From: an uncultured Rubrobacteraceae bacterium
GTDB taxonomy: Bacteria > Actinomycetota > Rubrobacteria > Rubrobacterales > Rubrobacteraceae
Direction of reading: 5' to 3'
Assembly: GCA_902806085.1 (NCBI GenBank)
Contig: CADCVH010000118.1
Coordinates: 62,001 to 126,000 of the forward strand
Length of the DNA stretch: 64,000 bases
Below the pieces are notes generated by a model. That model saw only the letters and a program-made list of their open reading frames with translations, did no database searches and was not told the origin of the DNA. Position 1 is the first letter of the stretch. Each line of letters begins with the position of its first letter. Positions 1 through 64,000 of this stretch are shown in pieces. The translations under genes and the position numbers were made by a program.

Positions 1-165
1 AAGCGGAGCACTCTAGGGACGCTTAAACCCCTACGCAATATGACGTTCGTTACTAACTAGCCCGCTTTTTTTCGGAAGCAGCCTAGATAAAGGAGAAAGA
101 CTGTTGTGCCCGCGCAACCAAATTTTAACGAATCTTAATATTTGTAACGTCGATGAAAGTTTCGG
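1..165. other. AT-richer left edge, no gene assigned
   Basis: This stretch is visibly richer in A and T than the rest of the window and contains a run of seven T around 65-71. A purine-rich AAAGGAGAAAG lies upstream of a TTG at 104, but the reading frame that follows soon runs antisense to the neighbouring gene and becomes arginine-rich, as shadow frames do here. It is probably the regulatory or terminal part of a gene outside the window plus the 3' flank of the minus-strand gene ending at 166. Confidence 0.3.
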
Positions 166-675
166 TTATGGGGCGAAGTTTCTGAGGACGAGAAAGAGGC
201 GCCAGAAGCGGCGTTTGCTCTCGTCGTGGTCCAGGGCGGGCGCGAGGGGTGGTAGGCGGAGGCCGGCGGCGCCGGAGGTCCAGGTAAAGGGTGTTCCTTC
301 CTCGGCTTCGGCGAAGGCGCGTCGGGCGAGCGGGTAGTCGAGGTCGTCCAGGTCGCGGGCGGCGCCGGGTCCAACGGCGACCAGGAGTTGGGGTTCGGTG
401 GCGAGTATCTCCTCCCCGAGGAGGCCGGTTGCGGCGTAGGTGACGTAGGCGTCGGGGAGGCCGACGGCGAGGAGGCTCGCCTGGAGGGCGTCGAGGACGC
501 GGGGGCCGACCGGCTGTTCCACGACGAGCACGACGCCGGTCGTCGGGTCGCCGAGCGGGGCTGGGTGCCCGGCCTCTTTCATGCGGCGGGAGAGGGTGGA
601 GATCTCTTGCTCCGTCTTGCGCCGGTAGTCTTCGGCGGCGTCGCGTCCCGTTGTGGTCCTACCTTCCGGTGGCAC
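166..675 (-). CDS. Conserved-looking hypothetical protein, 169 aa
   Basis: I do not recognise this protein. It has an N-terminal charged helical stretch (about residues 12-35), a central beta/alpha part containing TTGVVLVVEQPVGPRVLDAL, then a LLVAVGPGAARDLDDLDYPL segment and a C-terminal KRRFWRLFLVLR helix. There is no signal peptide or clear membrane span, so it is probably cytoplasmic. The GTG start overlaps the end of the upstream phosphatidyltransferase gene by 17 bases, which implies translational coupling, but that does not by itself reveal a function. A distant nucleotide-binding or glycosylase-like fold is possible; I would not assign it. Confidence 0.6.
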   Translation of the reverse strand: MPPEGRTTTGRDAAEDYRRKTEQEISTLSRRMKEAGHPAPLGDPTTGVVLVVEQPVGPRVLDALQASLLAVGLPDAYVTYAATGLLGEEILATEPQLLVAVGPGAARDLDDLDYPLARRAFAEAEEGTPFTWTSGAAGLRLPPLAPALDHDESKRRFWRLFLVLRNFAP

Positions 676-1186
676 GGCGGACGTGGAGTATGCGCTGGGT
701 CGTGGTGACGAGGGCGCCGGCGGCGACGAGGGCGAGGCCAGGGGTAAGGAGGCCCAGCATAGAGAAGACCGAGAGGATCACGACGCGCCCGGCCCGCTCC
801 AGCAGGCCGACCTCGCACGGGACGTTCAGGCCTTCGGCGCGGGCGCGGGCGTAGGAGGTGAGGAGTGAGAAGGTCATGGCGAGGCCAGCCAGCAGGGTTT
901 CGGTGGGTCGGGAGGCGTTGGCGTAGAAGAAGATCACGCCGACGAACACCGCCGACTCCGAGAGCCGGTCCAGGGTAGAGTCCAGGAAGGCCCCGAAGGA
1001 GCTCATGCGGTTCGACTCGCGGGCCACCGCGCCGTCGAGGGCGTCGAAGAGCCCGCCGAGCAGCATCACGGCGCCGGCGACGCGCAGGTGTCCGAGCCCG
1101 AAGAGGACGGCCGCGCCCAGCGCGAGCGTCCAGCCGATGACCGTCAGAGTGTCGGGCCGCACCCTCATCGCGGAGAGGAGCCGCAC
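659..1186 (-). CDS. CDP-alcohol phosphatidyltransferase family protein
   Basis: An integral membrane enzyme that joins a CDP-diacylglycerol (or CDP-alcohol) to an alcohol acceptor in phospholipid synthesis. The family signature D-x2-DG-x2-AR-x8-G-x3-D-x3-D is complete at about residues 48-73, so the metal-binding site looks intact. Several hydrophobic segments follow. The acceptor cannot be read from sequence; phosphatidylglycerophosphate or phosphatidylinositol-phosphate synthase are the usual options. At 175 aa it is slightly short. The frame stays open upstream to the stop shared with the preceding gene at 1277-1279, encoding a plausible LLFVLRPLVRLLSAM lead-in, but that stretch has no ATG, GTG or TTG, so the GTG at 1186 is the only standard start. 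Confidence 0.8.
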   Translation of the reverse strand: MRLLSAMRVRPDTLTVIGWTLALGAAVLFGLGHLRVAGAVMLLGGLFDALDGAVARESNRMSSFGAFLDSTLDRLSESAVFVGVIFFYANASRPTETLLAGLAMTFSLLTSYARARAEGLNVPCEVGLLERAGRVVILSVFSMLGLLTPGLALVAAGALVTTTQRILHVRRATGR

Positions 1187-1276
1187 GAGGGGGCGCAGGA
1201 CGAAGAGCAGGGCGTCTTTGGACGCGGTTCTTGGGGCGTAAGGCCTGCCGGGTTCGCGGTGCGGGAAGGTCAGGGC

Positions 1277-2458
1277 CTAGCCCTCCCTCTCGTCCTCGGC
1301 GCGGCGGGTGCGGCCCAGGCCGGCGGCCTCCGGGAGCGATTCCGCCTCCGCCGTTTTGGGCGGCTCCTCCTCTGCCGGCTCCAGCGGCGGCCTCGACCAA
1401 CGCTCGAAGTCAAGGGTCGTGCGCCCGTAGCGGATCGTGGCGGCGATGATGGCGACGATCGGGACGGCGAAGATCGCGCCGACCACCCCGTAGAGGGCCG
1501 TGCCGGCCAGGGTGCCGAAGAGCACCCACAGGGGATGGACGCCGGTAGAGCCGCCCTGGATCTTGGGCACCAGGATGTTCCCTTCTATTTGCTGGGCGAC
1601 GAGGAACAGGGCGGAGACGACGAGCGCCTCCGTGAAGCCGCCGAAAAAGAGCGCGATCAGGACCCCGGGGACCGCCCCCAGGAAGGCGCCCAGAACGGGG
1701 ATTATCTCCGTGACCGCCACCCACACCCCGACGAGGAGGGCGTACTCTCCGACCGTGAAGAACATGATCGCCCACCCGATGACGCCCATGATGGCGCAGA
1801 GCAGGAACTGCCCCTTGAGGTACTTGATCAGGGTCTGCTCGACGGCGTGGAACAGCTCCAATGCCTGGTCCCGGATCGTCTCGGGTATGGCCCGGACCAC
1901 GGCGCGCGTGATCCTCTCCCGCTCGAGCAGCAGGTAGACGGAGACGAGGATCATCAGCAGCAGGTTGAAGAGCACCCCGAAGATCCCGAAGACCCCGCCG
2001 ATAACGCCGGTCGCCACGTCGAACACCTGCCCGGCCGACGGCGCGTTGGACCTCAGCACCTGCAGCACCTGGTCCTGGTCAAGCTCCGTAACGTACTGGC
2101 CGACGAAAGGCAGCCCTTGGGCCTGCTCCGTCAGGGCGTCCGCCTGCTGAACGATGGCCTGGGGGTTACCTGCTATAGCCCTGACCTGCGAGATGGCGGG
2201 GACGACGACCGTCAGCACCGCCGCCCCGGACGCCAGGATCAGGACGAGAAACAACCCGACGACCGCGATCACCCTCGGCACCCGCAACCTCTCGAGGCGC
2301 CGCACGATCGGGTTCAGGGCGTAGGCCAGGACGCCGGCCGCCAGGAAGGTCAGCAGAACGCTGCTGACCTGGCGCACGAAAGAGATAAGTATCAACACGC
2401 CCACGGCGAGCGCTATGTACTGGAGGTACGTTGAGACTACCAGCTTCTTGGCGGGCAC
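1277..2458 (-). CDS. AI-2E family transporter (PF01594)
   Basis: A multi-pass inner-membrane protein of 393 aa, the usual length. It has paired N-terminal spans (about residues 10-70), a span followed by a long extracytoplasmic or re-entrant region (about 75-210), and a C-terminal block of hydrophobic helices with the family-like VTEIIPVLGAFLGAVPG and GVHPLWVLFGTLAG segments. The family name comes from an early autoinducer-2 export claim; members are now also linked to ion antiport and general permease roles, so no substrate is assigned. The GTG start has GGAGG six bases upstream. A TATATT box at 2502-2507 on the minus strand could serve it. It is probably co-transcribed with the phosphatidyltransferase downstream. 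Confidence 0.85.
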   Translation of the reverse strand: MPAKKLVVSTYLQYIALAVGVLILISFVRQVSSVLLTFLAAGVLAYALNPIVRRLERLRVPRVIAVVGLFLVLILASGAAVLTVVVPAISQVRAIAGNPQAIVQQADALTEQAQGLPFVGQYVTELDQDQVLQVLRSNAPSAGQVFDVATGVIGGVFGIFGVLFNLLLMILVSVYLLLERERITRAVVRAIPETIRDQALELFHAVEQTLIKYLKGQFLLCAIMGVIGWAIMFFTVGEYALLVGVWVAVTEIIPVLGAFLGAVPGVLIALFFGGFTEALVVSALFLVAQQIEGNILVPKIQGGSTGVHPLWVLFGTLAGTALYGVVGAIFAVPIVAIIAATIRYGRTTLDFERWSRPPLEPAEEEPPKTAEAESLPEAAGLGRTRRAEDEREG

Positions 2459-2574
2459 CCCGGCCTCCGTTCGCGTCTGGTCTTCGTGCCTGATCGTCCC
2501 AAATATACCCGACCCGGCATAGCCGCAGCGACGCGCGAGGTTACGCCGGGGTTGCGTCGACGTTACGAAAGGGT

Positions 2575-2603
2575 TTTACAGTCAGCGTCCCTCTCTGTAT
2601 AAT
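2575..2603 (+). promoter_or_regulatory. Sigma-70-type promoter, TTTACA-17-TATAAT
   Basis: TTTACA at 2575-2580 and a perfect TATAAT at 2598-2603 are separated by 17 bases. Transcription should begin near 2610, only about five bases before the ATG at 2615, so the mRNA would be leaderless or nearly so. Confidence 0.75.
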
Positions 2604-2614
2604 CCTCGCCCAGT

Positions 2615-3472
2615 ATGGGAGGGGGAAACGCTCAAGAGGCCCAACATGTTGGGGAACGTCGTCGGCCCGCGCCGCGTTCGAAGCGTGGCGGAGCGCGGGC
2701 GGAGAGGCGGCCCCAGCCGGGCCGGAACACCGTCGGTCGCCTCACCGAGTTGCGCGAGGCCAGGAAGACCGAGCGCGACGCTGGCGTCTACAGGCGGCGG
2801 CGAGTCGTGGCGATCTCGCTGTTGGTGCTCGGAGCGGTAGCGCTGGTCTTCGCCGTCCTCGTGCAGACGCAGGCCTCCAGCGCCACCGAGCGGGCCGTCC
2901 CCATAGACCCGAACAACGCGGGGCCGGACACGGTCCTGGCGGAGGCGGCGGGCGTCGGCGTCTCGACCCCCGTGCGCCCGGCGAACCTGACCGGCCTCGG
3001 CTACCACCCGGGGGGCGAGAGCCTGGTCGCGATGGCCCCGCGCGGCGAGAACCTCTCCAAGAACGCCCTCCTCGGGCTCGTCTCCAAGGGCAGGACGCCC
3101 GAGGGCATCAACTACAACGTCATGGACGCCGCCGGAAGGGACGGCGCCAGAACGGGCGCCCTGGACGTCGGGGCGGGGGCCGGCACGACGGCCTACGCCC
3201 CGGTGACGGGCTCAGTCACCTCCATCCGCCCGGATCCAACGGTAGAAGGCGCGAACATCGTGGAGATAAAGCCCGACGCCAACCCCGACGTCCGGGTAAA
3301 CGTCGCCCTCGTGCAGAGCGACGGCGGCGCAGGCGTCAACGACCACGTCGTCGCCGGCATGACCCGCCTCGGCGCCGTGGCCGATTCGGCGGAGGTCCTC
3401 GACCCCCAGATCTCCGCCTACACCGCGGACGCCGGCAACCACGTCACCATCACCGTCTCGAGGGTGGGTTAG
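2615..3472 (+). CDS. Single-pass membrane protein with a degenerate LytM/M23-like domain
   Basis: A 285-aa protein with a basic cytoplasmic tail (about residues 1-68), one transmembrane helix (about 69-88, VVAISLLVLGAVALVFAVLV) and an extracytoplasmic part. The C-terminal portion reads like a lysostaphin-fold (M23) domain: a DVGAGAGTTAYAPVTGSVTS strand pair, then GANIVEIKP and a later GVNDHVVAGMTRLG. The histidines that bind zinc in active LytM peptidases are absent, so I infer a catalytically dead scaffold or activator, like many divisome-linked LytM proteins. The start follows a strong promoter with almost no leader and there is no Shine-Dalgarno sequence. The LytM reading rests on pattern only. 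Confidence 0.65.
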   Translation: MGGGNAQEAQHVGERRRPAPRSKRGGARAERRPQPGRNTVGRLTELREARKTERDAGVYRRRRVVAISLLVLGAVALVFAVLVQTQASSATERAVPIDPNNAGPDTVLAEAAGVGVSTPVRPANLTGLGYHPGGESLVAMAPRGENLSKNALLGLVSKGRTPEGINYNVMDAAGRDGARTGALDVGAGAGTTAYAPVTGSVTSIRPDPTVEGANIVEIKPDANPDVRVNVALVQSDGGAGVNDHVVAGMTRLGAVADSAEVLDPQISAYTADAGNHVTITVSRVG

Positions 3473-3498
3473 CCGAACCCCGGCGGGCGCCGGGCGTG

Positions 3499-3504
3499 TA
3501 TCAT
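3499..3504 (+). promoter_or_regulatory. Putative -10 box TATCAT for the M50 protease gene
   Basis: TATCAT ends seven bases before the ATG at 3512, the spacing expected if the start codon is at or next to the +1 base. There is no recognisable -35 hexamer and no Shine-Dalgarno sequence. Confidence 0.4.
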
Positions 3505-3511
3505 AAAACCC

Positions 3512-4150
3512 ATGTTTCTATACCTCTTCCAGAACAACCCGTCCGCCGGCATCGCGTTCCTTCTGGGGCTCGTGATCGGCATAACCGTGCACGAGGCCTC
3601 CCACGCGACCTCCGCGTACCTTCTGGGTGACGACACCGCCTACCGCGACGGCAGGGTAACGCTCAACCCGGCCTCCCACCTGGACGTGCTCGGCAGCCTG
3701 ATGCTGCTGATGGCCGGCTTCGGGTGGGGCAAGCCGACGCCCGTGATGCCCTCCAAGCTGCGCGGCGGCGTCTTCGGCCCCGTGGCCGTGGCCCTAGCGG
3801 GGCCCGTCTCCAATCTCCTGATCGTGGCCGTCTGCGGCGCCCTGTTCCTGCTTCCCACGTTCCAGAGCGGCTACCTGGCGATAGTCGTGGTGATGACGGC
3901 CTTCACCAACGCCCTGCTCTTCGTCTTCAACCTTATCCCCATCCCCCCGCTCGACGGCTCGAAGATCCTCTTCCCTTTCCTACCCCGCGCCCTGGACGGT
4001 TTCGTGGACTTCATGAACCAGTACGGGCCGATGATCCTGTTCGGCCTCATCATCGTCTCCTTCGTCACAAACCTCCCGATCTTCAACTACCTCCTCGCGC
4101 CCATAACGCCCATACTCAGCGCCTTCGGCCTGCCGCCGATAAGTTTTTAG
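3512..4150 (+). CDS. Site-2 protease family (M50) membrane metalloprotease
   Basis: A compact 212-aa intramembrane zinc protease. The HExxH motif is present as HEASH at about residue 29 in the first hydrophobic region, and the second metal-binding motif appears as NLIPIPPLDGSK at about 140. Further hydrophobic helices surround these, and there is no PDZ domain. This is the small rhomboid-sized M50 type seen in many bacteria, whose substrates are mostly unknown; anti-sigma factors or membrane remnants are the usual proposals. It follows the LytM-like protein by 39 bases on the same strand but has its own -10 box. Confidence 0.85.
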   Translation: MFLYLFQNNPSAGIAFLLGLVIGITVHEASHATSAYLLGDDTAYRDGRVTLNPASHLDVLGSLMLLMAGFGWGKPTPVMPSKLRGGVFGPVAVALAGPVSNLLIVAVCGALFLLPTFQSGYLAIVVVMTAFTNALLFVFNLIPIPPLDGSKILFPFLPRALDGFVDFMNQYGPMILFGLIIVSFVTNLPIFNYLLAPITPILSAFGLPPISF

Positions 4151-4407
4151 GTTCTAGGCATAAGGTAGGAAATAGACGACAGAGGTCGTCGGGGTTGCTC
4201 GCGAGAAAACCCGTTCTCCCCCGTCACCTTGTGGAGAGCTCCGGGTATCGTCGACACCACCCCGAAACCTTGTACCTAGAACCCGAAAACCTATAAAAGA
4301 GGGGCGGCGCGGTCCGTAGGGAGGGGGGAGAATCTACGGACTTGGCGCCGCCCACCACTATTCTACCCCTCCACCGGTCGTAGCGTAAGCTCTACCTCAG
4401 GTTCAAG
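4151..4407. other. 257-bp intergenic region between convergent genes
   Basis: Besides the hairpin, this gap holds the short element GGTTCTAGG and, inverted, CCTAGAACC-like text at 4275-4283. The same kind of sequence recurs at 9936-9964 and near 48517, so it looks like a small dispersed or degenerate intergenic repeat. No open frame here has coding character. Confidence 0.4.
4302..4353. terminator. Large hairpin between convergent genes, probable terminator
   Basis: GGGCGGCGC (4302-4310) plus TCCGTAG (4313-4319) pair with CTACGGA (4334-4340) plus GCGCCGCCC (4345-4353), leaving a 14-base purine-rich loop. On the minus strand the stem is followed by a T-rich TCTTTTATAGGTTTT, so it fits best as the terminator of the sensor kinase operon. 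On the plus strand there is no T-run. Confidence 0.6.
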
Positions 4408-6246
4408 CTAAGAAACGTCGAGGGGTTGGGGTTCGTTCGGGCTTCGGGAGGTCTCGGTCAGGGGGAGGAGGATGGAGAAGGTGCTGCCCGCCCCGGGCCG
4501 GCTCTCGACCCGGATCTTGCCGCCGAGGTGGTCCGTGATCTCGCGGGCGAGGGCGAGGCCGAGGCCGGTGCCGTCGGCCCGGGAGGAGCCTTCGGCGCGA
4601 TAGAAGCGGTCGAAGATGTGCGGGATCTCGCCCTCCGGTATGCCGCAACCGCGGTCGGCGACGCTTACGACGGCTTGCGCGCCCTCCCGCGAGAGCTCGA
4701 GGTTCACCGGGGACCCGTCCTCGGAGTACTTGATGGCGTTGTCGACGAGAATGGTGAGCGCCCGGTGGAGCTGGTTCGGGTCGGCTTCGACGGGCGGCAC
4801 GGCCTCGGCCCTGACGTTTATGGGGCGCCCCGTGAAGCCGAACTCGCGGCGCAGATCGTGGAGCAGGTCCTCCAGGTACACCTCCTCCGACCGGAAGGTC
4901 ACGGCGTTCGCGTCCAGGCGCGAGAGGTCGAGCAGGGTCTGGGCCAGGCCCTTCAGGCGCTCGGTCTGGCCGCGCATCTCGTTTAGGAACTTGGCCCGGT
5001 ACTCCTCGTCCTCCTCGTCTTCGAGCATCTCCAGGTAGCCGGAGAGGGCGGAGATGGGGGTCTTGAGCTCGTGCGAGGCGTTGGCGATAAAGTCGGCCTT
5101 GGCGCGCTGTACCCGGCGTTCGGCGGTAACGTCCCGCAGGATGGCGAGGGCGCCGTCCTCCAGAGGGGCGGCCCGGATCTCGATAATGCGGTCCCCGGCC
5201 TCGGCGTCGGGCTCGGTGACGGGTCCGGAGTAGCGGGTCTTGGCGAGCACCTCCTGCAGGCGCGTGTGGAACTCGTGCGGGGTCGACTTCAGAAGCTTTA
5301 TGGCCCGGGGGTTCTGGAAGGTGTTCTCGAGGTCCCGGTCCACGCCGACGACGGCGTCCGTCATGCCGTCGAGGATGGCCTTGCCGCGCTCTTTCTCCTG
5401 CTCGATCTGGCCGAAGGCGTCCTTCATGGAGGCGGCCATCGCGTTGAACGAGGAGGCCAGGGAGCCGAGTTCGTCCCCGACGTGGGTGTTTATGCGCTCG
5501 TCGAAGTTGCCGGCGGCCAGCCCCTCCGCCGCGACGTTCAGGCGATCCACCCTGCGGGAGATCAAAACGGCCGCGAAGTACCCCGCGAAGCCCGCGATAA
5601 GGAGCGCCAGGCCGCCCGCCAGGAGGGCCAAGCCTTCTATTCTGTTCAGCGCCTCCTCGGAGTTCTCGACGTCGCTCTGCGTGTAGAACCTGTTGAAGAC
5701 GATGGCGGTGTCCTCTATCTCGCGGCCCTGCTTGTCCCTTACGCCTTCGATGGGAACGGCGTAGGTGGCCTTCCGCTGGCCCGCGTGCAGACCGTTCGGG
5801 ACCGGAATGATGTTCCACCTCGGCTCCCCGGCTTCCGCGGCGTTTCTCACGACCGCGTGGATCCAGTCGAGGTCCTCGTCCCCCCGCACCTTCGCGCTGC
5901 CCTTACCCTCGACCCGGACTATCCCCCACTGCAGGTTCCTCGTCTCCGCGAAGTCCTCCATGTCCTGGGGGGTCGGCTCGTAGTTGCTGCGGCGCATCTG
6001 CGCCTCCCACTGCTGGGCCACCTGCCTGAAGGTGGCGTCGCTGGCCCGGTCCAGGGAGGTCTCCAGGATCGGGCGCACAGCCCAGTAAGTAGCAGTGATG
6101 GAGAACGCGGTTACGAGCACGAACAGGACCGTGAGCCAGACGCGGATGCTCAGGCGCGGCCTGAGTCCCTCTATTACCTCCAGCGGGGGCAGCCTTCCGC
6201 CCTTGCGGCGGGGGGTTCGGCCGGGCTTCTTCTTACCGGAAAACAT
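4408..6246 (-). CDS. Sensor histidine kinase (PhoR/ResE-like)
   Basis: A membrane sensor of about 612 aa. Order: basic N-terminus, transmembrane helix (about 34-56), extracytoplasmic sensing region (about 57-205), second helix (about 208-230), HAMP linker, a PAS-like segment, a HisKA domain with phospho-acceptor histidine in ASHELKTPISALSGYLEM, and a HATPase domain with N-box VDNAIKYS, G1 DRGCGIPEG and G2 GTGLGLALA. It should autophosphorylate and pass phosphate to the response regulator immediately upstream. The gene overlaps that regulator: a GTG at 6258 and an ATG at 6246 both lie inside it; I chose the ATG. The signal is not readable from sequence. The gene ends before a strong terminator hairpin. 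Confidence 0.9.
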   Translation of the reverse strand: MFSGKKKPGRTPRRKGGRLPPLEVIEGLRPRLSIRVWLTVLFVLVTAFSITATYWAVRPILETSLDRASDATFRQVAQQWEAQMRRSNYEPTPQDMEDFAETRNLQWGIVRVEGKGSAKVRGDEDLDWIHAVVRNAAEAGEPRWNIIPVPNGLHAGQRKATYAVPIEGVRDKQGREIEDTAIVFNRFYTQSDVENSEEALNRIEGLALLAGGLALLIAGFAGYFAAVLISRRVDRLNVAAEGLAAGNFDERINTHVGDELGSLASSFNAMAASMKDAFGQIEQEKERGKAILDGMTDAVVGVDRDLENTFQNPRAIKLLKSTPHEFHTRLQEVLAKTRYSGPVTEPDAEAGDRIIEIRAAPLEDGALAILRDVTAERRVQRAKADFIANASHELKTPISALSGYLEMLEDEEDEEYRAKFLNEMRGQTERLKGLAQTLLDLSRLDANAVTFRSEEVYLEDLLHDLRREFGFTGRPINVRAEAVPPVEADPNQLHRALTILVDNAIKYSEDGSPVNLELSREGAQAVVSVADRGCGIPEGEIPHIFDRFYRAEGSSRADGTGLGLALAREITDHLGGKIRVESRPGAGSTFSILLPLTETSRSPNEPQPLDVS

Positions 6247-6931
6247 ATCCGACACCACGCGCGGTGTGGATAAACTCGGGGTTACGGGGGTCGCGTTCGA
6301 TCTTCTCGCGGAGGTGGCGGATGTGGACGTCGACGGTCCGCTCGTCGCGGAACTCGTCGCCCCAGACCCTCCGGAGGAGCGCGCTGCGCGAGAACACCCG
6401 GCCGGGGCTGGAGGCCAGGGTAACCAGGAGCTCGAACTCGGTGTAGGTCAGGTCCACCTCTGCGCCGTCCACGGAGACCCTGCGGCTCGGCAGGTTGATG
6501 CGCAGCCTGTCGTAGGTGAGCTCGTCGGGGCGCTGGCCCGCGGGGACGGCCGCGCGGCGCATGATAGCGCGCACCCGCGCCACCAGCTCCCTCACGGCGA
6601 ACGGCTTGGTGACGTAGTCGTCGGCGCCGAGCTCCAGCCCCACGACCCGGTCTATCTCGTCGTCCTTGGCCGTCAGCATGATGACCGGCACCTCGCTCTG
6701 CGCCCGGATGCGCCTGATGACCTCAGTGCCGTCGAGCTTGGGGAGCATGATGTCGAGCACTATGAGGTGCGGCTCGTAGCTCTTGAACGCCTCCAGGGCG
6801 GCCTCGCCGTCGCCCGCCACCTGGATCTGGAACCCCTCCCGCTCCAGGGCGTGCGTGAGCATCTTCTGGAGCGACGGCTCGTCGTCCACCAGAAGTATCT
6901 TGCGCGTAACGCCCTGTAAGTCCTGCACCAT
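6233..6931 (-). CDS. OmpR/PhoB-family response regulator
   Basis: A 232-aa DNA-binding regulator. The receiver domain has ILLVDDEPSLQKML with the acidic pair, phospho-acceptor Asp in HLIVLDIMLPKLDG, the MLTAKDD threonine and the VTKPFAVRELVAR lysine. The winged-helix output domain includes LTYTEFELLVTLASSPGRVF and RTVDVHIRHLREKIE. An upstream ATG-like frame extends to 6994, but a TAGAAT box at 6985-6990 falls inside that extension, so I start at the ATG at 6931, which has GAGGT seven bases before it. It is coupled to the kinase downstream. Confidence 0.9.
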   Translation of the reverse strand: MVQDLQGVTRKILLVDDEPSLQKMLTHALEREGFQIQVAGDGEAALEAFKSYEPHLIVLDIMLPKLDGTEVIRRIRAQSEVPVIMLTAKDDEIDRVVGLELGADDYVTKPFAVRELVARVRAIMRRAAVPAGQRPDELTYDRLRINLPSRRVSVDGAEVDLTYTEFELLVTLASSPGRVFSRSALLRRVWGDEFRDERTVDVHIRHLREKIERDPRNPEFIHTARGVGYVFR

Positions 6932-6984
6932 CGCCAGCCAGTACCTCGTCTGCGGGAACCCAAAACCGCCGTGCGGCTGCCCCG

Positions 6985-6990
6985 ATTCTA
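6985..6990 (-). promoter_or_regulatory. Extended -10 box (TGC-TAGAAT) for the two-component operon
   Basis: On the minus strand TAGAAT is preceded by TGC, an extended -10 arrangement that can work without a good -35. The predicted start of transcription is near 6978, giving a leader of about 47 bases to the ATG at 6931. Confidence 0.5.
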
Positions 6991-7026
6991 GCATGATGGG
7001 CGCGGAAGCTCCCCTTTCTCCGCCCC

Positions 7027-8829
7027 TCAGGCCAGCGGGACCTCGGGCTCCCCGACCGCCTCAACAACCCTCTCCGCCGCCCTCACGAGGTCCGCGGCCT
7101 CGCCGAGCCGCACAGCCTCCACCACCCCGGAGCGCCGCCTGAGGTAGGCCGCCACGATCCGGGCCTCGTTGGACCCGTTCTTGCCCGCGGGGGGCAGGCT
7201 CTCCTGCCTCTCCATCGCCTCCTCCGCGAAGGCCGCGAGGCCCGTCTCGTCCCCGGCCTCGAAGCCGCGGTGGGTGACCAACCGTCCCGCCGAAAGCGCG
7301 AAGACCTCGATAACGCCGGGCTCCGTCGAGGGCGCGACGACGGCCTGGGCGCCCTCCCCGCTCACGACCGACCGCGCCAGACGCACCCGCTCTATGCCGG
7401 CTATAAGGTCCCGCAGGCGCGCCGCGGCCTCGAACTCCAGCACCCCGGCCAGCCGTTTGCGCTCCAGGACCAGGGCGTGCAGGTGCTCCTCGCCGCCCTC
7501 GCCCCGCAGGAGCGCCACGATCTCGTCCACCACCACGCGGCGGTACTCCTCCTCACCCATCCCCGCGCAAGGGGCGCAGCGGCCCATCTGGCCGTAGAAG
7601 CACGCCTCCCCGTCTCCGGGGCAGCGTTTGAGGGGGAAGACCCTGCCGAGGGCCTCGATGCACGTGTCCAGCACCCCCGCGCTCCTGTAAGGACCTAAGT
7701 GGACCACGCCGTCCTCGGGCTCGTTCTCCGTTACCCTTACCGGCACCGGGTACGGTTCGTTGGTGTCGAGCCTAATAAACCAGCTCGCCTTGTCGTCGCG
7801 GCCGACGGAGTTGTAGCGGGGCAGGAGGCGTTTGATCTCCCTGGCCTCCAGGATCAGCGCGTGCAACTCGCTCTCGGTCTCCTTGACCCGCACCTCGGCG
7901 ACCTCCTCGACGAGGCGGCCGACCTTGCGGCGCCCGTCCCCCCCGTTGAAGTACGTCCGCACCCGCGCCCTCAGGTCCTTCGCCTTGCCGACGTAGAGCA
8001 CGCCGCCGTCCTTGTCCACGAAGTAGTAGACGCCGGGCGTGTTCGGGACGTGCTCGGCGAGGTGTTGCTTTTGCGGCTTGAGCCGGCCCTTCCCGCCCCG
8101 GATCGTCGCCGCCTCCCCCACACTCCTCACCCCGGCCGAACCCAGCAGCTTCAAGAGCCTCCGGAAGACCTCGGTCGTCGCCGAGGCGTCGGCGAGGGCC
8201 CTGTGGTTCGGCGCCTGCCGCACCCCGAAATGGTTCACGAGCGCGCTCAGGCGGTAGCGCCTCAGGCCCGGAACCAGGCAACGGGCGAGCTTCAGGGTGT
8301 CGAGTACGGGGTTGGGCAGGGGCACCCCGTCGCGGGCCGCGGCGACGAACGAGCAGTCGAACTGGACGTTATGGCCGACGATCACGGAGCCCTCGACGAA
8401 CTCCTCGAAGCGGGGCATGACCTCGGAGACCGGGGGCGCGTCGGCGACCATGCGGTCGGTTATGCCGGTAAGGCGGACGACGAACGGGTCGATCGGGCGC
8501 CCAGGGTTCACGAGGGTGGAGAACTGGTCCACGACCTGGCCGCGCACCAGCTTGAGGGCGCCGAACTCGGTGATCCCGCCTCCCTTCCCGGCGGCGGCCC
8601 CCGTGGTCTCCACGTCGAAGACCACGTACGGGGCGTCTTCGAGCGCGAGGGCCGCCGCGTCCGCGGTCCTCAAGGCCTCCTCGTCCCAGACGAACCGGGG
8701 GTCGTCCTTTACGAGCCTCTCGACGAGGGCCCTGGCGTCCCCGTTTGCGTCCGGCAGGGAGAGGAAGCCGGCGCAGACTTCCTCGGGGGCGACCGGCTCG
8801 CGGTCCTTTACGAAGCGGTAGAGGCTAAT
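7027..8829 (-). CDS. DEDDh exonuclease fused to a UvrC-like GIY-YIG nuclease
   Basis: An intracellular DNA-processing protein of about 600 aa. A winged-helix-like N-terminus (about 1-52) leads into a DnaQ-type 3'-5' exonuclease with VVFDVETTG, GHNVQFD and the HRALADASATTEV histidine-aspartate motif. A GIY-YIG domain follows with PGVYYFVDKDGGVLYVGKAK, the RARVRTYF arginine and a C-terminal ESELHALILEAREIKRLLP, plus a UvrC-like KRLAGVLEFEAAARLRDLI helix pair. Such fusions resemble Cho/UvrC and are presumed to act in repair or DNA turnover. The first standard start is TTG at 8673, but coding-quality sequence continues upstream to an ATT at 8829 that has a perfect GGAGGT eight bases before it; I place the start there. 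Confidence 0.85.
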   Translation of the reverse strand: MSLYRFVKDREPVAPEEVCAGFLSLPDANGDARALVERLVKDDPRFVWDEEALRTADAAALALEDAPYVVFDVETTGAAAGKGGGITEFGALKLVRGQVVDQFSTLVNPGRPIDPFVVRLTGITDRMVADAPPVSEVMPRFEEFVEGSVIVGHNVQFDCSFVAAARDGVPLPNPVLDTLKLARCLVPGLRRYRLSALVNHFGVRQAPNHRALADASATTEVFRRLLKLLGSAGVRSVGEAATIRGGKGRLKPQKQHLAEHVPNTPGVYYFVDKDGGVLYVGKAKDLRARVRTYFNGGDGRRKVGRLVEEVAEVRVKETESELHALILEAREIKRLLPRYNSVGRDDKASWFIRLDTNEPYPVPVRVTENEPEDGVVHLGPYRSAGVLDTCIEALGRVFPLKRCPGDGEACFYGQMGRCAPCAGMGEEEYRRVVVDEIVALLRGEGGEEHLHALVLERKRLAGVLEFEAAARLRDLIAGIERVRLARSVVSGEGAQAVVAPSTEPGVIEVFALSAGRLVTHRGFEAGDETGLAAFAEEAMERQESLPPAGKNGSNEARIVAAYLRRRSGVVEAVRLGEAADLVRAAERVVEAVGEPEVPLA

Positions 8830-9856
8830 GGACCCGGACCTCCGCCCGGGCGGACCCCGCCTTCGCCGCCGCGGCGATGGTGCGGGCCTGCGCCTCGGTG
8901 ATGCCGGGTATGGAGGCCAGATTCTCGTAGGTGTACTCGTGGTCGAGAAGGCCGCTGGCGAGCACCCTCGCGCGCGTCTTCATGCCCACGCCCGGCATCT
9001 TGGTCGTGTGGAAGAGCTTGCCGCGCTGGATGCGCAGGGCGTCCACCCCGGCGAGCCTCTCGCCGTCGACAAGGACGCGCTTTAGCGTGTCGGCGAAGAG
9101 CTCGATCTGCTCGGGGTAGAAGACGCCCCGGCCCATGAGCGAAGGCGTCATCGGGAGCGGGTGCAAAAGGTTCGCGTTCCGGACCGTGGTGTGGCCCGGC
9201 GGCTCGTTGGCGCCCAGCGGGTCCGGGTCCCCGAGCCTCCTTGCCTTCTCGGCGTGCTCCCAGACCTGCCCTTCGAGGTCCCTGTCCAGGTCGAGCTCGG
9301 TCTGGACGGGGGCGCCCCGGAAGCGGTCGTTGCGGTTGGCGGCGTGGAGGAAGCGTCGTCCGTTGCTCTCGTTGTCGTGGAACTCGATCACCGCCCGCGC
9401 GCGCTTCTCGCCCATGCCGGGCACCCGCGCCAGGTTCTTGACGTCCCCCTCTTCGAGCAAACCCCGCAAATCGTCCGGGTCGACGGCCTCGGCGGCCTTC
9501 GCGGCGGCCCGCTTGTCCACGCCGCGCACCAGCTCGAGCATCCCCTGGACGGACGTGGGGCAGACGCCGCGCCTGAGGTGGTTGATCTTGCGCACCGCCG
9601 TGAACGCGTTGTGGTGCTCCCAGTGCCACACGTACTCCCGGACCCGCTCGACCGCCGCCGAATCCTCCGGCACGAACTCTATGGTCACCGCGTTTCCGAC
9701 GTAGCGGCCGTTGGTCCCCGGCATGTGCTCCGCCGGATACATCACCTGCACCTTGACCGAGGGCGAATAGAAGGAGAAGCTCACCGGAACGCCCGGCGCG
9801 ACCTCTTTCAGCAACCGCCGGCGGAACACGTTGTCTTCGAGATCCGAGTCAAACAT
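8825..9856 (-). CDS. Protein with three helix-hairpin-helix motifs and a novel N-terminus
   Basis: A cytoplasmic 343-aa protein. Three HhH DNA-binding motifs can be seen: LARVPGMGEKRARAVIEF (middle), TTKMPGVGMKTRARVLAS and LASIPGITEAQARTIAAA (C-terminus). The first 130 residues, including FSFYSPSVKVQVMYPAEHMP and WHWEHHNAF, I do not recognise; they are not the PolX or RadA core. The gene is directly coupled to the exonuclease/GIY-YIG gene, so a shared DNA-structure or repair role is likely. The frame opens at an ATG at 9865, but that ATG touches the -10 box; the ATG at 9856 lies at the expected transcription start and is preferred. Confidence 0.7.
   Translation of the reverse strand: MFDSDLEDNVFRRRLLKEVAPGVPVSFSFYSPSVKVQVMYPAEHMPGTNGRYVGNAVTIEFVPEDSAAVERVREYVWHWEHHNAFTAVRKINHLRRGVCPTSVQGMLELVRGVDKRAAAKAAEAVDPDDLRGLLEEGDVKNLARVPGMGEKRARAVIEFHDNESNGRRFLHAANRNDRFRGAPVQTELDLDRDLEGQVWEHAEKARRLGDPDPLGANEPPGHTTVRNANLLHPLPMTPSLMGRGVFYPEQIELFADTLKRVLVDGERLAGVDALRIQRGKLFHTTKMPGVGMKTRARVLASGLLDHEYTYENLASIPGITEAQARTIAAAAKAGSARAEVRVH
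8836..8843 (-). promoter_or_regulatory. Strong Shine-Dalgarno GGAGGT in front of an ATT codon
   Basis: GGAGGT within the 3' end of the upstream gene sits eight bases before ATT at 8829-8827, whose last base is the first base of that gene's TAG stop. No ATG, GTG or TTG exists in this frame between the upstream stop near 8960 and 8673. This ribosome site is what decides the start of the nuclease gene. Confidence 0.6.
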
Positions 9857-9865
9857 TGGACGCAT

Positions 9866-9871
9866 ATTCTA
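9866..9871 (-). promoter_or_regulatory. -10 box TAGAAT placed for a leaderless mRNA
   Basis: TAGAAT on the minus strand ends nine bases before the ATG at 9856, so transcription should start at or just before that codon. The alternative ATG at 9865 would lie upstream of +1. Confidence 0.5.
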
Positions 9872-9935
9872 CCATCGGACCCCGATTTCCCGATCCCGAG
9901 TTGGGCTTGAAGGTGGGCTTCAGGTTACGGGTTAC

Positions 9936-9964
9936 AGGCTCTAGGTTTTTAGGCTCTAGGTTTT
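9936..9964. repeat. Two direct copies of AGGCTCTAGGTTTT
   Basis: AGGCTCTAGGTTTT occurs at 9936-9949 and 9951-9964, a 15-bp period. Related GGTTACGGGTTACAGG and GAGGTTGGGGCTTAGG text surrounds it in the 228-bp gap between the HhH gene and moeA. No other feature is visible in that gap. Confidence 0.6.
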
Positions 9965-10093
9965 GAGGTTGGGGCTTAGGCGTACAGGCTGTCGTGCAGC
10001 TTGACGGGACCGGCGACCGGGCCACGGGTTCCGCCAGGGCGTTCCGACCACCGCCCCCAATACCTAAGGCCTCAAATCCTAATGCCTCGAACC

Positions 10094-11323
10094 TCAAAGC
10101 AACTTCTCTTCGCGCAAGACCACGGCCTCGACGGGCTCGCCGGCCCGCACGCCTTCGGATTCGGGGCCTATTAGGGCCAGGGCGTCGGCCCTGGTCAGGG
10201 AGCTTACGAGGCCGGAGCCCTGGGCGCCGACGGACCGGGCGAGCCAACCCTTCTCCGTTTTTTCCAGGCCCACCCTCATGGCGTGCATCCTGCTGAACTT
10301 GTTGACGACGTCTTCTTCGAAGTACACGGGGATGCGCGGCCTCTTGCGGTCCTCGCGGCCCATCATGCCCATGAGGGCGGGCCGGACGAAGAGGTCGAAG
10401 CAGACCATCGCGGAGACGGGGTTGCCGGGGAGGCCGAAGAAGCGGGTCTCGTCGCGTTTGCCGTAGAAGAGGGGCTTGCCGGGCTTGAACTTTACGCCCC
10501 AGAAGACCTGCTCCACGCCGAGATCTAGCAGCGTGCTCTTGACGAGGTCCTTCTCCCCCACCGAGACCCCGCCGCTCGTCACCACCACGTCCGCCGTTTG
10601 GAGGGCCTCTTCTATCGCCGCGCGCAGCGTCCCGGCGTCGTCGGAGGCGGCGTAGAGTCGGCGGGCGTCGGCGCCCGCCTCGCGGCACTGGGCGACGATG
10701 GCGTAGGAGTTGGAGTCGAAGATCTCGCCAGGGACTAGTTCGCGCGTCCCCGGCTCTACGAGCTCCGTCCCCGTCGAGAGCACGACGACCTTCGGCCTGC
10801 GGTAAACGGGCAAGGTCCCGTACCCCTGGGTCGCCGCGAGCGCGATCTCGGGCGCCCCGACCTCCGTCCCCGCGCGCAGGATGGTGGTCCCTTTCCGCGC
10901 GTCCTGGCCGGCCTCGCGGATGTTCTGCCCGGGGGAGGCGTCCTTTTTTAGCCCGAAGCTCTCGCCCCAGCCCGAGGTGTTCTCGACCATCACGACCGCG
11001 TCGGACCCGTCCGGGATGACGCCGCCGGTGAAGATCTTGATGGCCTCGCCTGCCCCGACACCCTTCTCCGCCGGGCGACCGGCCGGCGCCTCGTCCACGA
11101 CCCGAAACGTCCGTCCGGCCGCCGCATCGGCGCTCCTCACGGCGTAACCGTCCACGGCGCTGTTATCGAACGGCGGCGAATCCACCGTGGCCCGCAGATC
11201 CTCGGCCAGCGCGAGACCCAAAGCCTCCCCGAGCGGCGTCTCCCGCGCGGGCAATAGGCGGGTGTTTTCCAGTACCAGCCTCTCGGCGTCGGGGTATTCT
11301 ATGAGCTTCTCGAAGAGTTGCAC
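10094..11323 (-). CDS. moeA: Molybdopterin molybdotransferase MoeA
   Basis: A 409-aa cytosolic enzyme that inserts molybdate into adenylated molybdopterin in the last step of molybdenum cofactor synthesis. Characteristic pieces are PPFDNSAVDGYAVRSAD at the N-terminus, the FTGGVIPDGSDAVVMVE segment, VVTSGGVSVGEKDLV in the MoCF-binding domain and FGLPGNPVSAMVCF, followed by the C-terminal beta-barrel. Length is normal. No other cofactor gene is in the window, so it stands alone here. The stop is followed by a 228-bp gap with short repeats. Confidence 0.95.
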   Translation of the reverse strand: MQLFEKLIEYPDAERLVLENTRLLPARETPLGEALGLALAEDLRATVDSPPFDNSAVDGYAVRSADAAAGRTFRVVDEAPAGRPAEKGVGAGEAIKIFTGGVIPDGSDAVVMVENTSGWGESFGLKKDASPGQNIREAGQDARKGTTILRAGTEVGAPEIALAATQGYGTLPVYRRPKVVVLSTGTELVEPGTRELVPGEIFDSNSYAIVAQCREAGADARRLYAASDDAGTLRAAIEEALQTADVVVTSGGVSVGEKDLVKSTLLDLGVEQVFWGVKFKPGKPLFYGKRDETRFFGLPGNPVSAMVCFDLFVRPALMGMMGREDRKRPRIPVYFEEDVVNKFSRMHAMRVGLEKTEKGWLARSVGAQGSGLVSSLTRADALALIGPESEGVRAGEPVEAVVLREEKLL

Positions 11324-11445
11324 GTCGTACCTCTTCCTCGCCGGTTCAGGTCTTCCCCGCGGATACGCTACGCGGATACGCTACCACACCCGGAAAGGTT
11401 GCCTGAACCTTCCGGGCCGCGGCTGCCAGCGTGGCGGGTCGACGG

Positions 11446-11918
11446 TTACCGTCGGGGTGCTCTGGCGGGACAGACGCCGCCCTCGCTGCCTGTACACGGG
11501 CCGAACGGCACTATTTCAGAGCCCAGGCACGCCCCGGAGACCAATGCTACCTTTTGTTCCGGGTCTTCGCGGGCGATGCCCCACCACCGTCGGATATTGC
11601 CTTCCGCACGCGAGACGGCGACGGCTTCTATCTCCACGAGCTGTCCCTCGTAACCCAGCAGCGAGACGCCGAACAACGTGCTGGCCGAAGACCTGCGGGC
11701 CACGGGCGACTCCTGGACGACGCCCACACGTCAGCCAGGTCCTTCCGGTCCTCCGCGACGACGTACACAGTGGTCTTGAGCACGTCTTCCCACCCGGCGC
11801 CCGCCGCTTCAAGCGCCAGCCCGAGGTTATCGAGGACCTGGCTCGCCTGGGCGACGGGGTCGCCTGGTCCTACGCCGGGCGTCCGGGCGAGGCCGGGGGC
11901 GTCGAAGCGTTCGGTCAC
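11446..11918 (-). pseudogene. Broken RidA (YjgF/UK114) family gene
   Basis: RidA proteins hydrolyse reactive enamine/imine intermediates. Here the coding sequence starts at a GTG overlapping the cyclase stop (GTGA) and reads PVAQASQVLDNLGLALEAAG, then DVLKTTVYVVAEDRKDLADV, as RidA does. Near 11720 the frame shifts by one base to continue VVQESPVARRSSASTLFGVS and GQLVEIEAVAV. Two further defects are visible: the N-terminal beta-strand block (normally about 30 residues before this helix) is missing, and the normal stop after the final strand has been lost so the frame runs on about 50 residues. A sequencing error could explain the shift but not the deletion. Confidence 0.7.
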
Positions 11919-12712
11919 GGTCCCCCCGGCACCAACGCCACCGCCCGGCCCGGACCGCCGGAGGAGCCGGCTATCTTGACGGGCAGGAACACGAAGTAGG
12001 CGCCGCGCACCGGCAGCTGTCCGAGGTTGGTCAGCAACTCGACATACCTCATGCCCCGGCCCAACCCCTCCTGGTGGACGGGAACCCCGTCGTGGGCGCT
12101 CCCGATGCTCGGGGCGTCGATGCCGATGGTCTTTACGCCCCTTTCGTGCAGGTAGACGGCCGTCCCCGGCGAGGGGGCCGGCCAGCCGGGGTGCTCCTCC
12201 GTGACGAGTGAGCCGCTCAGGTACTTCTCGCCCTCTTCGCCCTCGACGTAGTAACGGTCCCAGCCGGTCCTGAACAGGACGACCTCGCCCCGCGCGAGCT
12301 CGCCGTGCGCCTGCTCGAAGTGGCGGACGTGGTCGGGCTCGATAAACGGGCTGACGCCGGGGCCGCCCTGCCCGGACAAGTAGCTCACGTCGACGACCAC
12401 GGCCGGCCCCATGAGTTCGTCCAGGGGCACCCTGTCCCCGGTCTGGGCGCCGAGGTCGCTTGCCAGGGGCAGGCCCGAGCCGGGGGGCGGCACGAAGTGG
12501 GTCGGGGCGTCGAAGTGGGTGCCGCAATGCTCGTCTATCACGAAGAAATTGGTCTGGTAGGGGGCGGTGCTTCGGGTCTTTCCGGTCGGGCCGTCTACTT
12601 CGGCGAACCAGTTCCAGTTGTGGTGGGCGAAGGTCATGTGCCCGGGCCAGGTGCCGGGCAGGCGCTCGGAGACGGTCACCGAGAGGTCGACGACCTTCGA
12701 CGGGGACAGCAT
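11915..12712 (-). CDS. Cyclase-family (PF04199) metal-dependent hydrolase, first of three
   Basis: A 265-aa cytoplasmic protein of the cyclase/kynurenine-formamidase family. The metal-binding signature HxGTHxDAPxHF is seen as EHCGTHFDAPTHF, with the distal TIGIDAPSIG and a late HQEGL. Family members hydrolyse N-formyl, amide or ester/lactone bonds. Here the gene follows a LarA-like gene, PdxA2 and a DUF1537 kinase, so a small hydroxyacid derivative such as a lactone is a more likely substrate than formylkynurenine. The kynurenine pathway is absent. It is translationally coupled to the RidA remnant downstream. Confidence 0.8.
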   Translation of the reverse strand: MLSPSKVVDLSVTVSERLPGTWPGHMTFAHHNWNWFAEVDGPTGKTRSTAPYQTNFFVIDEHCGTHFDAPTHFVPPPGSGLPLASDLGAQTGDRVPLDELMGPAVVVDVSYLSGQGGPGVSPFIEPDHVRHFEQAHGELARGEVVLFRTGWDRYYVEGEEGEKYLSGSLVTEEHPGWPAPSPGTAVYLHERGVKTIGIDAPSIGSAHDGVPVHQEGLGRGMRYVELLTNLGQLPVRGAYFVFLPVKIAGSSGGPGRAVALVPGGP

Positions 12713-12735
12713 GCTGGGATCCAGGACTCCTCCTT

Positions 12736-13986
12736 CTAGAATTCTTCCAGGGAACCGTCGGCGTCGAAGCGGAGCCTCTCGGGGCCGGAGACGACCTCGG
12801 CGTCGGAGTTTGCGAGCGCCTCATCCACGAGGTTCTCGGAGAGGTAGAGGTGCTCCAGGTGGAGGGTGTTCGGGATGCGCACGAAACGGGTCTCCTCCGG
12901 CGGGACGCCCCAGTTGCAGCGGACGGCCGTCTGCAGGGCTTCCTTGTCGTTGGAGAGGACCATCGGTACCTTGGCGCGTTCGACGAAGGTGCTGGTGATG
13001 ACGTTGGCGTTCATGGCGTTGCGGTCGATCTGCCCCGCGAGCCGCTCGGTGGTCAGGTCGGCGAGGCCGACGCCCAGGGCGTTGCCGTGCGACTCCTCGC
13101 TCACGTCGCCCACTATCAGGTACTTCACGTTCGGGCTCTCGGGCTCGTCGACGCCGAGTATCCTGAAGCGCCCGATCACGTTGGTGTCCATCCCCGTCCC
13201 CGAGTAGTTCTTGCCCAAAGCGTCCACGTAAAGGACGTCTACGTCCGAGACGGGGAGAACGGGCATCATCCCCATGTATCCGCGCAACAGCTCGCGCTCG
13301 CGGCGCGGGATCTCGCCGGTAGGTATCGCCTCGATGGTCGCCGGCTCGTCGTAGGCGTTCTCCACGATGCCAAGGCCGAACAGGACGTGCCCGGAGTCGA
13401 GCACCTCTTCGCCGACCTCGACCATGAAGTCCCTGATGCCCTCGACGCCGTAGCCGTGCAGGGCGAGGGCCTGGGCGTGCTTGCCGAGCCCGATGGAGGC
13501 CATCTTCAACAGGCCGCTCTCGACCTCGGCGCGGAAGTCCGTGTGGGCCTTGATCCTGTTGACGACGACCACGCCGTCGGCCTCGGAGGCGATCCTGTCC
13601 ATAAAGACCGGGATGCCTCGGCCCGTCTCCCCGATCTCGACCGTCTCCATCGAGGACCGGATCGGGGCCCCGCAAGACTCCTCCGTGACGCCTAAAGAGG
13701 CCAGGATCTCGACCTGCCCCTCGGCCGTCGCCCCGCCGTGGCTCCCCATCGCGGGCACGATAAACGGTTCGGCCCCCAGCTCCTCGAGGCCTTCGATCAC
13801 GGCGCGCAGGACCTCGTCGATCCTGGCGATGCCGCGGCTGCCCGCGGTGACCGCCACGCTCATCCCGGGCCTGACGGCCGACGCGATGTCCTCGCGCCTC
13901 AACTGCCCGCGCACCGTGCCCTCCACGTCCTCGACGCGGGGGCGGGGGAAGGTCTGGCGGATCTTGACCACCTTCGGGAAGTCCAA
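12736..13986 (-). CDS. LarA-like (DUF2088) putative hydroxyacid racemase, copy 1
   Basis: A 416-aa protein of the lactate racemase LarA fold. Visible features are SVAVTAGSRGIARIDEVL (N-terminal Rossmann-like part), IVPAMGSHGGATAEGQ, VVVNRIKAHTDFRAEVESG and LLKMASIGLGKHAQALALHG, which place histidines and a lysine where LarA binds its nickel-pincer cofactor. No larB/C/E cofactor genes are in the window. Starts at TTG with GAGAGGAG upstream, two bases after the PdxA2 stop. In this operon the likely substrates are four-carbon hydroxyacids (threonate/erythronate) rather than lactate; that is inference from context. Confidence 0.75.
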   Translation of the reverse strand: MDFPKVVKIRQTFPRPRVEDVEGTVRGQLRREDIASAVRPGMSVAVTAGSRGIARIDEVLRAVIEGLEELGAEPFIVPAMGSHGGATAEGQVEILASLGVTEESCGAPIRSSMETVEIGETGRGIPVFMDRIASEADGVVVVNRIKAHTDFRAEVESGLLKMASIGLGKHAQALALHGYGVEGIRDFMVEVGEEVLDSGHVLFGLGIVENAYDEPATIEAIPTGEIPRRERELLRGYMGMMPVLPVSDVDVLYVDALGKNYSGTGMDTNVIGRFRILGVDEPESPNVKYLIVGDVSEESHGNALGVGLADLTTERLAGQIDRNAMNANVITSTFVERAKVPMVLSNDKEALQTAVRCNWGVPPEETRFVRIPNTLHLEHLYLSENLVDEALANSDAEVVSGPERLRFDADGSLEEF

Positions 13987-13987
13987 C

Positions 13988-14986
13988 CTAACTCCTCTCT
14001 TCGGCGCCGGCCAGGGTGCGGGCGAGGTCGAGGGCGGCTTTGAGGCTTGCGTGGTCCGCCTCGCCCGTGCCGGCTATGTCGAAGGCCGTGCCGTGGTCCA
14101 CGCTGGTCCGGAAGAACGGCAGGCCGACGGTGACGTTGACGCCCGTGTCGAAGCCCATGAGCTTTATCGGGATGTGGCCCTGGTCGTGGTACTGGACGAC
14201 GACCACGTCGTAGTGCCCCTGCCGGGCGCGCATCATCACCGTATCCGGCGCCCACGGGCCGCTCGCGTCCACGCCCTCGTCCAGGGCCGCCTCTACGGCC
14301 GGCCTTATCTTCTCGAGATCCTCCTTGCCGAAGAGGCCGTTCTCCCCAGCGTGGGGGTTGATACCGGCGACGGCCACGCGGGGGCTCTCCACGCCGAGCT
14401 TCCGCAGGGACTCGTGGGCGAGGCGGATGACGGCGAGCTCGCGCTCCGGCTGGGCGCGCTCCACGGCCTCCTTGAGCGAGACGTGGGTGCTCACGTGGAT
14501 GACCTTCAGCTCGTCGGTGACGAGCATCATGGCGTAGTCTTCCGTATCGGTGAGGTCGGCCAGGATCTCGGTGTGCCCCGGGTACCCGTGGCCCGCGAGG
14601 TGCATGGCCTCCTTGTTCAAGGGCGCCGTGGCTATCGCGGCGACGCGGCCCGCGCTCGCGAGCCTGGTCGCCCTCTGGACGTACCGGAAGGCCGCGTCGC
14701 CGGCCCTCGCGTCGAGCTCCCCGAACGGCAGGTCTTCCGGCAGCCCCCCGACCTGCAGCACGTCCGCCGCGCCGGGCCCGAAGGCGGCATCCTCCGGCTC
14801 CCGGATCTCTTTGATCTTCAGGGGCAGGCCGAGGAGGTCGGCGCCGCGCCGCAGCATCCCGGCGTCGCCGACCACCAGGGCGCGGTTCCTCCCGTGGAAG
14901 TCGGGGTCGGCGAACGTCTTTGCGATTATCTCCGGCCCGACCCCGGCCGGGTCCCCCATCGTCACGGCTACGAGCGGCGGCGTCAC
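13988..14986 (-). CDS. pdxA2: PdxA2-type 4-phospho-D-threonate/erythronate dehydrogenase
   Basis: A 332-aa NAD-dependent dehydrogenase of the PdxA fold. The three metal-binding histidines lie in GYPGHTEILAD, GINPHAGENG and QYHDQGHIPIKL; the N-terminal MGDPAGVGPEI motif is typical. True PdxA works in vitamin B6 synthesis, but PdxA2 paralogues next to DUF1537 kinases oxidise 4-phospho-D-threonate or 4-phospho-D-erythronate, yielding dihydroxyacetone phosphate after decarboxylation. The GTG start overlaps the kinase stop by four bases, tying the two together, so PdxA2 is the better call. Confidence 0.85.
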   Translation of the reverse strand: MTPPLVAVTMGDPAGVGPEIIAKTFADPDFHGRNRALVVGDAGMLRRGADLLGLPLKIKEIREPEDAAFGPGAADVLQVGGLPEDLPFGELDARAGDAAFRYVQRATRLASAGRVAAIATAPLNKEAMHLAGHGYPGHTEILADLTDTEDYAMMLVTDELKVIHVSTHVSLKEAVERAQPERELAVIRLAHESLRKLGVESPRVAVAGINPHAGENGLFGKEDLEKIRPAVEAALDEGVDASGPWAPDTVMMRARQGHYDVVVVQYHDQGHIPIKLMGFDTGVNVTVGLPFFRTSVDHGTAFDIAGTGEADHASLKAALDLARTLAGAEERS

Positions 14987-16173
14987 GTTCTTTCTTCCCC
15001 CTTCAGGAGCGCTTCTACGGCCTCTACGAGCGTATCCGGTCCCCCGAAGCCGCCGGCCTTCGTCACGACGGTGTAGGGGTTCGGGCCGATCAAAGCCCCG
15101 ACCGGCACCCCGGCCTCGACCTCGCCCGCGAGCCGGATGCCGGAAGCCCCGAGCCGCCTGGAGACCGAGACGGCCGTCGAACCCCCGGTCAGGACCAGCG
15201 CGTCGAATAGCCCCTCCCCGGCGAGCTTGGCGGCGGCCCCCGCGAGCGCCTTCATGACCTTCCCCCGGGCCGAAGCGGAGGCCTCGCCCGAGGAGTGCAC
15301 GACCGCGCACGGCCCGCCGGAGAGGGCCTCCCGGGCCGCCGCCGCGACCCCGTCGACCGCGAAGGCGGAGCCCGGCCCGACCGGGGCCGCCACGGGCCCG
15401 TACTCCTCGACGAGCCTGTCGAGCTGGCCCCGGGAAACGCGGTTTAGCGAGCCGACGACGACCAGCACGGAGCGCGCCCTCGGAAAGGACACGCCCGTCT
15501 GCGCCGGCCCCGGGTAGACGGCGCCGAGCGCGAGCGCGAGCCCCGCCGAGCCGGCCCACAGGATCCGGCCGGGATCCGGCACCGCCCGTACCAACGCCTC
15601 CAGGTCGGCGTCGCGCCCCGCGTCGACGACGGTCCACTGGTTTCTATTCACGGTGCGGCGCACGTTTTCCGGGTCATCGAGATCCTCCACGCTTAAAGTA
15701 CCGACGGAGGAAGACCACCGGCCGAGCAGCGTCGGGACGTGCCCCTCCCGGACGGGGGTGCGCGGATCGTTCCTCATCTCCGTCTCGTGCACGGGGACGC
15801 CGTGCACAAGCTGTACACCGCCTGTGGTGGTGCGGCCGGCGGCCGGGAAGGCGGGGGCGACGACGGCGTGACGGCGGCGGGTGGACTCGAGGGCGGCGGA
15901 GAGCTCCGCGGCGATCGAGCCGCGCAGGGTCGAGTCGAACTTCTTGTAGACGAGGCGGGCGGCGCGGGCCTCCCGCCCGGCCTCCGCGACGTACCGCGCG
16001 GCGAGGCCGGGGCGCAACGTGCGGGAATCCGAATCGAAGACGACGGCGTCGAGATCCCCCGGCGGCACCGGCTCCCCGCGGAACACGACGGCGGTGCGGT
16101 AGCCGGCGCGGGCGAACTGGACGCCGGTGTCGGCGGCCCCCGTCAGGTCGTCGGCGATGGTGGCGGTCAGCAT
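14983..16173 (-). CDS. dtnK: DUF1537 four-carbon acid sugar kinase (DtnK-like)
   Basis: A 396-aa kinase of the Hrp-dependent type III effector/DUF1537 family. N-terminal TATIADDLTGAADTG is the family hallmark; YKKFDSTLRGSIAAEL follows; the C-terminal nucleotide-binding part has ALVLTGGSTAVSVSRRLG and a VGALIGPNPYTVVTKAGGFG segment. DtnK enzymes phosphorylate D-threonate or D-erythronate at O4, and the coupled PdxA2 gene supports that role. The open frame extends to a GTG at 16203, but the ATG at 16173 gives the standard N-terminus. D-erythronate versus D-threonate cannot be decided. Confidence 0.85.
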   Translation of the reverse strand: MLTATIADDLTGAADTGVQFARAGYRTAVVFRGEPVPPGDLDAVVFDSDSRTLRPGLAARYVAEAGREARAARLVYKKFDSTLRGSIAAELSAALESTRRRHAVVAPAFPAAGRTTTGGVQLVHGVPVHETEMRNDPRTPVREGHVPTLLGRWSSSVGTLSVEDLDDPENVRRTVNRNQWTVVDAGRDADLEALVRAVPDPGRILWAGSAGLALALGAVYPGPAQTGVSFPRARSVLVVVGSLNRVSRGQLDRLVEEYGPVAAPVGPGSAFAVDGVAAAAREALSGGPCAVVHSSGEASASARGKVMKALAGAAAKLAGEGLFDALVLTGGSTAVSVSRRLGASGIRLAGEVEAGVPVGALIGPNPYTVVTKAGGFGGPDTLVEAVEALLKGEERT

Positions 16174-16235
16174 GTCAGCACGCTTCGGCTCCGCTTTCGG
16201 CACGCTTCGAGCCTGCGGCCCTCACCCTGAGCATT

Positions 16236-16772
16236 TCAGATCGCCTCGTTCCGGGGGCGGCTCCAGGAGAGGGCTTCCCGTTCGGTCCGTTTTACGAAGG
16301 CGTCTTTGCCGTCCATGTAGGCCACTATGTCCGTTGGGAACTTTTCGGCCAGGGTCTTTTTCAGGTTTCCGTAGGCGTTGGCGTTTTCGGGGTGTTGGAT
16401 CAGGTAATCCCCGAAAACCAGGTGGCGCTCTACCTCCGGATTGCCCGCCTCGAAGGCGTGTACGTTGTGGGTGCGAACGTGGCCCCGGTTTTTCACGAAG
16501 AAGCGCCTTCCCGGTATGCCGTACTCACCCCACGCCTCGTAGCCTCTCTCGGCCATTGCCGCGTCGAACCTGTCTATCTCTCCGATCCGGCGGACCTCGA
16601 CGAGCACGTCTACCGTCGGCTTGGCGGCCAGGCCGGGCACGGAGGTGCTGCCGATGTGGTGCACGGCCAGGGCCTCGTCGCCGAGAATGGAACGCAGCGC
16701 GGCGGCCTCCGCCTCGAACGCCTCCGCCCAGCCTGGATCGTGCGGTACGCCCCTGACTTCCCGATGCGTCAC
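16236..16772 (-). CDS. GrpB family protein (UPF0157 nucleotidyltransferase-like)
   Basis: A 178-aa member of the GrpB/UPF0157 family. HIGSTSVPGLAAKPTVDVLV is the diagnostic stretch and resembles the glycine-serine plus aspartate core of minimal nucleotidyltransferases; THNVHAFEAGNPEVERHLVF and a C-terminal FVKRTEREAL follow. No biochemical role is established for the family. The frame opens well upstream, but that part looks non-coding, so the GTG at 16772 is preferred; no strong ribosome site precedes it. It sits between the DeoR regulator and the sugar-acid kinase, possibly as a passenger. Confidence 0.75.
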   Translation of the reverse strand: MTHREVRGVPHDPGWAEAFEAEAAALRSILGDEALAVHHIGSTSVPGLAAKPTVDVLVEVRRIGEIDRFDAAMAERGYEAWGEYGIPGRRFFVKNRGHVRTHNVHAFEAGNPEVERHLVFGDYLIQHPENANAYGNLKKTLAEKFPTDIVAYMDGKDAFVKRTEREALSWSRPRNEAI

Positions 16773-16869
16773 GGTTTGGTATCCAGCAACCGGCCCCTCT
16801 TTCCCGATGGCGGTCGAGGGCCCCACCCTGCCACGCCCTCCTCCTGTCCCCACGCATTCTGGCACCTCC

Positions 16870-17652
16870 TTACGCCAGATGCACCCGTACACCGCGGGCG
16901 CCGGCGGCCTCCAGGGCCTCAGGCGGCGCCGCATCGTCCGTGACGAGGTCATCGAGCCGGTCCGTGCGGGCGACCTCGAAGAAGGAGGGCGGGCAGAACT
17001 TGCTGTGGTCGGCGAGGAGTATCACGCGGTGGGCGGCCAGCATCATGGCCCGCTTGGCCTCCACGACGTCCAGGCTCGACTCGCTGAGGACGTCGCCGGT
17101 TATGGCGTGGATGCCCACGAAGGCGACGTCCACGTGCAGGCCGTTCAGGAAGGTCTGCGTGTACGAGCCGAGCAGGGTAAAGGAGCCGTCCCGGATCTCA
17201 CCCCCAGGCATCACCACCGACGCGCCCGGGGCCTCGGCCAGCACGGAGGCCACCCCGACGTCGTTGGTGACCGTCGCGACCCCCAAGCCCCGCCGGCCCA
17301 GCGCCTCGGCGGCGGCGAGAACCGTCGAGGAGGAGTCGAAGATCACGCTCTGACCTTCCTCGAGGAGGGTCACGGCGTAGTCGCCTATGCGCTTCTTCTC
17401 GTCGGGGTTGTGCAGGCGACGGTCCTCGAACCGGTACTCGAAAGCCGTGCCCTCGACGGTGACGGCGCCGCCGTGGGAACGCCGCACCGCCCCCTTCCGG
17501 TCCAGCTCGTCCAGGTCCCGGCGCACCGTCGAACCCGATACGCCCAAGGCACCGGCGATCTCCGCGATCGAGGCCGACCCCAGCCGGCCCAACAACGCCC
17601 GGATCTCCGCGCGCCGCTGCGCGGGTATCTTGCGCTCCAGGTCCCTTCCCAT
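16870..17652 (-). CDS. DeoR-family transcriptional regulator
   Basis: A 260-aa repressor with an N-terminal DeoR helix-turn-helix (IAEIAGALGVSGSTVRRDLD, then GAVRRSHGGAV) and a C-terminal sugar-phosphate-binding isomerase-like domain with IFDSSSTVLAAAE, ATVTNDVGVA, VMPGGEIR and LLADHSKF. It heads the minus-strand four-carbon acid sugar operon, so it probably senses a phosphorylated intermediate and controls that operon. The frame reaches 17730, but the predicted promoter overlaps that region; the ATG at 17652 fits with a 30-base leader. Confidence 0.85.
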   Translation of the reverse strand: MGRDLERKIPAQRRAEIRALLGRLGSASIAEIAGALGVSGSTVRRDLDELDRKGAVRRSHGGAVTVEGTAFEYRFEDRRLHNPDEKKRIGDYAVTLLEEGQSVIFDSSSTVLAAAEALGRRGLGVATVTNDVGVASVLAEAPGASVVMPGGEIRDGSFTLLGSYTQTFLNGLHVDVAFVGIHAITGDVLSESSLDVVEAKRAMMLAAHRVILLADHSKFCPPSFFEVARTDRLDDLVTDDAAPPEALEAAGARGVRVHLA

Positions 17653-17690
17653 CCGCCCTTCTTGCCACGTCCCCTGCTCCAAGCTGCGGC

Positions 17691-17720
17691 AGCTTACCAC
17701 GAGGTTTCGGATACAGTCAA
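17691..17720 (-). promoter_or_regulatory. Promoter TTGACT-18-TAAGCT upstream of the DeoR gene
   Basis: On the minus strand TTGACT (17720-17715) and TAAGCT (17696-17691) are 18 bases apart. Predicted transcription starts near 17684, about 32 bases before the ATG at 17652. It would drive the regulator and perhaps the whole sugar-acid operon. Confidence 0.55.
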
Positions 17721-17885
17721 AGGTTGCCAAAAGCTCTCAGAAATGTCTTGTTCGCCCTTTCGCCGGGGGTCGATTGTCGCTACGATGGGTGGGACTCTTT
17801 AGGAGGAGTCAGGGAAGAGGCGCTTCGTTTGTTGGGTGCAGAGACCGGCCCGCGCGGCCCTCAGGGAAAGGGAGGAGACAGAGTC

Positions 17886-19598
17886 GTGGATAGAGGGAGA
17901 GGTTCGGACCCGGACAGGCCTGTAGAGCCGGATGAGGCAAGGGCGCACGGCAACGACCCGGACGCCGTCGAGATGCACAACGGCGGTGAGCGGGGGGCCG
18001 ATGAAGGCGGACCGCGAAGGGTCGGCGAGGTACGCCAGGAGCGGGAAGGGGCGGTTGCCCAGGGAAGGACCGAGGGCGACGAACACCTCACGGACCGCGA
18101 CGCCGGAACCAACCGGGCGACGTCTGACGTCGGCCGGGACGCGGGGGCCGCGGGAGGGGCGGACGCCCAGGAAGGCTGGAACATCCCGTCCGGGGTATTG
18201 CCGCCGATAGGGTCCAGGGACCTGCCCGAACCGGTGCCGCTCGGCAAGCTGTTCGGTGCCAGCGTGGTGATCCTCGCCACGGCGCTAGGGTCCGGCGAGT
18301 TCATAATCTGGCCCTACATCACCACGCAGATCGGGATAGCGTTCCTGTGGCTCGCGCTGATCGGGTTCTTCACCCAGTTCGTCATGAACATGGAGATCGA
18401 GCGCTACACGCTGGCCACCGGCGAGACGGCGGTCACCGGCTTTACCCGGATGTGGAAGCCGTGGGGGATATTCTTCGTGTTGGGGGCCGTCTTGCCCAAC
18501 GCCTTTCCGGGCTGGGCGACGGGCGGGGCCACGTTGTTTACCTACCTCTTTGGTTTCGGCAACATCCCCGTAATCGCCACGATAGTGCTCATCTCCACGG
18601 CGCTCGCGCTCACCCTTTCGCCGGTCGTCTACCAGGCCCTGGAGAAGATCCAGATCGTGCTCGTCGGCATCATCATGATCTTCCTGATCGTTGGCGTATT
18701 CGCCGCCACCGAGTTGGGTGCCTGGGCCAGCGTCGCCACGCAGATGCCGGGGAGCATCCCGGGGGTGCCGGGGGCCATCGCGGCGCTCGGGGCCGCGACG
18801 TTCCTGGGCGCCATAGCGTTCGCCGGGGCTGGCGGGGCCAACAACCTGACCCAGAGCAACTACATCAGGGACAAGGGCCTCGGGATGGGAGGTCTCATGC
18901 CCAAGGTCGTCTCCCCGATCACGGGCGAGGAGGTTGCCGCCCCTTCCCTCGGGTACACCTTCCCCATGACCGACGAGAACATGCGCCGCTGGCGCGGCTG
19001 GTGGAAGGTGGCCAACCGGGAGCACTTCATCACCTTCTTCTGCATCGGCGCCTTTACGCTCCTCATGCTCTCGGTGCTCGTCTGGTCCGTCGTCGGCCAG
19101 AGAGGCATCGGGGAGGAACTGGAGTTCATCAACACCGAGGCCGAGATCCTCGGCAACCAGATAGGCGGCTGGTTCAGGTCCTTCTTCCTCTTCGCCGGCA
19201 TGGTCGTCCTCTTCTCGACCAGCATAGGCATCATGGACTACGTGAGCCGCCTGAGCGCCTCCGAGTTGAAGGTCAGCTTCTTCCCCAGCAGCCAGGTTGT
19301 CACGGAGAGCCGGATCTACTTCTTGTTCGCGTGGGTCATCGCCATCGGGGGGTCGCTGATCCTCTTGGCCGGCCTGGAGGCGCCGCTGGTCTTGCTGATC
19401 ATCTCCGCGTCGGGCGGCGGGGTCGTGATGGCCTTCTACCTGGGGCTGCTCATCAGGCTGAACACCAGGGCCCTGCCCGAGCCCATCAGGCTGAAGGGCT
19501 GGCGCCTGTGGGTGATGTGGCCGACCTGGCTTATCTTCGTGGCGCTCTCGATCTACCTGGTGTACTTCCAGATCGTGAGCAACTTCTTTGGGGGTTAG
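17886..19598 (+). CDS. Nramp-like membrane transporter with a non-canonical metal site
   Basis: A 570-aa transporter with a long, charged, low-complexity cytoplasmic N-tail (about residues 1-100) and about 11 hydrophobic helices. The fold resembles Nramp, but the helix-1 DPGN metal motif is replaced by ALGSGEFIIWPY, and helix 6 has AGGANNLTQSNYIRDKG in place of the MPH motif. Such relatives may carry something other than Mn or Fe. The GTG start has GGGAGGAG eight bases upstream; a longer in-frame opening to 17724 lacks a ribosome site. It is followed by a tiny membrane peptide and a universal stress protein, likely as one operon. Confidence 0.75.
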   Translation: MDRGRGSDPDRPVEPDEARAHGNDPDAVEMHNGGERGADEGGPRRVGEVRQEREGAVAQGRTEGDEHLTDRDAGTNRATSDVGRDAGAAGGADAQEGWNIPSGVLPPIGSRDLPEPVPLGKLFGASVVILATALGSGEFIIWPYITTQIGIAFLWLALIGFFTQFVMNMEIERYTLATGETAVTGFTRMWKPWGIFFVLGAVLPNAFPGWATGGATLFTYLFGFGNIPVIATIVLISTALALTLSPVVYQALEKIQIVLVGIIMIFLIVGVFAATELGAWASVATQMPGSIPGVPGAIAALGAATFLGAIAFAGAGGANNLTQSNYIRDKGLGMGGLMPKVVSPITGEEVAAPSLGYTFPMTDENMRRWRGWWKVANREHFITFFCIGAFTLLMLSVLVWSVVGQRGIGEELEFINTEAEILGNQIGGWFRSFFLFAGMVVLFSTSIGIMDYVSRLSASELKVSFFPSSQVVTESRIYFLFAWVIAIGGSLILLAGLEAPLVLLIISASGGGVVMAFYLGLLIRLNTRALPEPIRLKGWRLWVMWPTWLIFVALSIYLVYFQIVSNFFGG

Positions 19599-19646
19599 GC
19601 CATAGCCGCGGTCGGTGGTAGTTACTAGAAAGGGAGCGCAGCGGGG

Positions 19647-19736
19647 ATGAAACGGTTCTGGCTGCGCTTTCTCGCCTTCGCGGTGATTTTCTCCGTCCTG
19701 ATGACGCTGGCCTTCCTGCTCGGGCTACTCGATTAG
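19647..19736 (+). CDS. 29-residue single-helix membrane peptide
   Basis: A short open frame with a basic start (MKRFWLRF), one hydrophobic helix (LAFAVIFSVLMTLAFLLG) and an acidic end. AGGGAGCG with a following GGGG lies directly before the ATG. It sits 48 bases after the Nramp-like transporter and 47 before the stress protein gene on the same strand. Small helices of this sort are known as accessory subunits of secondary transporters (for example the MetS type), so I infer a partner of the transporter. It could also be an independent regulator; nothing in sequence proves expression. Confidence 0.6.
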   Translation: MKRFWLRFLAFAVIFSVLMTLAFLLGLLD

Positions 19737-19783
19737 GGCGGAAGTTAGTGGAGCTTAGGAGATACAGGTAAGGGAGGTTAACG

Positions 19784-20233
19784 ATGAACGTTTTCCCGAC
19801 GACGATGTTGCTTGCCACCGACGGTTCCGAGGAGGGGAAGCTGGCCACGCAGACGGCGACCGAGCTCTCCAAAAAGACCGAATCGGAGGTGCACGTCGTC
19901 TACGTTTTGCCAACGCCCGCGCAGTTGATAGGCCACCACCTCTACTCGGACGAGATAAGGGAGACCCTTATCGGGGGGGCCGAGAGGGAAGCCGAGGCGT
20001 TCCTCAAAGAGCGGGCGGACCGCATCGAAGCAGACGGCGGGAAGGTGGTGGAGACCCATCTGAGAAGCGGGAACCCGGACAAGGAGATACTCCGCCTGGC
20101 CGAGACGCTCGACGTGGGCCTCATAGTGATCGGCAGCCGCGGCCTGGGCGCGGTAAGCAGGGCGCTGATGGGCAACGTCTCGGACTCCGTCGTTCGGCAC
20201 GCCCACTGCCCGGTCTTCGTGGTGCGCAACTAG
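19784..20233 (+). CDS. Universal stress protein (UspA family), ATP-binding type
   Basis: A 149-aa cytosolic protein with a single Usp domain. The N-terminal LLATDGSEEGKLA and the C-terminal GSRGLGAVSRALMGNVSDSV loop match the G-x2-G-x9-G-(S/N) ATP-binding signature, and it ends VVRHAHCPVFVVRN as usual. A strong GGGAGG precedes the ATG. Linkage to a membrane transporter is a recurring context for Usp domains, where they sense nucleotide or energy state; here it may tune the Nramp-like transporter. Confidence 0.9.
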   Translation: MNVFPTTMLLATDGSEEGKLATQTATELSKKTESEVHVVYVLPTPAQLIGHHLYSDEIRETLIGGAEREAEAFLKERADRIEADGGKVVETHLRSGNPDKEILRLAETLDVGLIVIGSRGLGAVSRALMGNVSDSVVRHAHCPVFVVRN

Positions 20234-20410
20234 GAGGGCGCCCCAAGCCTCCGTTACCGCGGGACGGGCCTGATCCTGGGCGCCCACAGTTCGGGCCGGC
20301 CCCACACCCCGCATACCATCGCCGGGACCACGATGAACCGCACTCTTCGAGGGTGGCCCCGGCCCGCGTCCATCGGTTACCTGGCGGTCCCTCTTCTCTG
20401 ACCCTGGGCG
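20234..20410. other. 177-bp gap between convergent stress-protein and lutC genes
   Basis: Two GGGCGCCC octamers, near 20238 and 20278, are self-complementary and could form a stem around a 33-base loop. No T-run follows on either strand, so terminator function is doubtful. No coding frame is evident. Confidence 0.3.
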
Positions 20411-21103
20411 CTAGCCCATCAGGAGCACGTGCACGTCGCCGGGCCCGTGCATCCCGACGAAGAGAGACATCTCGATGTCCCCGGACCGGCTCGGCCCCGT
20501 GTGCAAGCAGACGTTGGCGGGCAACCCCGCGGCCCCGCCCGCGGCGTAGCCCGCGGCGTACTTCTCTATGGCCTCAGGCACGGTGCGCAGGATCTTCTCC
20601 ACCGGCACGACGGCCACGTAGGTCGGCGGCAGGAGCGTCACCGACCGGCCCTTGCCGCGCCCGCCCTCGAGCACGAGCGTCCCCGTCTCCGCTATCGCCC
20701 ACTCGGCCGTCGAGAGCCCGATGTCGGCCTTGCCGGCGACCTCGCGGAAGTCTTCGAGGCCCCGCCACACGGCTACCTCGACGCCGGCTTCCTCGAGCGG
20801 CCCGTCCGCGCCGAGCTCTTCGAGTTCTGGAACGTCCCACCGGACGAGGAGCTTCGCCTCCCTCCCGCGCGCCAGCGACAGGACGTACTCGCGGACTTCT
20901 CCCAGGTTCGTCACGCGTTTTCCGTGGCCCCCGAGGGCCTCGAGCTCTTGCAGGAAGCGGGCGGGCGGGTCTTCTATGCGCGGGTCCTCGCGAGGGGGTT
21001 CGTCCTTCGGTGTCCAGGCGACGTCGGGGGCGTGGGTGGGCTTGTAGCGGCCCCGCTGCGTGCGGTGGCGGACCTTCTCCAGGAACTCCGCGCGGTCGGC
21101 CAC
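20411..21103 (-). CDS. lutC: Lactate utilization protein LutC
   Basis: A 230-aa LUD-domain protein, third subunit of the LutABC complex that oxidises L-lactate to pyruvate in the cytoplasm. The core has DIGLSTAEWAIAETGTLVLE, then LLPPTYVAVVPVEKIL and a C-terminal GPSRSGDIEMSLFVGMHGPG, all typical. It starts with a GTG directly after the LutB stop. The order on the minus strand is lutA, lutB, lutC, the common arrangement. Confidence 0.9.
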   Translation of the reverse strand: MADRAEFLEKVRHRTQRGRYKPTHAPDVAWTPKDEPPREDPRIEDPPARFLQELEALGGHGKRVTNLGEVREYVLSLARGREAKLLVRWDVPELEELGADGPLEEAGVEVAVWRGLEDFREVAGKADIGLSTAEWAIAETGTLVLEGGRGKGRSVTLLPPTYVAVVPVEKILRTVPEAIEKYAAGYAAGGAAGLPANVCLHTGPSRSGDIEMSLFVGMHGPGDVHVLLMG

Positions 21104-22585
21104 CTAGATGCCCTCCTTCCACAGCTCCCGGAAAGGTTTCGGCGCGAGCTCGGGAAGGTCGCGGCCGTTCGTCCAGGCGCCGAGGGGCCCTGGCAGGGTT
21201 TTCGGGATGCCGTCCTTCGCGCCCGCTTTGGCGAGGGGCTTCCGGGCCAGGCGTCCGGCCTTGCCGGAGATCTTGTAGAGGGCAGGGTTCTTCATCGTGT
21301 TCTCGAAGCCCTTGAAGGCGAGGCCCTGCGCCTTGCCCGCCACGCCCTCCCTGACCTGCTTGTTGCGCAGCTTCAGCAGTAGGTCGTGGAGCGGGATGCC
21401 CACCGGGCACGCCTCCCAGCAGGCGCCGCACAGGGACGAGGCGTGCGGTAGGTCCTTCGCCTCCTTGCCCCCTTTCAGGAGCGGGGTGATGACGGCGCCT
21501 ATCGGGCCGGAGTAGGTCGAGCCGTAGGCGTGGCCGCCCGTCTGGCGGTAGACGGGGCAGACGTTCAGGCACGCGCCGCACCGGATGCAGTAGAGCGCCT
21601 CCTCGAACTCGGTGCCGAGAAGCTCCGAACGGCCGTTGTCCATGAGGATGAGGTGGAACTCCTCGGCCCCGTCGATCTCGCCAGGGGCGCGCGGGCCTGT
21701 GACGAAGTTCGTGTAGACCGTGAGCTTCTGGCCGGTGCCGCTCCGGGCCAAGAGGCGGACGAAGACGGAGAGGTCCTCGAAGCGCGGGACGAGCTTCTCT
21801 ATGCCCATGACGACGACGTGGACCGGCGGGACGCTCGTCACGAGCCGGCCGTTGCCCTCGTTCGTCACCGTGGCGATGGTGCCGGTCTCCGCGACGCCGA
21901 AGTTGGCGCCGGTGATGCCGATGTCGGCGGTGAGGAACTTCTCGCGCAGCCTGCGGCGGGCGAAGGAGCCGAGGGCCTCCACGTCGGGCGGGAGCTCCTC
22001 CCCGGCGACGCCAGAGAGGACGTCTGCGATGCGGCGGCGGTTCATGTGCAGGATCGGGCCGACGATGTGCGACGGCGTGTCGCCTGCGAGCTGGGCGATC
22101 CACTCCCCAAGGTCCGTCTCCACGATCTCGAGGTCGAGGTCGGCGTAGTCCTCCTCGAGCCTCCGGTTTAGCTCTATCTCCTCTGTCGCCATGCTCTTAG
22201 ACTTGGTGAGGACCTTCGCCCCCTTACGCCGGGCGAGGTCCCCGATGTACCGGACGACGTCCTCCCCGGTGTCGGCGAAAAAGACGTTGCCCCCGCGCCC
22301 CTCGACGGCGTCGGCCATCTGCCCGAGGTACCGGTCGAGGTTCGCCATCGTCTCCTGCTTGATGTGGTAGGCCCGCTCGCGCAGCCCGGGGGCCTCGGGC
22401 AGGGCGTTCAGGACGGCGTTGCGCCCGGCGACGGACTTGTTGGTAAAGAGCTCCACGGAGTCGTGGAGGTCCCCGTCCCTCACGGCCCGTCTGGCCCGCT
22501 CGTTGAAGCCCTCTACCGGGCTCACAAGGCCCTCGGGGCGCCTGTCCTCGGTCTCGCGCCGGCGGGTCGGCTTTCGGGTCTCCAA
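21104..22585 (-). CDS. lutB: Lactate utilization iron-sulfur protein LutB
   Basis: A 493-aa protein with an N-terminal LUD domain (AETGTIATVTNEGNGRL, then LVTSVPPVHVVVMGIEKLVP) and two 4Fe-4S clusters in CIRCGACLNVCPVYR and CGACWEACPVGIP. It transfers electrons from lactate oxidation. The start is TTG at 22585, three bases after the overlap with the LutA stop, supported by GGAGGA upstream; the frame's longer opening belongs to the LutA shadow. Confidence 0.9.
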   Translation of the reverse strand: METRKPTRRRETEDRRPEGLVSPVEGFNERARRAVRDGDLHDSVELFTNKSVAGRNAVLNALPEAPGLRERAYHIKQETMANLDRYLGQMADAVEGRGGNVFFADTGEDVVRYIGDLARRKGAKVLTKSKSMATEEIELNRRLEEDYADLDLEIVETDLGEWIAQLAGDTPSHIVGPILHMNRRRIADVLSGVAGEELPPDVEALGSFARRRLREKFLTADIGITGANFGVAETGTIATVTNEGNGRLVTSVPPVHVVVMGIEKLVPRFEDLSVFVRLLARSGTGQKLTVYTNFVTGPRAPGEIDGAEEFHLILMDNGRSELLGTEFEEALYCIRCGACLNVCPVYRQTGGHAYGSTYSGPIGAVITPLLKGGKEAKDLPHASSLCGACWEACPVGIPLHDLLLKLRNKQVREGVAGKAQGLAFKGFENTMKNPALYKISGKAGRLARKPLAKAGAKDGIPKTLPGPLGAWTNGRDLPELAPKPFRELWKEGI

Positions 22586-22587
22586 AC

Positions 22588-23322
22588 CTATCCTCCGTTT
22601 TCGTCGAGCACCTCGGCGAGGTGCAGCACGCGGGTCTCGCGGCCCGTGCGCCTGAGGCGTCCCTTGAGGTGCATCAGGCAACTGGAGTCGCACGAGACGA
22701 GCGTGTCGGCCCCGCTCTCGTCCAGCGCCTTTATCTTCTCGTCGGCCATCGCGACGGAGACGTCGGGCATCTTCACCGAGAACGTCCCGCCGAAACCGCA
22801 GCAGAGCTCCTCGTTCTTCCATCCGGTGAGGTCAAGGCCCTCCACGTTGCGCAGAAGCTCCAGCGGTTCTTCGAGGACCCCGAGCTCCCGCCTCTGGTGG
22901 CAGCCGGTGTGGAAGACGGCCCGGCCCTCGTGGCGCGCGCCGAGGTCCTTCACCCCGAGCACGTTCACGAGAAAGTCCGAGAACTCCCGGACGCGCGGGG
23001 CCAGCGCCTCGGCGCGATCCCGCTCGTCCGGGAGGTTCTCGTAGATAAACGGGTAGTAGTGGGCAACCATCGTGGTGCAGGACCCCGAGGGAGATACGAC
23101 GTAGTCCCATTCTTCCTCCCCTTCGAAGACGTCCATGAAGTGGCGCCCGACGGCGCGGGCCTCGTCGAAGAACCCGGAGTTGAAGGCCGGCTGGCCGCAG
23201 CAGGTCTGCCCCTCGGGGTAGACGACCTCGACGCCGAGCCGGCGCAGGACGCGCACCACGCTCACGCCGACCTCGGGGTTGACGAGGTCCACGTAGCACG
23301 GCACGAAGAGGGCCACCTTCAA
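22588..23322 (-). CDS. lutA: Lactate utilization (Fe-S)-binding protein LutA
   Basis: A 244-aa protein with two CCG (heterodisulfide-reductase-type) cysteine motifs, in TCCGQPAFNSG and ELCCGFGGTFSVKMP, plus the surrounding SGSCTTMVAHYY and SCDSSCLMHLKG cysteines. It should be the first subunit of the L-lactate oxidising complex. Homologues begin MKVALF, which here corresponds to a TTG at 23322 with AAGGTGG upstream; an ATG at 23340 is the alternative and would add six residues. Confidence 0.9.
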   Translation of the reverse strand: MKVALFVPCYVDLVNPEVGVSVVRVLRRLGVEVVYPEGQTCCGQPAFNSGFFDEARAVGRHFMDVFEGEEEWDYVVSPSGSCTTMVAHYYPFIYENLPDERDRAEALAPRVREFSDFLVNVLGVKDLGARHEGRAVFHTGCHQRRELGVLEEPLELLRNVEGLDLTGWKNEELCCGFGGTFSVKMPDVSVAMADEKIKALDESGADTLVSCDSSCLMHLKGRLRRTGRETRVLHLAEVLDENGG

Positions 23323-23358
23323 AGCCCACCACCTTTCCATCACAAGGCTTCCCGGGCC

Positions 23359-23364
23359 AGTATA
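23359..23364 (-). promoter_or_regulatory. -10 box TATACT for lutABC
   Basis: TATACT on the minus strand puts transcription start near 23351, about 29 bases before the lutA start at 23322. No convincing -35 is seen. Confidence 0.45.
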
Positions 23365-23408
23365 GCAACGCAGGGGGAGCCGTCGGTTTTGCCGGGGTCC
23401 GATTGCTT

Positions 23409-23414
23409 TAGAAT
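23409..23414 (+). promoter_or_regulatory. -10 box TAGAAT for the LarA-like gene
   Basis: TAGAAT with TTTTGC 16 bases upstream (23387-23392) forms a modest promoter facing away from lutABC. The leader to the GTG at 23529 would be about 108 bases and contains a 22-bp tandem repeat. Confidence 0.45.
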
Positions 23415-23446
23415 GGTTTCGGGCGAGGGGATCGCCCGGGAGACGG

Positions 23447-23490
23447 AGAGGCGGGCGTGTGCGCGGGAAGAGGCGGGCGTGTGCGCGGGG
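23447..23490 (+). repeat. Two tandem 22-bp repeats in the 5' leader
   Basis: AGAGGCGGGCGTGTGCGCGG and two further bases occur at 23447-23468 and again at 23469-23490. They lie between the predicted promoter and the start of the LarA-like gene, so they would be transcribed into the leader. They may be a regulator-binding repeat or a recent slip duplication. Confidence 0.6.
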
Positions 23491-23528
23491 AGGCTCGTTG
23501 CCGCCAGACGAACCGGAGGTAGGAGAAG

Positions 23529-24809
23529 GTGCAGACGCAGAGGCCGGTCTACGAGGAGATAGAGGAGATCCTGCGCGGCGTCGAGTTGCCGCGGGTGGCG
23601 CTCGTCGAGCAGGTCTCCGGCACGCCGCCGGAGCTCGGGGACCTGCGGGGGGCCGTGCGCGAGGCTTTGGGCGAGGTGGAGCTCCCGACCGGCTCGGTGG
23701 CCGTCGGGGTCGGCAGCCGCGGGGTGGCCCGCATCGACGAGGTGACGGCTGCCCTGGTCGAGGCGCTGAAGGAGGCCGGGGCGGAGCCGTTCGTGGTGCC
23801 GGCGATGGGGAGCCACGGGGCCTCAAGCGCCGAGGGGCAGGCAGAGGTCCTGAGGCACCTGGGGGTGAGCGAGGAGGCCGTGGGTTGCCCGGTCCGGGCG
23901 ACGATGGAGACGGTGCTCGTCGGGGAGACGCCCTCGGGTGTTCCGGTCCACGTCGACAAGAACGCCTACGAGGCCGACGCCATAGTCGTAATAAACAGGG
24001 TCAAGCCGCACACCGCCTTCCGCGGCACGGTCGAGAGCGGGCCCACGAAGATGCTCGCCATCGGCCTCGGCAAGCAGAAGGGCGCCCACGCCGTCCACTC
24101 CGCGGGGTGGGGCGAGATCCACCGCACCATCCCCGAGGCGGCCAGGGTCATGGTCCAGACCGGCCGGTTCGCCTTCGGCCTCGCCGTCGTCGAGAACGCC
24201 GACGAGGAGCCGTGCAAGGTGGCCGCCATCCCCGCCGACCGGTTCGAGGAGGCCGAGGCTCCCCTACTCGAAGAGGCCAAGCGGAACCTCATCCGGCTCC
24301 CGTTCGGCGAGCTGGACGTGCTCGTCGTGGACGAGATCGGCAAGAACATCTCGGGCGACGGCGCGGACCCCAACGTCACGGGCCGATTCGCCACCCCCTA
24401 CGGCGGCGACGAGGTCCCGCACGTGGAGCGCATGGTCTTTCTCGGCCTCACTGACGCGACCGGCGGCAACGCCACCGGCCTCGGGGCCGCCGACGTGGTT
24501 ACGGAACGCCTCGCGGGCAACATAGACCGGTCCTCCACCTACATGAACTCCCTCACCTCGACCACCCCATCGGCCGCCAAGACCCCGATGGTCATGCCGG
24601 ATGACCGCATGGCCATAGCCGCCGCCATCACCATGTGCGCCGGCATAGACCCGGCCAGGGTTCGCCTCGCGCGCATAAAGAACACCCTCCATCTGCGCCG
24701 GCTGTGGGTCTCCGAAGCACTCCTGGACCAGGTAGAAAAGAACGATGACCTGCGCGTGCTCGAAGGGCCACGGCCCATGGGTTTCGACGAGGACGGAACC
24801 TTAATCTAG
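23529..24809 (+). CDS. LarA-like (DUF2088) putative hydroxyacid racemase, copy 2
   Basis: A 426-aa paralogue of the gene at 12736-13986, sharing GVGSRGVARIDEV, FVVPAMGSHGASSAEGQ, VINRVKPHTAFRGTVESGP and KMLAIGLGKQKGAHAVHS. Histidines and lysine match positions that hold the nickel-pincer nucleotide in LarA. It is divergent from lutABC, which makes lactate racemisation (feeding D- or L-lactate to LutABC) the best guess for this copy. The GTG start has GGAGGTAGGAG upstream. Its stop overlaps the convergent small gene by nine bases. Confidence 0.75.
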   Translation: MQTQRPVYEEIEEILRGVELPRVALVEQVSGTPPELGDLRGAVREALGEVELPTGSVAVGVGSRGVARIDEVTAALVEALKEAGAEPFVVPAMGSHGASSAEGQAEVLRHLGVSEEAVGCPVRATMETVLVGETPSGVPVHVDKNAYEADAIVVINRVKPHTAFRGTVESGPTKMLAIGLGKQKGAHAVHSAGWGEIHRTIPEAARVMVQTGRFAFGLAVVENADEEPCKVAAIPADRFEEAEAPLLEEAKRNLIRLPFGELDVLVVDEIGKNISGDGADPNVTGRFATPYGGDEVPHVERMVFLGLTDATGGNATGLGAADVVTERLAGNIDRSSTYMNSLTSTTPSAAKTPMVMPDDRMAIAAAITMCAGIDPARVRLARIKNTLHLRRLWVSEALLDQVEKNDDLRVLEGPRPMGFDEDGTLI

Positions 24810-25148
24810 AAGCTGTTCCGGGAACCCCGGCAGCCTGGCCCTGACCCGGTCGCCCTCCTCCGCCGGGATGCCGTACGCGCGAAGCAGCTCCGGCGCCCTC
24901 CCCGGGGAAGGGATCGTGCGTGTGTACGCGACGAGGTCCCGCGCCTCGTCGTATAGCTCGAACACGGGCTCTTTGCCGTGCTTGATCGCGTCCAGCACGG
25001 TGGCGTAGACGATGACGTGGTACCTGAAGTCGTCTCCCCCTTCGGCCGAGCCGGTCAGCGCGGAGGGCACGGAGCCGGAGGTGAACCATCCCGTGTTTTC
25101 GAGGGAGCAGACCAGCTCTCCGGTCAACAGCCTCCAGTTCTCGTGCAT
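24801..25148 (-). CDS. Hypothetical protein, 115 aa
   Basis: I do not recognise it. It is a soluble alpha/beta-looking protein with FRYHVIVYATVLDAIKHG and VFELYDEARDLVAYTRTIPS, and ends PGFPEQLLD. It starts at an ATG a few bases after the preceding small gene. It is last in the long minus-strand sugar region and its end overlaps the convergent LarA-like gene. Confidence 0.5.
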   Translation of the reverse strand: MHENWRLLTGELVCSLENTGWFTSGSVPSALTGSAEGGDDFRYHVIVYATVLDAIKHGKEPVFELYDEARDLVAYTRTIPSPGRAPELLRAYGIPAEEGDRVRARLPGFPEQLLD

Positions 25149-25154
25149 CCCGTC

Positions 25155-25589
25155 CTACTCCGCGACGGGACCCTCCGGTCGACGCCACCGAGCCCTCCCG
25201 GGTGGCAACCGCCGGTAGCCGTTGACCCAGGTCACGCTTTCAGGGTCGCAGTCGGGCGGCAGGCCCAGGTTCACGGCCTCCACCTGTTCCTCGAAATGGG
25301 TAACGATGATAATGCTGGCCCACTCCTCCGGGCCCCAGTAGCCTCTTTCCGGGTCGAGCACGACGGGATCGGCCGACGATCCTTCCTCGTCCTCGACGGC
25401 CGTCGCCCGGAAGCCGAACAGGCACCCAAGACGGGCGACCTCCCGGAACAGCAGGTGCGCTTGATGGGGCGAATCGGAGGTGTCCAGCCGGAGGTGTCCA
25501 GCCGGAGGTGTCCAGCCGGAGGTGTCCAGCCGGACGTCCTCCATCCTTATCCGCCCCTCGCGCTCGACCAGGGACGAGCCTTCGGGCAA
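25155..25589 (-). CDS. Unknown small protein with a 14-bp tandem repeat; N-terminus uncertain
   Basis: An at least 144-aa protein homologous to the one at 29295-29660: they share the (I/M)EDVRL, CLFG, W...EEWA..II and PESVTWV/PGSITWM landmarks. Coding-like sequence continues upstream of the TTG at 25589 to about 25650 (IEIPREEYERRVLTALRREL), aligning with the paralogue's N-terminus, yet contains no standard start before an in-frame TAA. The 5' end may therefore be shifted or start at a rare codon. Four 14-bp repeats add 14 residues after MEDVRLDTS. Function unknown. Confidence 0.5.
   Translation of the reverse strand: MPEGSSLVEREGRIRMEDVRLDTSGWTPPAGHLRLDTSDSPHQAHLLFREVARLGCLFGFRATAVEDEEGSSADPVVLDPERGYWGPEEWASIIIVTHFEEQVEAVNLGLPPDCDPESVTWVNGYRRLPPGRARWRRPEGPVAE
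25476..25531 (-). repeat. Four tandem copies of a 14-bp unit within a coding region
   Basis: GGAGGTGTCCAGCC is repeated exactly at 25476-25489, 25490-25503, 25504-25517 and 25518-25531. Because 14 is not a multiple of three, only copy numbers 1, 4, 7 and so on keep the frame; the present four copies add 42 bp compared with the paralogue. Confidence 0.9.
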
Positions 25590-25714
25590 CTCCCTGCGAA
25601 GCGCGGTGAGGACCCGGCGCTCGTACTCTTCCCTCGGGATCTCGATCCACCGTGCCGTACGCCGATCATCTTACCGGCCGGGGACCGCTTCTGCGGCCCC
25701 CGGCCACTGCGATC

Positions 25715-26746
25715 CTACTGCCCGGAAACCTCCGGCTTGTTGGAGCAGCTCGGGTCGAGCACTGCCTTGACGTCCGGGTCGTCGAGGTTGTCCTGGGTGA
25801 CGACGGTCGAGCCGGTGTCTATGTCGTCCAGTTGGGCGTCCTCGCGGATCGCGCCTATGGCCGCGTTGGTGCCGTCGTAGCCCATGCGGAAGGGGTTCTG
25901 GGCCACGAGGGCGCTCACGACGCCGTCCTCGACGGCCTTGACCTCGTCGGGGGCGGTGTCCCAGCCGACGATGGTGATCTCGCCCTCCTTGCCGGCTCGG
26001 CGGACCGCCTCGGCGGCGCCGAGCACGCCCGGCTCGTTGGCGGCGTAGATGGCGTCGAGGCTCGGGTTGGCGGTGAGGATGTTCTCCGTCACCTCTAGCG
26101 CCACGTTCTGGTCGCTCTCGCTCGACTGCTCGGCGACGAGCTCTACGTCCGGGTTCTCTTCCAGGACGTTCTTGAAGCCCTCGGTGCGGGTGTCGTTCGT
26201 CGCGGTGCCGGGCTGGAACGGGATGAACGCGACCTCGCCCTTTCCGCCCATCTCCTCGATCAGGTACTCGGTTGCTTCTTCGGCGGCGGCGACGTTGTCC
26301 GTGGCGACGACCGGGACCTGCTTCGGCTGCGGGTCGGTGCCGGAGTCTATGTTCACGACGGTGACGCCCTGGTCCAGGGCGTTCTGGGAGACGTCGGCGA
26401 GCACCTTCGCGTCCGTGGCGGCGTAGACCATGCCGTCCACACCCTGGGTCGCGAAGTTCGTCAGGAGGTCGACCTGGCCGCTAACGTTCGTCTCGGCCGT
26501 GACGCCGTCCCACTGGATGCTGACCTCGGATCCCCCGGCCTCCTTCGCGGCGCACTCGGCCCCGATGCGGACCTGCTCCCAGAAGTCGAAGCCGACCGCC
26601 TTCGGGACGACCGCGATCCGTAAGGGTCCCTCCTGGCTGCCGCCACCGCCCTCTCCCCCACCAGACTCCCGGACCTGCGCGCCGCACGCCGCCAGGGTCA
26701 GGGCCAGCGCGCCCGCCACCAGCACCAAAGATATTCGTCTGCCCAT
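25715..26746 (-). CDS. Sugar ABC transporter substrate-binding lipoprotein (RbsB-like)
   Basis: A 343-aa periplasmic-binding-protein type I. A signal sequence ends in the lipobox LTLAACGAQ, so it should be anchored outside the membrane. IAVVPKAVGFDFWEQVR, QGVDGMVYAATDAKVLADV, VVNIDSGTD and IVGWDTAPDEVKAVEDG are typical of ribose/ketose-binding members. It belongs with the permease and ATPase directly upstream on the minus strand. The sugar is not readable. Confidence 0.9.
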   Translation of the reverse strand: MGRRISLVLVAGALALTLAACGAQVRESGGGEGGGGSQEGPLRIAVVPKAVGFDFWEQVRIGAECAAKEAGGSEVSIQWDGVTAETNVSGQVDLLTNFATQGVDGMVYAATDAKVLADVSQNALDQGVTVVNIDSGTDPQPKQVPVVATDNVAAAEEATEYLIEEMGGKGEVAFIPFQPGTATNDTRTEGFKNVLEENPDVELVAEQSSESDQNVALEVTENILTANPSLDAIYAANEPGVLGAAEAVRRAGKEGEITIVGWDTAPDEVKAVEDGVVSALVAQNPFRMGYDGTNAAIGAIREDAQLDDIDTGSTVVTQDNLDDPDVKAVLDPSCSNKPEVSGQ

Positions 26747-26771
26747 CGCTACTCCTCTTTCTCTCTAGTTC

Positions 26772-27773
26772 CTACTCCGAAGCCGACGCCAGCTTGCGGC
26801 GGCGGTACTGGTCCCAGAAGACCGCGATCCAGATGATGACGCCTATGATCACCTGCTGGTAGAAGGTGTTCACGTTCAGGAGGACCGCGCCGTTGCGGAT
26901 CAAGGCTATAAGGAAGGCCCCGATCAGGGTCCCAACCACCGTCCCCTGTCCCCCGAAGAGGCTCGCCCCCCCGATGACGGCCGCCGCTATCACGTCGAGC
27001 TCCAGCCCGATCCCGTAGTTCGGCTGCCCGGAGGCGACCCTGGAGGCCGCGATCATGCCCCCGAACCCCGCGAGCGCCCCCGAGATGACGTACACGCTGG
27101 TCAGGTACCGCCGGATCGGGATTCCGGAGAGCCTCGCCGCCTCCAGGTTCGACCCCATCGCGTACGCGTAGCGCCCGAGCCTGGTCCTGCTGAGCACCAC
27201 GTACCCGGCTATCGCCACGGCGATGATGATGACCACGGGTATGGGAATGCCCCCCGCCACGACCCCCTGTCCCAAAAGACGGAACGAGTCCGGCAGCCCG
27301 AAGACCGACTGCGCGTCGGTGGCGATGTAGACGATGCCCCGGGCCACGGAGAGCATCCCCAGCGTCGCTATAAACGGGTTGAGCCCGGCGACGGAGACGA
27401 GGAGGCCGTTCGTGAGGCCGCAGGCGGCCCCGACCAGCGTACCGCCAAGCGCGGCCAGCGGCATCGGCAGGCCCACCGAGGACATCAGGAGGGCGCCCAT
27501 GACGCCAGCGAGGGCCGCCACCGATCCCACCGAGAGGTCGATACCCGCGGTGATGATGACGAGGGTCATCCCCACGGCGATCACCGCGACGACCGCCGTC
27601 TGGCTCCCGATGTTGAATAGGTTGTCGGCCGTCAGGAAGTCCGGCGAGGCGAAGGAGAGAAAGACGAAGACCACTATGAGGGCGCCCGCCGCGGCGATCT
27701 GGGAGACAAAGTCAGAGAGCCTATCGCGCAGGGCGTTCCCGCGGGTGGTTCCGTTCGCGGTTCCTTCGGTCAT
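26772..27773 (-). CDS. Sugar ABC transporter permease (RbsC-like)
   Basis: A 333-aa inner-membrane permease with about ten hydrophobic helices. GIDLSVGSVAALAGVMGAL and AARLSGIPIRRYLTSVYVIS (the coupling loop) and GGASLFGGQGTVVGTLIGA are signatures of the BPD_transp_2 family. The ATG start overlaps the ATPase stop (ATGA). It would form a homodimeric channel with the fused ATPase. Confidence 0.9.
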   Translation of the reverse strand: MTEGTANGTTRGNALRDRLSDFVSQIAAAGALIVVFVFLSFASPDFLTADNLFNIGSQTAVVAVIAVGMTLVIITAGIDLSVGSVAALAGVMGALLMSSVGLPMPLAALGGTLVGAACGLTNGLLVSVAGLNPFIATLGMLSVARGIVYIATDAQSVFGLPDSFRLLGQGVVAGGIPIPVVIIIAVAIAGYVVLSRTRLGRYAYAMGSNLEAARLSGIPIRRYLTSVYVISGALAGFGGMIAASRVASGQPNYGIGLELDVIAAAVIGGASLFGGQGTVVGTLIGAFLIALIRNGAVLLNVNTFYQQVIIGVIIWIAVFWDQYRRRKLASASE

Positions 27774-29284
27774 GCGGCCTCCCCCGTGCCGGTGGCGAGC
27801 GCGATGACGCGCTCCTCCGAGAACTCTTCGCGTCCGATCACGCCGGCCACCTCTCCCTCTCGCATCACCAGGATGCGGTCGCACATGTTCAACAACTCGG
27901 GCAGGTAGGAGGAGATCAGGACGATCCCGCGCCCCTCTTGGGCTAGGTCGCCTATCAACCCGAACATCTCCGCCTTCGCGCCCACGTCTATGCCCCGCGC
28001 CGGCTCGTCGAAGAAGAGGACCTTCGCCTCCGTCTCGAGCCACCGCGCCACAACGACCTTCTGCTGGTTCCCTCCGGACAAGACCTGCACCCGCCGCCGG
28101 ATGGAGGGCGTCCTGATGTTGAGCTCGTCCCTCCTCTTGCGCGCGATCCGTCCCTCCTCCTTGAGGCTGATGAGCCCCCTGGTCATCGGCAGGTTGGCGA
28201 GCGTGATGTTCTGGTCCACCCCGAGCTGGAGCGCCAACCCCTCGCCCTTGCGGTCCTCGGTCAGGTAGCCGACGCCGGCCTCGATGGCGTCCTGGGGCTT
28301 CTTTATCTTCAACTTCCGCCCTTCGAGCTCCACCGCGCCGCCGTCCACCCTGTCGGCGCCGAAGACGGCCCGGGCGAGCTCGGTGCGTCCGGCGCCCACG
28401 AGGCCGGCGAAACCCAGAACCTCCCCCGCCCTGACCTCGAAGGAGCAATCCTTCAGTTTCTCGCCGCGCTTTACGCCGGAGACGCGCAGAAGCACGTCGC
28501 CCACGTCGACGTCGGGCTTCGGGTAGAGGTTGCCTATCTCGCGCCCTACCATGAGGCGCACCAGCTTGTCCTCGTCGAGCTCGGAGATGGGCAAGGTGTC
28601 CACTACCTTTCCGTCGCGCATGACGGTTACGCGGTCTGCTATGCGGAAGATCTCGTCGAGGCGGTGGCTTATGTAGAGGATGGCGATGCCGTCGTCGGTG
28701 AGGGCCTTTATGACCCCGAAGAGGTCTTCTATCTCTCTCTCGGCCAGGGTCGCGGTCGGCTCGTCCATGATGACGACCTTCGCGTCGATGGCCAGGGCCT
28801 TGGCGATCTCGACCCGCTGCATCTCCGCCACGGTGAGCCCGGCGACGAGCCTGCGGGGGCCGACGTTCAACCCCACCCGCCGCAGCAGCCCCCCGGCCTC
28901 CTCCATCTCCTTGCCCCGGTTGACGAACCCGAACCGCCCCGGCTCGCGCCCGAGGTACAGGTTCTCCGCCACCGACAGGTCCGGCGCCAGCGCGAACTCC
29001 TGGTAGACCATAGCAACACCCAAGTGCTGGGCGTGCCCCGGCCCGTGGTACTCGACCGGCTCGCCCGCGAGCTCGACCGTGCCGCTGCTCGGCCGCTCCA
29101 CCTGCGAGAGCAGCTTCATCAGGGTGGACTTCCCGGCCCCGTTCTCCCCGGCGACGACGTGCACCTCGCCCGGCAGGATATCCAGGTCGACCCCGTCCAC
29201 CGCCAGCACCCCGGGGAACTCCTTGGAGACGCCCCGCAGCCGGACGACGGGCTCCTTCGTTCCGATCCCCGTCTCGGTCGTCAT
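27770..29284 (-). CDS. Sugar ABC transporter ATP-binding protein (RbsA-like, tandem ATPase)
   Basis: A 504-aa protein with two ATPase domains. Domain 1 has Walker A GENGAGKSTLMK, signature LTVAEMQRVEIAKAL and Walker B VVIMDEPTA. Domain 2 has the usual degenerate Walker A GLVGAGRTELARAVFG, LSGGNQQKVVVARWL and LFFDEPARGIDVGAK. Length and organisation are standard for ribose-type importers. It is located just after one copy of the unknown small protein family. Confidence 0.95.
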   Translation of the reverse strand: MTTETGIGTKEPVVRLRGVSKEFPGVLAVDGVDLDILPGEVHVVAGENGAGKSTLMKLLSQVERPSSGTVELAGEPVEYHGPGHAQHLGVAMVYQEFALAPDLSVAENLYLGREPGRFGFVNRGKEMEEAGGLLRRVGLNVGPRRLVAGLTVAEMQRVEIAKALAIDAKVVIMDEPTATLAEREIEDLFGVIKALTDDGIAILYISHRLDEIFRIADRVTVMRDGKVVDTLPISELDEDKLVRLMVGREIGNLYPKPDVDVGDVLLRVSGVKRGEKLKDCSFEVRAGEVLGFAGLVGAGRTELARAVFGADRVDGGAVELEGRKLKIKKPQDAIEAGVGYLTEDRKGEGLALQLGVDQNITLANLPMTRGLISLKEEGRIARKRRDELNIRTPSIRRRVQVLSGGNQQKVVVARWLETEAKVLFFDEPARGIDVGAKAEMFGLIGDLAQEGRGIVLISSYLPELLNMCDRILVMREGEVAGVIGREEFSEERVIALATGTGEAA

Positions 29285-29294
29285 CGCCGGCTCC

Positions 29295-29660
29295 TCACAT
29301 CCACGTTATGCTCCCTGGGTTGCACTTTCTCGGTAAACCGGGGGACGAAACTACGTCTTCCTGGAGGTTGATCGCCACCAGCTCGGCCCAACCTTCCGGC
29401 GCATCGCGGTAAGGGTCTTCCCAGGACTCGGGCGGTCCCACCGCGTCCTCCTTGCGGCCGAACAGGCACTCGGGACGGCGCTGGTCCCGAAACGTGATGA
29501 CGACGGAACCCTCCTCCCTGGAACCTTCGAGCCGCACGTCTTCGATCCGGACTCCCCCGCCGGGGTGAAAGATGCCGGGCTTGTCCCCGAGCAGATGTCC
29601 CCTGAGCCAGCCCACAACCCGGCGCTCGTACTCAGGGCGTTCCGGTTCACGTGACGACAT
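29295..29660 (-). CDS. Unknown small protein, paralogue of 25155-25589
   Basis: A 121-aa soluble protein. It begins MSSREPERPEYERRVVGWL, contains VRIEDVRLEGSREEG, RRPECLFG and WAELVAINLQEDV, and ends NPGSITWM. The paralogue at 25155 matches along its length. Both bracket the ATPase-permease-binding protein genes of one importer. No known domain is recognised. The ATG overlaps the kinase stop by 14 bases, so it is translationally coupled. Confidence 0.6.
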   Translation of the reverse strand: MSSREPERPEYERRVVGWLRGHLLGDKPGIFHPGGGVRIEDVRLEGSREEGSVVITFRDQRRPECLFGRKEDAVGPPESWEDPYRDAPEGWAELVAINLQEDVVSSPGLPRKCNPGSITWM

Positions 29661-31146
29661 TACCTCCCCCTTTCTGCAATCCCGCGAGCCTGTGCATCTG
29701 TCCTCTGGTGGCCGGGTAGAGCTCCCGGTAGACGCCGTAGAGCTCGTCGTAGATCTCTCGGTTCGCCCCGTCCGGCTCGACGGTGTCCACTATGCGGCTC
29801 CAGTCGGTCTCCGGGCCGGCGAGGCCGACGGCGCGGGCGGCGAGCAGGGCATCCCCGTAGGCGGCGCCGATGGTCTGCTCGGGGAGGTCCTGGGGACGGC
29901 CGGTCACGTCGGAGACTATCTGGGTCCAGAGGCCTCCCTTGGTGCCGCCGCCGACGGCCACCAGCCTCTCGCCGCCGGCCCCTGCCTCGCGCATGGACTC
30001 GAAGATGTGGCGGACGCCGTAGGCGGTCGCCTCGAGCATGGCGCGGTAGAGGTGGCCGCGGCCGTGGCCGATGGTGAGGCCGGAGACGATGCCCCGCGCC
30101 TCCGGGTCAAAGAGGGGCGTCCGCTCGCCGGCAAAGTACGGCAGCACGACCAGGGCGTCGGAGCCGGGAGGGACGGCGGCGGCCTCTTCGGTGAGATCCT
30201 CGTAAGGGACGCCGCCCGAGATACTCTGCAGCCAGCCGGTCAAGGCGCCCGAGGTCGCCATGCCCGCGGCGAGGTCGTGGGTGCCGGGCAGGATCCCGGT
30301 AGTGCCCCACAGGCCGGGGTGATGTAGCGCTTCTTCCAAGACCTCGATGATGAACATGGTAGTGCCGTACATGAGCATGAGGTCGCCCGGGTTCTGGACG
30401 CCAACGCTCGCCCCCTCGCTCCAGGCGTCTATGGTGCCGGCCGCGACGGGCGTGCCGGCGGGTATCCGGGTGGCCTCGGAGGCCTCCGGGGTCACCTCCC
30501 CGACCACCTCGGCGGGCCAGAGGAGGCGGGGGAGGGGCAGGCCCGGGGCCACCTCTTCGGCCCGGTCCCGGATCCAGCCGAACTCCCGCACGTCGTAGAG
30601 GGGGTCGCACTGGCTCGCCGAGTGGTGGTCAAGCACGTACTCCCCCGTGAGCCGCCACGAGATAAACGAGTTCGCCATAAAGAACTTTTTCGTCTTCTCC
30701 CAGACCTTGGGCTCGTTGCGCTGCAGCCACAGCAGCTTAGGCCCGACGGCCTGGGTGGTGCACACGGAGCCGCACCGTTCGAGCAGGGCCTCGCGCCCGT
30801 AGCGGTCGTTGAGCTCCTCGATCTCCCGCTCGGCCCGCGAGTCGATCCCGTACAGGATCGCGGGCCGCAGAGGATTCCCGTCTTCGTCGGTCGGTAACAG
30901 GCACGCCCCGATGCCGCTCGTGCAGACCGCCGCGATGCCGTCGTCGGCCTTTTCGAGCAACTCCCGGCAGATGGAGACGAAGTCGTCCCACCAGACCTTC
31001 TCGGCGTCGTGCTCGGCCCAGCCGGGCCGGGGCAGCGAGAGCTCGTGCGGCCTCTCGGCGGTAGCCAAGACCTCGCCGTCTGGCCGCGCGAGGACGCCCT
31101 TGGTGCTCGCGGTCCCGACGTCCACGCCAAGCAGCAGCCCGCTCAC
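29647..31146 (-). CDS. FGGY-family carbohydrate kinase
   Basis: A 499-aa cytosolic sugar kinase. N-terminal GVDVGTASTKGVLARPDG binds phosphate; IDAWSEGASVGVQNPGD, LPYFAGERTPLFDPEARG and LVAVGGGTKGGLWTQIVSD are FGGY signature parts. Overall resemblance is to xylulokinase/ribulokinase types. Because it is coupled (GTGA) to an isomerase of the fucose/arabinose type, I infer that it phosphorylates the ketose that enzyme makes, for example a ribulose or fuculose. Confidence 0.9.
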   Translation of the reverse strand: MSGLLLGVDVGTASTKGVLARPDGEVLATAERPHELSLPRPGWAEHDAEKVWWDDFVSICRELLEKADDGIAAVCTSGIGACLLPTDEDGNPLRPAILYGIDSRAEREIEELNDRYGREALLERCGSVCTTQAVGPKLLWLQRNEPKVWEKTKKFFMANSFISWRLTGEYVLDHHSASQCDPLYDVREFGWIRDRAEEVAPGLPLPRLLWPAEVVGEVTPEASEATRIPAGTPVAAGTIDAWSEGASVGVQNPGDLMLMYGTTMFIIEVLEEALHHPGLWGTTGILPGTHDLAAGMATSGALTGWLQSISGGVPYEDLTEEAAAVPPGSDALVVLPYFAGERTPLFDPEARGIVSGLTIGHGRGHLYRAMLEATAYGVRHIFESMREAGAGGERLVAVGGGTKGGLWTQIVSDVTGRPQDLPEQTIGAAYGDALLAARAVGLAGPETDWSRIVDTVEPDGANREIYDELYGVYRELYPATRGQMHRLAGLQKGGGNVVT

Positions 31147-32591
31147 CTCGCTCCCCCGTAACCGGCGGAGAGATCCCTGGCGGTGCCGAACCCGTCGTAG
31201 TCCACGTCGAGGAGCTTGCAGGCTACCTTCAGCTCCTCGACGTGGTCCCCGGGTATGGCGTGGATGTGGTTGGAGCCGTAGCGGGAGAGGATCTCCTCGG
31301 CCTCAGCCTCCATGCGGGCGAAGGCGTGGGGCCACTCGTAGGTGGACTGGCCCATGAGGTTCTCGTTGGTCTCGTCGTCGTAGCGCTCGAAGGCGCCGCG
31401 CATGACGTGCATCCTGTAGCGCCCGTCCAGGCGGGTGAGCCGGGCGAAGGTGAAGTCGCCCGGTGCCGCCAGGTGATGCACGCTCGCCCCGCCGGCGGGG
31501 AAGAAGAAGACCTCCGGGTAGAGGTGGACGTGACGCAGGTTCTCGGCCGGGTCGTCGCTTCTCGCCGCGAACCAGGTCGCGTGCTGGCCTGAGTTGCAGA
31601 GGTCCCAGATCCCGCGTCCCGCGTGGTAGTGGCGCACGTCGGCGAAGAGGACGGGCGTGCCGCCTATCCCCTTGAGGATCTGCATGGTGAGCGCCGCGTC
31701 CATGTCCGCCTCCGTGGAGCAGACGTGCGTCTCCTTGGGCCCGTCCCAGTCGTAGGGGTCGTTCAAGAAGGCCTCGGTTACGTCCATAGTGGCGAAGTGG
31801 TTGGTGAGCTCGGGCTGGGCCTTTATGCCGGAGAAATCGAGGTTCCACTCCTCGATCAACTCGCGCATGGCGTAGTACGAGCGTACCTGGCGCTCGAGCT
31901 TCTCCGGCGTGAGCTGTTTGCCGTCGTAGTGGACCCCCGCGGCGTGTTCTTCCAGCCACCCGCGCGCGGCGCGCACCCTGCCCGCGTCGATCCCTTCGGA
32001 GCGCCTCACCAGCTCCCACTGGTCGATCTCCTCGACGTCCACCCCGAACTTCTCCATCCACTGGTCGGGATTTGAGACGGCGGTGTACATGCCCATAGGT
32101 CGCCCCCCGATCCGGCCGAAGGTGCTCCCCCGCAGGGACCGCACGGCGGACGCGGCCCTCGCGTGGGCCTCCACTTTGGCGAGCACCGCCGGGTCCGAGA
32201 CGTCCCCGAAGGCGCGGCCGTAGGTGCGCCCGACCTGGTCGAGCCCTCCCGCAGCCGCGAGCATCCCCACCATCCCCGGCTGCTCCGGGTTTATGTTGGA
32301 GAACAGCATCAGCGGCCCCGCCGTCTCGCCCGCGGCGAGCATCGAGAAGTGCGGGAAGGCCCACACCGGGATGTTGAAGACCGTCAGGTCCGGGCGCGCG
32401 TCGGCCACCCGCCGGGCCTCGGATACGGCGAGGCGGTTCGTCCACACGGTCTCGCGCGCCCGCACGACCTCGTGGCCGGCGGCCTCGAGCGCCTCTGCCA
32501 GGCCGTCCTCGACGCCCCGGGCGAACTTCTCGATGTCCCGGTGGACGGACTCCCGGCCGTCGGACATCGTCAGGATCCCAATCTTTGCCAC
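31143..32591 (-). CDS. L-fucose/L-arabinose isomerase family protein
   Basis: A 482-aa cytosolic aldose-ketose isomerase. Start VAKIGILTMSDGRESVHRDI, NIPVWAFPHFSMLAAGETAG, QPELTNHFATMDVTEAFLND and a C-terminal HIHAIPGDHVEELKVACKLL fit this metal-dependent family, with E and D/H ligands in STEADMDAALTM and nearby. L-fucose isomerases also use D-arabinose, which matters because a GH172 hydrolase is in the same region. A partial copy of the start of this gene lies at about 37458-37545. Confidence 0.85.
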   Translation of the reverse strand: MAKIGILTMSDGRESVHRDIEKFARGVEDGLAEALEAAGHEVVRARETVWTNRLAVSEARRVADARPDLTVFNIPVWAFPHFSMLAAGETAGPLMLFSNINPEQPGMVGMLAAAGGLDQVGRTYGRAFGDVSDPAVLAKVEAHARAASAVRSLRGSTFGRIGGRPMGMYTAVSNPDQWMEKFGVDVEEIDQWELVRRSEGIDAGRVRAARGWLEEHAAGVHYDGKQLTPEKLERQVRSYYAMRELIEEWNLDFSGIKAQPELTNHFATMDVTEAFLNDPYDWDGPKETHVCSTEADMDAALTMQILKGIGGTPVLFADVRHYHAGRGIWDLCNSGQHATWFAARSDDPAENLRHVHLYPEVFFFPAGGASVHHLAAPGDFTFARLTRLDGRYRMHVMRGAFERYDDETNENLMGQSTYEWPHAFARMEAEAEEILSRYGSNHIHAIPGDHVEELKVACKLLDVDYDGFGTARDLSAGYGGAR

Positions 32592-32699
32592 TATTCTCCC
32601 CTTACCCTAGATAACCGATTATGAGGCTTGGCGAAATCTCCTGCACGCCGCGAGCATCGAGTCGGGCACCTCCACGAACCCGCGAACCGGCGGTCGCCG

Positions 32700-33683
32700 T
32701 TATTTGATCGCCAGGGCATTGGCTGGCGAACCGGACCCGCCCACCTTGTTCAGGGGGGCCGAGGTGAACAACCCCTCGTAGGCGCCGTCCGCGACGCAAT
32801 CTTCAGCCAAAGCATCGAGGACGAACATCTCCCCCACCGCCATACCCAACAACGGGATGATGCGGAAATGCAGGAACCCCTCCACCGACGGGTCTTCGGG
32901 GTTTGGCAGGGGCGGTATCGCCTCGAGGGCGGGGCAGTCCGCCGCCACGGCGGAGATGCGGTGGTCCCAGAGCCACTCCAGGGTCCGCTCTTCGGGGGAG
33001 AGGCCGGGGGCGCGGAGTTGGGCGCCCGCCGCGCCTAGCTCCGCGCGGGTGTTCTCGTCCGTACCCTCGTACCAGCCGATCCACCCGGTGCGCAGGAGCA
33101 ATACGTCTCCCTCTTCCAGAGACGATCCCTGGCTCTCGAGCGCGGCTTCGACCTCGTCGATCGTGATCTCGTCGCGCTCCTCGTGACGTATGGCGTTGCC
33201 GTTCTCCTTGCGGTAAAGGTCTACATCGGCCAGGACGAAGCGTCCCACGATCCCGCGGTCCGCCCAGTTGTCGATGCCGTTCTTGCTGCCCGGTTCCCCC
33301 GTGAAATCTTGCAGCGTGCGGCCGTTGTAGTAGCCGTACTCGGGGTGCGGCCAGTGCGAGAGCGCGTCCCACTGGCTGGACACCTGGGTGTAGAAGTTGT
33401 CGTAGTAGTCGTCGGTGCCGGGGTCCAGGTGGATGATGGTGTGCTTCATCTGCTGGCGGTTCAGTATCGGGGGGTCCGGCTTCTCCAGGCTCCAGTTGAG
33501 CGAGAAGACGCTCCCTTTGCGCACCAGCCCCGCCGCGCGCCGCGCGTGCTCGGGGGTGAGAAGGTTGACCGTACCGACCTCGTCTTCCTCGCCGAACACG
33601 CCCCACGCGGAGCCCGGGGGTTTGGAAGGGTCGAGCGGAAGATCCCGGTAGCGGGGAAGTTTTTCCCGTTTCTCCGTCGTCAT
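32700..33683 (-). CDS. Cyclase-family (PF04199) hydrolase, second of three, long form
   Basis: A 327-aa protein of the cyclase/kynurenine-formamidase superfamily, of the longer subtype. DEVGTVNLLTPEHARRAAGL is a typical N-terminal segment; the metal-site region around DALSHWPHPEYGYYNGRT replaces the HxGTHxDAPxH of the short forms, and RISAVAADCPALEAIP and HFRIIPLLGMAVGEMF follow. It overlaps the importer permease stop by four bases (ATGA), and an isomerase lies downstream, so it is part of the sugar cluster. A lactone or ester substrate is inferred. Confidence 0.8.
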   Translation of the reverse strand: MTTEKREKLPRYRDLPLDPSKPPGSAWGVFGEEDEVGTVNLLTPEHARRAAGLVRKGSVFSLNWSLEKPDPPILNRQQMKHTIIHLDPGTDDYYDNFYTQVSSQWDALSHWPHPEYGYYNGRTLQDFTGEPGSKNGIDNWADRGIVGRFVLADVDLYRKENGNAIRHEERDEITIDEVEAALESQGSSLEEGDVLLLRTGWIGWYEGTDENTRAELGAAGAQLRAPGLSPEERTLEWLWDHRISAVAADCPALEAIPPLPNPEDPSVEGFLHFRIIPLLGMAVGEMFVLDALAEDCVADGAYEGLFTSAPLNKVGGSGSPANALAIK

Positions 33684-34672
33684 GCTTGCGCGTACCTCCT
33701 CGCGATCGTGCTCAGCGCCACGGCAAAGACGAGTATCCCCCCCTGGAAGATGTACTGGTAGAAGGTCGGGGCGCCGAATATGGACAACCCGTTGAACGCC
33801 ACGCCTATTATCAGCACGCCGACCAGGGTGCCCAAGATATGAAACTCGCCGTCCCTGAGGGTGGCCGAACCGAGGAACACGGCCGCGAAGGCGTCGAGAA
33901 GATAGCTGTCCCCGGCGTCGGTCGAGCCGCTGCCGATGAGCGAGGCCAGCAGGATGCCGGTCAGGAACGCGCACATACCGGAGACCACGAAGGCGGATAT
34001 CTTTACGCGATCCACCCTGATGCCAGACAACCTGGAGGCCTCGGCGTTGCCGCCAACCGCCTGCATCCGCTGCCCCGCGTCCGTCCGGTTGACCAGCACC
34101 CAGAGCACCGCAAGGACCGCCGCCATGATCAGGATGTTGTTCGGGATCCCGAGCACGGTCCCGAGGCTGATCAAGAAAAACGAGTCGGGGAGGCCCGCGG
34201 CGATCGGCTGCCCCGCCGAGTACGCGTAGTTGAACCCGATCAGGATGGTCCCCACGCCGAGCGTGGCGACCACGGAGTTGACCCTGGCCTTGGTCACGAT
34301 CAGGCTATTGACGACCCCGACCAGTCCCCCCGCGAGCACCACCACCACGATGGCCACCAGCACGGGCAGGTCCTGGCGCACCATGAGCCCGGTGACCAGG
34401 ACGCCGGCCAGGCTTGCCCCGAAGCCGACGCTGAGGTCCAACTCGTCGACGATGAGGACCACGGTGAGCCCGCTGGCGATGATCGCCGTGAGCGCGACCT
34501 GGTTGACTATGTTGACCAGGTTCGAGAACGTCGGGAAGGCCTCGGGCGAGGCGACGGAGAACCCCACTATCATCACGGCCAGGCCGGCTAAGGTGCCGTA
34601 CCGGGCGAGCAGCGAGACGGCCCTCCGCCCGCCCGCCCCCTTGAGCGCTGAACCTTTCGTCTCGACGCTCAT
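33680..34672 (-). CDS. Sugar ABC transporter permease (RbsC-like), second system
   Basis: A 330-aa membrane protein with about ten helices. VDELDLSVGFGASLAGVLVT and NAEASRLSGIRVDRVKISAF correspond to the family's helix-3 and coupling-loop signatures. It is translationally coupled both to the ATPase upstream and the cyclase downstream. It should pair with the ATPase at 34669-36267 and binding protein at 36260-37270. Confidence 0.9.
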   Translation of the reverse strand: MSVETKGSALKGAGGRRAVSLLARYGTLAGLAVMIVGFSVASPEAFPTFSNLVNIVNQVALTAIIASGLTVVLIVDELDLSVGFGASLAGVLVTGLMVRQDLPVLVAIVVVVLAGGLVGVVNSLIVTKARVNSVVATLGVGTILIGFNYAYSAGQPIAAGLPDSFFLISLGTVLGIPNNILIMAAVLAVLWVLVNRTDAGQRMQAVGGNAEASRLSGIRVDRVKISAFVVSGMCAFLTGILLASLIGSGSTDAGDSYLLDAFAAVFLGSATLRDGEFHILGTLVGVLIIGVAFNGLSIFGAPTFYQYIFQGGILVFAVALSTIARRYAQA

Positions 34673-36267
34673 GCTTCCCCTTCCGGCCCGTTTTCGCGGG
34701 CGTAGCTTAGTCGAAGAATGTCCTCTTTGGTGATCTCTTCGCCGGACAACTCGCCCGTGACGCGCCCGTGGGCCATCACGAGGACCCGGTTGCAAAGCCC
34801 GATAAGCTCTTCCTCTTCCGAGGAGATCACGATGACGCCGGCCCCGTTTTCGGCGAGTCCCCTGACGATGTTGTGGATCTCCGCCCTCGCCCCGACGTCG
34901 ACGCCGCGCGACGGTTCGTCCAGGATCAGCAGGCGGGAGTCGCGTATCAGCCACTTGCCGATAACCACCTTCTGCTGGTTGCCGCCGCTCAACTGGCCGA
35001 CCACCGTGTCGACGCCCGGGGTTTTGACGCTAAGTTGTTCGGCGACCCCGGCCGCGCGAACCGTTGCCTTGCGGCGGTCGGTCAGCGGCAACCACCTCCC
35101 GTACCTCAAGGACGGCAGGGAGGCGAGGTTGGTATTGAAATCGACGCTCTTGCCGAGCACGAGCCCCTCGGAGCGGCGTTCCTCGGGCACGAGGCCGATG
35201 CCTTGCCTTACGGCATCGTGCGGGTCCCGGAACCGCACCGGCTCGCCGTCCAGCAGCACCTCCCCCGCCTCGGCCCTGTCCGCGCCGAAGATCAAACGCG
35301 CCAACTCCGTGCGCCCGGAGCCCACGAGCCCCGCGAAACCGAGGACCTCCCCGGGACGCAGCGCGAACGACACCCCGCGCACGGCCGAACCCCGCTTCAA
35401 GTCGCGGGCCTCCAGCATGGGACGGGCCTCGGCCGCGGTTGCGCCGCGCGCCTGCGAGGCGTCGGCCAAATCTCCCCCGACTATGTCCCGGACGAGCGAG
35501 TCTTTGGTGATGGAACTTCGTTCCCTCGTCGCCACGCGCTCTCCGTCCTTGAAGACGGTCACCCTGTCGCACAGGTCCAGTATCTCCTCCAGGTGGTGCG
35601 ACACGTACAGGATGGAGATGCCGTCGTCCGAGAGTTCCCGCACCACCCTGAAGAGCCGTTCGCTCTCCGCGGCCGAGAGCGAGGCGGTCGGCTCGTCCAT
35701 CGCGATGAGCCTCGCCTTACGGACTATGGACCTGCCGATGGACACCAGCCACTGGTCCGCGACGCTGAGGTTCCCGACCGGCTCGTCAAGCGAGAAATCG
35801 ATCCCGACGCGCTGTGCGACGGGGCCAACCTCCCGCCGCGTGGCCCTCCAGTCGATAAAACCGAGGCGCGTGGCCTTCGGCAGGCCCAGGGTCATGTTCT
35901 GGAGCGCGCTGAACTTCGGAACCAGGTTCAACTCCTGGTGGATAAAGCTCAGGCCGAGCCGGCCCGCCTCCTGCGTGTCGTGTATCTCGACCGGCTCCCC
36001 GTCGATGAGCACCGTGCCGGAGTCGGGCGGCTGAACGCCGGCGAGGATCTTGATCAGGGTGGACTTGCCCGCCCCGTTCGCCCCGATAAGGCCGTGAACC
36101 TCGCCCCGGCGTATCTCCATATCGACGCCCTTGAGGGCCCGGACCCCGCCGAAGCTCTTGGAGACCTCCCGAACGCCCAGGAAAGGGTCGCGTCCTTCCG
36201 CGGCCCCGGTCCCCTCGACGCCGTCCTGCGAATCGGAGCGCCGTTGCTGCTCCACCCTCCTATCCAC
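34669..36267 (-). CDS. Sugar ABC transporter ATP-binding protein, second system
   Basis: A 532-aa tandem ATPase. The first domain has GANGAGKSTLIKILAG, NLSVADQWLVSIGRSIVRKA and RLIAMDEPTASLS; the second has GLVGSGRTELARLIFG, LSGGNQQKVVIGKWL and LILDEPSRGVDVGAR. The N-terminal 25 residues are a polar extension. The GTG at 36267 overlaps the binding-protein stop; another GTG at 36255 is possible. Confidence 0.95.
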   Translation of the reverse strand: MDRRVEQQRRSDSQDGVEGTGAAEGRDPFLGVREVSKSFGGVRALKGVDMEIRRGEVHGLIGANGAGKSTLIKILAGVQPPDSGTVLIDGEPVEIHDTQEAGRLGLSFIHQELNLVPKFSALQNMTLGLPKATRLGFIDWRATRREVGPVAQRVGIDFSLDEPVGNLSVADQWLVSIGRSIVRKARLIAMDEPTASLSAAESERLFRVVRELSDDGISILYVSHHLEEILDLCDRVTVFKDGERVATRERSSITKDSLVRDIVGGDLADASQARGATAAEARPMLEARDLKRGSAVRGVSFALRPGEVLGFAGLVGSGRTELARLIFGADRAEAGEVLLDGEPVRFRDPHDAVRQGIGLVPEERRSEGLVLGKSVDFNTNLASLPSLRYGRWLPLTDRRKATVRAAGVAEQLSVKTPGVDTVVGQLSGGNQQKVVIGKWLIRDSRLLILDEPSRGVDVGARAEIHNIVRGLAENGAGVIVISSEEEELIGLCNRVLVMAHGRVTGELSGEEITKEDILRLSYARENGPEGEA

Positions 36268-37270
36268 CCGCCTTCGGGTTCTCCTTCAAGAACTGGTCGA
36301 TGTTGCCGGAGTTCACCACGGTCCCGGGGACCGTGACGTTCTTCGGCTTCCAGCCGTCTCCCGCCTCAATGGCCTGGTCGATGGTCTCCACGAGCTTGCG
36401 TCCCTCTTGCGTGCTGTTCTGGTAGTTCGTGGCGGTCATCGAACCGTTCTCGACGGCGTTGATGGCCTCCTGGTTCCCGTTCTGCCCGTAGACTTCGACG
36501 TCCTCCCGGCCCCTCTGCTTCAAGCCCGAGATCGCCCCGAGGGCGGGATCGTCCCAGCAACCCCAGATCGCCAGGTTGCCCGACCCCGACGGGTTACCGG
36601 AGAGCCAGGCTGTCGCGTACTGCGCCCCATCCTGGAAGAAGCCCGGGATCCCCACCTCATTCTTCGTCACCTCGATGTTCGGGTAGTCCGACATTATTTT
36701 GTCGAAGACTTCCTCACGCTCGCGGCAAACCAGGCCGGAGCGGTAAGTGAGCGCCAGAACCGATCCTTTGCCATCCATCTCCTCTGCCATCGCCTTGACG
36801 ATCGGCTCGGCGAGCGGGCCACCGGCGCCGGTGGTCGCCACGACGCCATCGTCGATGCCGCCGCCCCACGTGGCGACCGGGATGTCGGCCTGTCTGGTAG
36901 CCGCCAGGCCCGCTCCTATGGACGTGACCGGAAACACCATGTCGATGATCGCGCCGGCGTCCTTCTGGACGAAGTTCCTCATGGAGGTGTTGGCCTTCTC
37001 GGCGCTACCGTCAGCGTCGACGACCTCGACCTTCCAGCCTTTCTCTTTTGCCACCTCCTTGGCGCCGCTTATGAAGCGGGCGTTGTTCGACTCGCTGGCC
37101 GAAATCGACACTATCCCGAGCAAGAGCTCATCCTGAGAACCCGACGACTGGCCCGATCCCCCGCCGCAAGCGGTCGCGACGATCACGCTTAACGCCACCG
37201 CGATCGAGGCCGAAGCCCGAAACCTCCACCTCGCGGGTTTCTCTGCCCCGACCTTCTGTGTGCTCTTCAT
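36260..37270 (-). CDS. Sugar ABC transporter substrate-binding lipoprotein, second system
   Basis: A 336-aa type I binding protein. The signal peptide ends with VIVATACGGGSG, a lipobox. The mature part has LLLGIVSISASESNNARFI, AGAIIDMVFPVTSIGAGLA and NLAIWGCWDDPALGAISG. Its first residues (MKSTQKVG) and upstream DNA resemble those of the third binding protein at 40425 (MKSIEKVG), which supports the view that this leader was copied from that locus. Confidence 0.9.
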   Translation of the reverse strand: MKSTQKVGAEKPARWRFRASASIAVALSVIVATACGGGSGQSSGSQDELLLGIVSISASESNNARFISGAKEVAKEKGWKVEVVDADGSAEKANTSMRNFVQKDAGAIIDMVFPVTSIGAGLAATRQADIPVATWGGGIDDGVVATTGAGGPLAEPIVKAMAEEMDGKGSVLALTYRSGLVCREREEVFDKIMSDYPNIEVTKNEVGIPGFFQDGAQYATAWLSGNPSGSGNLAIWGCWDDPALGAISGLKQRGREDVEVYGQNGNQEAINAVENGSMTATNYQNSTQEGRKLVETIDQAIEAGDGWKPKNVTVPGTVVNSGNIDQFLKENPKAGG

Positions 37271-37319
37271 CTCTCCACCCTTTTCCTTCGCATGCCCACC
37301 CTTACTGATCGCGCCCCTG

Positions 37320-37430
37320 TCATCCCGCTCTTTGGAGGCATCGGTCCTGCGTGCCCCCTCCCACGCGGTCCGTCGACGATCCCCTTACCATCAGCCACGG
37401 CTCCGGCAGGACCCTCCTGCTCTTCAACCG
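37320..37430 (-). pseudogene. Relic of a LacI regulator C-terminus
   Basis: Read on the minus strand this stretch gives SRRVLPEPWLMVRGSS and then ends at a TGA, matching SRKVLLEPWLMVREST at the end of the intact LacI gene (41882-42898). DNA similarity continues beyond the stop through the leader into the MKS...KVG start of the adjacent binding protein, as in the intact locus. The rest of the repressor is missing, so it is a fragment left by duplication. Confidence 0.65.
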
Positions 37431-37457
37431 ACGACCTCGGCATCCACCCCCCCGACG

Positions 37458-37545
37458 CCAGGACGAACCTCTCGATGTCGCCCCTACCGTCGGACATCGT
37501 CAGGATCCCTACTCGTGCCAACTCTCCCCCGCTTCCCCTAGACCC
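37458..37545 (-). pseudogene. Relic of the isomerase gene start
   Basis: A TTG at 37521 opens LARVGILTMSDGR and DIERF, matching VAKIGILTMSDGR and DIEKF of the intact isomerase (31143-32591); the match includes the leader with TCTAGGG upstream. After about 25 codons the similarity ends and the frame runs into the LacI relic. It cannot encode a functional isomerase. Confidence 0.65.
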
Positions 37546-37583
37546 GCTCGGATGGTTCCATCGCGTCGATCGGCCGCGAGCCG

Positions 37584-38666
37584 CTACCCTTGCCGGGGCA
37601 CGCGGTCCCCGACGGGCGGGATGGAGAACGGCTTGTGCGGCTCGGCCTGGTACCAGTAGGCGACGGAGGAGACGTCGTCGCTGCGCTTGTTGGCGTGGCC
37701 GTGCTCGATGGTAACCCGGACGGAGCTGTCGAACGTCACCGGGTCCTCGACGTGGAAGCGGTAGAGGCTGACGTGGCCGCCCCAGTTGTCTCCGCCGCCT
37801 AGAGTGATGCCGTGGTACGGGGCCGAATACTCCTGCTGCGGGCACCAGGCGGTGTTGAAGTAGTCCTCCGTACCGGTGCCGTGCAGCGACGGTGGCCACT
37901 CCTCGCCGTCGATAAAAATCATGTCGTCGCCCTCCCCGTACCAGTTCCACTGGCCCGTCTCCCGCCCGTTGCGGACGTTCAGCACGCACCCGACGTAGTG
38001 GCCCTTCCCCTCGGCCTCGAGGATGGTGTAGTTGCCCTCGCCACCTACGTTCTCGCCGCCGAAGAGGAACTCCTCGTTGCTCTGGTCCGCCTCGTCGACC
38101 CCATCCGTCGGGTTCTCCCTGCGCCACTGGGCGTGGAAGCGGCCGAGGCCGTCTTCGAGCTCGTCGAACTCCTCGTAGTCTATGTAGTAGTAGAAGAGGA
38201 CCTCCTCGTGCTCCATCTCGCTGGTTACCTCTATGCGGGCGCCGGAGGCGAAGGGCATGTGGAAGAAGGAGTTAAAAGATTTGCCGTCCTCGGGGCTCAT
38301 CTGCAAGGGTGCCGAGACGAAGTTTCTGGTGCGGGCGTGGCCGACGCCGAAAAAGTCCCCGACAGGGACGAGCACGCTCGGCTCCTCCTCGCCGTCCCAG
38401 TACATCTTGAGCACCAGCCGGCGCAGGAAGTCTGGCTCGGGGGCGGCGGGGGTCCGGCCCATGCTCGCGTTGGCGATGGTGACCCAGATGTGGTTGATGG
38501 AACCCGCCCCCCCTATCTCGGCGAGGGTCGCCGTGGCGCCGGGCTCTATGTGCAGGCGGTCGTCGTTGCCGCCGGATTGGTCCCAGCTCGACGCGCGCCT
38601 GCGACGGCTGTTTCTCAGGCGCGGCAGGTCGCGCAGGCTGCTGCCGAAGTCTCCGTAACCGGTCAA
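37584..38666 (-). CDS. GH172 (DUF2961) glycoside hydrolase
   Basis: A 360-aa protein of the DUF2961 family, now glycoside hydrolase family 172, whose known members act on alpha-D-fructofuranosides or D-arabinofuranosides. Recognisable pieces are GGAGSINHIWVTIANASMGR, VPVGDFFGVGHARTRNFVS, GTGTEDYFNTAWCPQQEYSA and YRFHVEDPVTFDSSVRVTIE. No signal peptide is seen, so it should be cytoplasmic and act on imported oligosaccharides. It directly follows a MalFG-type importer on the minus strand. The precise sugar is unknown. Confidence 0.85.
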   Translation of the reverse strand: MTGYGDFGSSLRDLPRLRNSRRRRASSWDQSGGNDDRLHIEPGATATLAEIGGAGSINHIWVTIANASMGRTPAAPEPDFLRRLVLKMYWDGEEEPSVLVPVGDFFGVGHARTRNFVSAPLQMSPEDGKSFNSFFHMPFASGARIEVTSEMEHEEVLFYYYIDYEEFDELEDGLGRFHAQWRRENPTDGVDEADQSNEEFLFGGENVGGEGNYTILEAEGKGHYVGCVLNVRNGRETGQWNWYGEGDDMIFIDGEEWPPSLHGTGTEDYFNTAWCPQQEYSAPYHGITLGGGDNWGGHVSLYRFHVEDPVTFDSSVRVTIEHGHANKRSDDVSSVAYWYQAEPHKPFSIPPVGDRVPRQG

Positions 38667-38684
38667 TTTTCCCCTTTCCCGGCC

Positions 38685-39518
38685 CTACTTGAAGCCCGAG
38701 GTCTTTATGGACTCGACGAGCTGGCGCTGGAAGACGAAGAAGAGCGCCATCGTCGGTATGGCGGCCACGGTCGCCGCGGCCATGATGTAGTTCCAGGCGC
38801 CGGCGTACTGCGTCTGGAAGCTGGATATGGCCACCTGGATCATCCACAGGTCCTGGTTCTGGGTGATGGTGAGCGGCCAGAGGAAGCTGTTCCAGTTCGC
38901 CAGAAAAAAGAACACCGCCAGCGCCGCCAGGATGGGCCGGCTCAGGGGCAGTATCACGTGCCAGTAGACGCCCCAGTAACCGCACCCGTCCACGAAGGCG
39001 GCGTCTTCGAGCTCCTTGGGCATCCCGATGTAGAACTGCCGAAGCAGGAAGATCCCGAACGCGTTGAAGACGGCCGGCACGATCAGGCCGGCGTAGCTGT
39101 CGAGCATCCCGAGTTCCCTGACCAAAATAAAGAGCGGCACCAGGATGATGGGCAGCGCCACGAGGAGCGTCGAGAAGATGGCGAAGAACAGCAGGTCCCG
39201 CCCCGGGAACCGGAGCCGCGCGAGCGCGTAGGCCGCCATCGAGTGGAACCACAGCGCCGCCACCGTCACCACCGTCGCGACGAAGAGGCTGTTCAGCATG
39301 TAGCGCAGGAACGGCACCTCGGTGAAGACGTAGCGGAAGTTGTCCAGCGTGGGGGCGGCCGGGATGAGGTTCACGCTGTTGACCTCGTCCGGGCCTTTGA
39401 AGGCGCTCGAGACCATCCAGAAGAGCGGGAAGACCGTGAGCAAGGCGAGCACCACCGCGAGCGCGAAGAGCGCGGCCCGCGTCGGGCGCAGCATGGAGGA
39501 GCCGCTACTCGGTTTCAA
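38685..39518 (-). CDS. Carbohydrate ABC transporter permease (MalG-like)
   Basis: A 277-aa inner-membrane permease with six helices. The EAA coupling loop is visible as LEDAAFVDGCGYWGVYWHVI followed by LPLSRPILAALAVFFF. It overlaps the partner permease by 14 bases. No ATPase gene is nearby, so the complex probably uses a shared MsmK-type ATPase encoded elsewhere. Confidence 0.9.
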   Translation of the reverse strand: MKPSSGSSMLRPTRAALFALAVVLALLTVFPLFWMVSSAFKGPDEVNSVNLIPAAPTLDNFRYVFTEVPFLRYMLNSLFVATVVTVAALWFHSMAAYALARLRFPGRDLLFFAIFSTLLVALPIILVPLFILVRELGMLDSYAGLIVPAVFNAFGIFLLRQFYIGMPKELEDAAFVDGCGYWGVYWHVILPLSRPILAALAVFFFLANWNSFLWPLTITQNQDLWMIQVAISSFQTQYAGAWNYIMAAATVAAIPTMALFFVFQRQLVESIKTSGFK

Positions 39519-40428
39519 AACGGCCTCCCCCGGTCAGGACGAACATAAGGGCGGTGGCGGCCAGCAGGAGCAAGACCAAAAACGAGGACATCGCCGCGGC
39601 GTAGCCGTAGTCGTTGAACTGGAAGGCCTGCTGGTAGATGTAGAAGATGCCAAGCGAGGTCGAGTTGGCGGGTCCCCCCTTGGTCATCACGTAGATCAGG
39701 TCGAAGGCCTGCAACCCCGCCACGCCGGTTATCGTCGAGACCAGCAGCACGAAGAAGCTCGTCGGCTTCAGGAGCGGCCAGGTGATGTGGCGGAAGAGCT
39801 GCCAGGCCCTTGCTCCGTCTATCTTCGCCGCGTCGTAGTACTCCCGCGGTATCTCCTGCAGGCCCGCGAGGAAGATGATCATGTAGTACCCCATAAAGAA
39901 CCAGATGCTGACGAGCACCACCGTTCCGAGCGCAAGCTGCGGGTCCCCGAGCCACGAGCGACCCCCGATACCCACCGACTCGAGAACCTGATTGACCACC
40001 CCGACCCCGTCCGTGAGCATGAACTGCCACACGAGGCCGACGACGACGAGGCTCACGACGTGCGGCAGGAAGAACAGGCTGCGGAAGAACCCGACGAACG
40101 GGATCTTCTGCCGCACCAGCAGCGCGAGCCCCAGGCTGACCACGAAGACCCCGGCCACGAACCCCACGACGTACAGGACCGTCACCTTGAGGCTGTCGAA
40201 GAACAGCGGGTCGGCGAACATCTTCCTGTAGTTGTCCAACCCGGCGAAGGAGATCCCGCCGAAGCCGGTGACCTCGAAGAACCCCAGGCCGAGCGCCAGC
40301 ACCATCGGCACGCCGAGAAAGACGAGCAGGCCGAGGGCGTCCGGGGCGACGAAGAGCGCCGCCGCCAGCCACTCGCGGTGCTTGCGGCTGAGGCCCCGCC
40401 TGGGGGTTTCGGACGCGCCGGCGCTCAT
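39505..40428 (-). CDS. Carbohydrate ABC transporter permease (MalF-like)
   Basis: A 307-aa permease with six helices. The coupling motif is PREYYDAAKIDGARAWQLFR with HITWPLLKPTSFF after it. The ATG start overlaps the binding-protein stop (ATGA). It forms a heterodimer with the MalG-like protein downstream. Confidence 0.9.
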   Translation of the reverse strand: MSAGASETPRRGLSRKHREWLAAALFVAPDALGLLVFLGVPMVLALGLGFFEVTGFGGISFAGLDNYRKMFADPLFFDSLKVTVLYVVGFVAGVFVVSLGLALLVRQKIPFVGFFRSLFFLPHVVSLVVVGLVWQFMLTDGVGVVNQVLESVGIGGRSWLGDPQLALGTVVLVSIWFFMGYYMIIFLAGLQEIPREYYDAAKIDGARAWQLFRHITWPLLKPTSFFVLLVSTITGVAGLQAFDLIYVMTKGGPANSTSLGIFYIYQQAFQFNDYGYAAAMSSFLVLLLLAATALMFVLTGGGRFETE

Positions 40429-41807
40429 ACGATGCGCGCCCCGTCGTAGCTCTGGAGGAACGTGTCGATCTTCTGGGCGGCCTCGTCGGCCTGGCCCTGG
40501 GCGCTCTGACCGTCGAGCTGGACGGCCTGGATGGCGTCGGAGACGGCCTTGTAGACCTCGGGCGTGTAGCGCGGCTCGCCCCTGCCGCCGGGGAATGCCT
40601 CCTCGCGGAAGAACTTCATCGGCCCCTTGTCGAAGGCGCCCTGCCGCTCGGCCTGCTGCTGCACGGACTTGCGCGGCGCCACGGTGCTGTCCGCACCCGC
40701 AATCCAATCCACCCCCCGGTCTATGGACTGCTGGCTCATAGAGGCGAGCGCCCACGCGCAGAACCTGCCGGCTTCCTCGGGGTTCTGCCCCTTGGAGTTA
40801 GCGACGAACGCCCAGCCGCCAAGATCGGTGGTGTACTGCCCACCCGGGGGCAGCGGGAGCTTGAACGTCCCGTACTCGAAGTCCGGGGCGTTTGCCTCGA
40901 GCGCGGCCACAGCCCAGATGCCGCAGTTCTGGATCGCGGCGTGCCCCTGCGCGAGGTTGGCGACTATGTCGTTTGCCCCGGTGCCGAGAGCCTTGCGCGG
41001 CGCGACCCCGCTCTCGATGGAGTCCTGCCAGAACTGCAGCGCCTGCACGGCGCCCTCCGAGTCGAAGGCGCTCTTCTGGCTGGAGGGGTCCACGGCGTCG
41101 CCGCCGCCCTGCCACATGAACGGGTACCAGGTGAAGTTCTGGTAGTAGCCCGGGTTGGTGTCGAAGAGCAGGCCGAAGGTGTTGCCCTTCTTGAGCTTGC
41201 CGGCCACGTCCAACAATTGGTCCCAGGTCTGGGGTATGTCCCCCTCCGAGAGGCCGGCGTCCTCGAAGGCTTTCGTGCTGTAGTACATCGCCATGGGCTC
41301 CACTTCCATGGGGATGCCATAGATCTTGCCGTCCACGATGCGGGTGGCCATGACGTTCTCGTAGAGGTCGCTCCTGGCCTCTTGCTTTATGTACGGCGTG
41401 AGGTCCTGGAGCACGCCGCCGTTGTAGTACCGCAAAAAGTCCCCGGGGCTGATGATGAACAAATCAGGCCCATCTCCCGAGGAGAAGGCCGTCTGCAGCT
41501 TGGACCCGTTGAGGTACTCCGTGACGGGGATGTACTGCAGCTCAACCTTCGTCTCGTGGCCCTCGTTCCAACCCTTGGCGGCGTCCTCGAACCACTTGCC
41601 CTGCGCCTCGACCTCGCCGCCCGGCCCGTAGAACTGCCAGAACTTGAGCGCGCCGCCGGACCCGGACCCGCCCCCGCACCCGGAGAGAACCGTCAACCCC
41701 GGCCCCGTCACCGCCGCCGCGAACGCGAACGCGGCACCCCTCGCCAGGAACCGCCGCCGGCTCATGCCCCCGGTCTCTTCCCCGCCCACCTTCTCGATGC
41801 TCTTCAT
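40425..41807 (-). CDS. Extracellular solute-binding protein family 1, Tat-lipoprotein
   Basis: A 460-aa binding protein for the MalFG-type importer. The N-terminus has a twin-arginine motif SRRRFLARG and a lipobox LTVLSGCGGG, so it is likely exported folded through Tat and lipidated. LKFWQFYGPGGEVEAQGKW begins the mature domain, and ALAQGHAAIQNCGIWAVAAL-type text (read here NLAQGHAAIQNCG) is typical of oligosaccharide binders. Its gene follows the LacI repressor. Confidence 0.9.
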   Translation of the reverse strand: MKSIEKVGGEETGGMSRRRFLARGAAFAFAAAVTGPGLTVLSGCGGGSGSGGALKFWQFYGPGGEVEAQGKWFEDAAKGWNEGHETKVELQYIPVTEYLNGSKLQTAFSSGDGPDLFIISPGDFLRYYNGGVLQDLTPYIKQEARSDLYENVMATRIVDGKIYGIPMEVEPMAMYYSTKAFEDAGLSEGDIPQTWDQLLDVAGKLKKGNTFGLLFDTNPGYYQNFTWYPFMWQGGGDAVDPSSQKSAFDSEGAVQALQFWQDSIESGVAPRKALGTGANDIVANLAQGHAAIQNCGIWAVAALEANAPDFEYGTFKLPLPPGGQYTTDLGGWAFVANSKGQNPEEAGRFCAWALASMSQQSIDRGVDWIAGADSTVAPRKSVQQQAERQGAFDKGPMKFFREEAFPGGRGEPRYTPEVYKAVSDAIQAVQLDGQSAQGQADEAAQKIDTFLQSYDGARIV

Positions 41808-41881
41808 CTTCCCTTTCCCTTCCGCGCGCCCGTCCCCACGGGTCGCGCTCTCGTCACCCCTGCTCTACTCCAACGTCCGTC

Positions 41882-42898
41882 CTACACGTTCGGTCCCTCT
41901 GCCAGGGCGGTCGACTCCCTGACCATCAACCACGGCTCCAGCAGGACCTTCCTGCTCCCTCCTCCCGACCCGTCCTCGATCCTGTCCAGCAACATCCTGG
42001 CCGCCCTCACCCCCATCTCGTAGGTCGGCTGCGCGAGCGTCGTGAGCGGCGGACCGGTCAGCGGCGCCCACTCGGGGTCGTCGAAGCCCACCACGGAGAC
42101 GTCGCCAGGAACGCCCAGGCCCATCTCGTTTACGGTGAGCAGGGCGCCGAGCGTCATCTGGTTGTTGGCGGTGACCAGCGCCGTCGGGGGCGAGGGAAGG
42201 CTCAGGAGCTCCCTGGCCCCCTCCCGCCCGCCCGTGGTTCGGAAGTCGCCGAAGCGGACGAGCGAATCCTCCAACTCCACCCCGAGGTCGGCCAGCGCGT
42301 CGCGCAGGCCCAGGTGCCGCTCGTAGCCCGAGGCCTTGTCCAGAGGGCCGGAGATCATGGCTATCCTCCGGTGCCCCAATCCCACGAGGTGCTCCGCTAT
42401 GAGGCGCATCCCGACGCGGTTGTCCACGCTGACGACGTCGGCGTCCACCCCCTCGACGTCGCGGTCCACGAAGACGAAGGGCACGCCTTCGTCCCGCAGG
42501 CGCCGGACGTGGCTCTCGCGTCGGGCCGAGGGCGCCACCATCAAACCGTCCACCCGCTTCTTCGCGAGCTCCGTGATGTACTCGTCCTCCCGCTCGGGGT
42601 CCTCGTCGGTGTTGCACAGAAAGAGGTGGTAGCCGTGGCTCAGGGCCACGTCCTCAACGCCGCGCACGACCGAGGTAAAAAAGGAGTTCTGGATGTCCGA
42701 GATCAGCAACCCTATCGTGAACGTCCGCCGCGTCTTTAAACCCTTCGCCAGCAAGTTCGGCCGGTACGAAAGCTCCTCCACCGCCGCCAATACGTCCCCC
42801 CGCGTCCCCTCCGAAACCTTCCGAGTCCCGTTCAAAACGTGGGACACCGTGCTCACGGACACCCGCGCCCGCCTGGCCACGTCTTTCATGGTCTTCAC
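41882..42898 (-). CDS. LacI-family transcriptional repressor
   Basis: A 338-aa regulator. The helix-turn-helix MKDVARRARVSVSTVSHVLN is followed by the hinge NLLAKGLKTRRTFTIG and a periplasmic-binding-like sensor domain with NSFFTSVVRGVEDVALSHGY, VFVDRDVEGVDADVVSVDN, HRRIAMISGPLDKAS and PGDVSVVGFDDPEWAPL. It is first in the long minus-strand sugar region and has two operator matches just upstream, so it probably represses itself and downstream genes. The GTG at 42898 and the ATG at 42889 are both possible starts. Confidence 0.9.
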   Translation of the reverse strand: MKTMKDVARRARVSVSTVSHVLNGTRKVSEGTRGDVLAAVEELSYRPNLLAKGLKTRRTFTIGLLISDIQNSFFTSVVRGVEDVALSHGYHLFLCNTDEDPEREDEYITELAKKRVDGLMVAPSARRESHVRRLRDEGVPFVFVDRDVEGVDADVVSVDNRVGMRLIAEHLVGLGHRRIAMISGPLDKASGYERHLGLRDALADLGVELEDSLVRFGDFRTTGGREGARELLSLPSPPTALVTANNQMTLGALLTVNEMGLGVPGDVSVVGFDDPEWAPLTGPPLTTLAQPTYEMGVRAARMLLDRIEDGSGGGSRKVLLEPWLMVRESTALAEGPNV

Positions 42899-42912
42899 CC
42901 TCACCCCCGATC

Positions 42913-42938
42913 CGCAATCGTTTGCGCAATCGTTTGCA
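42913..42938. promoter_or_regulatory. Two overlapping LacI-type operators
   Basis: Read on the minus strand, TGCAAACGATTGCG (42938-42925) and CGCAAACGATTGCG (42926-42913) match the LacI consensus TGnAAnCGnTTnCA, the first at all but the final base. Their centres are 12 bp apart, about one helical turn. They cover the predicted +1 of the repressor promoter. Confidence 0.8.
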
Positions 42939-42966
42939 CGGTAGCGGAAGCGTCGGTTTGTGTCAA
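42938..42966 (-). promoter_or_regulatory. Promoter TTGACA-17-TACCGT for the LacI gene
   Basis: A perfect TTGACA (42966-42961) and TACCGT (42943-42938) with 17 bases between. The -10 box abuts the operators, so repressor binding would block transcription. Confidence 0.8.
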
Positions 42967-42987
42967 GAAGGGCATTCGCGGGGCGGT

Positions 42988-43016
42988 TTGACAGGGCCGG
43001 GCGGCGCGGACAGTAT
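42988..43016 (+). promoter_or_regulatory. Promoter TTGACA-17-CAGTAT for the SGNH hydrolase gene
   Basis: TTGACA at 42988-42993 and CAGTAT at 43011-43016 with 17 bases between. The leader to the ATG at 43053 is about 30 bases and holds GAGGGAGGA. Divergent from the LacI promoter; the operators lie about 75 bp upstream of the predicted +1. Confidence 0.55.
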
Positions 43017-43052
43017 TGGTCTCTCTGTCGGGGTAGTTTGAGGGAGGACGAG

Positions 43053-43694
43053 ATGAGGACGGTGCTGTGTTACGGGGACTCGAACACGTGGGGGTCTGAC
43101 CCGGAGACGGGGGAGCGGTTCGCGCCCGAGGTGCGCTGGCCCGGGGTGTTGGCGCGGGGGTTGGGTGACGGGTTCCGTGTGATCGAGGAGGGGCTGCCCG
43201 GCAGGACGACGGTCCGGGACGACCCCATAGAGGGCGCGCACAAGAACGGCCGGGCGTACCTGCGGGCCTGCCTGGAGTCTCATAGGACCCTGGATCTTGT
43301 GACGGTCATGCTCGGGACCAACGACCTGAAGGAGCGTTTCGGCGCCTCCGCGTCGGACATAGCGCAAGGGGCGGCGTCGCTTGCCGACGAGATCCTGCTC
43401 AGCGGCTGTGGCCCTGAGGGCGGGGCGCCGGTGGTGATCCTGATCTCACCTCCCCCGGTCGGCACGCTGACCGACATGGCGGAGATGTTCGAGGGCGCGG
43501 AGGAGAAGTCCGCGCGGTTCGCCGGGCACTACCGGCGCTTCGCAGAGCAGCGCGGATGCGGTTTCCTGGACGCGGGCGCGGAGATAACCTCAAGCGACGT
43601 GGACGGCATCCACCTCGAAGCGGACGAGCACCGCAAGCTCGGCGAGGCCGTCGCCGCCCGCGTCGAAAAGGCCCTCGGATGGGCGACGGTTTGA
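43053..43694 (+). CDS. SGNH/GDSL hydrolase family esterase
   Basis: A 213-aa hydrolase. LCYGDSNTWGSDPETG supplies the nucleophile serine (GDS), LPGRTTVRDD the glycine block, VMLGTNDLKERF the GTND asparagine block, and SSDVDGIHLEADEHRKLG the Asp-His pair. No signal peptide, so cytoplasmic, likely an arylesterase or sugar-ester deacetylase. Strong ribosome site. It overlaps the next gene by 16 bases, so the two are coupled. Confidence 0.9.
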   Translation: MRTVLCYGDSNTWGSDPETGERFAPEVRWPGVLARGLGDGFRVIEEGLPGRTTVRDDPIEGAHKNGRAYLRACLESHRTLDLVTVMLGTNDLKERFGASASDIAQGAASLADEILLSGCGPEGGAPVVILISPPPVGTLTDMAEMFEGAEEKSARFAGHYRRFAEQRGCGFLDAGAEITSSDVDGIHLEADEHRKLGEAVAARVEKALGWATV

Positions 43695-44845
43695 GGGTTC
43701 TGCTCGTCGGCGGCCCGATGTACGACCCCCTTTACGAGCGGTTGGGGGAGTTCGAGGAAGAGCACGGCGTGAGGGTCGAGGCCGTCGTCGCCCCCACCCA
43801 CCCCGGCCTCAACGAGAGGATAGAGGAGGGGTTCGGGTCGGGCGCCGCCGGGTACGATCTGATCTCCACTCACACAAAGTACGCCCCCAGCCAGAAGCAA
43901 TGGCTGACCCCCCTCGACGACGACCTGGCCTCCTCAGAGCTCACGCCCTTCGGCGCGCGGCCCATGGAGCTTGCGCGCATCGACGGCGCGCTCTACGGCA
44001 TCCCGCGCAACCTCGACGTGAAGCTCCTCCTGTACCGCACCGACCTGATGGAGGACCAGCCCTCCTCCTGGGAAGACCTGCGCGAGACGGCGGCCCGCCT
44101 CCGCTCCGACGACCTCTACGGCTTCGTCTTCCCCGGCAAGGAGTCCGGGCTCTTCGGCCACTTCTTCGAGCTGCACGCGATGGCGGGGGGAAAGATGTTC
44201 GAGGACGACGGCCCGCCCGCGCCGCGCATGGACGACGAGGCCGGCCGCTGGGCGCTCGGCCTGTTAAAGGACCTCTACGAGAACGCAGCCCCGAAGGAGA
44301 CCCCCGACTGGCACTACGACGAGGTCGCCGCCTGCTTCCGCGAGGGCCGGGCCGCGATGGGCACCGACTGGCCCGGCGGCTTCTACACCTACGTCGACCC
44401 GGGGAGCAGCGAGGTCGCGGGCCGTTTCGACGTGGCGCTCTACCCGGAGGGGAGCGCCGGGCGGCACGTCTACTCTAGCTCCCACTCCTTCGCCATCCCC
44501 ACCAGCGTCCGCGACCGCCCGGCGGCCGTCGAGCTGCTGCGCTTCCTGACCTCGCGGGAGTCGCAAGCCCACGAGGCGAGGCTCGGCACCCTTCCGGCGC
44601 GCGGCGACTCTTTGGGGGACGCCCGCTCGGAGGACGAACCGGGGTCGCTGGCCGGGAGGCGTTGGGGGTTGTTGGAGAAGGCGCAGGAGCACGCCCTGAT
44701 CCCACCCAAGCACCCGAACTACCCGGCGGTGGAGGACGCGATCTGGGAGGGGATACGGGAGGTATTTCTGGGGAACAAGGGCGTAGAGGAAGCCCTGAGG
44801 GAGACGGAGGCCGCGGCGGGGCGCGCGGCGCGCGGCGAACGATGA
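43679..44845 (+). CDS. Solute-binding protein family 1 homologue without an export signal
   Basis: A 388-aa protein that reads as a full extracellular binding protein: SGAAGYDLISTHTKYAPSQ, LDGDD-like LTPLDDDLASSEL, ARIDGALYGIPRNLDVKLL, FPGKESGLFGHFF, FREGRAAMGTDWPGGFYTYV and RHVYSSSHSFAIPTS. Yet the N-terminus is MGDGLRVLLVGGPMYDPLY, with no basic-hydrophobic signal or lipobox. Either it works inside the cell or it is an importer subunit that lost export. An alternative TTG at 43691 does not change that. No permease is adjacent. Confidence 0.8.
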   Translation: MGDGLRVLLVGGPMYDPLYERLGEFEEEHGVRVEAVVAPTHPGLNERIEEGFGSGAAGYDLISTHTKYAPSQKQWLTPLDDDLASSELTPFGARPMELARIDGALYGIPRNLDVKLLLYRTDLMEDQPSSWEDLRETAARLRSDDLYGFVFPGKESGLFGHFFELHAMAGGKMFEDDGPPAPRMDDEAGRWALGLLKDLYENAAPKETPDWHYDEVAACFREGRAAMGTDWPGGFYTYVDPGSSEVAGRFDVALYPEGSAGRHVYSSSHSFAIPTSVRDRPAAVELLRFLTSRESQAHEARLGTLPARGDSLGDARSEDEPGSLAGRRWGLLEKAQEHALIPPKHPNYPAVEDAIWEGIREVFLGNKGVEEALRETEAAAGRAARGER

Positions 44846-44912
44846 CGCACCGGGCCCGGTACCGCGACGACGCGCCGGACACGCGTAGACCACGGGAGAC
44901 GAGAGGGGCCGA

Positions 44913-45854
44913 GTGAGGGACAGGTTGGCGACGGATGCGGCGTCGAGGAGGCTTTTAGGAGGCACGGGCCTCTCCGTCTCGCCGCTGTGCATCGGGTGCG
45001 CCCCGTTGGGGGACATGCCCGAGACGTTCGAGTACGGGGTTGGCGAAGATCGGGCCTTCCAAACCCTCGAAGCGGTCTTCGAGAGCCCCGTCAACTTTCT
45101 CGACACCGCCGCCTCCTACGGCGACGGCGAGAGCGAGCGCCGGATAGGCGAGGTGCTGAAGAGGAGCGGCGGCCTGCCCGAGGGCGTCGTGCTCGCCACC
45201 AAGGCCGACCGCGACCTGCGGACCGGCGAGTTCTCGGGGGAGCAGATGCGCCGCTCCGTCGAACGGTCCTTGCGGCTGCTCGGCCTCGACCGCCTCCAGC
45301 TCGTCTACCTGCACGACCCCGAGCACGAGGGCTTCGGGCACATGATGGCCCCCGGCGGCCCGGTCGAGGTCCTGCGGGACCTCGGGGACGAGGGCGTCAT
45401 CGAGCACCTCGGCGTCGCGGGCGGGCCGATAGATCTGGAGATCCGGTACGTCCAGACGGGCGTCTTCGAGGCGGTGATCACCCACAACCGCTACACCCTC
45501 GTGGACCGCAGCGCAGAACCCTTGCTCGACGTCGCCGCCGAACGGGGCGTCGCGCTGCTTAACGCCGCCCCCTACGGCAGCGGCATCCTCGCCAAGGGCC
45601 CCGACGCCTACGCCCGCTACGCCTACCAGGAAGCGCCGGAGGAGATGGTCCGACGGGTCCGCAAGATGCAAGCGGCCTGCGGGGAGTTCGGCGTCCCGCT
45701 CGCCGCCGCGGCGTTGCAGTTCTCTATGCGCGACCCCCGCGTAGCCTCCACCATCGTCGGCATCAGCCGTCCTGAGAGGGTGGAGCAAACGCTGGAGTTG
45801 GCCGCCCAGCCCGTCCCGGAAGAGCTTTGGGGGAGGCTGGACCGTCTGGCATAG
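44913..45854 (+). CDS. Aldo/keto reductase
   Basis: A 313-aa NAD(P)H-dependent oxidoreductase with a TIM-barrel. The catalytic tetrad is visible as D and Y in NFLDTAASYGDGESER, K in LATKADRDL and H in LVYLHDPEH. Similar to the D-threo-aldose 1-dehydrogenase/L-fucose dehydrogenase subgroup, which oxidise aldoses to lactones. The GTG start has GAGAGGGG upstream. It probably shares a transcript with the SGNH hydrolase and binding-protein homologue. Confidence 0.85.
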   Translation: MRDRLATDAASRRLLGGTGLSVSPLCIGCAPLGDMPETFEYGVGEDRAFQTLEAVFESPVNFLDTAASYGDGESERRIGEVLKRSGGLPEGVVLATKADRDLRTGEFSGEQMRRSVERSLRLLGLDRLQLVYLHDPEHEGFGHMMAPGGPVEVLRDLGDEGVIEHLGVAGGPIDLEIRYVQTGVFEAVITHNRYTLVDRSAEPLLDVAAERGVALLNAAPYGSGILAKGPDAYARYAYQEAPEEMVRRVRKMQAACGEFGVPLAAAALQFSMRDPRVASTIVGISRPERVEQTLELAAQPVPEELWGRLDRLA

Positions 45855-45884
45855 AAGCCCGGCGTCCGCGCCGACCGGAGTGGG

Positions 45885-46484
45885 CTAGTCGCGCGGAATT
45901 CCCCTCGAAACGAGGGCAGCAGCGGTGAGCATCGACAGGGCAACGCCGGTGACTATCATTGCTTCGAGGGGGGAAGCCCCGGGCCCTCCGGTGTCCGGCA
46001 AGGAACCCCGCGCGGCGTCCAGTTCCCGGAGGTCCGAGCTCGCCAGCTCCACCGGTTTCGTGCGCCCGCAGTAATCCGTGGCCAGGTAGTCGTCGGTACG
46101 GTAGGCGTACACCAGGTACGTCTCGCCCTCCTCGAAATTCCGGCCGCAACCGGCTTCGGGTCCTTGCCCATAAACGACGACGCTGCCCTCCGATGCGCCT
46201 TTCCAGGCTTCTTCGACCTCGAACGTTACGGGTCCCAGGAAGGGATCATCGCCGTCGGGCGGCACCGACGGGGCTTCTTCGACTTTCACCACCTTGCCAG
46301 AGAAGACGGCAGCCGACTTCTCGAACGATTCCTCCACAACAGATTCGTCCGCGTTCGCTGCCACCGCGCAACCACAGGCGTGGGCCTCGCCGGCCCGCGG
46401 TCCGCCCAACCTCAAGAGGTTGACGATAAGCGCGACGGCCAGGAACCATGCCTGTCTCCTCGGTAAAGTCATGGTCCTCCTCAT
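45885..46484 (-). CDS. TIMP/NTR-like surface protein with LPDTG sorting signal, copy 1
   Basis: A 199-aa exported protein. The signal peptide ends GEAHA, leaving an N-terminal CGC, the arrangement by which TIMP-like inhibitors present a free cysteine. AVFSGKVVKVEEA, then VTFEVEEAWKGASEGSVVVY and YLVYAYRTDDY match the netrin-like beta-barrel. The C-terminus is a sortase signal: LPDTGG, a hydrophobic span and a basic tail. ATG at 46484 follows the neighbouring stop by four bases; an ATG at 46472 also fits. Protease inhibition is inference. Confidence 0.75.
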   Translation of the reverse strand: MRRTMTLPRRQAWFLAVALIVNLLRLGGPRAGEAHACGCAVAANADESVVEESFEKSAAVFSGKVVKVEEAPSVPPDGDDPFLGPVTFEVEEAWKGASEGSVVVYGQGPEAGCGRNFEEGETYLVYAYRTDDYLATDYCGRTKPVELASSDLRELDAARGSLPDTGGPGASPLEAMIVTGVALSMLTAAALVSRGIPRD

Positions 46485-46488
46485 TGCC

Positions 46489-47067
46489 TCAAGGGTGCGT
46501 TCGCTTGAGTAGTAACCCGACGGCGCAGGCAACGGAGATCGACAGCGCGGCCGTCGCCAGCAAGATGCCGCCGATGGGCGCCGGAGCGGGACCGCCCGTC
46601 TCCGGTAGCTCCTCCACCGGGGGACCGAGGAGCCGCAGGTCCGCCTCCGCCCCTGCCAACGGTTTGGTCTCCCCGCACGCGTTGTTCTTCAGCGGCGCGT
46701 CGTCCGCATCTTTCGCCCGAGAGGCGTAGACGAGGTAGTCCTCACCCTCCTCGAACAGGTTGTAGCAGTTGGCGCCGTCTCCCTGGCCGTAGACGCTCAC
46801 CGATTCGGCCGCGACGCCCTTCCAGGAATCCTGCACCGCGAAAGAGATCCTGCCCGGAGCCATCATCCCGCCGCCCGGCGATGCCGCATCCTCGTAGATG
46901 CTTTGCACCTCGCCCGAGAACACGGCGTCGGATCTCTTTACCTCGTCTTCGAGAGGCAATGACATACAAGAACAGGCGTGCGCCGGCCCCGCGTCGAGGG
47001 CGGCGAGCGAGAGGCTCATCGCGAGGGCCATAAGCAGGCAGGCGATGCGCATCCTCGTCGTTCCCAC
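46489..47067 (-). CDS. TIMP/NTR-like surface protein with LPETG sorting signal, copy 2
   Basis: A 192-aa paralogue of the previous gene. Signal peptide ends GPAHA, then CSCMSLPLEDEVKRSDAVFS; RISFAVQDSWKGVAAESVSV and DYLVYASRAKD follow. The C-terminus carries LPETGGPAPAPIGG, a hydrophobic helix and KRTHP. Both copies are probably linked to peptidoglycan by a sortase encoded elsewhere. The two genes are in tandem on the minus strand, as after a local duplication. Confidence 0.75.
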   Translation of the reverse strand: MGTTRMRIACLLMALAMSLSLAALDAGPAHACSCMSLPLEDEVKRSDAVFSGEVQSIYEDAASPGGGMMAPGRISFAVQDSWKGVAAESVSVYGQGDGANCYNLFEEGEDYLVYASRAKDADDAPLKNNACGETKPLAGAEADLRLLGPPVEELPETGGPAPAPIGGILLATAALSISVACAVGLLLKRTHP

Positions 47068-47142
47068 GTTCGGCCTCGCTTTCTGTTTGCATCCGTTTAC
47101 CCCTTTACAAGGGTTCGGGACGATCGGTTCCCGTCTCTGGTC

Positions 47143-47898
47143 TCAGCTCATCAACTGGCCGCCGTTGACCTCTATGATCTCCCCGACCAGGTAGTTCGCG
47201 GCCGGGGAGGCGAGGAACGCGACGACGGAGGCCGTCTCCTCCGGCGTGCCCTCGCGCCCCATGGGGATGGCGTTCTTCAGGTTCTCGCGGACCTCGGGGG
47301 GCGTGAAGCGGTCGTGGAACGGGGTGGTGATGACGCCGGGGGCGACGCCGTTTACGAGGATGCCCTCGCCGACGAGCTCCTTCGCCATCGCGCGGGTGAG
47401 GGTGCTGACGCCGCCCTTGGCGGTGGCGTAGGCCGAGGAGCCGGGCCCGCCGCCGTTGCGGGCGGCGACGGAGGTTACGTTGACGATGCGTCCCCCGCCC
47501 CCCCGGCGCATCATCGGCAGCACGGCCTTCGAGCAGAGAAAGACGCTCTTGAGGTTGACGTCCATGACCCTGTCCCAGAGATCCTCGGTCATCTCCGAGA
47601 ACGGGCGGCGCTCCAGGAGCGAGCCCGCGTTGTTGACGAGGACGTCGAGCCGGCCGTAGCGGCCCTCTATCTCCCCGACCATCCGCTCCACCTCGCCGGC
47701 GTCGGAGACGTCGCCCCCGACGAGCATCGCCTCGCCGCCGGAGGACGAGATGCCTTCGGCGACCTCTCTTGCCTCGTCCTCGCTCGCGTTGTAGTGGACG
47801 GCCACGCGGCGTCCCTCACGGGCGAGCGCCTCGGCCACGGCGCGGCCTATCCCGGTGCTGCTGCCCGTAACCCAGGCGACCCCTTCGGAAAACTCCAT
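47143..47898 (-). CDS. SDR-family oxidoreductase
   Basis: A 251-aa classical short-chain dehydrogenase. TGSSTGIGRAVAEAL binds NAD(P), LVNNAGSLLERR is the NAG motif, and the catalytic S-Y-K is in NVTSVAARNGGG and SAYATAKGG. The C-terminus YLVGEIIEVNGGQLMS is typical of the FabG-like group. GGGAGG lies eight bases before the ATG. A CATACT box upstream may be its -10. Substrate unknown. Confidence 0.9.
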   Translation of the reverse strand: MEFSEGVAWVTGSSTGIGRAVAEALAREGRRVAVHYNASEDEAREVAEGISSSGGEAMLVGGDVSDAGEVERMVGEIEGRYGRLDVLVNNAGSLLERRPFSEMTEDLWDRVMDVNLKSVFLCSKAVLPMMRRGGGGRIVNVTSVAARNGGGPGSSAYATAKGGVSTLTRAMAKELVGEGILVNGVAPGVITTPFHDRFTPPEVRENLKNAIPMGREGTPEETASVVAFLASPAANYLVGEIIEVNGGQLMS

Positions 47899-47992
47899 AC
47901 GCTGTTACCTCCCTGTAATCTCCTCCCTGTAGTATGGACGATCCGGCAACACGGGGCTCGTACGCCAGAGTGGCGACAGAGGAGGAAGCGCG

Positions 47993-48475
47993 ATGGACTT
48001 CGTGGATCTCCAACGGCGGCGCGAAGAGAGGGCGAGGGTCTGTCAGAAGCCCGAAAGCTCGCGCCGAAGCGTCGCACTCGATCCCTTGTTCCTTTTTGGG
48101 ACGGGTTTCGTTCTGGGCTCCGTCGTCTGCCTCTTCCTCTACGATACGTTTTACATGAGCGGCTTCTCCGTTTTGTTGCCGTTCGTGGTCACGATAGCGT
48201 TGCTCTGCTATATCGGCCGGCTACTGCTGCGGAGAGATCCCACAAAGCCAGGACCAAGGCCCGGAAGCGAGAAGCAGCTCCTCATGGCGATCCAGGAGAC
48301 GCACGGTATCACCCCCGTCGAGGCCGCCCTCAAAACCTCGCTAACGGTGGACGAGGCGGACGATATCCTGACCCGCCTCGCAGAGCGCGGCCACCTCGTC
48401 GTCCAGAGCCGGGACGGCGCCCTCCGCTACGCAATGCCCGGCAGACATTCCACCCCGGGCCCAGGAACGACCTAG
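47993..48475 (+). CDS. Small membrane protein with a winged-helix-like C-terminus
   Basis: A 160-aa protein with two hydrophobic helices (about residues 31-50 and 58-76) and a cytoplasmic part that reads as a helix-turn-helix: GITPVEAALKTSLTVDEADD, ILTRLAERGHLVVQSRDG. This resembles the short membrane proteins in which a wHTH sits after two spans. GAGGAGG precedes the ATG. No named family is recognised. It faces a convergent LtnD-like gene across 42 bp. Confidence 0.6.
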   Translation: MDFVDLQRRREERARVCQKPESSRRSVALDPLFLFGTGFVLGSVVCLFLYDTFYMSGFSVLLPFVVTIALLCYIGRLLLRRDPTKPGPRPGSEKQLLMAIQETHGITPVEAALKTSLTVDEADDILTRLAERGHLVVQSRDGALRYAMPGRHSTPGPGTT

Positions 48476-48517
48476 AACGTTCCGCGAGAACGAGGCCCGA
48501 TGCCTCCAGCCTAGAAC

Positions 48518-49411
48518 CTACGTCTCCTGCGAGGGGCCCATCCCCTCTTCGAAGACGCGCAGGATGCCCGAGTCGTCCTCCCTGCCGAAGCCCAGGGAGG
48601 CGCCCATTTCGTAGAGCCGGTGCGCCGCGTCGGAGAGCGGGGTGGCGAAGCCGCTCCCCCTGGCCGCCTCGCGGACGAGGCCCATGTCCTTGACGAAGAT
48701 GTCCAGGGCGCTCTTTGGCGGCAGGAACTCGCGGTCGAGCATCCTTCGGCCGCGGTCTTCGAGCATAAAGGAGCCCGCCGCGCCGTGACGGATCGTCTCG
48801 TACACGGACCCCGGGTCGAGCCCGAGGGCCTGCGCGTAGGCGAGCGCCTCCCCGGCCGCGGCGATGTGGATGCCGCACAGGAGCTGGTTGACGAGCTTCA
48901 CGGACTGCCCATCGCCCGCCGACGGCCCGCAGAGGACCACCGTGGAGCCCATGGCGTCCAGGGCCGGACGGAGCTCCCCAAAGAGGTCATCCGGCCCGCC
49001 CGCCATGATGAGCAGGTCGCCCCTACCCGCCCGCGCCACGCCCCCGCTTACCGGCGCGTCGAGGAGCCGCAGTTGCCGCTCGGAGAGACGCCGATCGAGC
49101 TCCCGAACCGGCTCCGGTCCGACGGTGCTCATGGCGACCACGGCCGCGCCAGGGGCGAGCGCCTCGGCTGCCCCGTTCTCGCCGAAGAGCGCGGCTTCGG
49201 TCTGCCCGGCGTCGACGACCATAAGGACGAGGGCGTCGGCGCCCTCCGCGGCTTCGCGGGGCGATCCGGCGGCCGTCGCCCCCACGTCCGCCAGCGGTCG
49301 CATGTTCTCTTCGCGCACGTCGAAGACGCGGAGGCCGAAGCCGGCGGAGAGGAGGCACTTCGCCATAGGGGCGCCCATGGCGCCGAGGCCGACGAAGGCA
49401 AGGTTTTGCAT
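48518..49411 (-). CDS. ltnD: Beta-hydroxyacid dehydrogenase (LtnD-like)
   Basis: A 297-aa NAD(P)-dependent dehydrogenase of the 6-phosphogluconate dehydrogenase/3-hydroxyisobutyrate type. FVGLGAMGAPMAKCLLSAGF is the dinucleotide site, DAPVSGGVARAGRGDL the substrate loop and GDGQSVKLVNQLLCG carries the catalytic lysine. LtnD enzymes oxidise L-threonate (C2), and the directly adjacent DUF1537 kinase (stop and start touching) supports that assignment. Tartronate semialdehyde reductase activity is an alternative. Confidence 0.8.
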   Translation of the reverse strand: MQNLAFVGLGAMGAPMAKCLLSAGFGLRVFDVREENMRPLADVGATAAGSPREAAEGADALVLMVVDAGQTEAALFGENGAAEALAPGAAVVAMSTVGPEPVRELDRRLSERQLRLLDAPVSGGVARAGRGDLLIMAGGPDDLFGELRPALDAMGSTVVLCGPSAGDGQSVKLVNQLLCGIHIAAAGEALAYAQALGLDPGSVYETIRHGAAGSFMLEDRGRRMLDREFLPPKSALDIFVKDMGLVREAARGSGFATPLSDAAHRLYEMGASLGFGREDDSGILRVFEEGMGPSQET

Positions 49412-50839
49412 CTAGTCCTCCCTTAGGATCTGTATAACCTTCGCAAGCGAGTCGGGCCCGCCGACGTTGCCGGCGAAGATGACGTAGGGCAGGCCGGGAA
49501 AGGCGCTCTCTTCAGGCAGGATCCAGACAGACACTATCCCCGGCAGCATCTGCCCCGCCACCTCGGCCCGCCGCACGTCGAGCCCACGCGTCCCGACGTC
49601 GCTCGACGTGATGCCGCCCTTCGCCACCACGAACGCCAGCGGCTGTTGCCTGTCCACCCGTTGCATGATCTCGACCAACGCGTCGGAGACCGCCCTCCCG
49701 ACCTCGAACCCCGTCCGCCCGGGACTACCACCCACGACCTCCCGGCTCGTGTAGACGACGACCTCGGACTCGGCCAGCCCCGCGTTCACCTCCCCGGCCA
49801 CCCGCCGGAGCTCGTCCTCGCGCCCCGAACCCCCAAGCAACCGCGGCACGGAGAGTTCGACGCCGAGCACCCCCTCCAATTCGAGCGCCTCCCCCAACTG
49901 CCGGGTCGTCATCTCGACGTGCGACCCGACCAGGACGAGGCCGTGCCCCCGACGCGGGCGTCGCCGGTAGAGTTCTTCCCGGCTCAAGGGGCCCTTCTCG
50001 GGGATGCCACCGCGCACCCTGACGAAGGACGGACCCGTGCGGTAGAGGAACCTCTTGCCGCGCTCTTCCGCGTCGAGCAGGCCAAGGACGAAGACCTCGA
50101 GGTCGGCGTAGGAGGCCGCGTTCACGACCACGGGAAGGCCGCCGCTTACGCCGCGCAGGACCTCCGAGACCCGGTCCGGCCCGCCCTCCCGGATATCCGG
50201 GAGGCCGACGCTAACCACTTCTGAGGCCGGGACGCGGCCCCCCGTCTTCTCTTCGACCCATTCCCGCAGGTCCGAAGACGAGTAGCCGAAGCTGGCGTCC
50301 CGGGCGAACTCCGTCTGGCCGGCGGGGACCAGTTGTCCCCTCTGGCGTACCCAGTGGGTGTCGTCGGCCGTCAGGCGGCCGGCCTCCAGGTAGCAAGGGC
50401 ACAGGATCACGCCGTCCACGCCGTCCACGATTCCCTTCTTCAGCGCGTCCGTCTCGGCCGGGAAGTGCCCCCGCAGGGTGGAGTCGCCGCGGCTGGTTAG
50501 TACGAAGCGGGTCCCGGTTTCTCTGGCCGCGGCGGCGAGGTTGGAGGACACCTCGCGGTTCAGCGCGGCGGCCTCCTCCTCGGGGAGGCTGCGGGAGTTG
50601 GTCAGCACGTAGAACGTGGGCGAGGGCTGTTTGAGGGCCCAGCGGAGGTCTTCTACCGTCCACGTCGTCAGGACCGGGACGCCGTGGACCGTCTGGGTGC
50701 CGGTCGGGTCGTCGTCGAGCACGGCGATCTTGCGTCCGCCGGCGTCCACGCGGGCCCAGATCCCCTCCAGCGCCCCCGGGACCCGCCGCTCCGGCGGCTG
50801 CGAAGCCAGGTACTCCCGCTCCTCCACGGGTTCCCTCAT
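49412..50839 (-). CDS. otnK: DUF1537 four-carbon acid sugar kinase (OtnK-like)
   Basis: A 475-aa member of the DUF1537 family, longer at the N-terminus than the copy at 14983. KIAVLDDDPTGTQTVHGVPV begins the substrate domain; LTSRGDSTLRGHFPAETDAL and the C-terminal FVVAKGGITSSDVGTRGLDV contain the sugar- and nucleotide-binding parts. OtnK phosphorylates 3-oxo-tetronates after oxidation and isomerisation. Here the oxidising enzyme is the LtnD-like neighbour; no OtnI isomerase or OtnC decarboxylase is evident in the window. Confidence 0.85.
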   Translation of the reverse strand: MREPVEEREYLASQPPERRVPGALEGIWARVDAGGRKIAVLDDDPTGTQTVHGVPVLTTWTVEDLRWALKQPSPTFYVLTNSRSLPEEEAAALNREVSSNLAAAARETGTRFVLTSRGDSTLRGHFPAETDALKKGIVDGVDGVILCPCYLEAGRLTADDTHWVRQRGQLVPAGQTEFARDASFGYSSSDLREWVEEKTGGRVPASEVVSVGLPDIREGGPDRVSEVLRGVSGGLPVVVNAASYADLEVFVLGLLDAEERGKRFLYRTGPSFVRVRGGIPEKGPLSREELYRRRPRRGHGLVLVGSHVEMTTRQLGEALELEGVLGVELSVPRLLGGSGREDELRRVAGEVNAGLAESEVVVYTSREVVGGSPGRTGFEVGRAVSDALVEIMQRVDRQQPLAFVVAKGGITSSDVGTRGLDVRRAEVAGQMLPGIVSVWILPEESAFPGLPYVIFAGNVGGPDSLAKVIQILRED

Positions 50840-50912
50840 ACGCGCCCCCGACGAACCCGCCGGCGGGAGGCGGGTACCGCGTTCGTATCGGCGTCGGCTG
50901 CGGCCCCTGGCA

Positions 50913-52697
50913 TCAGTGGTTGTGGCGCGGGATCTCGGACGCCGCCCCCCGGTATTTCAGGGCGATCTCCATGACCCCGCCGCCGTCGAGCTGGCCCACG
51001 TTGTTGCGGTACAGCTCCTGCCAGGGCGTGCGGCTCGGGGGGATCGGCGGAACGCCGTCCTCGCGCCTGCGGCGTTCGATCTCCCCGTCGTCCACAAGCG
51101 CGTCGCAGCGGCCGGTGTTGAGGTCTATACGGATCACGTCGCCGGTCCGAAGCCACGAGAGGCCGCCGCCCGCGGCACTCTCCGGGGCAGCGTGCAAGAT
51201 CGAAGGGCTGTCCGAGGTGCCGGACTGCCGGCCGTCGCCCAAGGTCGGCAGCGTGTTTACGCCCGACTTGATGAGCCTGTCCGGGGGCTGCATGTTGACG
51301 ACCTCGGCCGAGCCCGGCCAGCCGAGCGGCCCGGCGCCCCGGATGACGAGTATGCTCTTCTCGTCGATCTCGAGGTCCGGGTCGTTTATGCGGTGGTGGT
51401 AGTCGTCGGAGCCGTCAAAGACGACCGCCTTGCCCTCGAAGATGTTCTCGCGGCCGGGCTCGCTGAGGTAACGCTCGCGAAACTCCTCCGAGATAACGCT
51501 GGTCTTGATGATCGCGAAGTCGAACAGGTTGCCGGAGAGCACCCGGAAACCGGCCCGCTCCTGCAACGGCGCGTCGTGGGCGGAGATCATCTCCCGGTCC
51601 CCGCTCTCACGCCCCGCGACGTTCTCGGCCAGGGTCCGCCCCGTAACGGTCGGCGCGCCACCGTCGATCCGGCCCGCCTCGAGCAGCTCGTGGACCACGG
51701 CGGGCACGCCCCCGGCGCGGTGAAACCGCTCGCCGAGGTACTTCCCGGCTGGCTGCATGTTGACGAGCAGCGGCGCGTCGTAGCCCCGCTCCCAGTCCTC
51801 GGGCGAGATCTCGGCCTCCGCGTGGCGGGCCATCGCCGTGAGGTGCGGCTGGGCGTTCGTCGAGCCGCCTATCGCGGTGACGGCCACGATGGCGTTCAAA
51901 AAGGCCTGGCGCGTCAGAATCTTGCTCGGACGGAGGTCCTCGTGGGCCATCTCGACGATGCGCCGGCCCGTCTCGTAGGCGGCCTGGCCACGCTCCCGGT
52001 ACGGGGCAGGTATCGCCGCGCTCCCGGGCAGGGACATCCCGAGCACCTCCGCGACGGCGTTCATCGTCGAGGCCGTCCCCATCGTGTTGCAGTGCCCCGC
52101 CGAGGGCGCCGAGGCCAAAGCCGTCTCGTAGAACTGCTCCTCGTCTATCTCGCCCGCGGCCAGGCGGTGCCGGCTCTTCCAGATCGCCATCCCGGAGCCG
52201 ACCAGCTCGCCCTCGAACCACCCATCAAGCATCGGCCCGCCCGAGAGCACTATAGCCGGGATGTCCACCGTCGAGGCCGCCATGATGGAGGCCGGCGTCG
52301 TCTTGTCGCAGCCGGTCGTGAGCACGACGGCGTCTATGGGATACCCGTACAACGTCTCCACGAGCCCCAGGTAGAAGAGGTTCCGGTCGAGCGCGGCCGT
52401 CGGCCGTCGGCAGTTCTCGAAGATAGGATGAACCGGAAACTCGACCGGAACGCCGCCCGCGTCGCGTATCCCCTCCTTTACCCGACCGGCGAGCTCCAGA
52501 TGGTGCCGGTTGCAGGGCACCAGATCGCTGCCCGTCTGGGAGATGCCGATGACGGGCCTGCCGCTGCGCAATTCGTCGGGCGTGGTCCCGTAGTTCATAA
52601 ACCGCTCCAGGTACAGCGCGGTCTGGTCGATCCGGGCAGACCCCGCAAACCAGTCGAGCGACCGAAACCGCCGTCCCGAACTTCCGTTACCCGTCAA
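50913..52697 (-). CDS. IlvD/Edd-family sugar-acid dehydratase
   Basis: A 594-aa iron-sulfur dehydratase. The three cluster cysteines lie in QTGSDLVPCNRHH, LTTGCDKTTPASIMAAS and APSAGHCNTMGTASTMNAV. The family dehydrates branched dihydroxyacids or aldonates (gluconate, arabinonate, xylonate). Context with alcohol dehydrogenase, cyclase and an HpaI-type aldolase favours an aldonate giving a 2-keto-3-deoxy acid. The frame opens at 52712, but the TTG at 52697 has GGGAGG seven bases before it and is preferred. Confidence 0.9.
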   Translation of the reverse strand: MTGNGSSGRRFRSLDWFAGSARIDQTALYLERFMNYGTTPDELRSGRPVIGISQTGSDLVPCNRHHLELAGRVKEGIRDAGGVPVEFPVHPIFENCRRPTAALDRNLFYLGLVETLYGYPIDAVVLTTGCDKTTPASIMAASTVDIPAIVLSGGPMLDGWFEGELVGSGMAIWKSRHRLAAGEIDEEQFYETALASAPSAGHCNTMGTASTMNAVAEVLGMSLPGSAAIPAPYRERGQAAYETGRRIVEMAHEDLRPSKILTRQAFLNAIVAVTAIGGSTNAQPHLTAMARHAEAEISPEDWERGYDAPLLVNMQPAGKYLGERFHRAGGVPAVVHELLEAGRIDGGAPTVTGRTLAENVAGRESGDREMISAHDAPLQERAGFRVLSGNLFDFAIIKTSVISEEFRERYLSEPGRENIFEGKAVVFDGSDDYHHRINDPDLEIDEKSILVIRGAGPLGWPGSAEVVNMQPPDRLIKSGVNTLPTLGDGRQSGTSDSPSILHAAPESAAGGGLSWLRTGDVIRIDLNTGRCDALVDDGEIERRRREDGVPPIPPSRTPWQELYRNNVGQLDGGGVMEIALKYRGAASEIPRHNH

Positions 52698-52775
52698 AAT
52701 GACGCCTCCCAACCCAAACGGACAACGCTCCTCTCATAGTATTCTCCGGTACGAGGCTTCGGGCCGTGGCATCCC

Positions 52776-53534
52776 CTACTCCCCGCTCCGCAGGGGCGGC
52801 GTCGCAGTGGAGGTCTTCCCGAGGGCCTGGAGCTCCGTCGGCACCAGAGTCAACTCCGGCACGTAGGCGCGGGGCGGGAGCGTGGCGAGAAAGAGGCACG
52901 CCTGGGCGACGTCTTCCGCTTTCAGGCTCGCCTCCCGGACCTCCCTGGGAGGCGGTTCCGGACGGTTGTCCAGTATGGGGGTGTCCACGATGCCGGGCAA
53001 GACGGCGGTGAAGCGGACGCCGTTCTGGTGCTCCTCGAAGCCTGCGGCGTGGGCGAGCTCGGTCATGCCGGCCTTCGAGGCCTGGTAGGCCGGGCCCGAG
53101 GCGTCCGGCCAGGAGCCGGAGACGCTGCTGACGAGGACGACGAGGCCCCGGGAGGCGCGCAGGTAGGGTAAGGCGGCGCTGACGGCGTAGAACGCGCCCG
53201 AGAGGTTCACCGAGATCATGGCGTTCCAGCTCTCCCCCGTGAGCTGCTCAAGCCGTCGCTCCGGGAAGTTCATCCCCGCCGCCACTACGAGCAGGTCTAT
53301 GCCCTCAGAGTCGCCTATCCCTTTCAGGGTGCGGCGGACCGACCTCTCATCGGAGATATCCAACTCGTGGGCGGTAACGGGGCGGCCCTCCGCGCCCTCC
53401 TCTATGGCGGACCGGCGGCGGGCGGCGGCGTGGACCGTGGCGCCCGAGTCGGAGAAGAGGTTGGCGGTCGCGAGGCCGATGCCGCTGCTCGCCCCGATCA
53501 CGACCGCCGTCTTGCCCGAGAGCGTGTCGGCCAT
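52776..53534 (-). CDS. SDR-family oxidoreductase
   Basis: A 252-aa short-chain dehydrogenase. IGASSGIGLATANLF, VVAAGMNFPERRLEQL and the catalytic residues in LVSSVSGSWPDASGP and YQASKAGMTEL are present. It begins immediately after the alcohol dehydrogenase stop (TAGATG), so both are made together. A sugar or sugar-acid substrate is inferred from context. Confidence 0.85.
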   Translation of the reverse strand: MADTLSGKTAVVIGASSGIGLATANLFSDSGATVHAAARRRSAIEEGAEGRPVTAHELDISDERSVRRTLKGIGDSEGIDLLVVAAGMNFPERRLEQLTGESWNAMISVNLSGAFYAVSAALPYLRASRGLVVLVSSVSGSWPDASGPAYQASKAGMTELAHAAGFEEHQNGVRFTAVLPGIVDTPILDNRPEPPPREVREASLKAEDVAQACLFLATLPPRAYVPELTLVPTELQALGKTSTATPPLRSGE

Positions 53535-54563
53535 CTAGGACCCCGTTCCCGAGAGGAACACCTTTATCTGCGCCGATGGTCCCCTGACGAGATCCGCGAA
53601 GGCGCCGGGCCCATCTTCGAGCGGCAGCACCGGCGGAAGCTCCCCGATGCCGGCCTCGCCGTCCACGAGCCAGGAGAGCGCCTGTTCGAAGTCCGCGGCG
53701 GTGTACGCGTAGGAGCCCTGAATGTCGATTTGGCCGCGCACGACCCCGTGGAACCCCAGCGTCGAGTCGTCGTCGTGCAACCCGATAAAAACGGCCCGGC
53801 CGCCCGGCCGCAAGAGGCTCAGGGCCGCCCGCCGCGTCGCCTCCGCCCCGACGGCGTCTATGACCAGGTCGGCCCCGAGCCCCCCGGTGGCGGCCTCCAG
53901 GGCTTCTTGGGCCTCTTCCCCTGAGGCGTGTGCCCCCTTCGCGCCGAGGGCGAGCGCCTGGTTGCGGCGTCCTTCGTGGGGTTCGACGGCGTGCACCTCC
54001 GGGATGCCGTCGAGGACCGCGGCCTGCAGGCACATCAGGCCGATGGTGCCGGCCCCGATCACGACGGCGTGCTCGACCGGGTGGCCGCCGGCCGTCCCCA
54101 GCCGCGCAGCGTGGACCCCGTTGGCCAGCGGCTCGGCCAGAGCCCCCGTGCGGGCCTCTACGCCTTCGGGCAGCGGGTAGACGTTCGCTGCCGGCGCCAG
54201 CGTGAACTCCGCGAAGCCGCCCGGCGAGTGGATGCCGACGAGCCTCCTGTTCGGGCACAGGTTCGTGAGGCCGGCCCGGCAGAGCCTGCAGGTCCCGTCG
54301 GAGGAGAGGGGGTTCACCGCGACCGTCCGGCCGAGGAGGCCTTCATCCACCCCGTCCCCGACCTCCGTGACGGTGCCGGCGAACTCGTGGCCCATGACGA
54401 GGGGCGGGGTGCGGTTGCCCATCTTGCCGAGGTAGCCTTCGATCTCCGAGCCGCAGATGCCGGTCGCCGTCGGACGGACGATCACAGTCCCCGGCCCCGC
54501 TTCAGGCTCGGGCACCTCCTCCACGGACATCTCTTCCGGCCCGTGCCAAACGATACCTTTCAT
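53535..54563 (-). CDS. Zinc-dependent medium-chain alcohol/sugar dehydrogenase
   Basis: A 342-aa MDR protein. Catalytic zinc ligands are in GICGSEIEG and VMGHEFAGTV; the NAD site is VVIGAGTIGLMCLQAA. The structural zinc lobe reads SSDGTCRLCRAGLTNLCPNR, with three cysteines; the first ligand is replaced, perhaps by the aspartate. The family oxidises polyols or aldoses (sorbitol/threonine dehydrogenase type). GGTGGGAAC lies before the ATG at 54563. Confidence 0.85.
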   Translation of the reverse strand: MKGIVWHGPEEMSVEEVPEPEAGPGTVIVRPTATGICGSEIEGYLGKMGNRTPPLVMGHEFAGTVTEVGDGVDEGLLGRTVAVNPLSSDGTCRLCRAGLTNLCPNRRLVGIHSPGGFAEFTLAPAANVYPLPEGVEARTGALAEPLANGVHAARLGTAGGHPVEHAVVIGAGTIGLMCLQAAVLDGIPEVHAVEPHEGRRNQALALGAKGAHASGEEAQEALEAATGGLGADLVIDAVGAEATRRAALSLLRPGGRAVFIGLHDDDSTLGFHGVVRGQIDIQGSYAYTAADFEQALSWLVDGEAGIGELPPVLPLEDGPGAFADLVRGPSAQIKVFLSGTGS

Positions 54564-54630
54564 GTTCCCACCTCTCCGTCGCAAGCTCTGCCCACGATCT
54601 TATTCTACGTCTTCCGCCCCCGCGCACGCT

Positions 54631-55332
54631 TCAGCGCGGCACGAGCGCCACCGCCCGCACCGGAGATCCGGACCCGCCCTTTATCTTTAGCGGCAACGCC
54701 AGGAAAAGGCAGAACGGCGGCAGGGCCCCCAGGTTCTTCAGGTTCTCGACGACGTAGACCTCGTTGCCGAGCAGCGCGTGGTGCGCCGGGTTCTCCGGCG
54801 AGCCGGCGGCGTCCACGGCCAGCGTGTCGCACCCGACGAGCGCCACGCCCTTCCCGACGAGGTACTCGGCCGCCTCGCCGGAGAGGCCGGGCCAGTCCTC
54901 CAGGAAACGGCGTCCCTCCCGCCCTGTCGTCCAGCGTTCGTCCCAGCCGTAGCGGACGAGAACCCGGTCCCCTGGCTCTAGGGGTCCGTGATCCCGCTCC
55001 CACCCCTCGATGCGGTCCACGCTGAGCAGGTCTCCCGCGGCGAGGTCCGTGGCCCCTATCGTGGCGGCGCGGCCGGCTAGGCCCTGCAACGGGATCTCGT
55101 CCGTGCCGTAGTGGGCGGGGCCTTTTGGGACGAAGTGGAGCGGGGCATCCATGTGGGTGCCGGTGTGCTCGCTGATGGTGAGGCCGTGGTGGGTCGCCAC
55201 GTCGCCGTGGTCCTGGGACTCGTAGAGGGTGCTGGAGAAGCGGGCGTGGGTCGGCCAGGCGGGGATGCCCTCCTCCAGGGTGTGGGAGAGGTCGATCCAG
55301 TCGTGGCCGTCGAAAGGCGAGGTCGGAGCCAT
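54631..55332 (-). CDS. Cyclase-family (PF04199) hydrolase, third of three
   Basis: A 233-aa short-form member. The metal motif is EHTGTHMDAPLHFVP with LSHTLEEGIPAWPTH before and LVGCDTLAVDAAG and PAHHALLGNEVYVVENL after it. It starts one base after the MFS transporter stop and precedes the alcohol dehydrogenase, so it lies between import and oxidation steps of a sugar-acid pathway. A lactone or ester substrate is inferred. Confidence 0.85.
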   Translation of the reverse strand: MAPTSPFDGHDWIDLSHTLEEGIPAWPTHARFSSTLYESQDHGDVATHHGLTISEHTGTHMDAPLHFVPKGPAHYGTDEIPLQGLAGRAATIGATDLAAGDLLSVDRIEGWERDHGPLEPGDRVLVRYGWDERWTTGREGRRFLEDWPGLSGEAAEYLVGKGVALVGCDTLAVDAAGSPENPAHHALLGNEVYVVENLKNLGALPPFCLFLALPLKIKGGSGSPVRAVALVPR

Positions 55333-55333
55333 G

Positions 55334-56653
55334 CTACTCCTGGGCCAGGGTCGCGGTCTCCCGGATCATGGCGATGGGAATAAGCGCCAACAGGCAGATG
55401 CAGGCTATAAAGACGTAGTGGACGGTAAAGCCGAAGTTCTGGATGAGGATTCCCGCCACGGGGGCGGCTACGAGGCCCGAGAGGCCGAGGCCTATACCTA
55501 TCATAAGCCCCAGGCCGGAGGAGGCGCCTTCGGGCACCGCGTCTATGATCGAGGCGTACATCACCGGGAAAGGCGAGTTCCGAAAGACGCCCCAGCCGAT
55601 CAAGATGATCCAGGCCAGCGTCCCGCTGCTGATGAAGATCATGGTCAGCACGGTGACCGCCCAGCCGACGGCCAGGATGCTCAGGGAGAACTTGCGTCCC
55701 CTGTAGTCCGAGACCGTGCCCCAGAAGATCTGCCCGATCCACCCCGTTATGCCGGACGCCCCGGAGATGGTAACCGCCGCCGCGAGCGAGAGGCCGGCCT
55801 CGCGGGTGAGCTGCACGGTCAGGAAGGCGACCACGCCCGCCTCCGCCCACAGGAAGAGGAAGTTCGCGACCACGGACAACCGCACGTTGCGCTCGGCGAG
55901 CGCCAGCCGCACGGCCCGCCAGGCCGTCGGCAGGGGCCTCTCCCTCTGCTCCTCGTCGAGCTCCTCCTCAGTGAGCGAGGGGGTCATGCCGTTCTCCCGG
56001 ATCCAGGCGTTCACCCTTCTCAGGTTCTCCCGCCGGGCCAGCACGATCTGCAAGATCACTATCGGCAACGCTATGAGCGGTATAAAGAGGAACGCCTCGC
56101 GCCAGGTGTAGGCGGCGACGACCGCCCCGATGAGCACGGTCCCGACGAACTGTCCTATGGGGAAACCGGTGTGGTGCGTCCCCACGGCGAACCCGCGGTT
56201 CTCCTTCTGCCACCACTCCCCGACCATCGCGACGTTGACCGGCTCCATGCCGCCCGTGCCAACACCCATCGCGACCCGCAAGACCTGAAGCTGGCCCAGG
56301 GTCTGGGAGAAGGCCGTCAGGATGGACGAGACCACGACTATCGCCACGGCAACCGCCCAGCCCCACGCCCGCCGCACGCCCTTGCCCAAAGAGTCGCCGA
56401 AGATGCCGAGGACGAGGCCGCCGACGGCCGTGCCGGCGAAGCTCAGGCCGACCAGAAAGCCGCCCGCACTCTCGCTCAGATTGAACTCGCTGAGGATACC
56501 GGGCAGCACGGCCGGCAGGATCGCGCGATCTATCGAGTTGATGAGGATGGCCCCCGTCGTCACCACGAGCATCAGCCACGAAACCGGATGCCCCCGCGGG
56601 ATGTACTTGCGTGCCGCCAATCCTCCACCACCCGAACCAGCGTTCTGCGCCAA
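55334..56653 (-). CDS. MFS transporter, sugar-acid/ACS-like
   Basis: A 439-aa major facilitator with 12 hydrophobic helices. INSIDRAILPAVLPGILSEF is helix 1, GGLVLGIFGDSLGKGVRRAW the cytoplasmic loop signature and GEWWQKENRGFAVGTHHTGF helix 5. Hexuronate- or tetronate-type acid sugars would fit the surrounding genes. The TTG at 56653 is chosen because a G-rich ribosome site precedes it; TTG at 56620 is the alternative. It leads a seven-gene minus-strand operon ending with LtnD. Confidence 0.85.
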   Translation of the reverse strand: MAQNAGSGGGGLAARKYIPRGHPVSWLMLVVTTGAILINSIDRAILPAVLPGILSEFNLSESAGGFLVGLSFAGTAVGGLVLGIFGDSLGKGVRRAWGWAVAVAIVVVSSILTAFSQTLGQLQVLRVAMGVGTGGMEPVNVAMVGEWWQKENRGFAVGTHHTGFPIGQFVGTVLIGAVVAAYTWREAFLFIPLIALPIVILQIVLARRENLRRVNAWIRENGMTPSLTEEELDEEQRERPLPTAWRAVRLALAERNVRLSVVANFLFLWAEAGVVAFLTVQLTREAGLSLAAAVTISGASGITGWIGQIFWGTVSDYRGRKFSLSILAVGWAVTVLTMIFISSGTLAWIILIGWGVFRNSPFPVMYASIIDAVPEGASSGLGLMIGIGLGLSGLVAAPVAGILIQNFGFTVHYVFIACICLLALIPIAMIRETATLAQE

Positions 56654-56691
56654 CCCCCGTCCCCTTCCCTCTCCACCCCGTGCCGCGCGCG

Positions 56692-56713
56692 GACCACGCA
56701 AGTGGTCATACAA
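56692..56713. promoter_or_regulatory. GntR/FadR-type operator and palindrome
   Basis: TGGTCATACAA at 56703-56713 matches the FadR-subfamily consensus TnGTnnnACnA, and the overlapping GACCACGCAAGTGGTC at 56692-56707 is a 6-4-6 palindrome. Both lie just downstream of the predicted start of the MFS operon. No GntR gene is in the window. Confidence 0.55.
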
Positions 56714-56723
56714 TCCGCCGCGA

Positions 56724-56752
56724 AATGTAGCAACGTCGACAACCCCGGTCAA
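56724..56752 (-). promoter_or_regulatory. Promoter TTGACC-17-TACATT for the MFS/sugar-acid operon
   Basis: TTGACC (56752-56747) and TACATT (56729-56724) on the minus strand have 17 bases between. The predicted +1 near 56717 is followed at once by the palindromic operator. Confidence 0.7.
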
Positions 56753-56834
56753 CCCCGGCCCCCGTGGCGGCGCGTAGGCGGGGCCGAAGGTTCGCCAGCG
56801 GGGCACCGTCGCGCGAGCGAGGGGCGAGGTTGTG

Positions 56835-56840
56835 TATATT
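56835..56840 (+). promoter_or_regulatory. -10 box TATATT for the dehydrogenase/aldolase pair
   Basis: TATATT lies about 74 bases before the GTG at 56914 and faces away from the MFS operon promoter. No clear -35 is seen. Confidence 0.4.
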
Positions 56841-56913
56841 GGGGCGGGAAGGCGTCGTTCTTCGGATGGGTCAGGCCGGGGCGGCCCGCGGTCGGACAGG
56901 GGAGGTAGGGCTC

Positions 56914-57960
56914 GTGAGAGGGGGTTTCCGCGTCGGCCTGACCCGCGACTTTCTGCGGACCGACGGGACCATCGGCTGGGGCGATATCGGGCTGGGGATG
57001 CTGGACGAGGCGCCGGGCGTGGAGTGGGAGTTTTTGCCCGAGGGCGGTGGGGAGTTGGGCGCCGGGCAGGTAAGCGGTTACGACGCCCTGATCGTGCTCG
57101 GCCCGCGCGTAACCACCGCCACCGTGGAGGGGGCAGAACGCCTCGCCCTCGTCGCGCGCTTCGGCGTCGGCTACGACAACGTGGACCTTGCGGCCTGCAC
57201 CCGGGGCGGCGTCGCGGTCACCATCACCCCGGAAGGCGTGCGCCGCCCCGTGGCCGCGGCGAACATGGCCCTGATCCTGGCGCTGGCCCACAGGCTCCCG
57301 GCCAAGGACCGCATCGCGCGCTCCGGGCGCTGGGAGGAGAGGCTGGACCACATGGGCACGGGCCTGACCGGACGAACTCTAGGCTCCGTGGGCCTCGGCA
57401 ACATCGGCCGCGAGATGTTCGCGCTGGCGGCCCCCTTCGGGATGCGCCACCTGGCCCACGACCCCTACGCCGCCCCGGAGAAGGCCGCCGAGGCCGGGGC
57501 GGAACTCGTGGACCTGGAGACGCTGCTCCGGCGCTCTGACTTTGTCGCCATCAACTGCGCCCTCACACCCGAGACGCACCACCTGCTCGACGCCGAACGC
57601 CTGGCCCTCATGAAAGAGACCGCCTACCTCGTAAACGTCGCGCGCGGCCCCATAGTGGACGGGGAGGCGCTGACGGGGGCGCTGCGGGAGGGGCGCCTCG
57701 CGGGGGCCGGGCTCGACGTGTTCGAGAAGGAGCCGGCGGACCCGGAAGACCCCATCTTCTCCTTCCCGGGCGTGATCGCCGCCCCCCACGCCCTCGCCTG
57801 GACCGACGAGCTGGCCCTGGGCAACGGACGCGCCGCCTGCGAGGGCGTCCTCGACGTGGCCGCGGGACGCGCCCCGAAGAACGTGGTGAACGGGGACGTG
57901 CTCGGCACGCCACGCTTCAGGAACAAGCTCGCCCGTTACGGCGAAGGACCGCAAAGATGA
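56914..57960 (+). CDS. D-isomer-specific 2-hydroxyacid dehydrogenase
   Basis: A 348-aa NAD-dependent dehydrogenase. The dinucleotide site is SVGLGNIGREMFALAAPFG; the catalytic Arg, Glu and His are in NVARGPIVDGEAL, the following ALREGRLAGAGLDVFEKEP and APHALAWTDEL. It probably reduces or oxidises glyoxylate, hydroxypyruvate or glycerate. The GTG at 56914 has GGAGGT seven bases upstream. Its stop overlaps the aldolase ATG. Confidence 0.9.
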   Translation: MRGGFRVGLTRDFLRTDGTIGWGDIGLGMLDEAPGVEWEFLPEGGGELGAGQVSGYDALIVLGPRVTTATVEGAERLALVARFGVGYDNVDLAACTRGGVAVTITPEGVRRPVAAANMALILALAHRLPAKDRIARSGRWEERLDHMGTGLTGRTLGSVGLGNIGREMFALAAPFGMRHLAHDPYAAPEKAAEAGAELVDLETLLRRSDFVAINCALTPETHHLLDAERLALMKETAYLVNVARGPIVDGEALTGALREGRLAGAGLDVFEKEPADPEDPIFSFPGVIAAPHALAWTDELALGNGRAACEGVLDVAAGRAPKNVVNGDVLGTPRFRNKLARYGEGPQR

Positions 57961-58730
57961 GGCCCAACCCCGTAAAACGCGCGCTCCACGAGGGGGGCGT
58001 GGCGCTCGGGACGATGGTCTTCGAGTTCGGCACGCCGGGCATCGCGCGCATCGTCGCGGGGGCCGGGGCGGAGTTCGTCGTTTTCGACCAGGAGCACACC
58101 GGCTGGGGCATAGACACGGTCCGGACGCTCCTCGCGACCGCCCGCGCGGCAGACGTGGTGCCGCTCGTGCGCGTGCCGGCGGCGGAGTACCACCTCATCG
58201 CGCGCCCGCTGGACGCCGGCGCCTCCGGCGTGATGGTCCCGATGGTCGAGACCGCCGAGCAGGCCCGGTCCATCGTGCGAGCGGCGAAGTACCCGCCGCT
58301 CGGCGGGCGCGGCGCGGCCTTCGGCATCGCGCACGACGACTACGAGGCGGGCGACGCCGTGACCGCGATGGACCGGGCCAATCGGGAGACGCTCCTCATC
58401 GCCCAGATAGAGACCGAGAGGGGCATCCGGAACGTCGATGAGATAGCGGCGGTCGAGGGGATCGACGTGCTCTGGATCGGCCACAACGACCTGACGAACT
58501 CCATGGGCATCCCCGGCCAGTTCGACCACCCCGACTACCTGCGCGCCGTCGACCGCTTCCTGGGGGCCTGCCGGGGCCGCGGCAAGGCGCCAGGCATCAT
58601 GGCGACCGGCGTGGACGAGGCCCGCGGGCGTCTAGGCCGGGGCTTCCGGTGCGTCGCCTACTGGGGGGACCTCTGGATCTACGCCCGGGCGCTCCGAGAA
58701 GGCCTCGCCGCCATCCGAGAACCGCCCTAA
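57957..58730 (+). CDS. HpcH/HpaI-type class II aldolase
   Basis: A 257-aa metal-dependent aldolase that cleaves 2-keto-3-deoxy acids to pyruvate and an aldehyde. FVVFDQEHTGWGIDTV gives the base, PLVRVPAAEYHL the arginine, MVPMVETAEQARSIV a glycine/glutamate loop, and the metal-binding Glu and Asp are in IAQIETERGIRNVDEI and DVLWIGHNDLT. It fits as the enzyme after the IlvD/Edd dehydratase across the divergent promoter. Confidence 0.9.
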   Translation: MRPNPVKRALHEGGVALGTMVFEFGTPGIARIVAGAGAEFVVFDQEHTGWGIDTVRTLLATARAADVVPLVRVPAAEYHLIARPLDAGASGVMVPMVETAEQARSIVRAAKYPPLGGRGAAFGIAHDDYEAGDAVTAMDRANRETLLIAQIETERGIRNVDEIAAVEGIDVLWIGHNDLTNSMGIPGQFDHPDYLRAVDRFLGACRGRGKAPGIMATGVDEARGRLGRGFRCVAYWGDLWIYARALREGLAAIREPP

Positions 58731-58732
58731 GC

Positions 58733-58831
58733 TTAACCGCCGGGGATGGGCGGAGCCCCGACCAGGGCGACAACTCCGCCGTAGATCAAGATGGCCGAAA
58801 ACACGCCGAAGAAGAGCGTGGATCCCAGCAT
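58733..58831 (-). CDS. 32-residue single-helix membrane peptide
   Basis: The peptide starts MLGSTLFFGVFSAILIYGGV, a hydrophobic helix, and ends in the proline-glycine tail APPIPGG. It lies 58 bases after the cupin gene on the minus strand. Its size and helix resemble transporter accessory peptides such as MetS, but no transporter is adjacent. There is only a weak GGCGGC-type ribosome site, so I am unsure it is made. Confidence 0.4.
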   Translation of the reverse strand: MLGSTLFFGVFSAILIYGGVVALVGAPPIPGG

Positions 58832-58888
58832 CGCCGCTGGCCGCCCGCCCCGATCGGCCCGCCAGGATGCCAGGGTTGACGCGGCGGG

Positions 58889-59218
58889 CTACTTCGCCGC
58901 GTAGCGGTCCGGGTCCTGGAAGACATCTATGACCGAGGTACCGGCCTCCAGGCGGGCGGAGTGCTCGGAGCCGGCGGGTATGTCGTAGGTCTCGCCGGGA
59001 CCGTAGGTGTTCGCCCGGCCGTCGATGGTGAGGTGGAGGACGCCGGCCACGACGACACCCCACTGGGCGCCGTGGGCGTGGGCGGGCACCTCGAACTCTT
59101 CTTCGGCGCGGAAAAAGACCGCCTGGCCGTGGGGGCCGGCGATCATGCGCCCTTCGAGGCCTTCGAAGGGGGTATCGACCTGGGGCAGCGCCAGGATCCA
59201 ATCCGCATAGGGGTTCAT
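58889..59218 (-). CDS. Cupin-domain protein
   Basis: A 109-aa single-domain cupin. VPAHAHGAQWGVVVAG is the first metal-binding motif and YGPGETYDIPAGSEHSARL the second, with histidines and a glutamate suited to bind one metal. Such small cupins bind sugars or act as epimerases/dioxygenases; the role is unknown. AGAGGAG precedes the ATG. Confidence 0.85.
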   Translation of the reverse strand: MNPYADWILALPQVDTPFEGLEGRMIAGPHGQAVFFRAEEEFEVPAHAHGAQWGVVVAGVLHLTIDGRANTYGPGETYDIPAGSEHSARLEAGTSVIDVFQDPDRYAAK

Positions 59219-59270
59219 CGGTGCTCCTCTCCCGGGGGATCTCGTCGTTTGCGCCGCCGGCGCGGGCGTC

Positions 59271-59278
59271 ATTATACT
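59271..59278. promoter_or_regulatory. Overlapping divergent -10 boxes
   Basis: ATTATACT holds TATAAT on the minus strand (59276-59271, toward the cupin gene) and TATACT on the plus strand (59273-59278, toward the SDR gene). RNA polymerase cannot use both at once. Leaders would be about 46 and 30 bases. Confidence 0.55.
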
Positions 59279-59314
59279 GGCCGCTCTGATCGTCCACGGA
59301 AGGGACCGGTGGCC

Positions 59315-60079
59315 ATGCAACGTCTGAGGGGCAAGAGGGTAGTGGTCACGGGGGCCGCCAACGGCATCGGCCGGGCCATCGCCCTGCGCCTCACGGAGGA
59401 AGGCGCCCGCGTCGTCCTCGCGGACGTGGACGAAGAAGCCGCCGGGGCCGTGGCCGCCGGGATCGGGGAATCCGGCGGCGAGGCCGTCGCCCAGAAGACC
59501 GACGTTACCCGGAACGGGGACGTCGAGGCGCTCGTCCGGCGCGCGGTCTCCGAGTGGGGCGGCCTCGACGTGATGGTCAACAACGCCGGCGTCGGCGTGG
59601 CCGGGACGGCCGTCACCACGACGCAAGAGGAGTACGAGCGGGTGATGGACGTCTGCGTGCGGGGCACCTTTCTCGGGATGAAGCACGCGATCCCGGCCGT
59701 GGCGGCGTCGGGCGGGGGCTCCGTAATAAACATGTCGTCGGTCGCGGCGCTCGTGGGGATAGTGGACCGGGCCGTCTACTCGGCGGCCAAGGGGGCCATC
59801 CTCGCCATGACCCGGGCCTCCGCCATCGACCACGTCGGCGAGGGCGTCAGGGTCAACTGCATAGCACCCGGCACGGTGGACACGCCCTGGGTGGCGCGTA
59901 TAACGAGCGGCTACGATGACCCGGAAGGGGCCAGGGCCAACATGCAGGCCCGCCAGCCCCACGGACGGTTCGTCACGCCGGAGGAGATCGCCGCGATGGC
60001 CGCCTACCTGGCCTCTGACGAGTCGGCCTCCGTCATAGGCGCGTGCATGATCGTGGACGGCGGCGTCACCGCCCGGTGA
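59315..60079 (+). CDS. SDR-family oxidoreductase
   Basis: A 254-aa classical SDR. TGAANGIGRAIALRL binds the nucleotide; MVNNAGVGVAG, the catalytic serine in NMSSVAALVGIV and YSAAKGAILAM complete the site; SVIGACMIVDGGVTAR ends the protein. ADVD after the second strand suggests NAD preference. It overlaps the methyltransferase start (GTGA). Confidence 0.9.
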   Translation: MQRLRGKRVVVTGAANGIGRAIALRLTEEGARVVLADVDEEAAGAVAAGIGESGGEAVAQKTDVTRNGDVEALVRRAVSEWGGLDVMVNNAGVGVAGTAVTTTQEEYERVMDVCVRGTFLGMKHAIPAVAASGGGSVINMSSVAALVGIVDRAVYSAAKGAILAMTRASAIDHVGEGVRVNCIAPGTVDTPWVARITSGYDDPEGARANMQARQPHGRFVTPEEIAAMAAYLASDESASVIGACMIVDGGVTAR

Positions 60080-60720
60080 GCGACCCGCACCGCGAGCTCG
60101 TCGAGAGGGGTTACGACCGCGTCGCCGAACGCTACCTCGCTACCAAAGACCCGGAAGACCCGCTGGCCCTCTCCGCCCTGGAAGATCTCTCCCAAAATCT
60201 CCAGCCCGGCGCCAAGGTCCTCGACCTCGGCTGCGGCGCGGGCGTCCCAACCACGCTCCAGCTCACGAGACGGGGCTTCGTCGTGACGGGCGTGGACGTT
60301 TCGGAGAGGCAGCTGGAACTCGTCCGCAAGCTCGTGCCCGAAGCGACGTTCCTCAAGGCGGACATGACGGAGCTGGACTTCGGGCCGAACGCCTTCGACG
60401 CGGTGGTCGCCTTCCACTCCATAATCCACGTCCCGAGGGAAGAACACCCGGCGTTGCTGGGGAAAATCCACCGCTGGCTGGGGCCCGGCGGCCTCTTCCT
60501 CGCGACCCTCGCCATGACGGACTTCGACGGCGAGGACGGCGACTGGGAGGGCTGGGGCGCCCCGATGCGCTGGTCCCACTACGACGCGGAGACCAACAAG
60601 ACGATGCTGCGCGAAGCCGGGTTCGACGTCCTCTACGCAGGGCCGCGCACCGGTGGCGGCACGGGCGATTCCGAGGAGACCTGGCTCTGGGTCCTCGCCC
60701 GCAAGGGCCTCCTCCGGTGA
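60076..60720 (+). CDS. Class I SAM-dependent methyltransferase
   Basis: A 214-aa enzyme. Motif I is VLDLGCGAGVPTTLQL, then VTGVDVSERQLELVRK (acidic residue binding SAM ribose), FLKADMTELDF and FHSIIHVPREEHP. The substrate is unknown. It is coupled to the SDR upstream and to a truncated acetyltransferase reading frame downstream. Confidence 0.85.
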   Translation: MSDPHRELVERGYDRVAERYLATKDPEDPLALSALEDLSQNLQPGAKVLDLGCGAGVPTTLQLTRRGFVVTGVDVSERQLELVRKLVPEATFLKADMTELDFGPNAFDAVVAFHSIIHVPREEHPALLGKIHRWLGPGGLFLATLAMTDFDGEDGDWEGWGAPMRWSHYDAETNKTMLREAGFDVLYAGPRTGGGTGDSEETWLWVLARKGLLR

Positions 60721-60803
60721 AGATCCGGGACGCCACCGCGGAGGACCTGCCGGCCACGGCTTCAGGGTGGACGAGTAACCTCAGAGAAAGGGGCAGCGCA
60801 TGA
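60717..60803 (+). pseudogene. Fossil GNAT acetyltransferase, 28 codons
   Basis: The frame starts with GTG overlapping the methyltransferase stop and reads MKIRDATAEDLPA, a typical GNAT beginning, then passes to TASGWTSNLRERGSA and a TGA that overlaps the next gene's ATG. The whole acetyl-CoA-binding core is missing, consistent with an internal deletion that retained both couplings. It may still serve to pass ribosomes to the next gene. Confidence 0.55.
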
Positions 60804-61513
60804 ACGGTAAGACGGCCGCGGTACTCGGAGTGGGCCCGGGCCTCGGGGCGGCGGTGGCCCGCCGCTTCGCCCGCGGGGGCTTCTCCGTGGCCCTGATGGC
60901 CCGCCGCGAAGAGAGCGTCGTCGGGGTGCGGCAAGAGATAGAGGGCGCGGGCGGCACGGCGCTGCCCATCCCCACAGACGCCACCGACCCGGCCTCCGTC
61001 GCCGCGGCTTTCGACAGGACCCGGGCCGAACTCGGCGACCCTGAGGTCTTCGTCTACAACGCGGGCGCCTTCCAGATGGGCGGCATCCTGGACCTCTCCC
61101 CCGAGAAGTTCGACGAGTGCTTCAAGGCGAACTGCGCCGGCGCCTTCTACGCCGCCCGGCAGGTGCTTCCGGCGATGGTCCAGGGCGGACGCGGCACGGT
61201 CCTTCTAACCGGCGCGACGGCCGCGCTGCGGGGCTCGGCCCGCTTCTCCGCGCTCGCGGTCGGCAAATTCGGCCTGCGGGCGCTCGCCCAGAGCATGGCC
61301 CGCGAGTTCGGGCCGCAAGGGGTACACGTCGCCCACGTCGTCATAGACGGCCAGATAGACACCCCGAGGGTCCGCGAGATGTCAGGCGACCGCGAGGACC
61401 ACACCATGCTCTCCCCCGACGCCATCGCCGAGGCCTACTGGCAGCTTCACTCTCAGGACCCGACCGCCTGGACGTTGGAGCTGGATCTGCGCCCCTCCGT
61501 GGAGGGCTTCTAG
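60800..61513 (+). CDS. SDR-family protein with altered catalytic site
   Basis: A 237-aa protein with SDR fold. The nucleotide loop is GVGPGLGAAVARRF, and VFVYNAGAFQMGG follows. At the expected S-Y-x3-K site the sequence is TGATAALRGSARFSALAVGK: the lysine remains but the tyrosine is replaced. It belongs to an SDR subgroup that lacks the canonical tyrosine and may bind but not reduce. It shares a CTAG stop overlap with gatD. Confidence 0.75.
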   Translation: MNGKTAAVLGVGPGLGAAVARRFARGGFSVALMARREESVVGVRQEIEGAGGTALPIPTDATDPASVAAAFDRTRAELGDPEVFVYNAGAFQMGGILDLSPEKFDECFKANCAGAFYAARQVLPAMVQGGRGTVLLTGATAALRGSARFSALAVGKFGLRALAQSMAREFGPQGVHVAHVVIDGQIDTPRVREMSGDREDHTMLSPDAIAEAYWQLHSQDPTAWTLELDLRPSVEGF

Positions 61514-62259
61514 CGCCTCCCGGCCAACCGCCCCGACATAGACTCGAAGGCGTGGTGCTCGGCCGCGTCGTCGAGGGGCTCCAACTCGAAAGAGGCGTCC
61601 CTGCGGCGCAGGACGTTTAGGATGAGCTGGTCGGTGAGCCACGGGTTCTTCGGGAGGAGCGAGCCGTGGAGGTAGGTGCCGTAGGCGTTGAGGCGCCTGG
61701 CGCCTTCCGTTCCGTCCGTGCCGTTGTTGCCGAAGCCTGCGACGACCCGACCCAGGGGTTCGCAGTCGTCGAGGTAGGTCCGGCCGCCGTGGTTCTCGAA
61801 GCCGACGACCTGGCGCTCTTCGTCGTCCTCGGGGGCCGGGACGTCTACCAGCACGTTCCCGATCAGGCGCGCTTCGTCCGGCTTTCGGGGCTCGGTGTGG
61901 AGGTCGAATATCCCGACGCCCGGCAGCCTCTCGCCCTCCGGCGTCTCGTAGAAATGGCCCATGAGCTGGTACCCGCCGCAGACGCCGAGCACGGTGCCCC
62001 CGTCCTCCACGAAGGCCCGAATATCCGCACCCTTGGACCCCGATAGGTCGTCCGCCAGGAGCGCCTGCTCGCGGTCCTGCCCCCCGCCGAAGAGGAAGAG
62101 GTCGCAACCCGTGGGCCGAACCCTCTCCCCAAGCCCCACGTCCACGACGTCGACCGGGATACCGCGCCACTCGCACCGCTTGCGGATGGAGATGACGTTC
62201 CCCCGGTCCCCGTAGAGGTTCATCATGTCGGCGTAGAGGTGGTGGATGGTAAGCTTCAC
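61510..62259 (-). CDS. gatD: Lipid II isoglutaminyl synthase, glutaminase subunit GatD
   Basis: A 249-aa class I glutamine amidotransferase that gives ammonia to MurT for amidating D-glutamate in lipid II. Catalytic cysteine in TVLGVCGGYQLMG; catalytic histidine in YGTYLHGSLLPKNP; LYGDRGNVISI and VGFENHGGRTYL are family features. GTG start with AAGGAG. Unlike many actinobacteria, a 152-bp gap separates it from murT; TTGAGG-17-TACGTA in that gap might be an extra promoter. Confidence 0.95.
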   Translation of the reverse strand: MKLTIHHLYADMMNLYGDRGNVISIRKRCEWRGIPVDVVDVGLGERVRPTGCDLFLFGGGQDREQALLADDLSGSKGADIRAFVEDGGTVLGVCGGYQLMGHFYETPEGERLPGVGIFDLHTEPRKPDEARLIGNVLVDVPAPEDDEERQVVGFENHGGRTYLDDCEPLGRVVAGFGNNGTDGTEGARRLNAYGTYLHGSLLPKNPWLTDQLILNVLRRRDASFELEPLDDAAEHHAFESMSGRLAGRR

Positions 62260-62411
62260 GAAGACTCTCCTTCTACGTATCGTTCCGCGGGTTCTTCCTC
62301 AAGTCTAGCCCGGCACCGGTGGGGCGGCCCTGCAACGTCCCGGCTTCCTCCGGTTCGCAATGGAAAGGATCCGCGGGCCGGCCGGACGCGGCGGTCGTCA
62401 CTTTACCCCAC

Positions 62412-63824
62412 TCAATCTTCCCAGAACTGATGCGTGTATCCCGTGTCGGCCAGGGCCTTGCGGATCTCGAGCATCGCGGTGTAGGTGGGTAGGACGTAGA
62501 GGGTCTCGCCGGGCGGGGTCGCTTCCAGGGCCGTTTTTATGGCTTCCTTGCGGTCGGGGATGACGGGGCCCACGGGGAGGTCGGCGTATTTGAGGCGGAC
62601 GGCCATGTCGCCGGCCCTGAGGCCGCTGACGGTGAAGGGGGCGGCAGCGGTGGCGTTCTCGGCCTGGGCGTCGGCGAGCATCTCGAAGTCCACGTCCCAG
62701 AGCCAGGAGACGTCGCGGCCGTCGGCGTCGTTGTCGTTTATGGCTATGAGGACGTTCTTGGCGGCCTCGTCGGTGATGAAGGTGCGCAGGATCTCGTTGA
62801 AGCCCACCGGGTTTTTTATGAGCAGCAGGAAGGCCTCCCTGTCCCCGGCCCTGATCCTCTCCACCCGCCCGAAGGCCCCGCCGAACTCCCCGAGGCCCCG
62901 CACCACGTCGTCGGGGCCCACGCCCGCCTCCCCGGCGATGGCCGCGGCGGCGAGCGCGTTGTAGACGTTGTAGAGGCCAGGCAGCGCCGTCCTCGCCTCC
63001 CTCTCGCCCTTCGGTGTGGCGAGCACGAAGGAGGAGCCGCGCGCGCCTTCGAGGCGTACCCGGCTCGCCCGGTAGGCGGGCTCGGGGCGGGCGAAGTCTC
63101 CCCTGGGGCAACGGTAGACGCCGACGTGGCCCATGTAGACGGCGTCGTATTGCAGCGGCGTGCCGCAGACCGGGCAACCCTTCGAGTCGGCGACGTGCTG
63201 GAGGCGGCCGGTGTCGAGGTCGGGCGCGTCCACCCCGTAGAAGATGGGGTTCGTGGCCGACCCCCCGAGGCTGGCGACGAGGGGGTCGTCGGCGTTGAGC
63301 ACGACCGCGCCGTCGCGGGGCAGGTCCGCGAAGGCTGAGGCGATGACCTTGCCCGTGTAGGCGAGCTCCCCGTAGCGGTCGAGTTGGTCGCGGAAAAGGT
63401 TCAGGACGGCGAGGATCTTCAGCCGCGCCTCCGCCGCCACGCGCGGCACGCTAGCCTCGTCCACCTCGAAGAGGCCCATCTCGGACGATGGCCTGCCGGA
63501 GAGGCTCGCGTCCCCGACCAGGGCCGCGGTCACGCCCGTTACGAGGTTCGCGCCCGTGGAGTTGTTCACGGCGCGGAGGCCGGCGGCCTGGAGGATCTTG
63601 CCGACCATGTGTGTCGTGGTCGTCTTGCCGTTGGTGCCCGTGATCGCCGCCGAGCCGAGCGGGAGCCGCCGCGAGAGCTTGTTTAGGACCTGCGGGTCGA
63701 CGCGGCGGGCGACCACGCCCGGGATCGTCGATCCCCCGCCCCTCTTCAGCGTGCGGCTCGCGAGCTGCGCCGCCCTGGCGGCGGAGATAGCTGCGAAGAG
63801 ACGGGGATCGAGCGCCACACCCAT
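62412..63824 (-). CDS. murT: Lipid II isoglutaminyl synthase, ligase subunit MurT
   Basis: A 470-aa Mur-ligase-type enzyme. The ATP site is AAITGTNGKTTTTHMVGKIL; the insertion typical of MurT (zinc ribbon) reads GCPVCGTPLQYDAVYMG and YRCPRGDFARPEP. Three of the four usual cysteines are present; the fourth is lost. VWLWDVDFEML-type text (SWLWDVDFEML) and DUF1727 residues close the protein. The frame opens at 63854, but a TATAAT box lies in that stretch and the ATG at 63824 is correctly placed for a leaderless mRNA. Confidence 0.9.
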   Translation of the reverse strand: MGVALDPRLFAAISAARAAQLASRTLKRGGGSTIPGVVARRVDPQVLNKLSRRLPLGSAAITGTNGKTTTTHMVGKILQAAGLRAVNNSTGANLVTGVTAALVGDASLSGRPSSEMGLFEVDEASVPRVAAEARLKILAVLNLFRDQLDRYGELAYTGKVIASAFADLPRDGAVVLNADDPLVASLGGSATNPIFYGVDAPDLDTGRLQHVADSKGCPVCGTPLQYDAVYMGHVGVYRCPRGDFARPEPAYRASRVRLEGARGSSFVLATPKGEREARTALPGLYNVYNALAAAAIAGEAGVGPDDVVRGLGEFGGAFGRVERIRAGDREAFLLLIKNPVGFNEILRTFITDEAAKNVLIAINDNDADGRDVSWLWDVDFEMLADAQAENATAAAPFTVSGLRAGDMAVRLKYADLPVGPVIPDRKEAIKTALEATPPGETLYVLPTYTAMLEIRKALADTGYTHQFWED

Positions 63825-63831
63825 GGCGGGG

Positions 63832-63837
63832 ATTATA
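63832..63837 (-). promoter_or_regulatory. Perfect -10 box TATAAT for murT
   Basis: TATAAT on the minus strand ends seven bases before the ATG at 63824, so the start codon is at +1. No Shine-Dalgarno sequence is present. The -35 region is weak. Confidence 0.6.
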
Positions 63838-63916
63838 GTCGGTGGGCCCGGCACCTTTGCGCAACCCGCCCGTTCGTCCGGGTGGCGGCAGTCCGGAGTT
63901 GCGGTAAAAACAGCGG

Positions 63917-64000
63917 GTGGAGATTTTCGAGAACCTTTCGGCGAGCTCGCGGCTGAAGAGCGCGGAGCTCGACGCGTATTCGCGGGCGGTGCGGGACGTA
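63917..64000 (+). CDS. Start of an unidentified gene, cut by the window end
   Basis: A GTG opens MEIFENLSASSRLKSAELDA followed by YSRAVRDV and runs off the window. The frame looks coding and has no shadow-frame features. TAAAAA at 63905-63910 ends six bases before the GTG, again the leaderless spacing. The sequence hints at a trypsin-like serine protease N-terminus, but 28 residues are too few to assign it. Confidence 0.4.
   Translation, partial: MEIFENLSASSRLKSAELDAYSRAVRDV

Follow-up and report, generated by a model that had tools for sequence, protein, structure and literature searches.

A nuclease gene in the 64,000-nucleotide stretch of Rubrobacteraceae DNA analysed here (the window) appears to initiate translation at an AUU codon, at position 8829 of the minus strand, to which the start would have moved from a GUG lying two codons upstream. 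Comparative genomics lends strong support to AUU initiation, and this reading, together with a presumed coupling to the upstream gene and a presumed limitation by IF3, is in our judgement the best explanation of the sequences, at a probability of roughly 0.85. AUU starts are already known and very rare, and the nuclease adds a case in which the evolutionary states on either side of the switch are unusually clear.

The nuclease and its start region

The gene (7027..8829, minus strand) encodes 600 residues plus a stop codon and matches Pfam RNase_T, Pfam GIY-YIG and the NCBIfam model NF005906 (PRK07883.1-4, DEDD exonuclease domain-containing protein), the last with a score of 577.6 bits versus a curated cut-off of 495. 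Nine residues are invariant in 23 orthologues, namely D72, E74, D158, H209 and D214 as well as Y268, Y279, G281 and R289, which we take to be the DEDDh and GIY-YIG catalytic residues. By these matches, the protein is an orthologue of the actinobacterial DEDDh-exonuclease/GIY-YIG nuclease, a DNA-repair-type enzyme. Actinobacterial proteins of this exonuclease/GIY-YIG type, with a UvrBb domain, have been described (PMC1564403), and, as in those proteins (PRK07883, NF005906), the DEDDh exonuclease lies N-terminal to a UvrC-like GIY-YIG part. The NF005906 model, in contrast, begins only at about residue 61 and does not cover a conserved N-terminal domain, some 55 residues long, that the family orthologues carry ahead of their exonuclease domain.

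The nuclease frame stays open on the minus strand from 8979 down to the stop codon at 7027. No ATG, GTG or TTG occurs in it either over the 50 codons that precede the ATT or over the 52 that separate the ATT from the first canonical start, a TTG at codon 53 (8671..8673). The ATT (8827..8829) is the sole plausible start near a Shine-Dalgarno (SD) sequence, GGAGGT (8838..8843), from which it is separated by a spacer of 8 nt (CCGGGTCC, minus strand). It shares one T with the TAG stop (8825..8827) of a helix-hairpin-helix (HhH) gene of 346 residues directly upstream (8825..9865, minus strand; Pfam HHH_5, 4.2e-10). An earlier note on this DNA had described a coding-like frame free of ATG, GTG and TTG above the TTG at 8673, and an ATT at 8829 preceded eight bases upstream by GGAGGT and overlapping the TAG by one base; on rereading the minus strand, all of these coordinates proved correct. 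In the RNA foldings of this region the ATT was mostly unpaired in the clade, which is weak evidence, and the predicted folds suggest no regulatory structure around the start.

Probable relocation of the start in one clade

A homologue search through whole genomes of the Rubrobacter/Rubrobacteraceae family (n=39) yielded 35 distinct readable HhH/nuclease junctions, in which the two genes overlap or abut and the HhH stop position carries TAG in 34 of the 35. All 30 readable relatives outside the clade of the window's genome possess a GTG start at a fixed place, composed of an SD-like hexamer, 2 nt and the GTG, followed after a few codons by Ser-Leu-Tyr-Gly-Phe; the usual form of this junction is GGAGGTCC-GTG-TCC-CCT-AGC-CTC-TAC. 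Relative to the ATT position, the GTG lies two codons further upstream in most relatives and one or three codons in a few, and the GGAGGT of the clade is the same element that stands 2 nt before the GTG in most of them. The earlier note had reasoned that homologues beginning at or near the ATT would speak for it, and homologues beginning at TTG 8673 against it. The outcome favours the ATT: the relatives begin one to three codons above its position (GTG, 30/30), and no homologue starting at TTG 8673 was found among the readable family genomes. As a separate observation, the 2-nt distance between SD and GTG in the relatives is unusually short, yet it is kept family-wide, within the last HhH codons.

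The window's genome and four further genomes of the same genus, at 89-94% identity, have lost the ancestral GTG, which is replaced by GGG in four (8833..8835 in the window) and by GCG in one, and all five carry the ATT two codons downstream. In all five, the frame is free of ATG, GTG and TTG for 50-54 codons above the ATT and for about 52 below it. The GGAGGT is exact in four of them; in the fifth, G004, it reads TGGGGT, a weaker SD. In a tree of the N-terminal ~225 residues, the five ATT genomes group together (support 100/99) within the GTG genomes; a single switch from GUG to AUU, in this clade, suffices and is the most likely history of the start. A scan of genome contigs returned the same orthologues again and no additional member of the ATT clade. 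Since five separate assemblies, one of them represented by two contigs, agree on the junction, the ATT is not a sequencing error, and an assembly slip as the source of the missing start was likewise ruled out.

The N-terminal domain

If translation instead began downstream at a canonical codon, either TTG 8673 or a GTG at about codons 56-69, a shorter nuclease without its N-terminal domain would result; no canonical start occurs earlier in the frame, and the late beginning of the NF005906 model is in line with such a start. Under a start at TTG 8673, however, residues 2-52, nearly all of which lie beyond the HhH stop, should drift. Their pairwise dN/dS is 0.192 within the ATT clade versus 0.202 for three congeneric GTG relatives, hence the stretch is under the same purifying selection in both, and it is so in all five clade genomes; the remaining parts of the protein show values of 0.07-0.12 within the clade. 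Nor are the downstream codons themselves kept clade-wide: the position of TTG 8673 holds TTG in two of the five clade genomes, CTG in one and neither in two, while a GTG at index 57 occurs in four of the five and is absent from the window.

Furthermore, an AlphaFold2 model built from 23 orthologues reaches block means of pLDDT 82-92 over most of residues 1-60, and places three helices and a two-stranded hairpin at the N-terminus, with the first helix beginning at residue 3. Based on pLDDT and omega, we delimit a predicted domain at residues 1-55 (8665..8829, minus strand) with a helix-helix-helix-hairpin order, a winged-helix layout as judged from the order of secondary structure alone. A structure search with the nuclease model returned matches for the exonuclease and GIY-YIG parts only, and none for this N-terminal domain. 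Codon 53 falls inside the second and last strand of the predicted domain, so a start at TTG 8673 would cut it there and destroy a confidently modelled winged-helix-like fold. In view of these points, a downstream start seems very improbable to us. The proposal of an AUU start made in the earlier note, in turn, gains from the shift of the start away from GTG in one clade, the purifying selection on the N-terminus, the predicted folded domain and the poor conservation of TTG 8673.

Conservation of the ATT

The third base of the ATT is forced by the TAG stop of the HhH gene, and its middle T, which all five clade genomes keep, is the wobble base of the last HhH codon, a His codon (CAT). As a background, we considered nuclease-gene codons whose amino acid is unchanged across the five genomes and whose third base is T in the window. 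None of these (0/19) has a final T in every genome, corresponding to a 95% upper bound of about 15% on background T retention; likewise, none of 23 twofold C/T codons with a T in any clade genome keeps it in all five. Retention of the middle T in 5/5 genomes thus looks unusual, as far as a single site can tell in a single clade of five related genomes. Conservation of CAT for the sake of the HhH protein was ruled out, as the last HhH residue is elsewhere S, P, V, L or others.

The same CAT-TAG would be the site of a +1 frameshift that joins the HhH protein and the nuclease, in which case the clade would need no start codon at all. The two frames do overlap at the stop codon, with an SD-like sequence upstream, but the codon that would occupy the P site ahead of the stop differs widely from relative to relative and offers no conserved slippery codon, the SD-like sequence is weakened in G004, and the relatives use an ordinary start. 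Moreover, tRNA-His is expected to re-pair badly on AUU, and the SD is farther away here than in prfB. We hence regard frameshifting as very improbable.

All relatives retain the T of the ancestral GTG, which in most of them ends an Arg CGT codon, a minority choice (24 of 202 CGN codons in three relatives). None of the five clade members has this T, in keeping with a start that has moved elsewhere. Initiation at a different non-canonical codon in that place, such as GGG or GCG, would retain the position of the ancestral start (8835-8833), but it is hardly credible, as neither is near-cognate to AUG and the clade is split between the two, whereas the ATT is invariant.

A model for initiation at AUU

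We infer that AUU itself is the initiating codon, and envisage its history as follows. Ancestrally, the nuclease would have started at the GUG two codons above the AUU and 2 nt behind GGAGGU. This GUG would then have been lost in the stem of the clade by a change that was synonymous in the overlapping HhH gene, and the AUU, 8 nt behind the same SD, would have taken over. The ordinary initiator tRNA would read AUU as fMet, pairing at two of three positions, and the strong SD, now at a more usual distance (8 nt versus 2 nt for the old GUG), would presumably help. Ribosomes terminating at the overlapping UAG of the HhH gene may help to feed the AUU: as the 1-nt UAG/AUU overlap puts the start under the terminating ribosome, reinitiation by ribosomes that have finished the HhH gene probably contributes, and a coupling of the nuclease start to HhH translation, which would fit both this overlap and the strong SD, is plausible. 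Nuclease output would, in such an arrangement, be low and limited by IF3.

Non-canonical starts and IF3

AUU starts are established for E. coli infC and pcnB (according to works cited in PMC5472188 and PMC13009471), Borrelia burgdorferi pncA (BBE22; PMC13398362) and Staphylococcus aureus cvfC1 (PMC13009471), and Belinky et al. (PMC5622118) counted one switch to AUU among 5,080 reconstructed ancestral GUG starts. The nuclease resembles cvfC1 in combining a predicted AUU start with a strong SD (PMC13009471), and resembles BBE22 in that canonical gene calling truncates the protein, as documented for BBE22 (PMC13398362) and predicted here. In contrast to these genes, it encodes a DNA-repair-type nuclease of an actinobacterial family, is the second gene of an overlapping pair, and has its ancestral GTG state still visible within the same genus. 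A further parallel is Streptomyces sigR, whose non-canonical GTC start also lies behind a strong SD, with an upstream GTG position too near to the SD (PMC5472188). However, the GTG of sigR is a false annotation, whereas the GTG considered here serves the relatives as their conserved start and is missing in the clade.

Control by IF3 was demonstrated for sigR, which is repressed by IF3 via its GTC start (PMC5472188), while for the clade nuclease it would be an expectation by analogy. In E. coli, raised IF3 lowers initiation at non-canonical codons and SD-less reinitiation (PMC2268962), and in vitro, weak third-base pairs such as AUU/CAU fare worse as IF3 rises (PMC10158994). IF3 sensitivity of the nuclease start, which the earlier note had suggested alongside a dependence on HhH translation, is thus plausible, and a fair expectation from other systems.

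The IF3 of this family is, moreover, very probably itself made from a non-canonical start, like that of other bacteria, here apparently GUA. We examined the infC loci of the family (L105-L112 and L121-L142), including the copy in the window's genome, which is located outside the window (G000:C10:117807-118310). GTA occupies the expected start behind GGAG in 25 of 25 readable loci, an in-frame stop found three codons upstream of it in several leaves no canonical start ahead of the conserved infC core there, and in 22 of 26 loci the open frame lacks such a start before the core; it is this invariant GTA behind GGAG, together with the missing canonical starts, that points to GUA. A literature search for a GUA start of infC found no paper. 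One may speculate that in this family IF3 controls how much is made from a few genes via non-canonical starts, with infC at GUA and the clade nuclease at an AUU coupled to the HhH gene, so that the state of initiation would tune nuclease dosage, although we consider this broader scheme rather unlikely.

Gene callers limited to ATG, GTG and TTG are predicted to cut a folded domain from the nuclease, and to misplace infC starts throughout the family. Furthermore, as GUG and AUU states coexist in one genus, the cost of the switch, the order of the changes and any control by IF3 should be approachable with matched constructs.

Survey of the window

Comparison of the window with a 140-kb syntenic stretch of genome G006, the two-contig member of the ATT clade, which may derive from an isolate, in which we searched for conserved coding sequence above the first canonical start, revealed no second convincing case. 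Among extensions on a plausible coding strand, the strongest low-omega candidate (41864-41807, minus) was rejected, as it probably corresponds to the ribosome-binding region of a gene with an ATG start. This stretch is nevertheless of some interest in its own right: the 57 bases above the ATG of this substrate-binding-protein-like gene, which carries a Tat-like signal, are unusually conserved versus G006 (41807-41864, minus strand; GGAAGGGAAAGGGAAG-ATG), and probably represent its ribosome-binding region.
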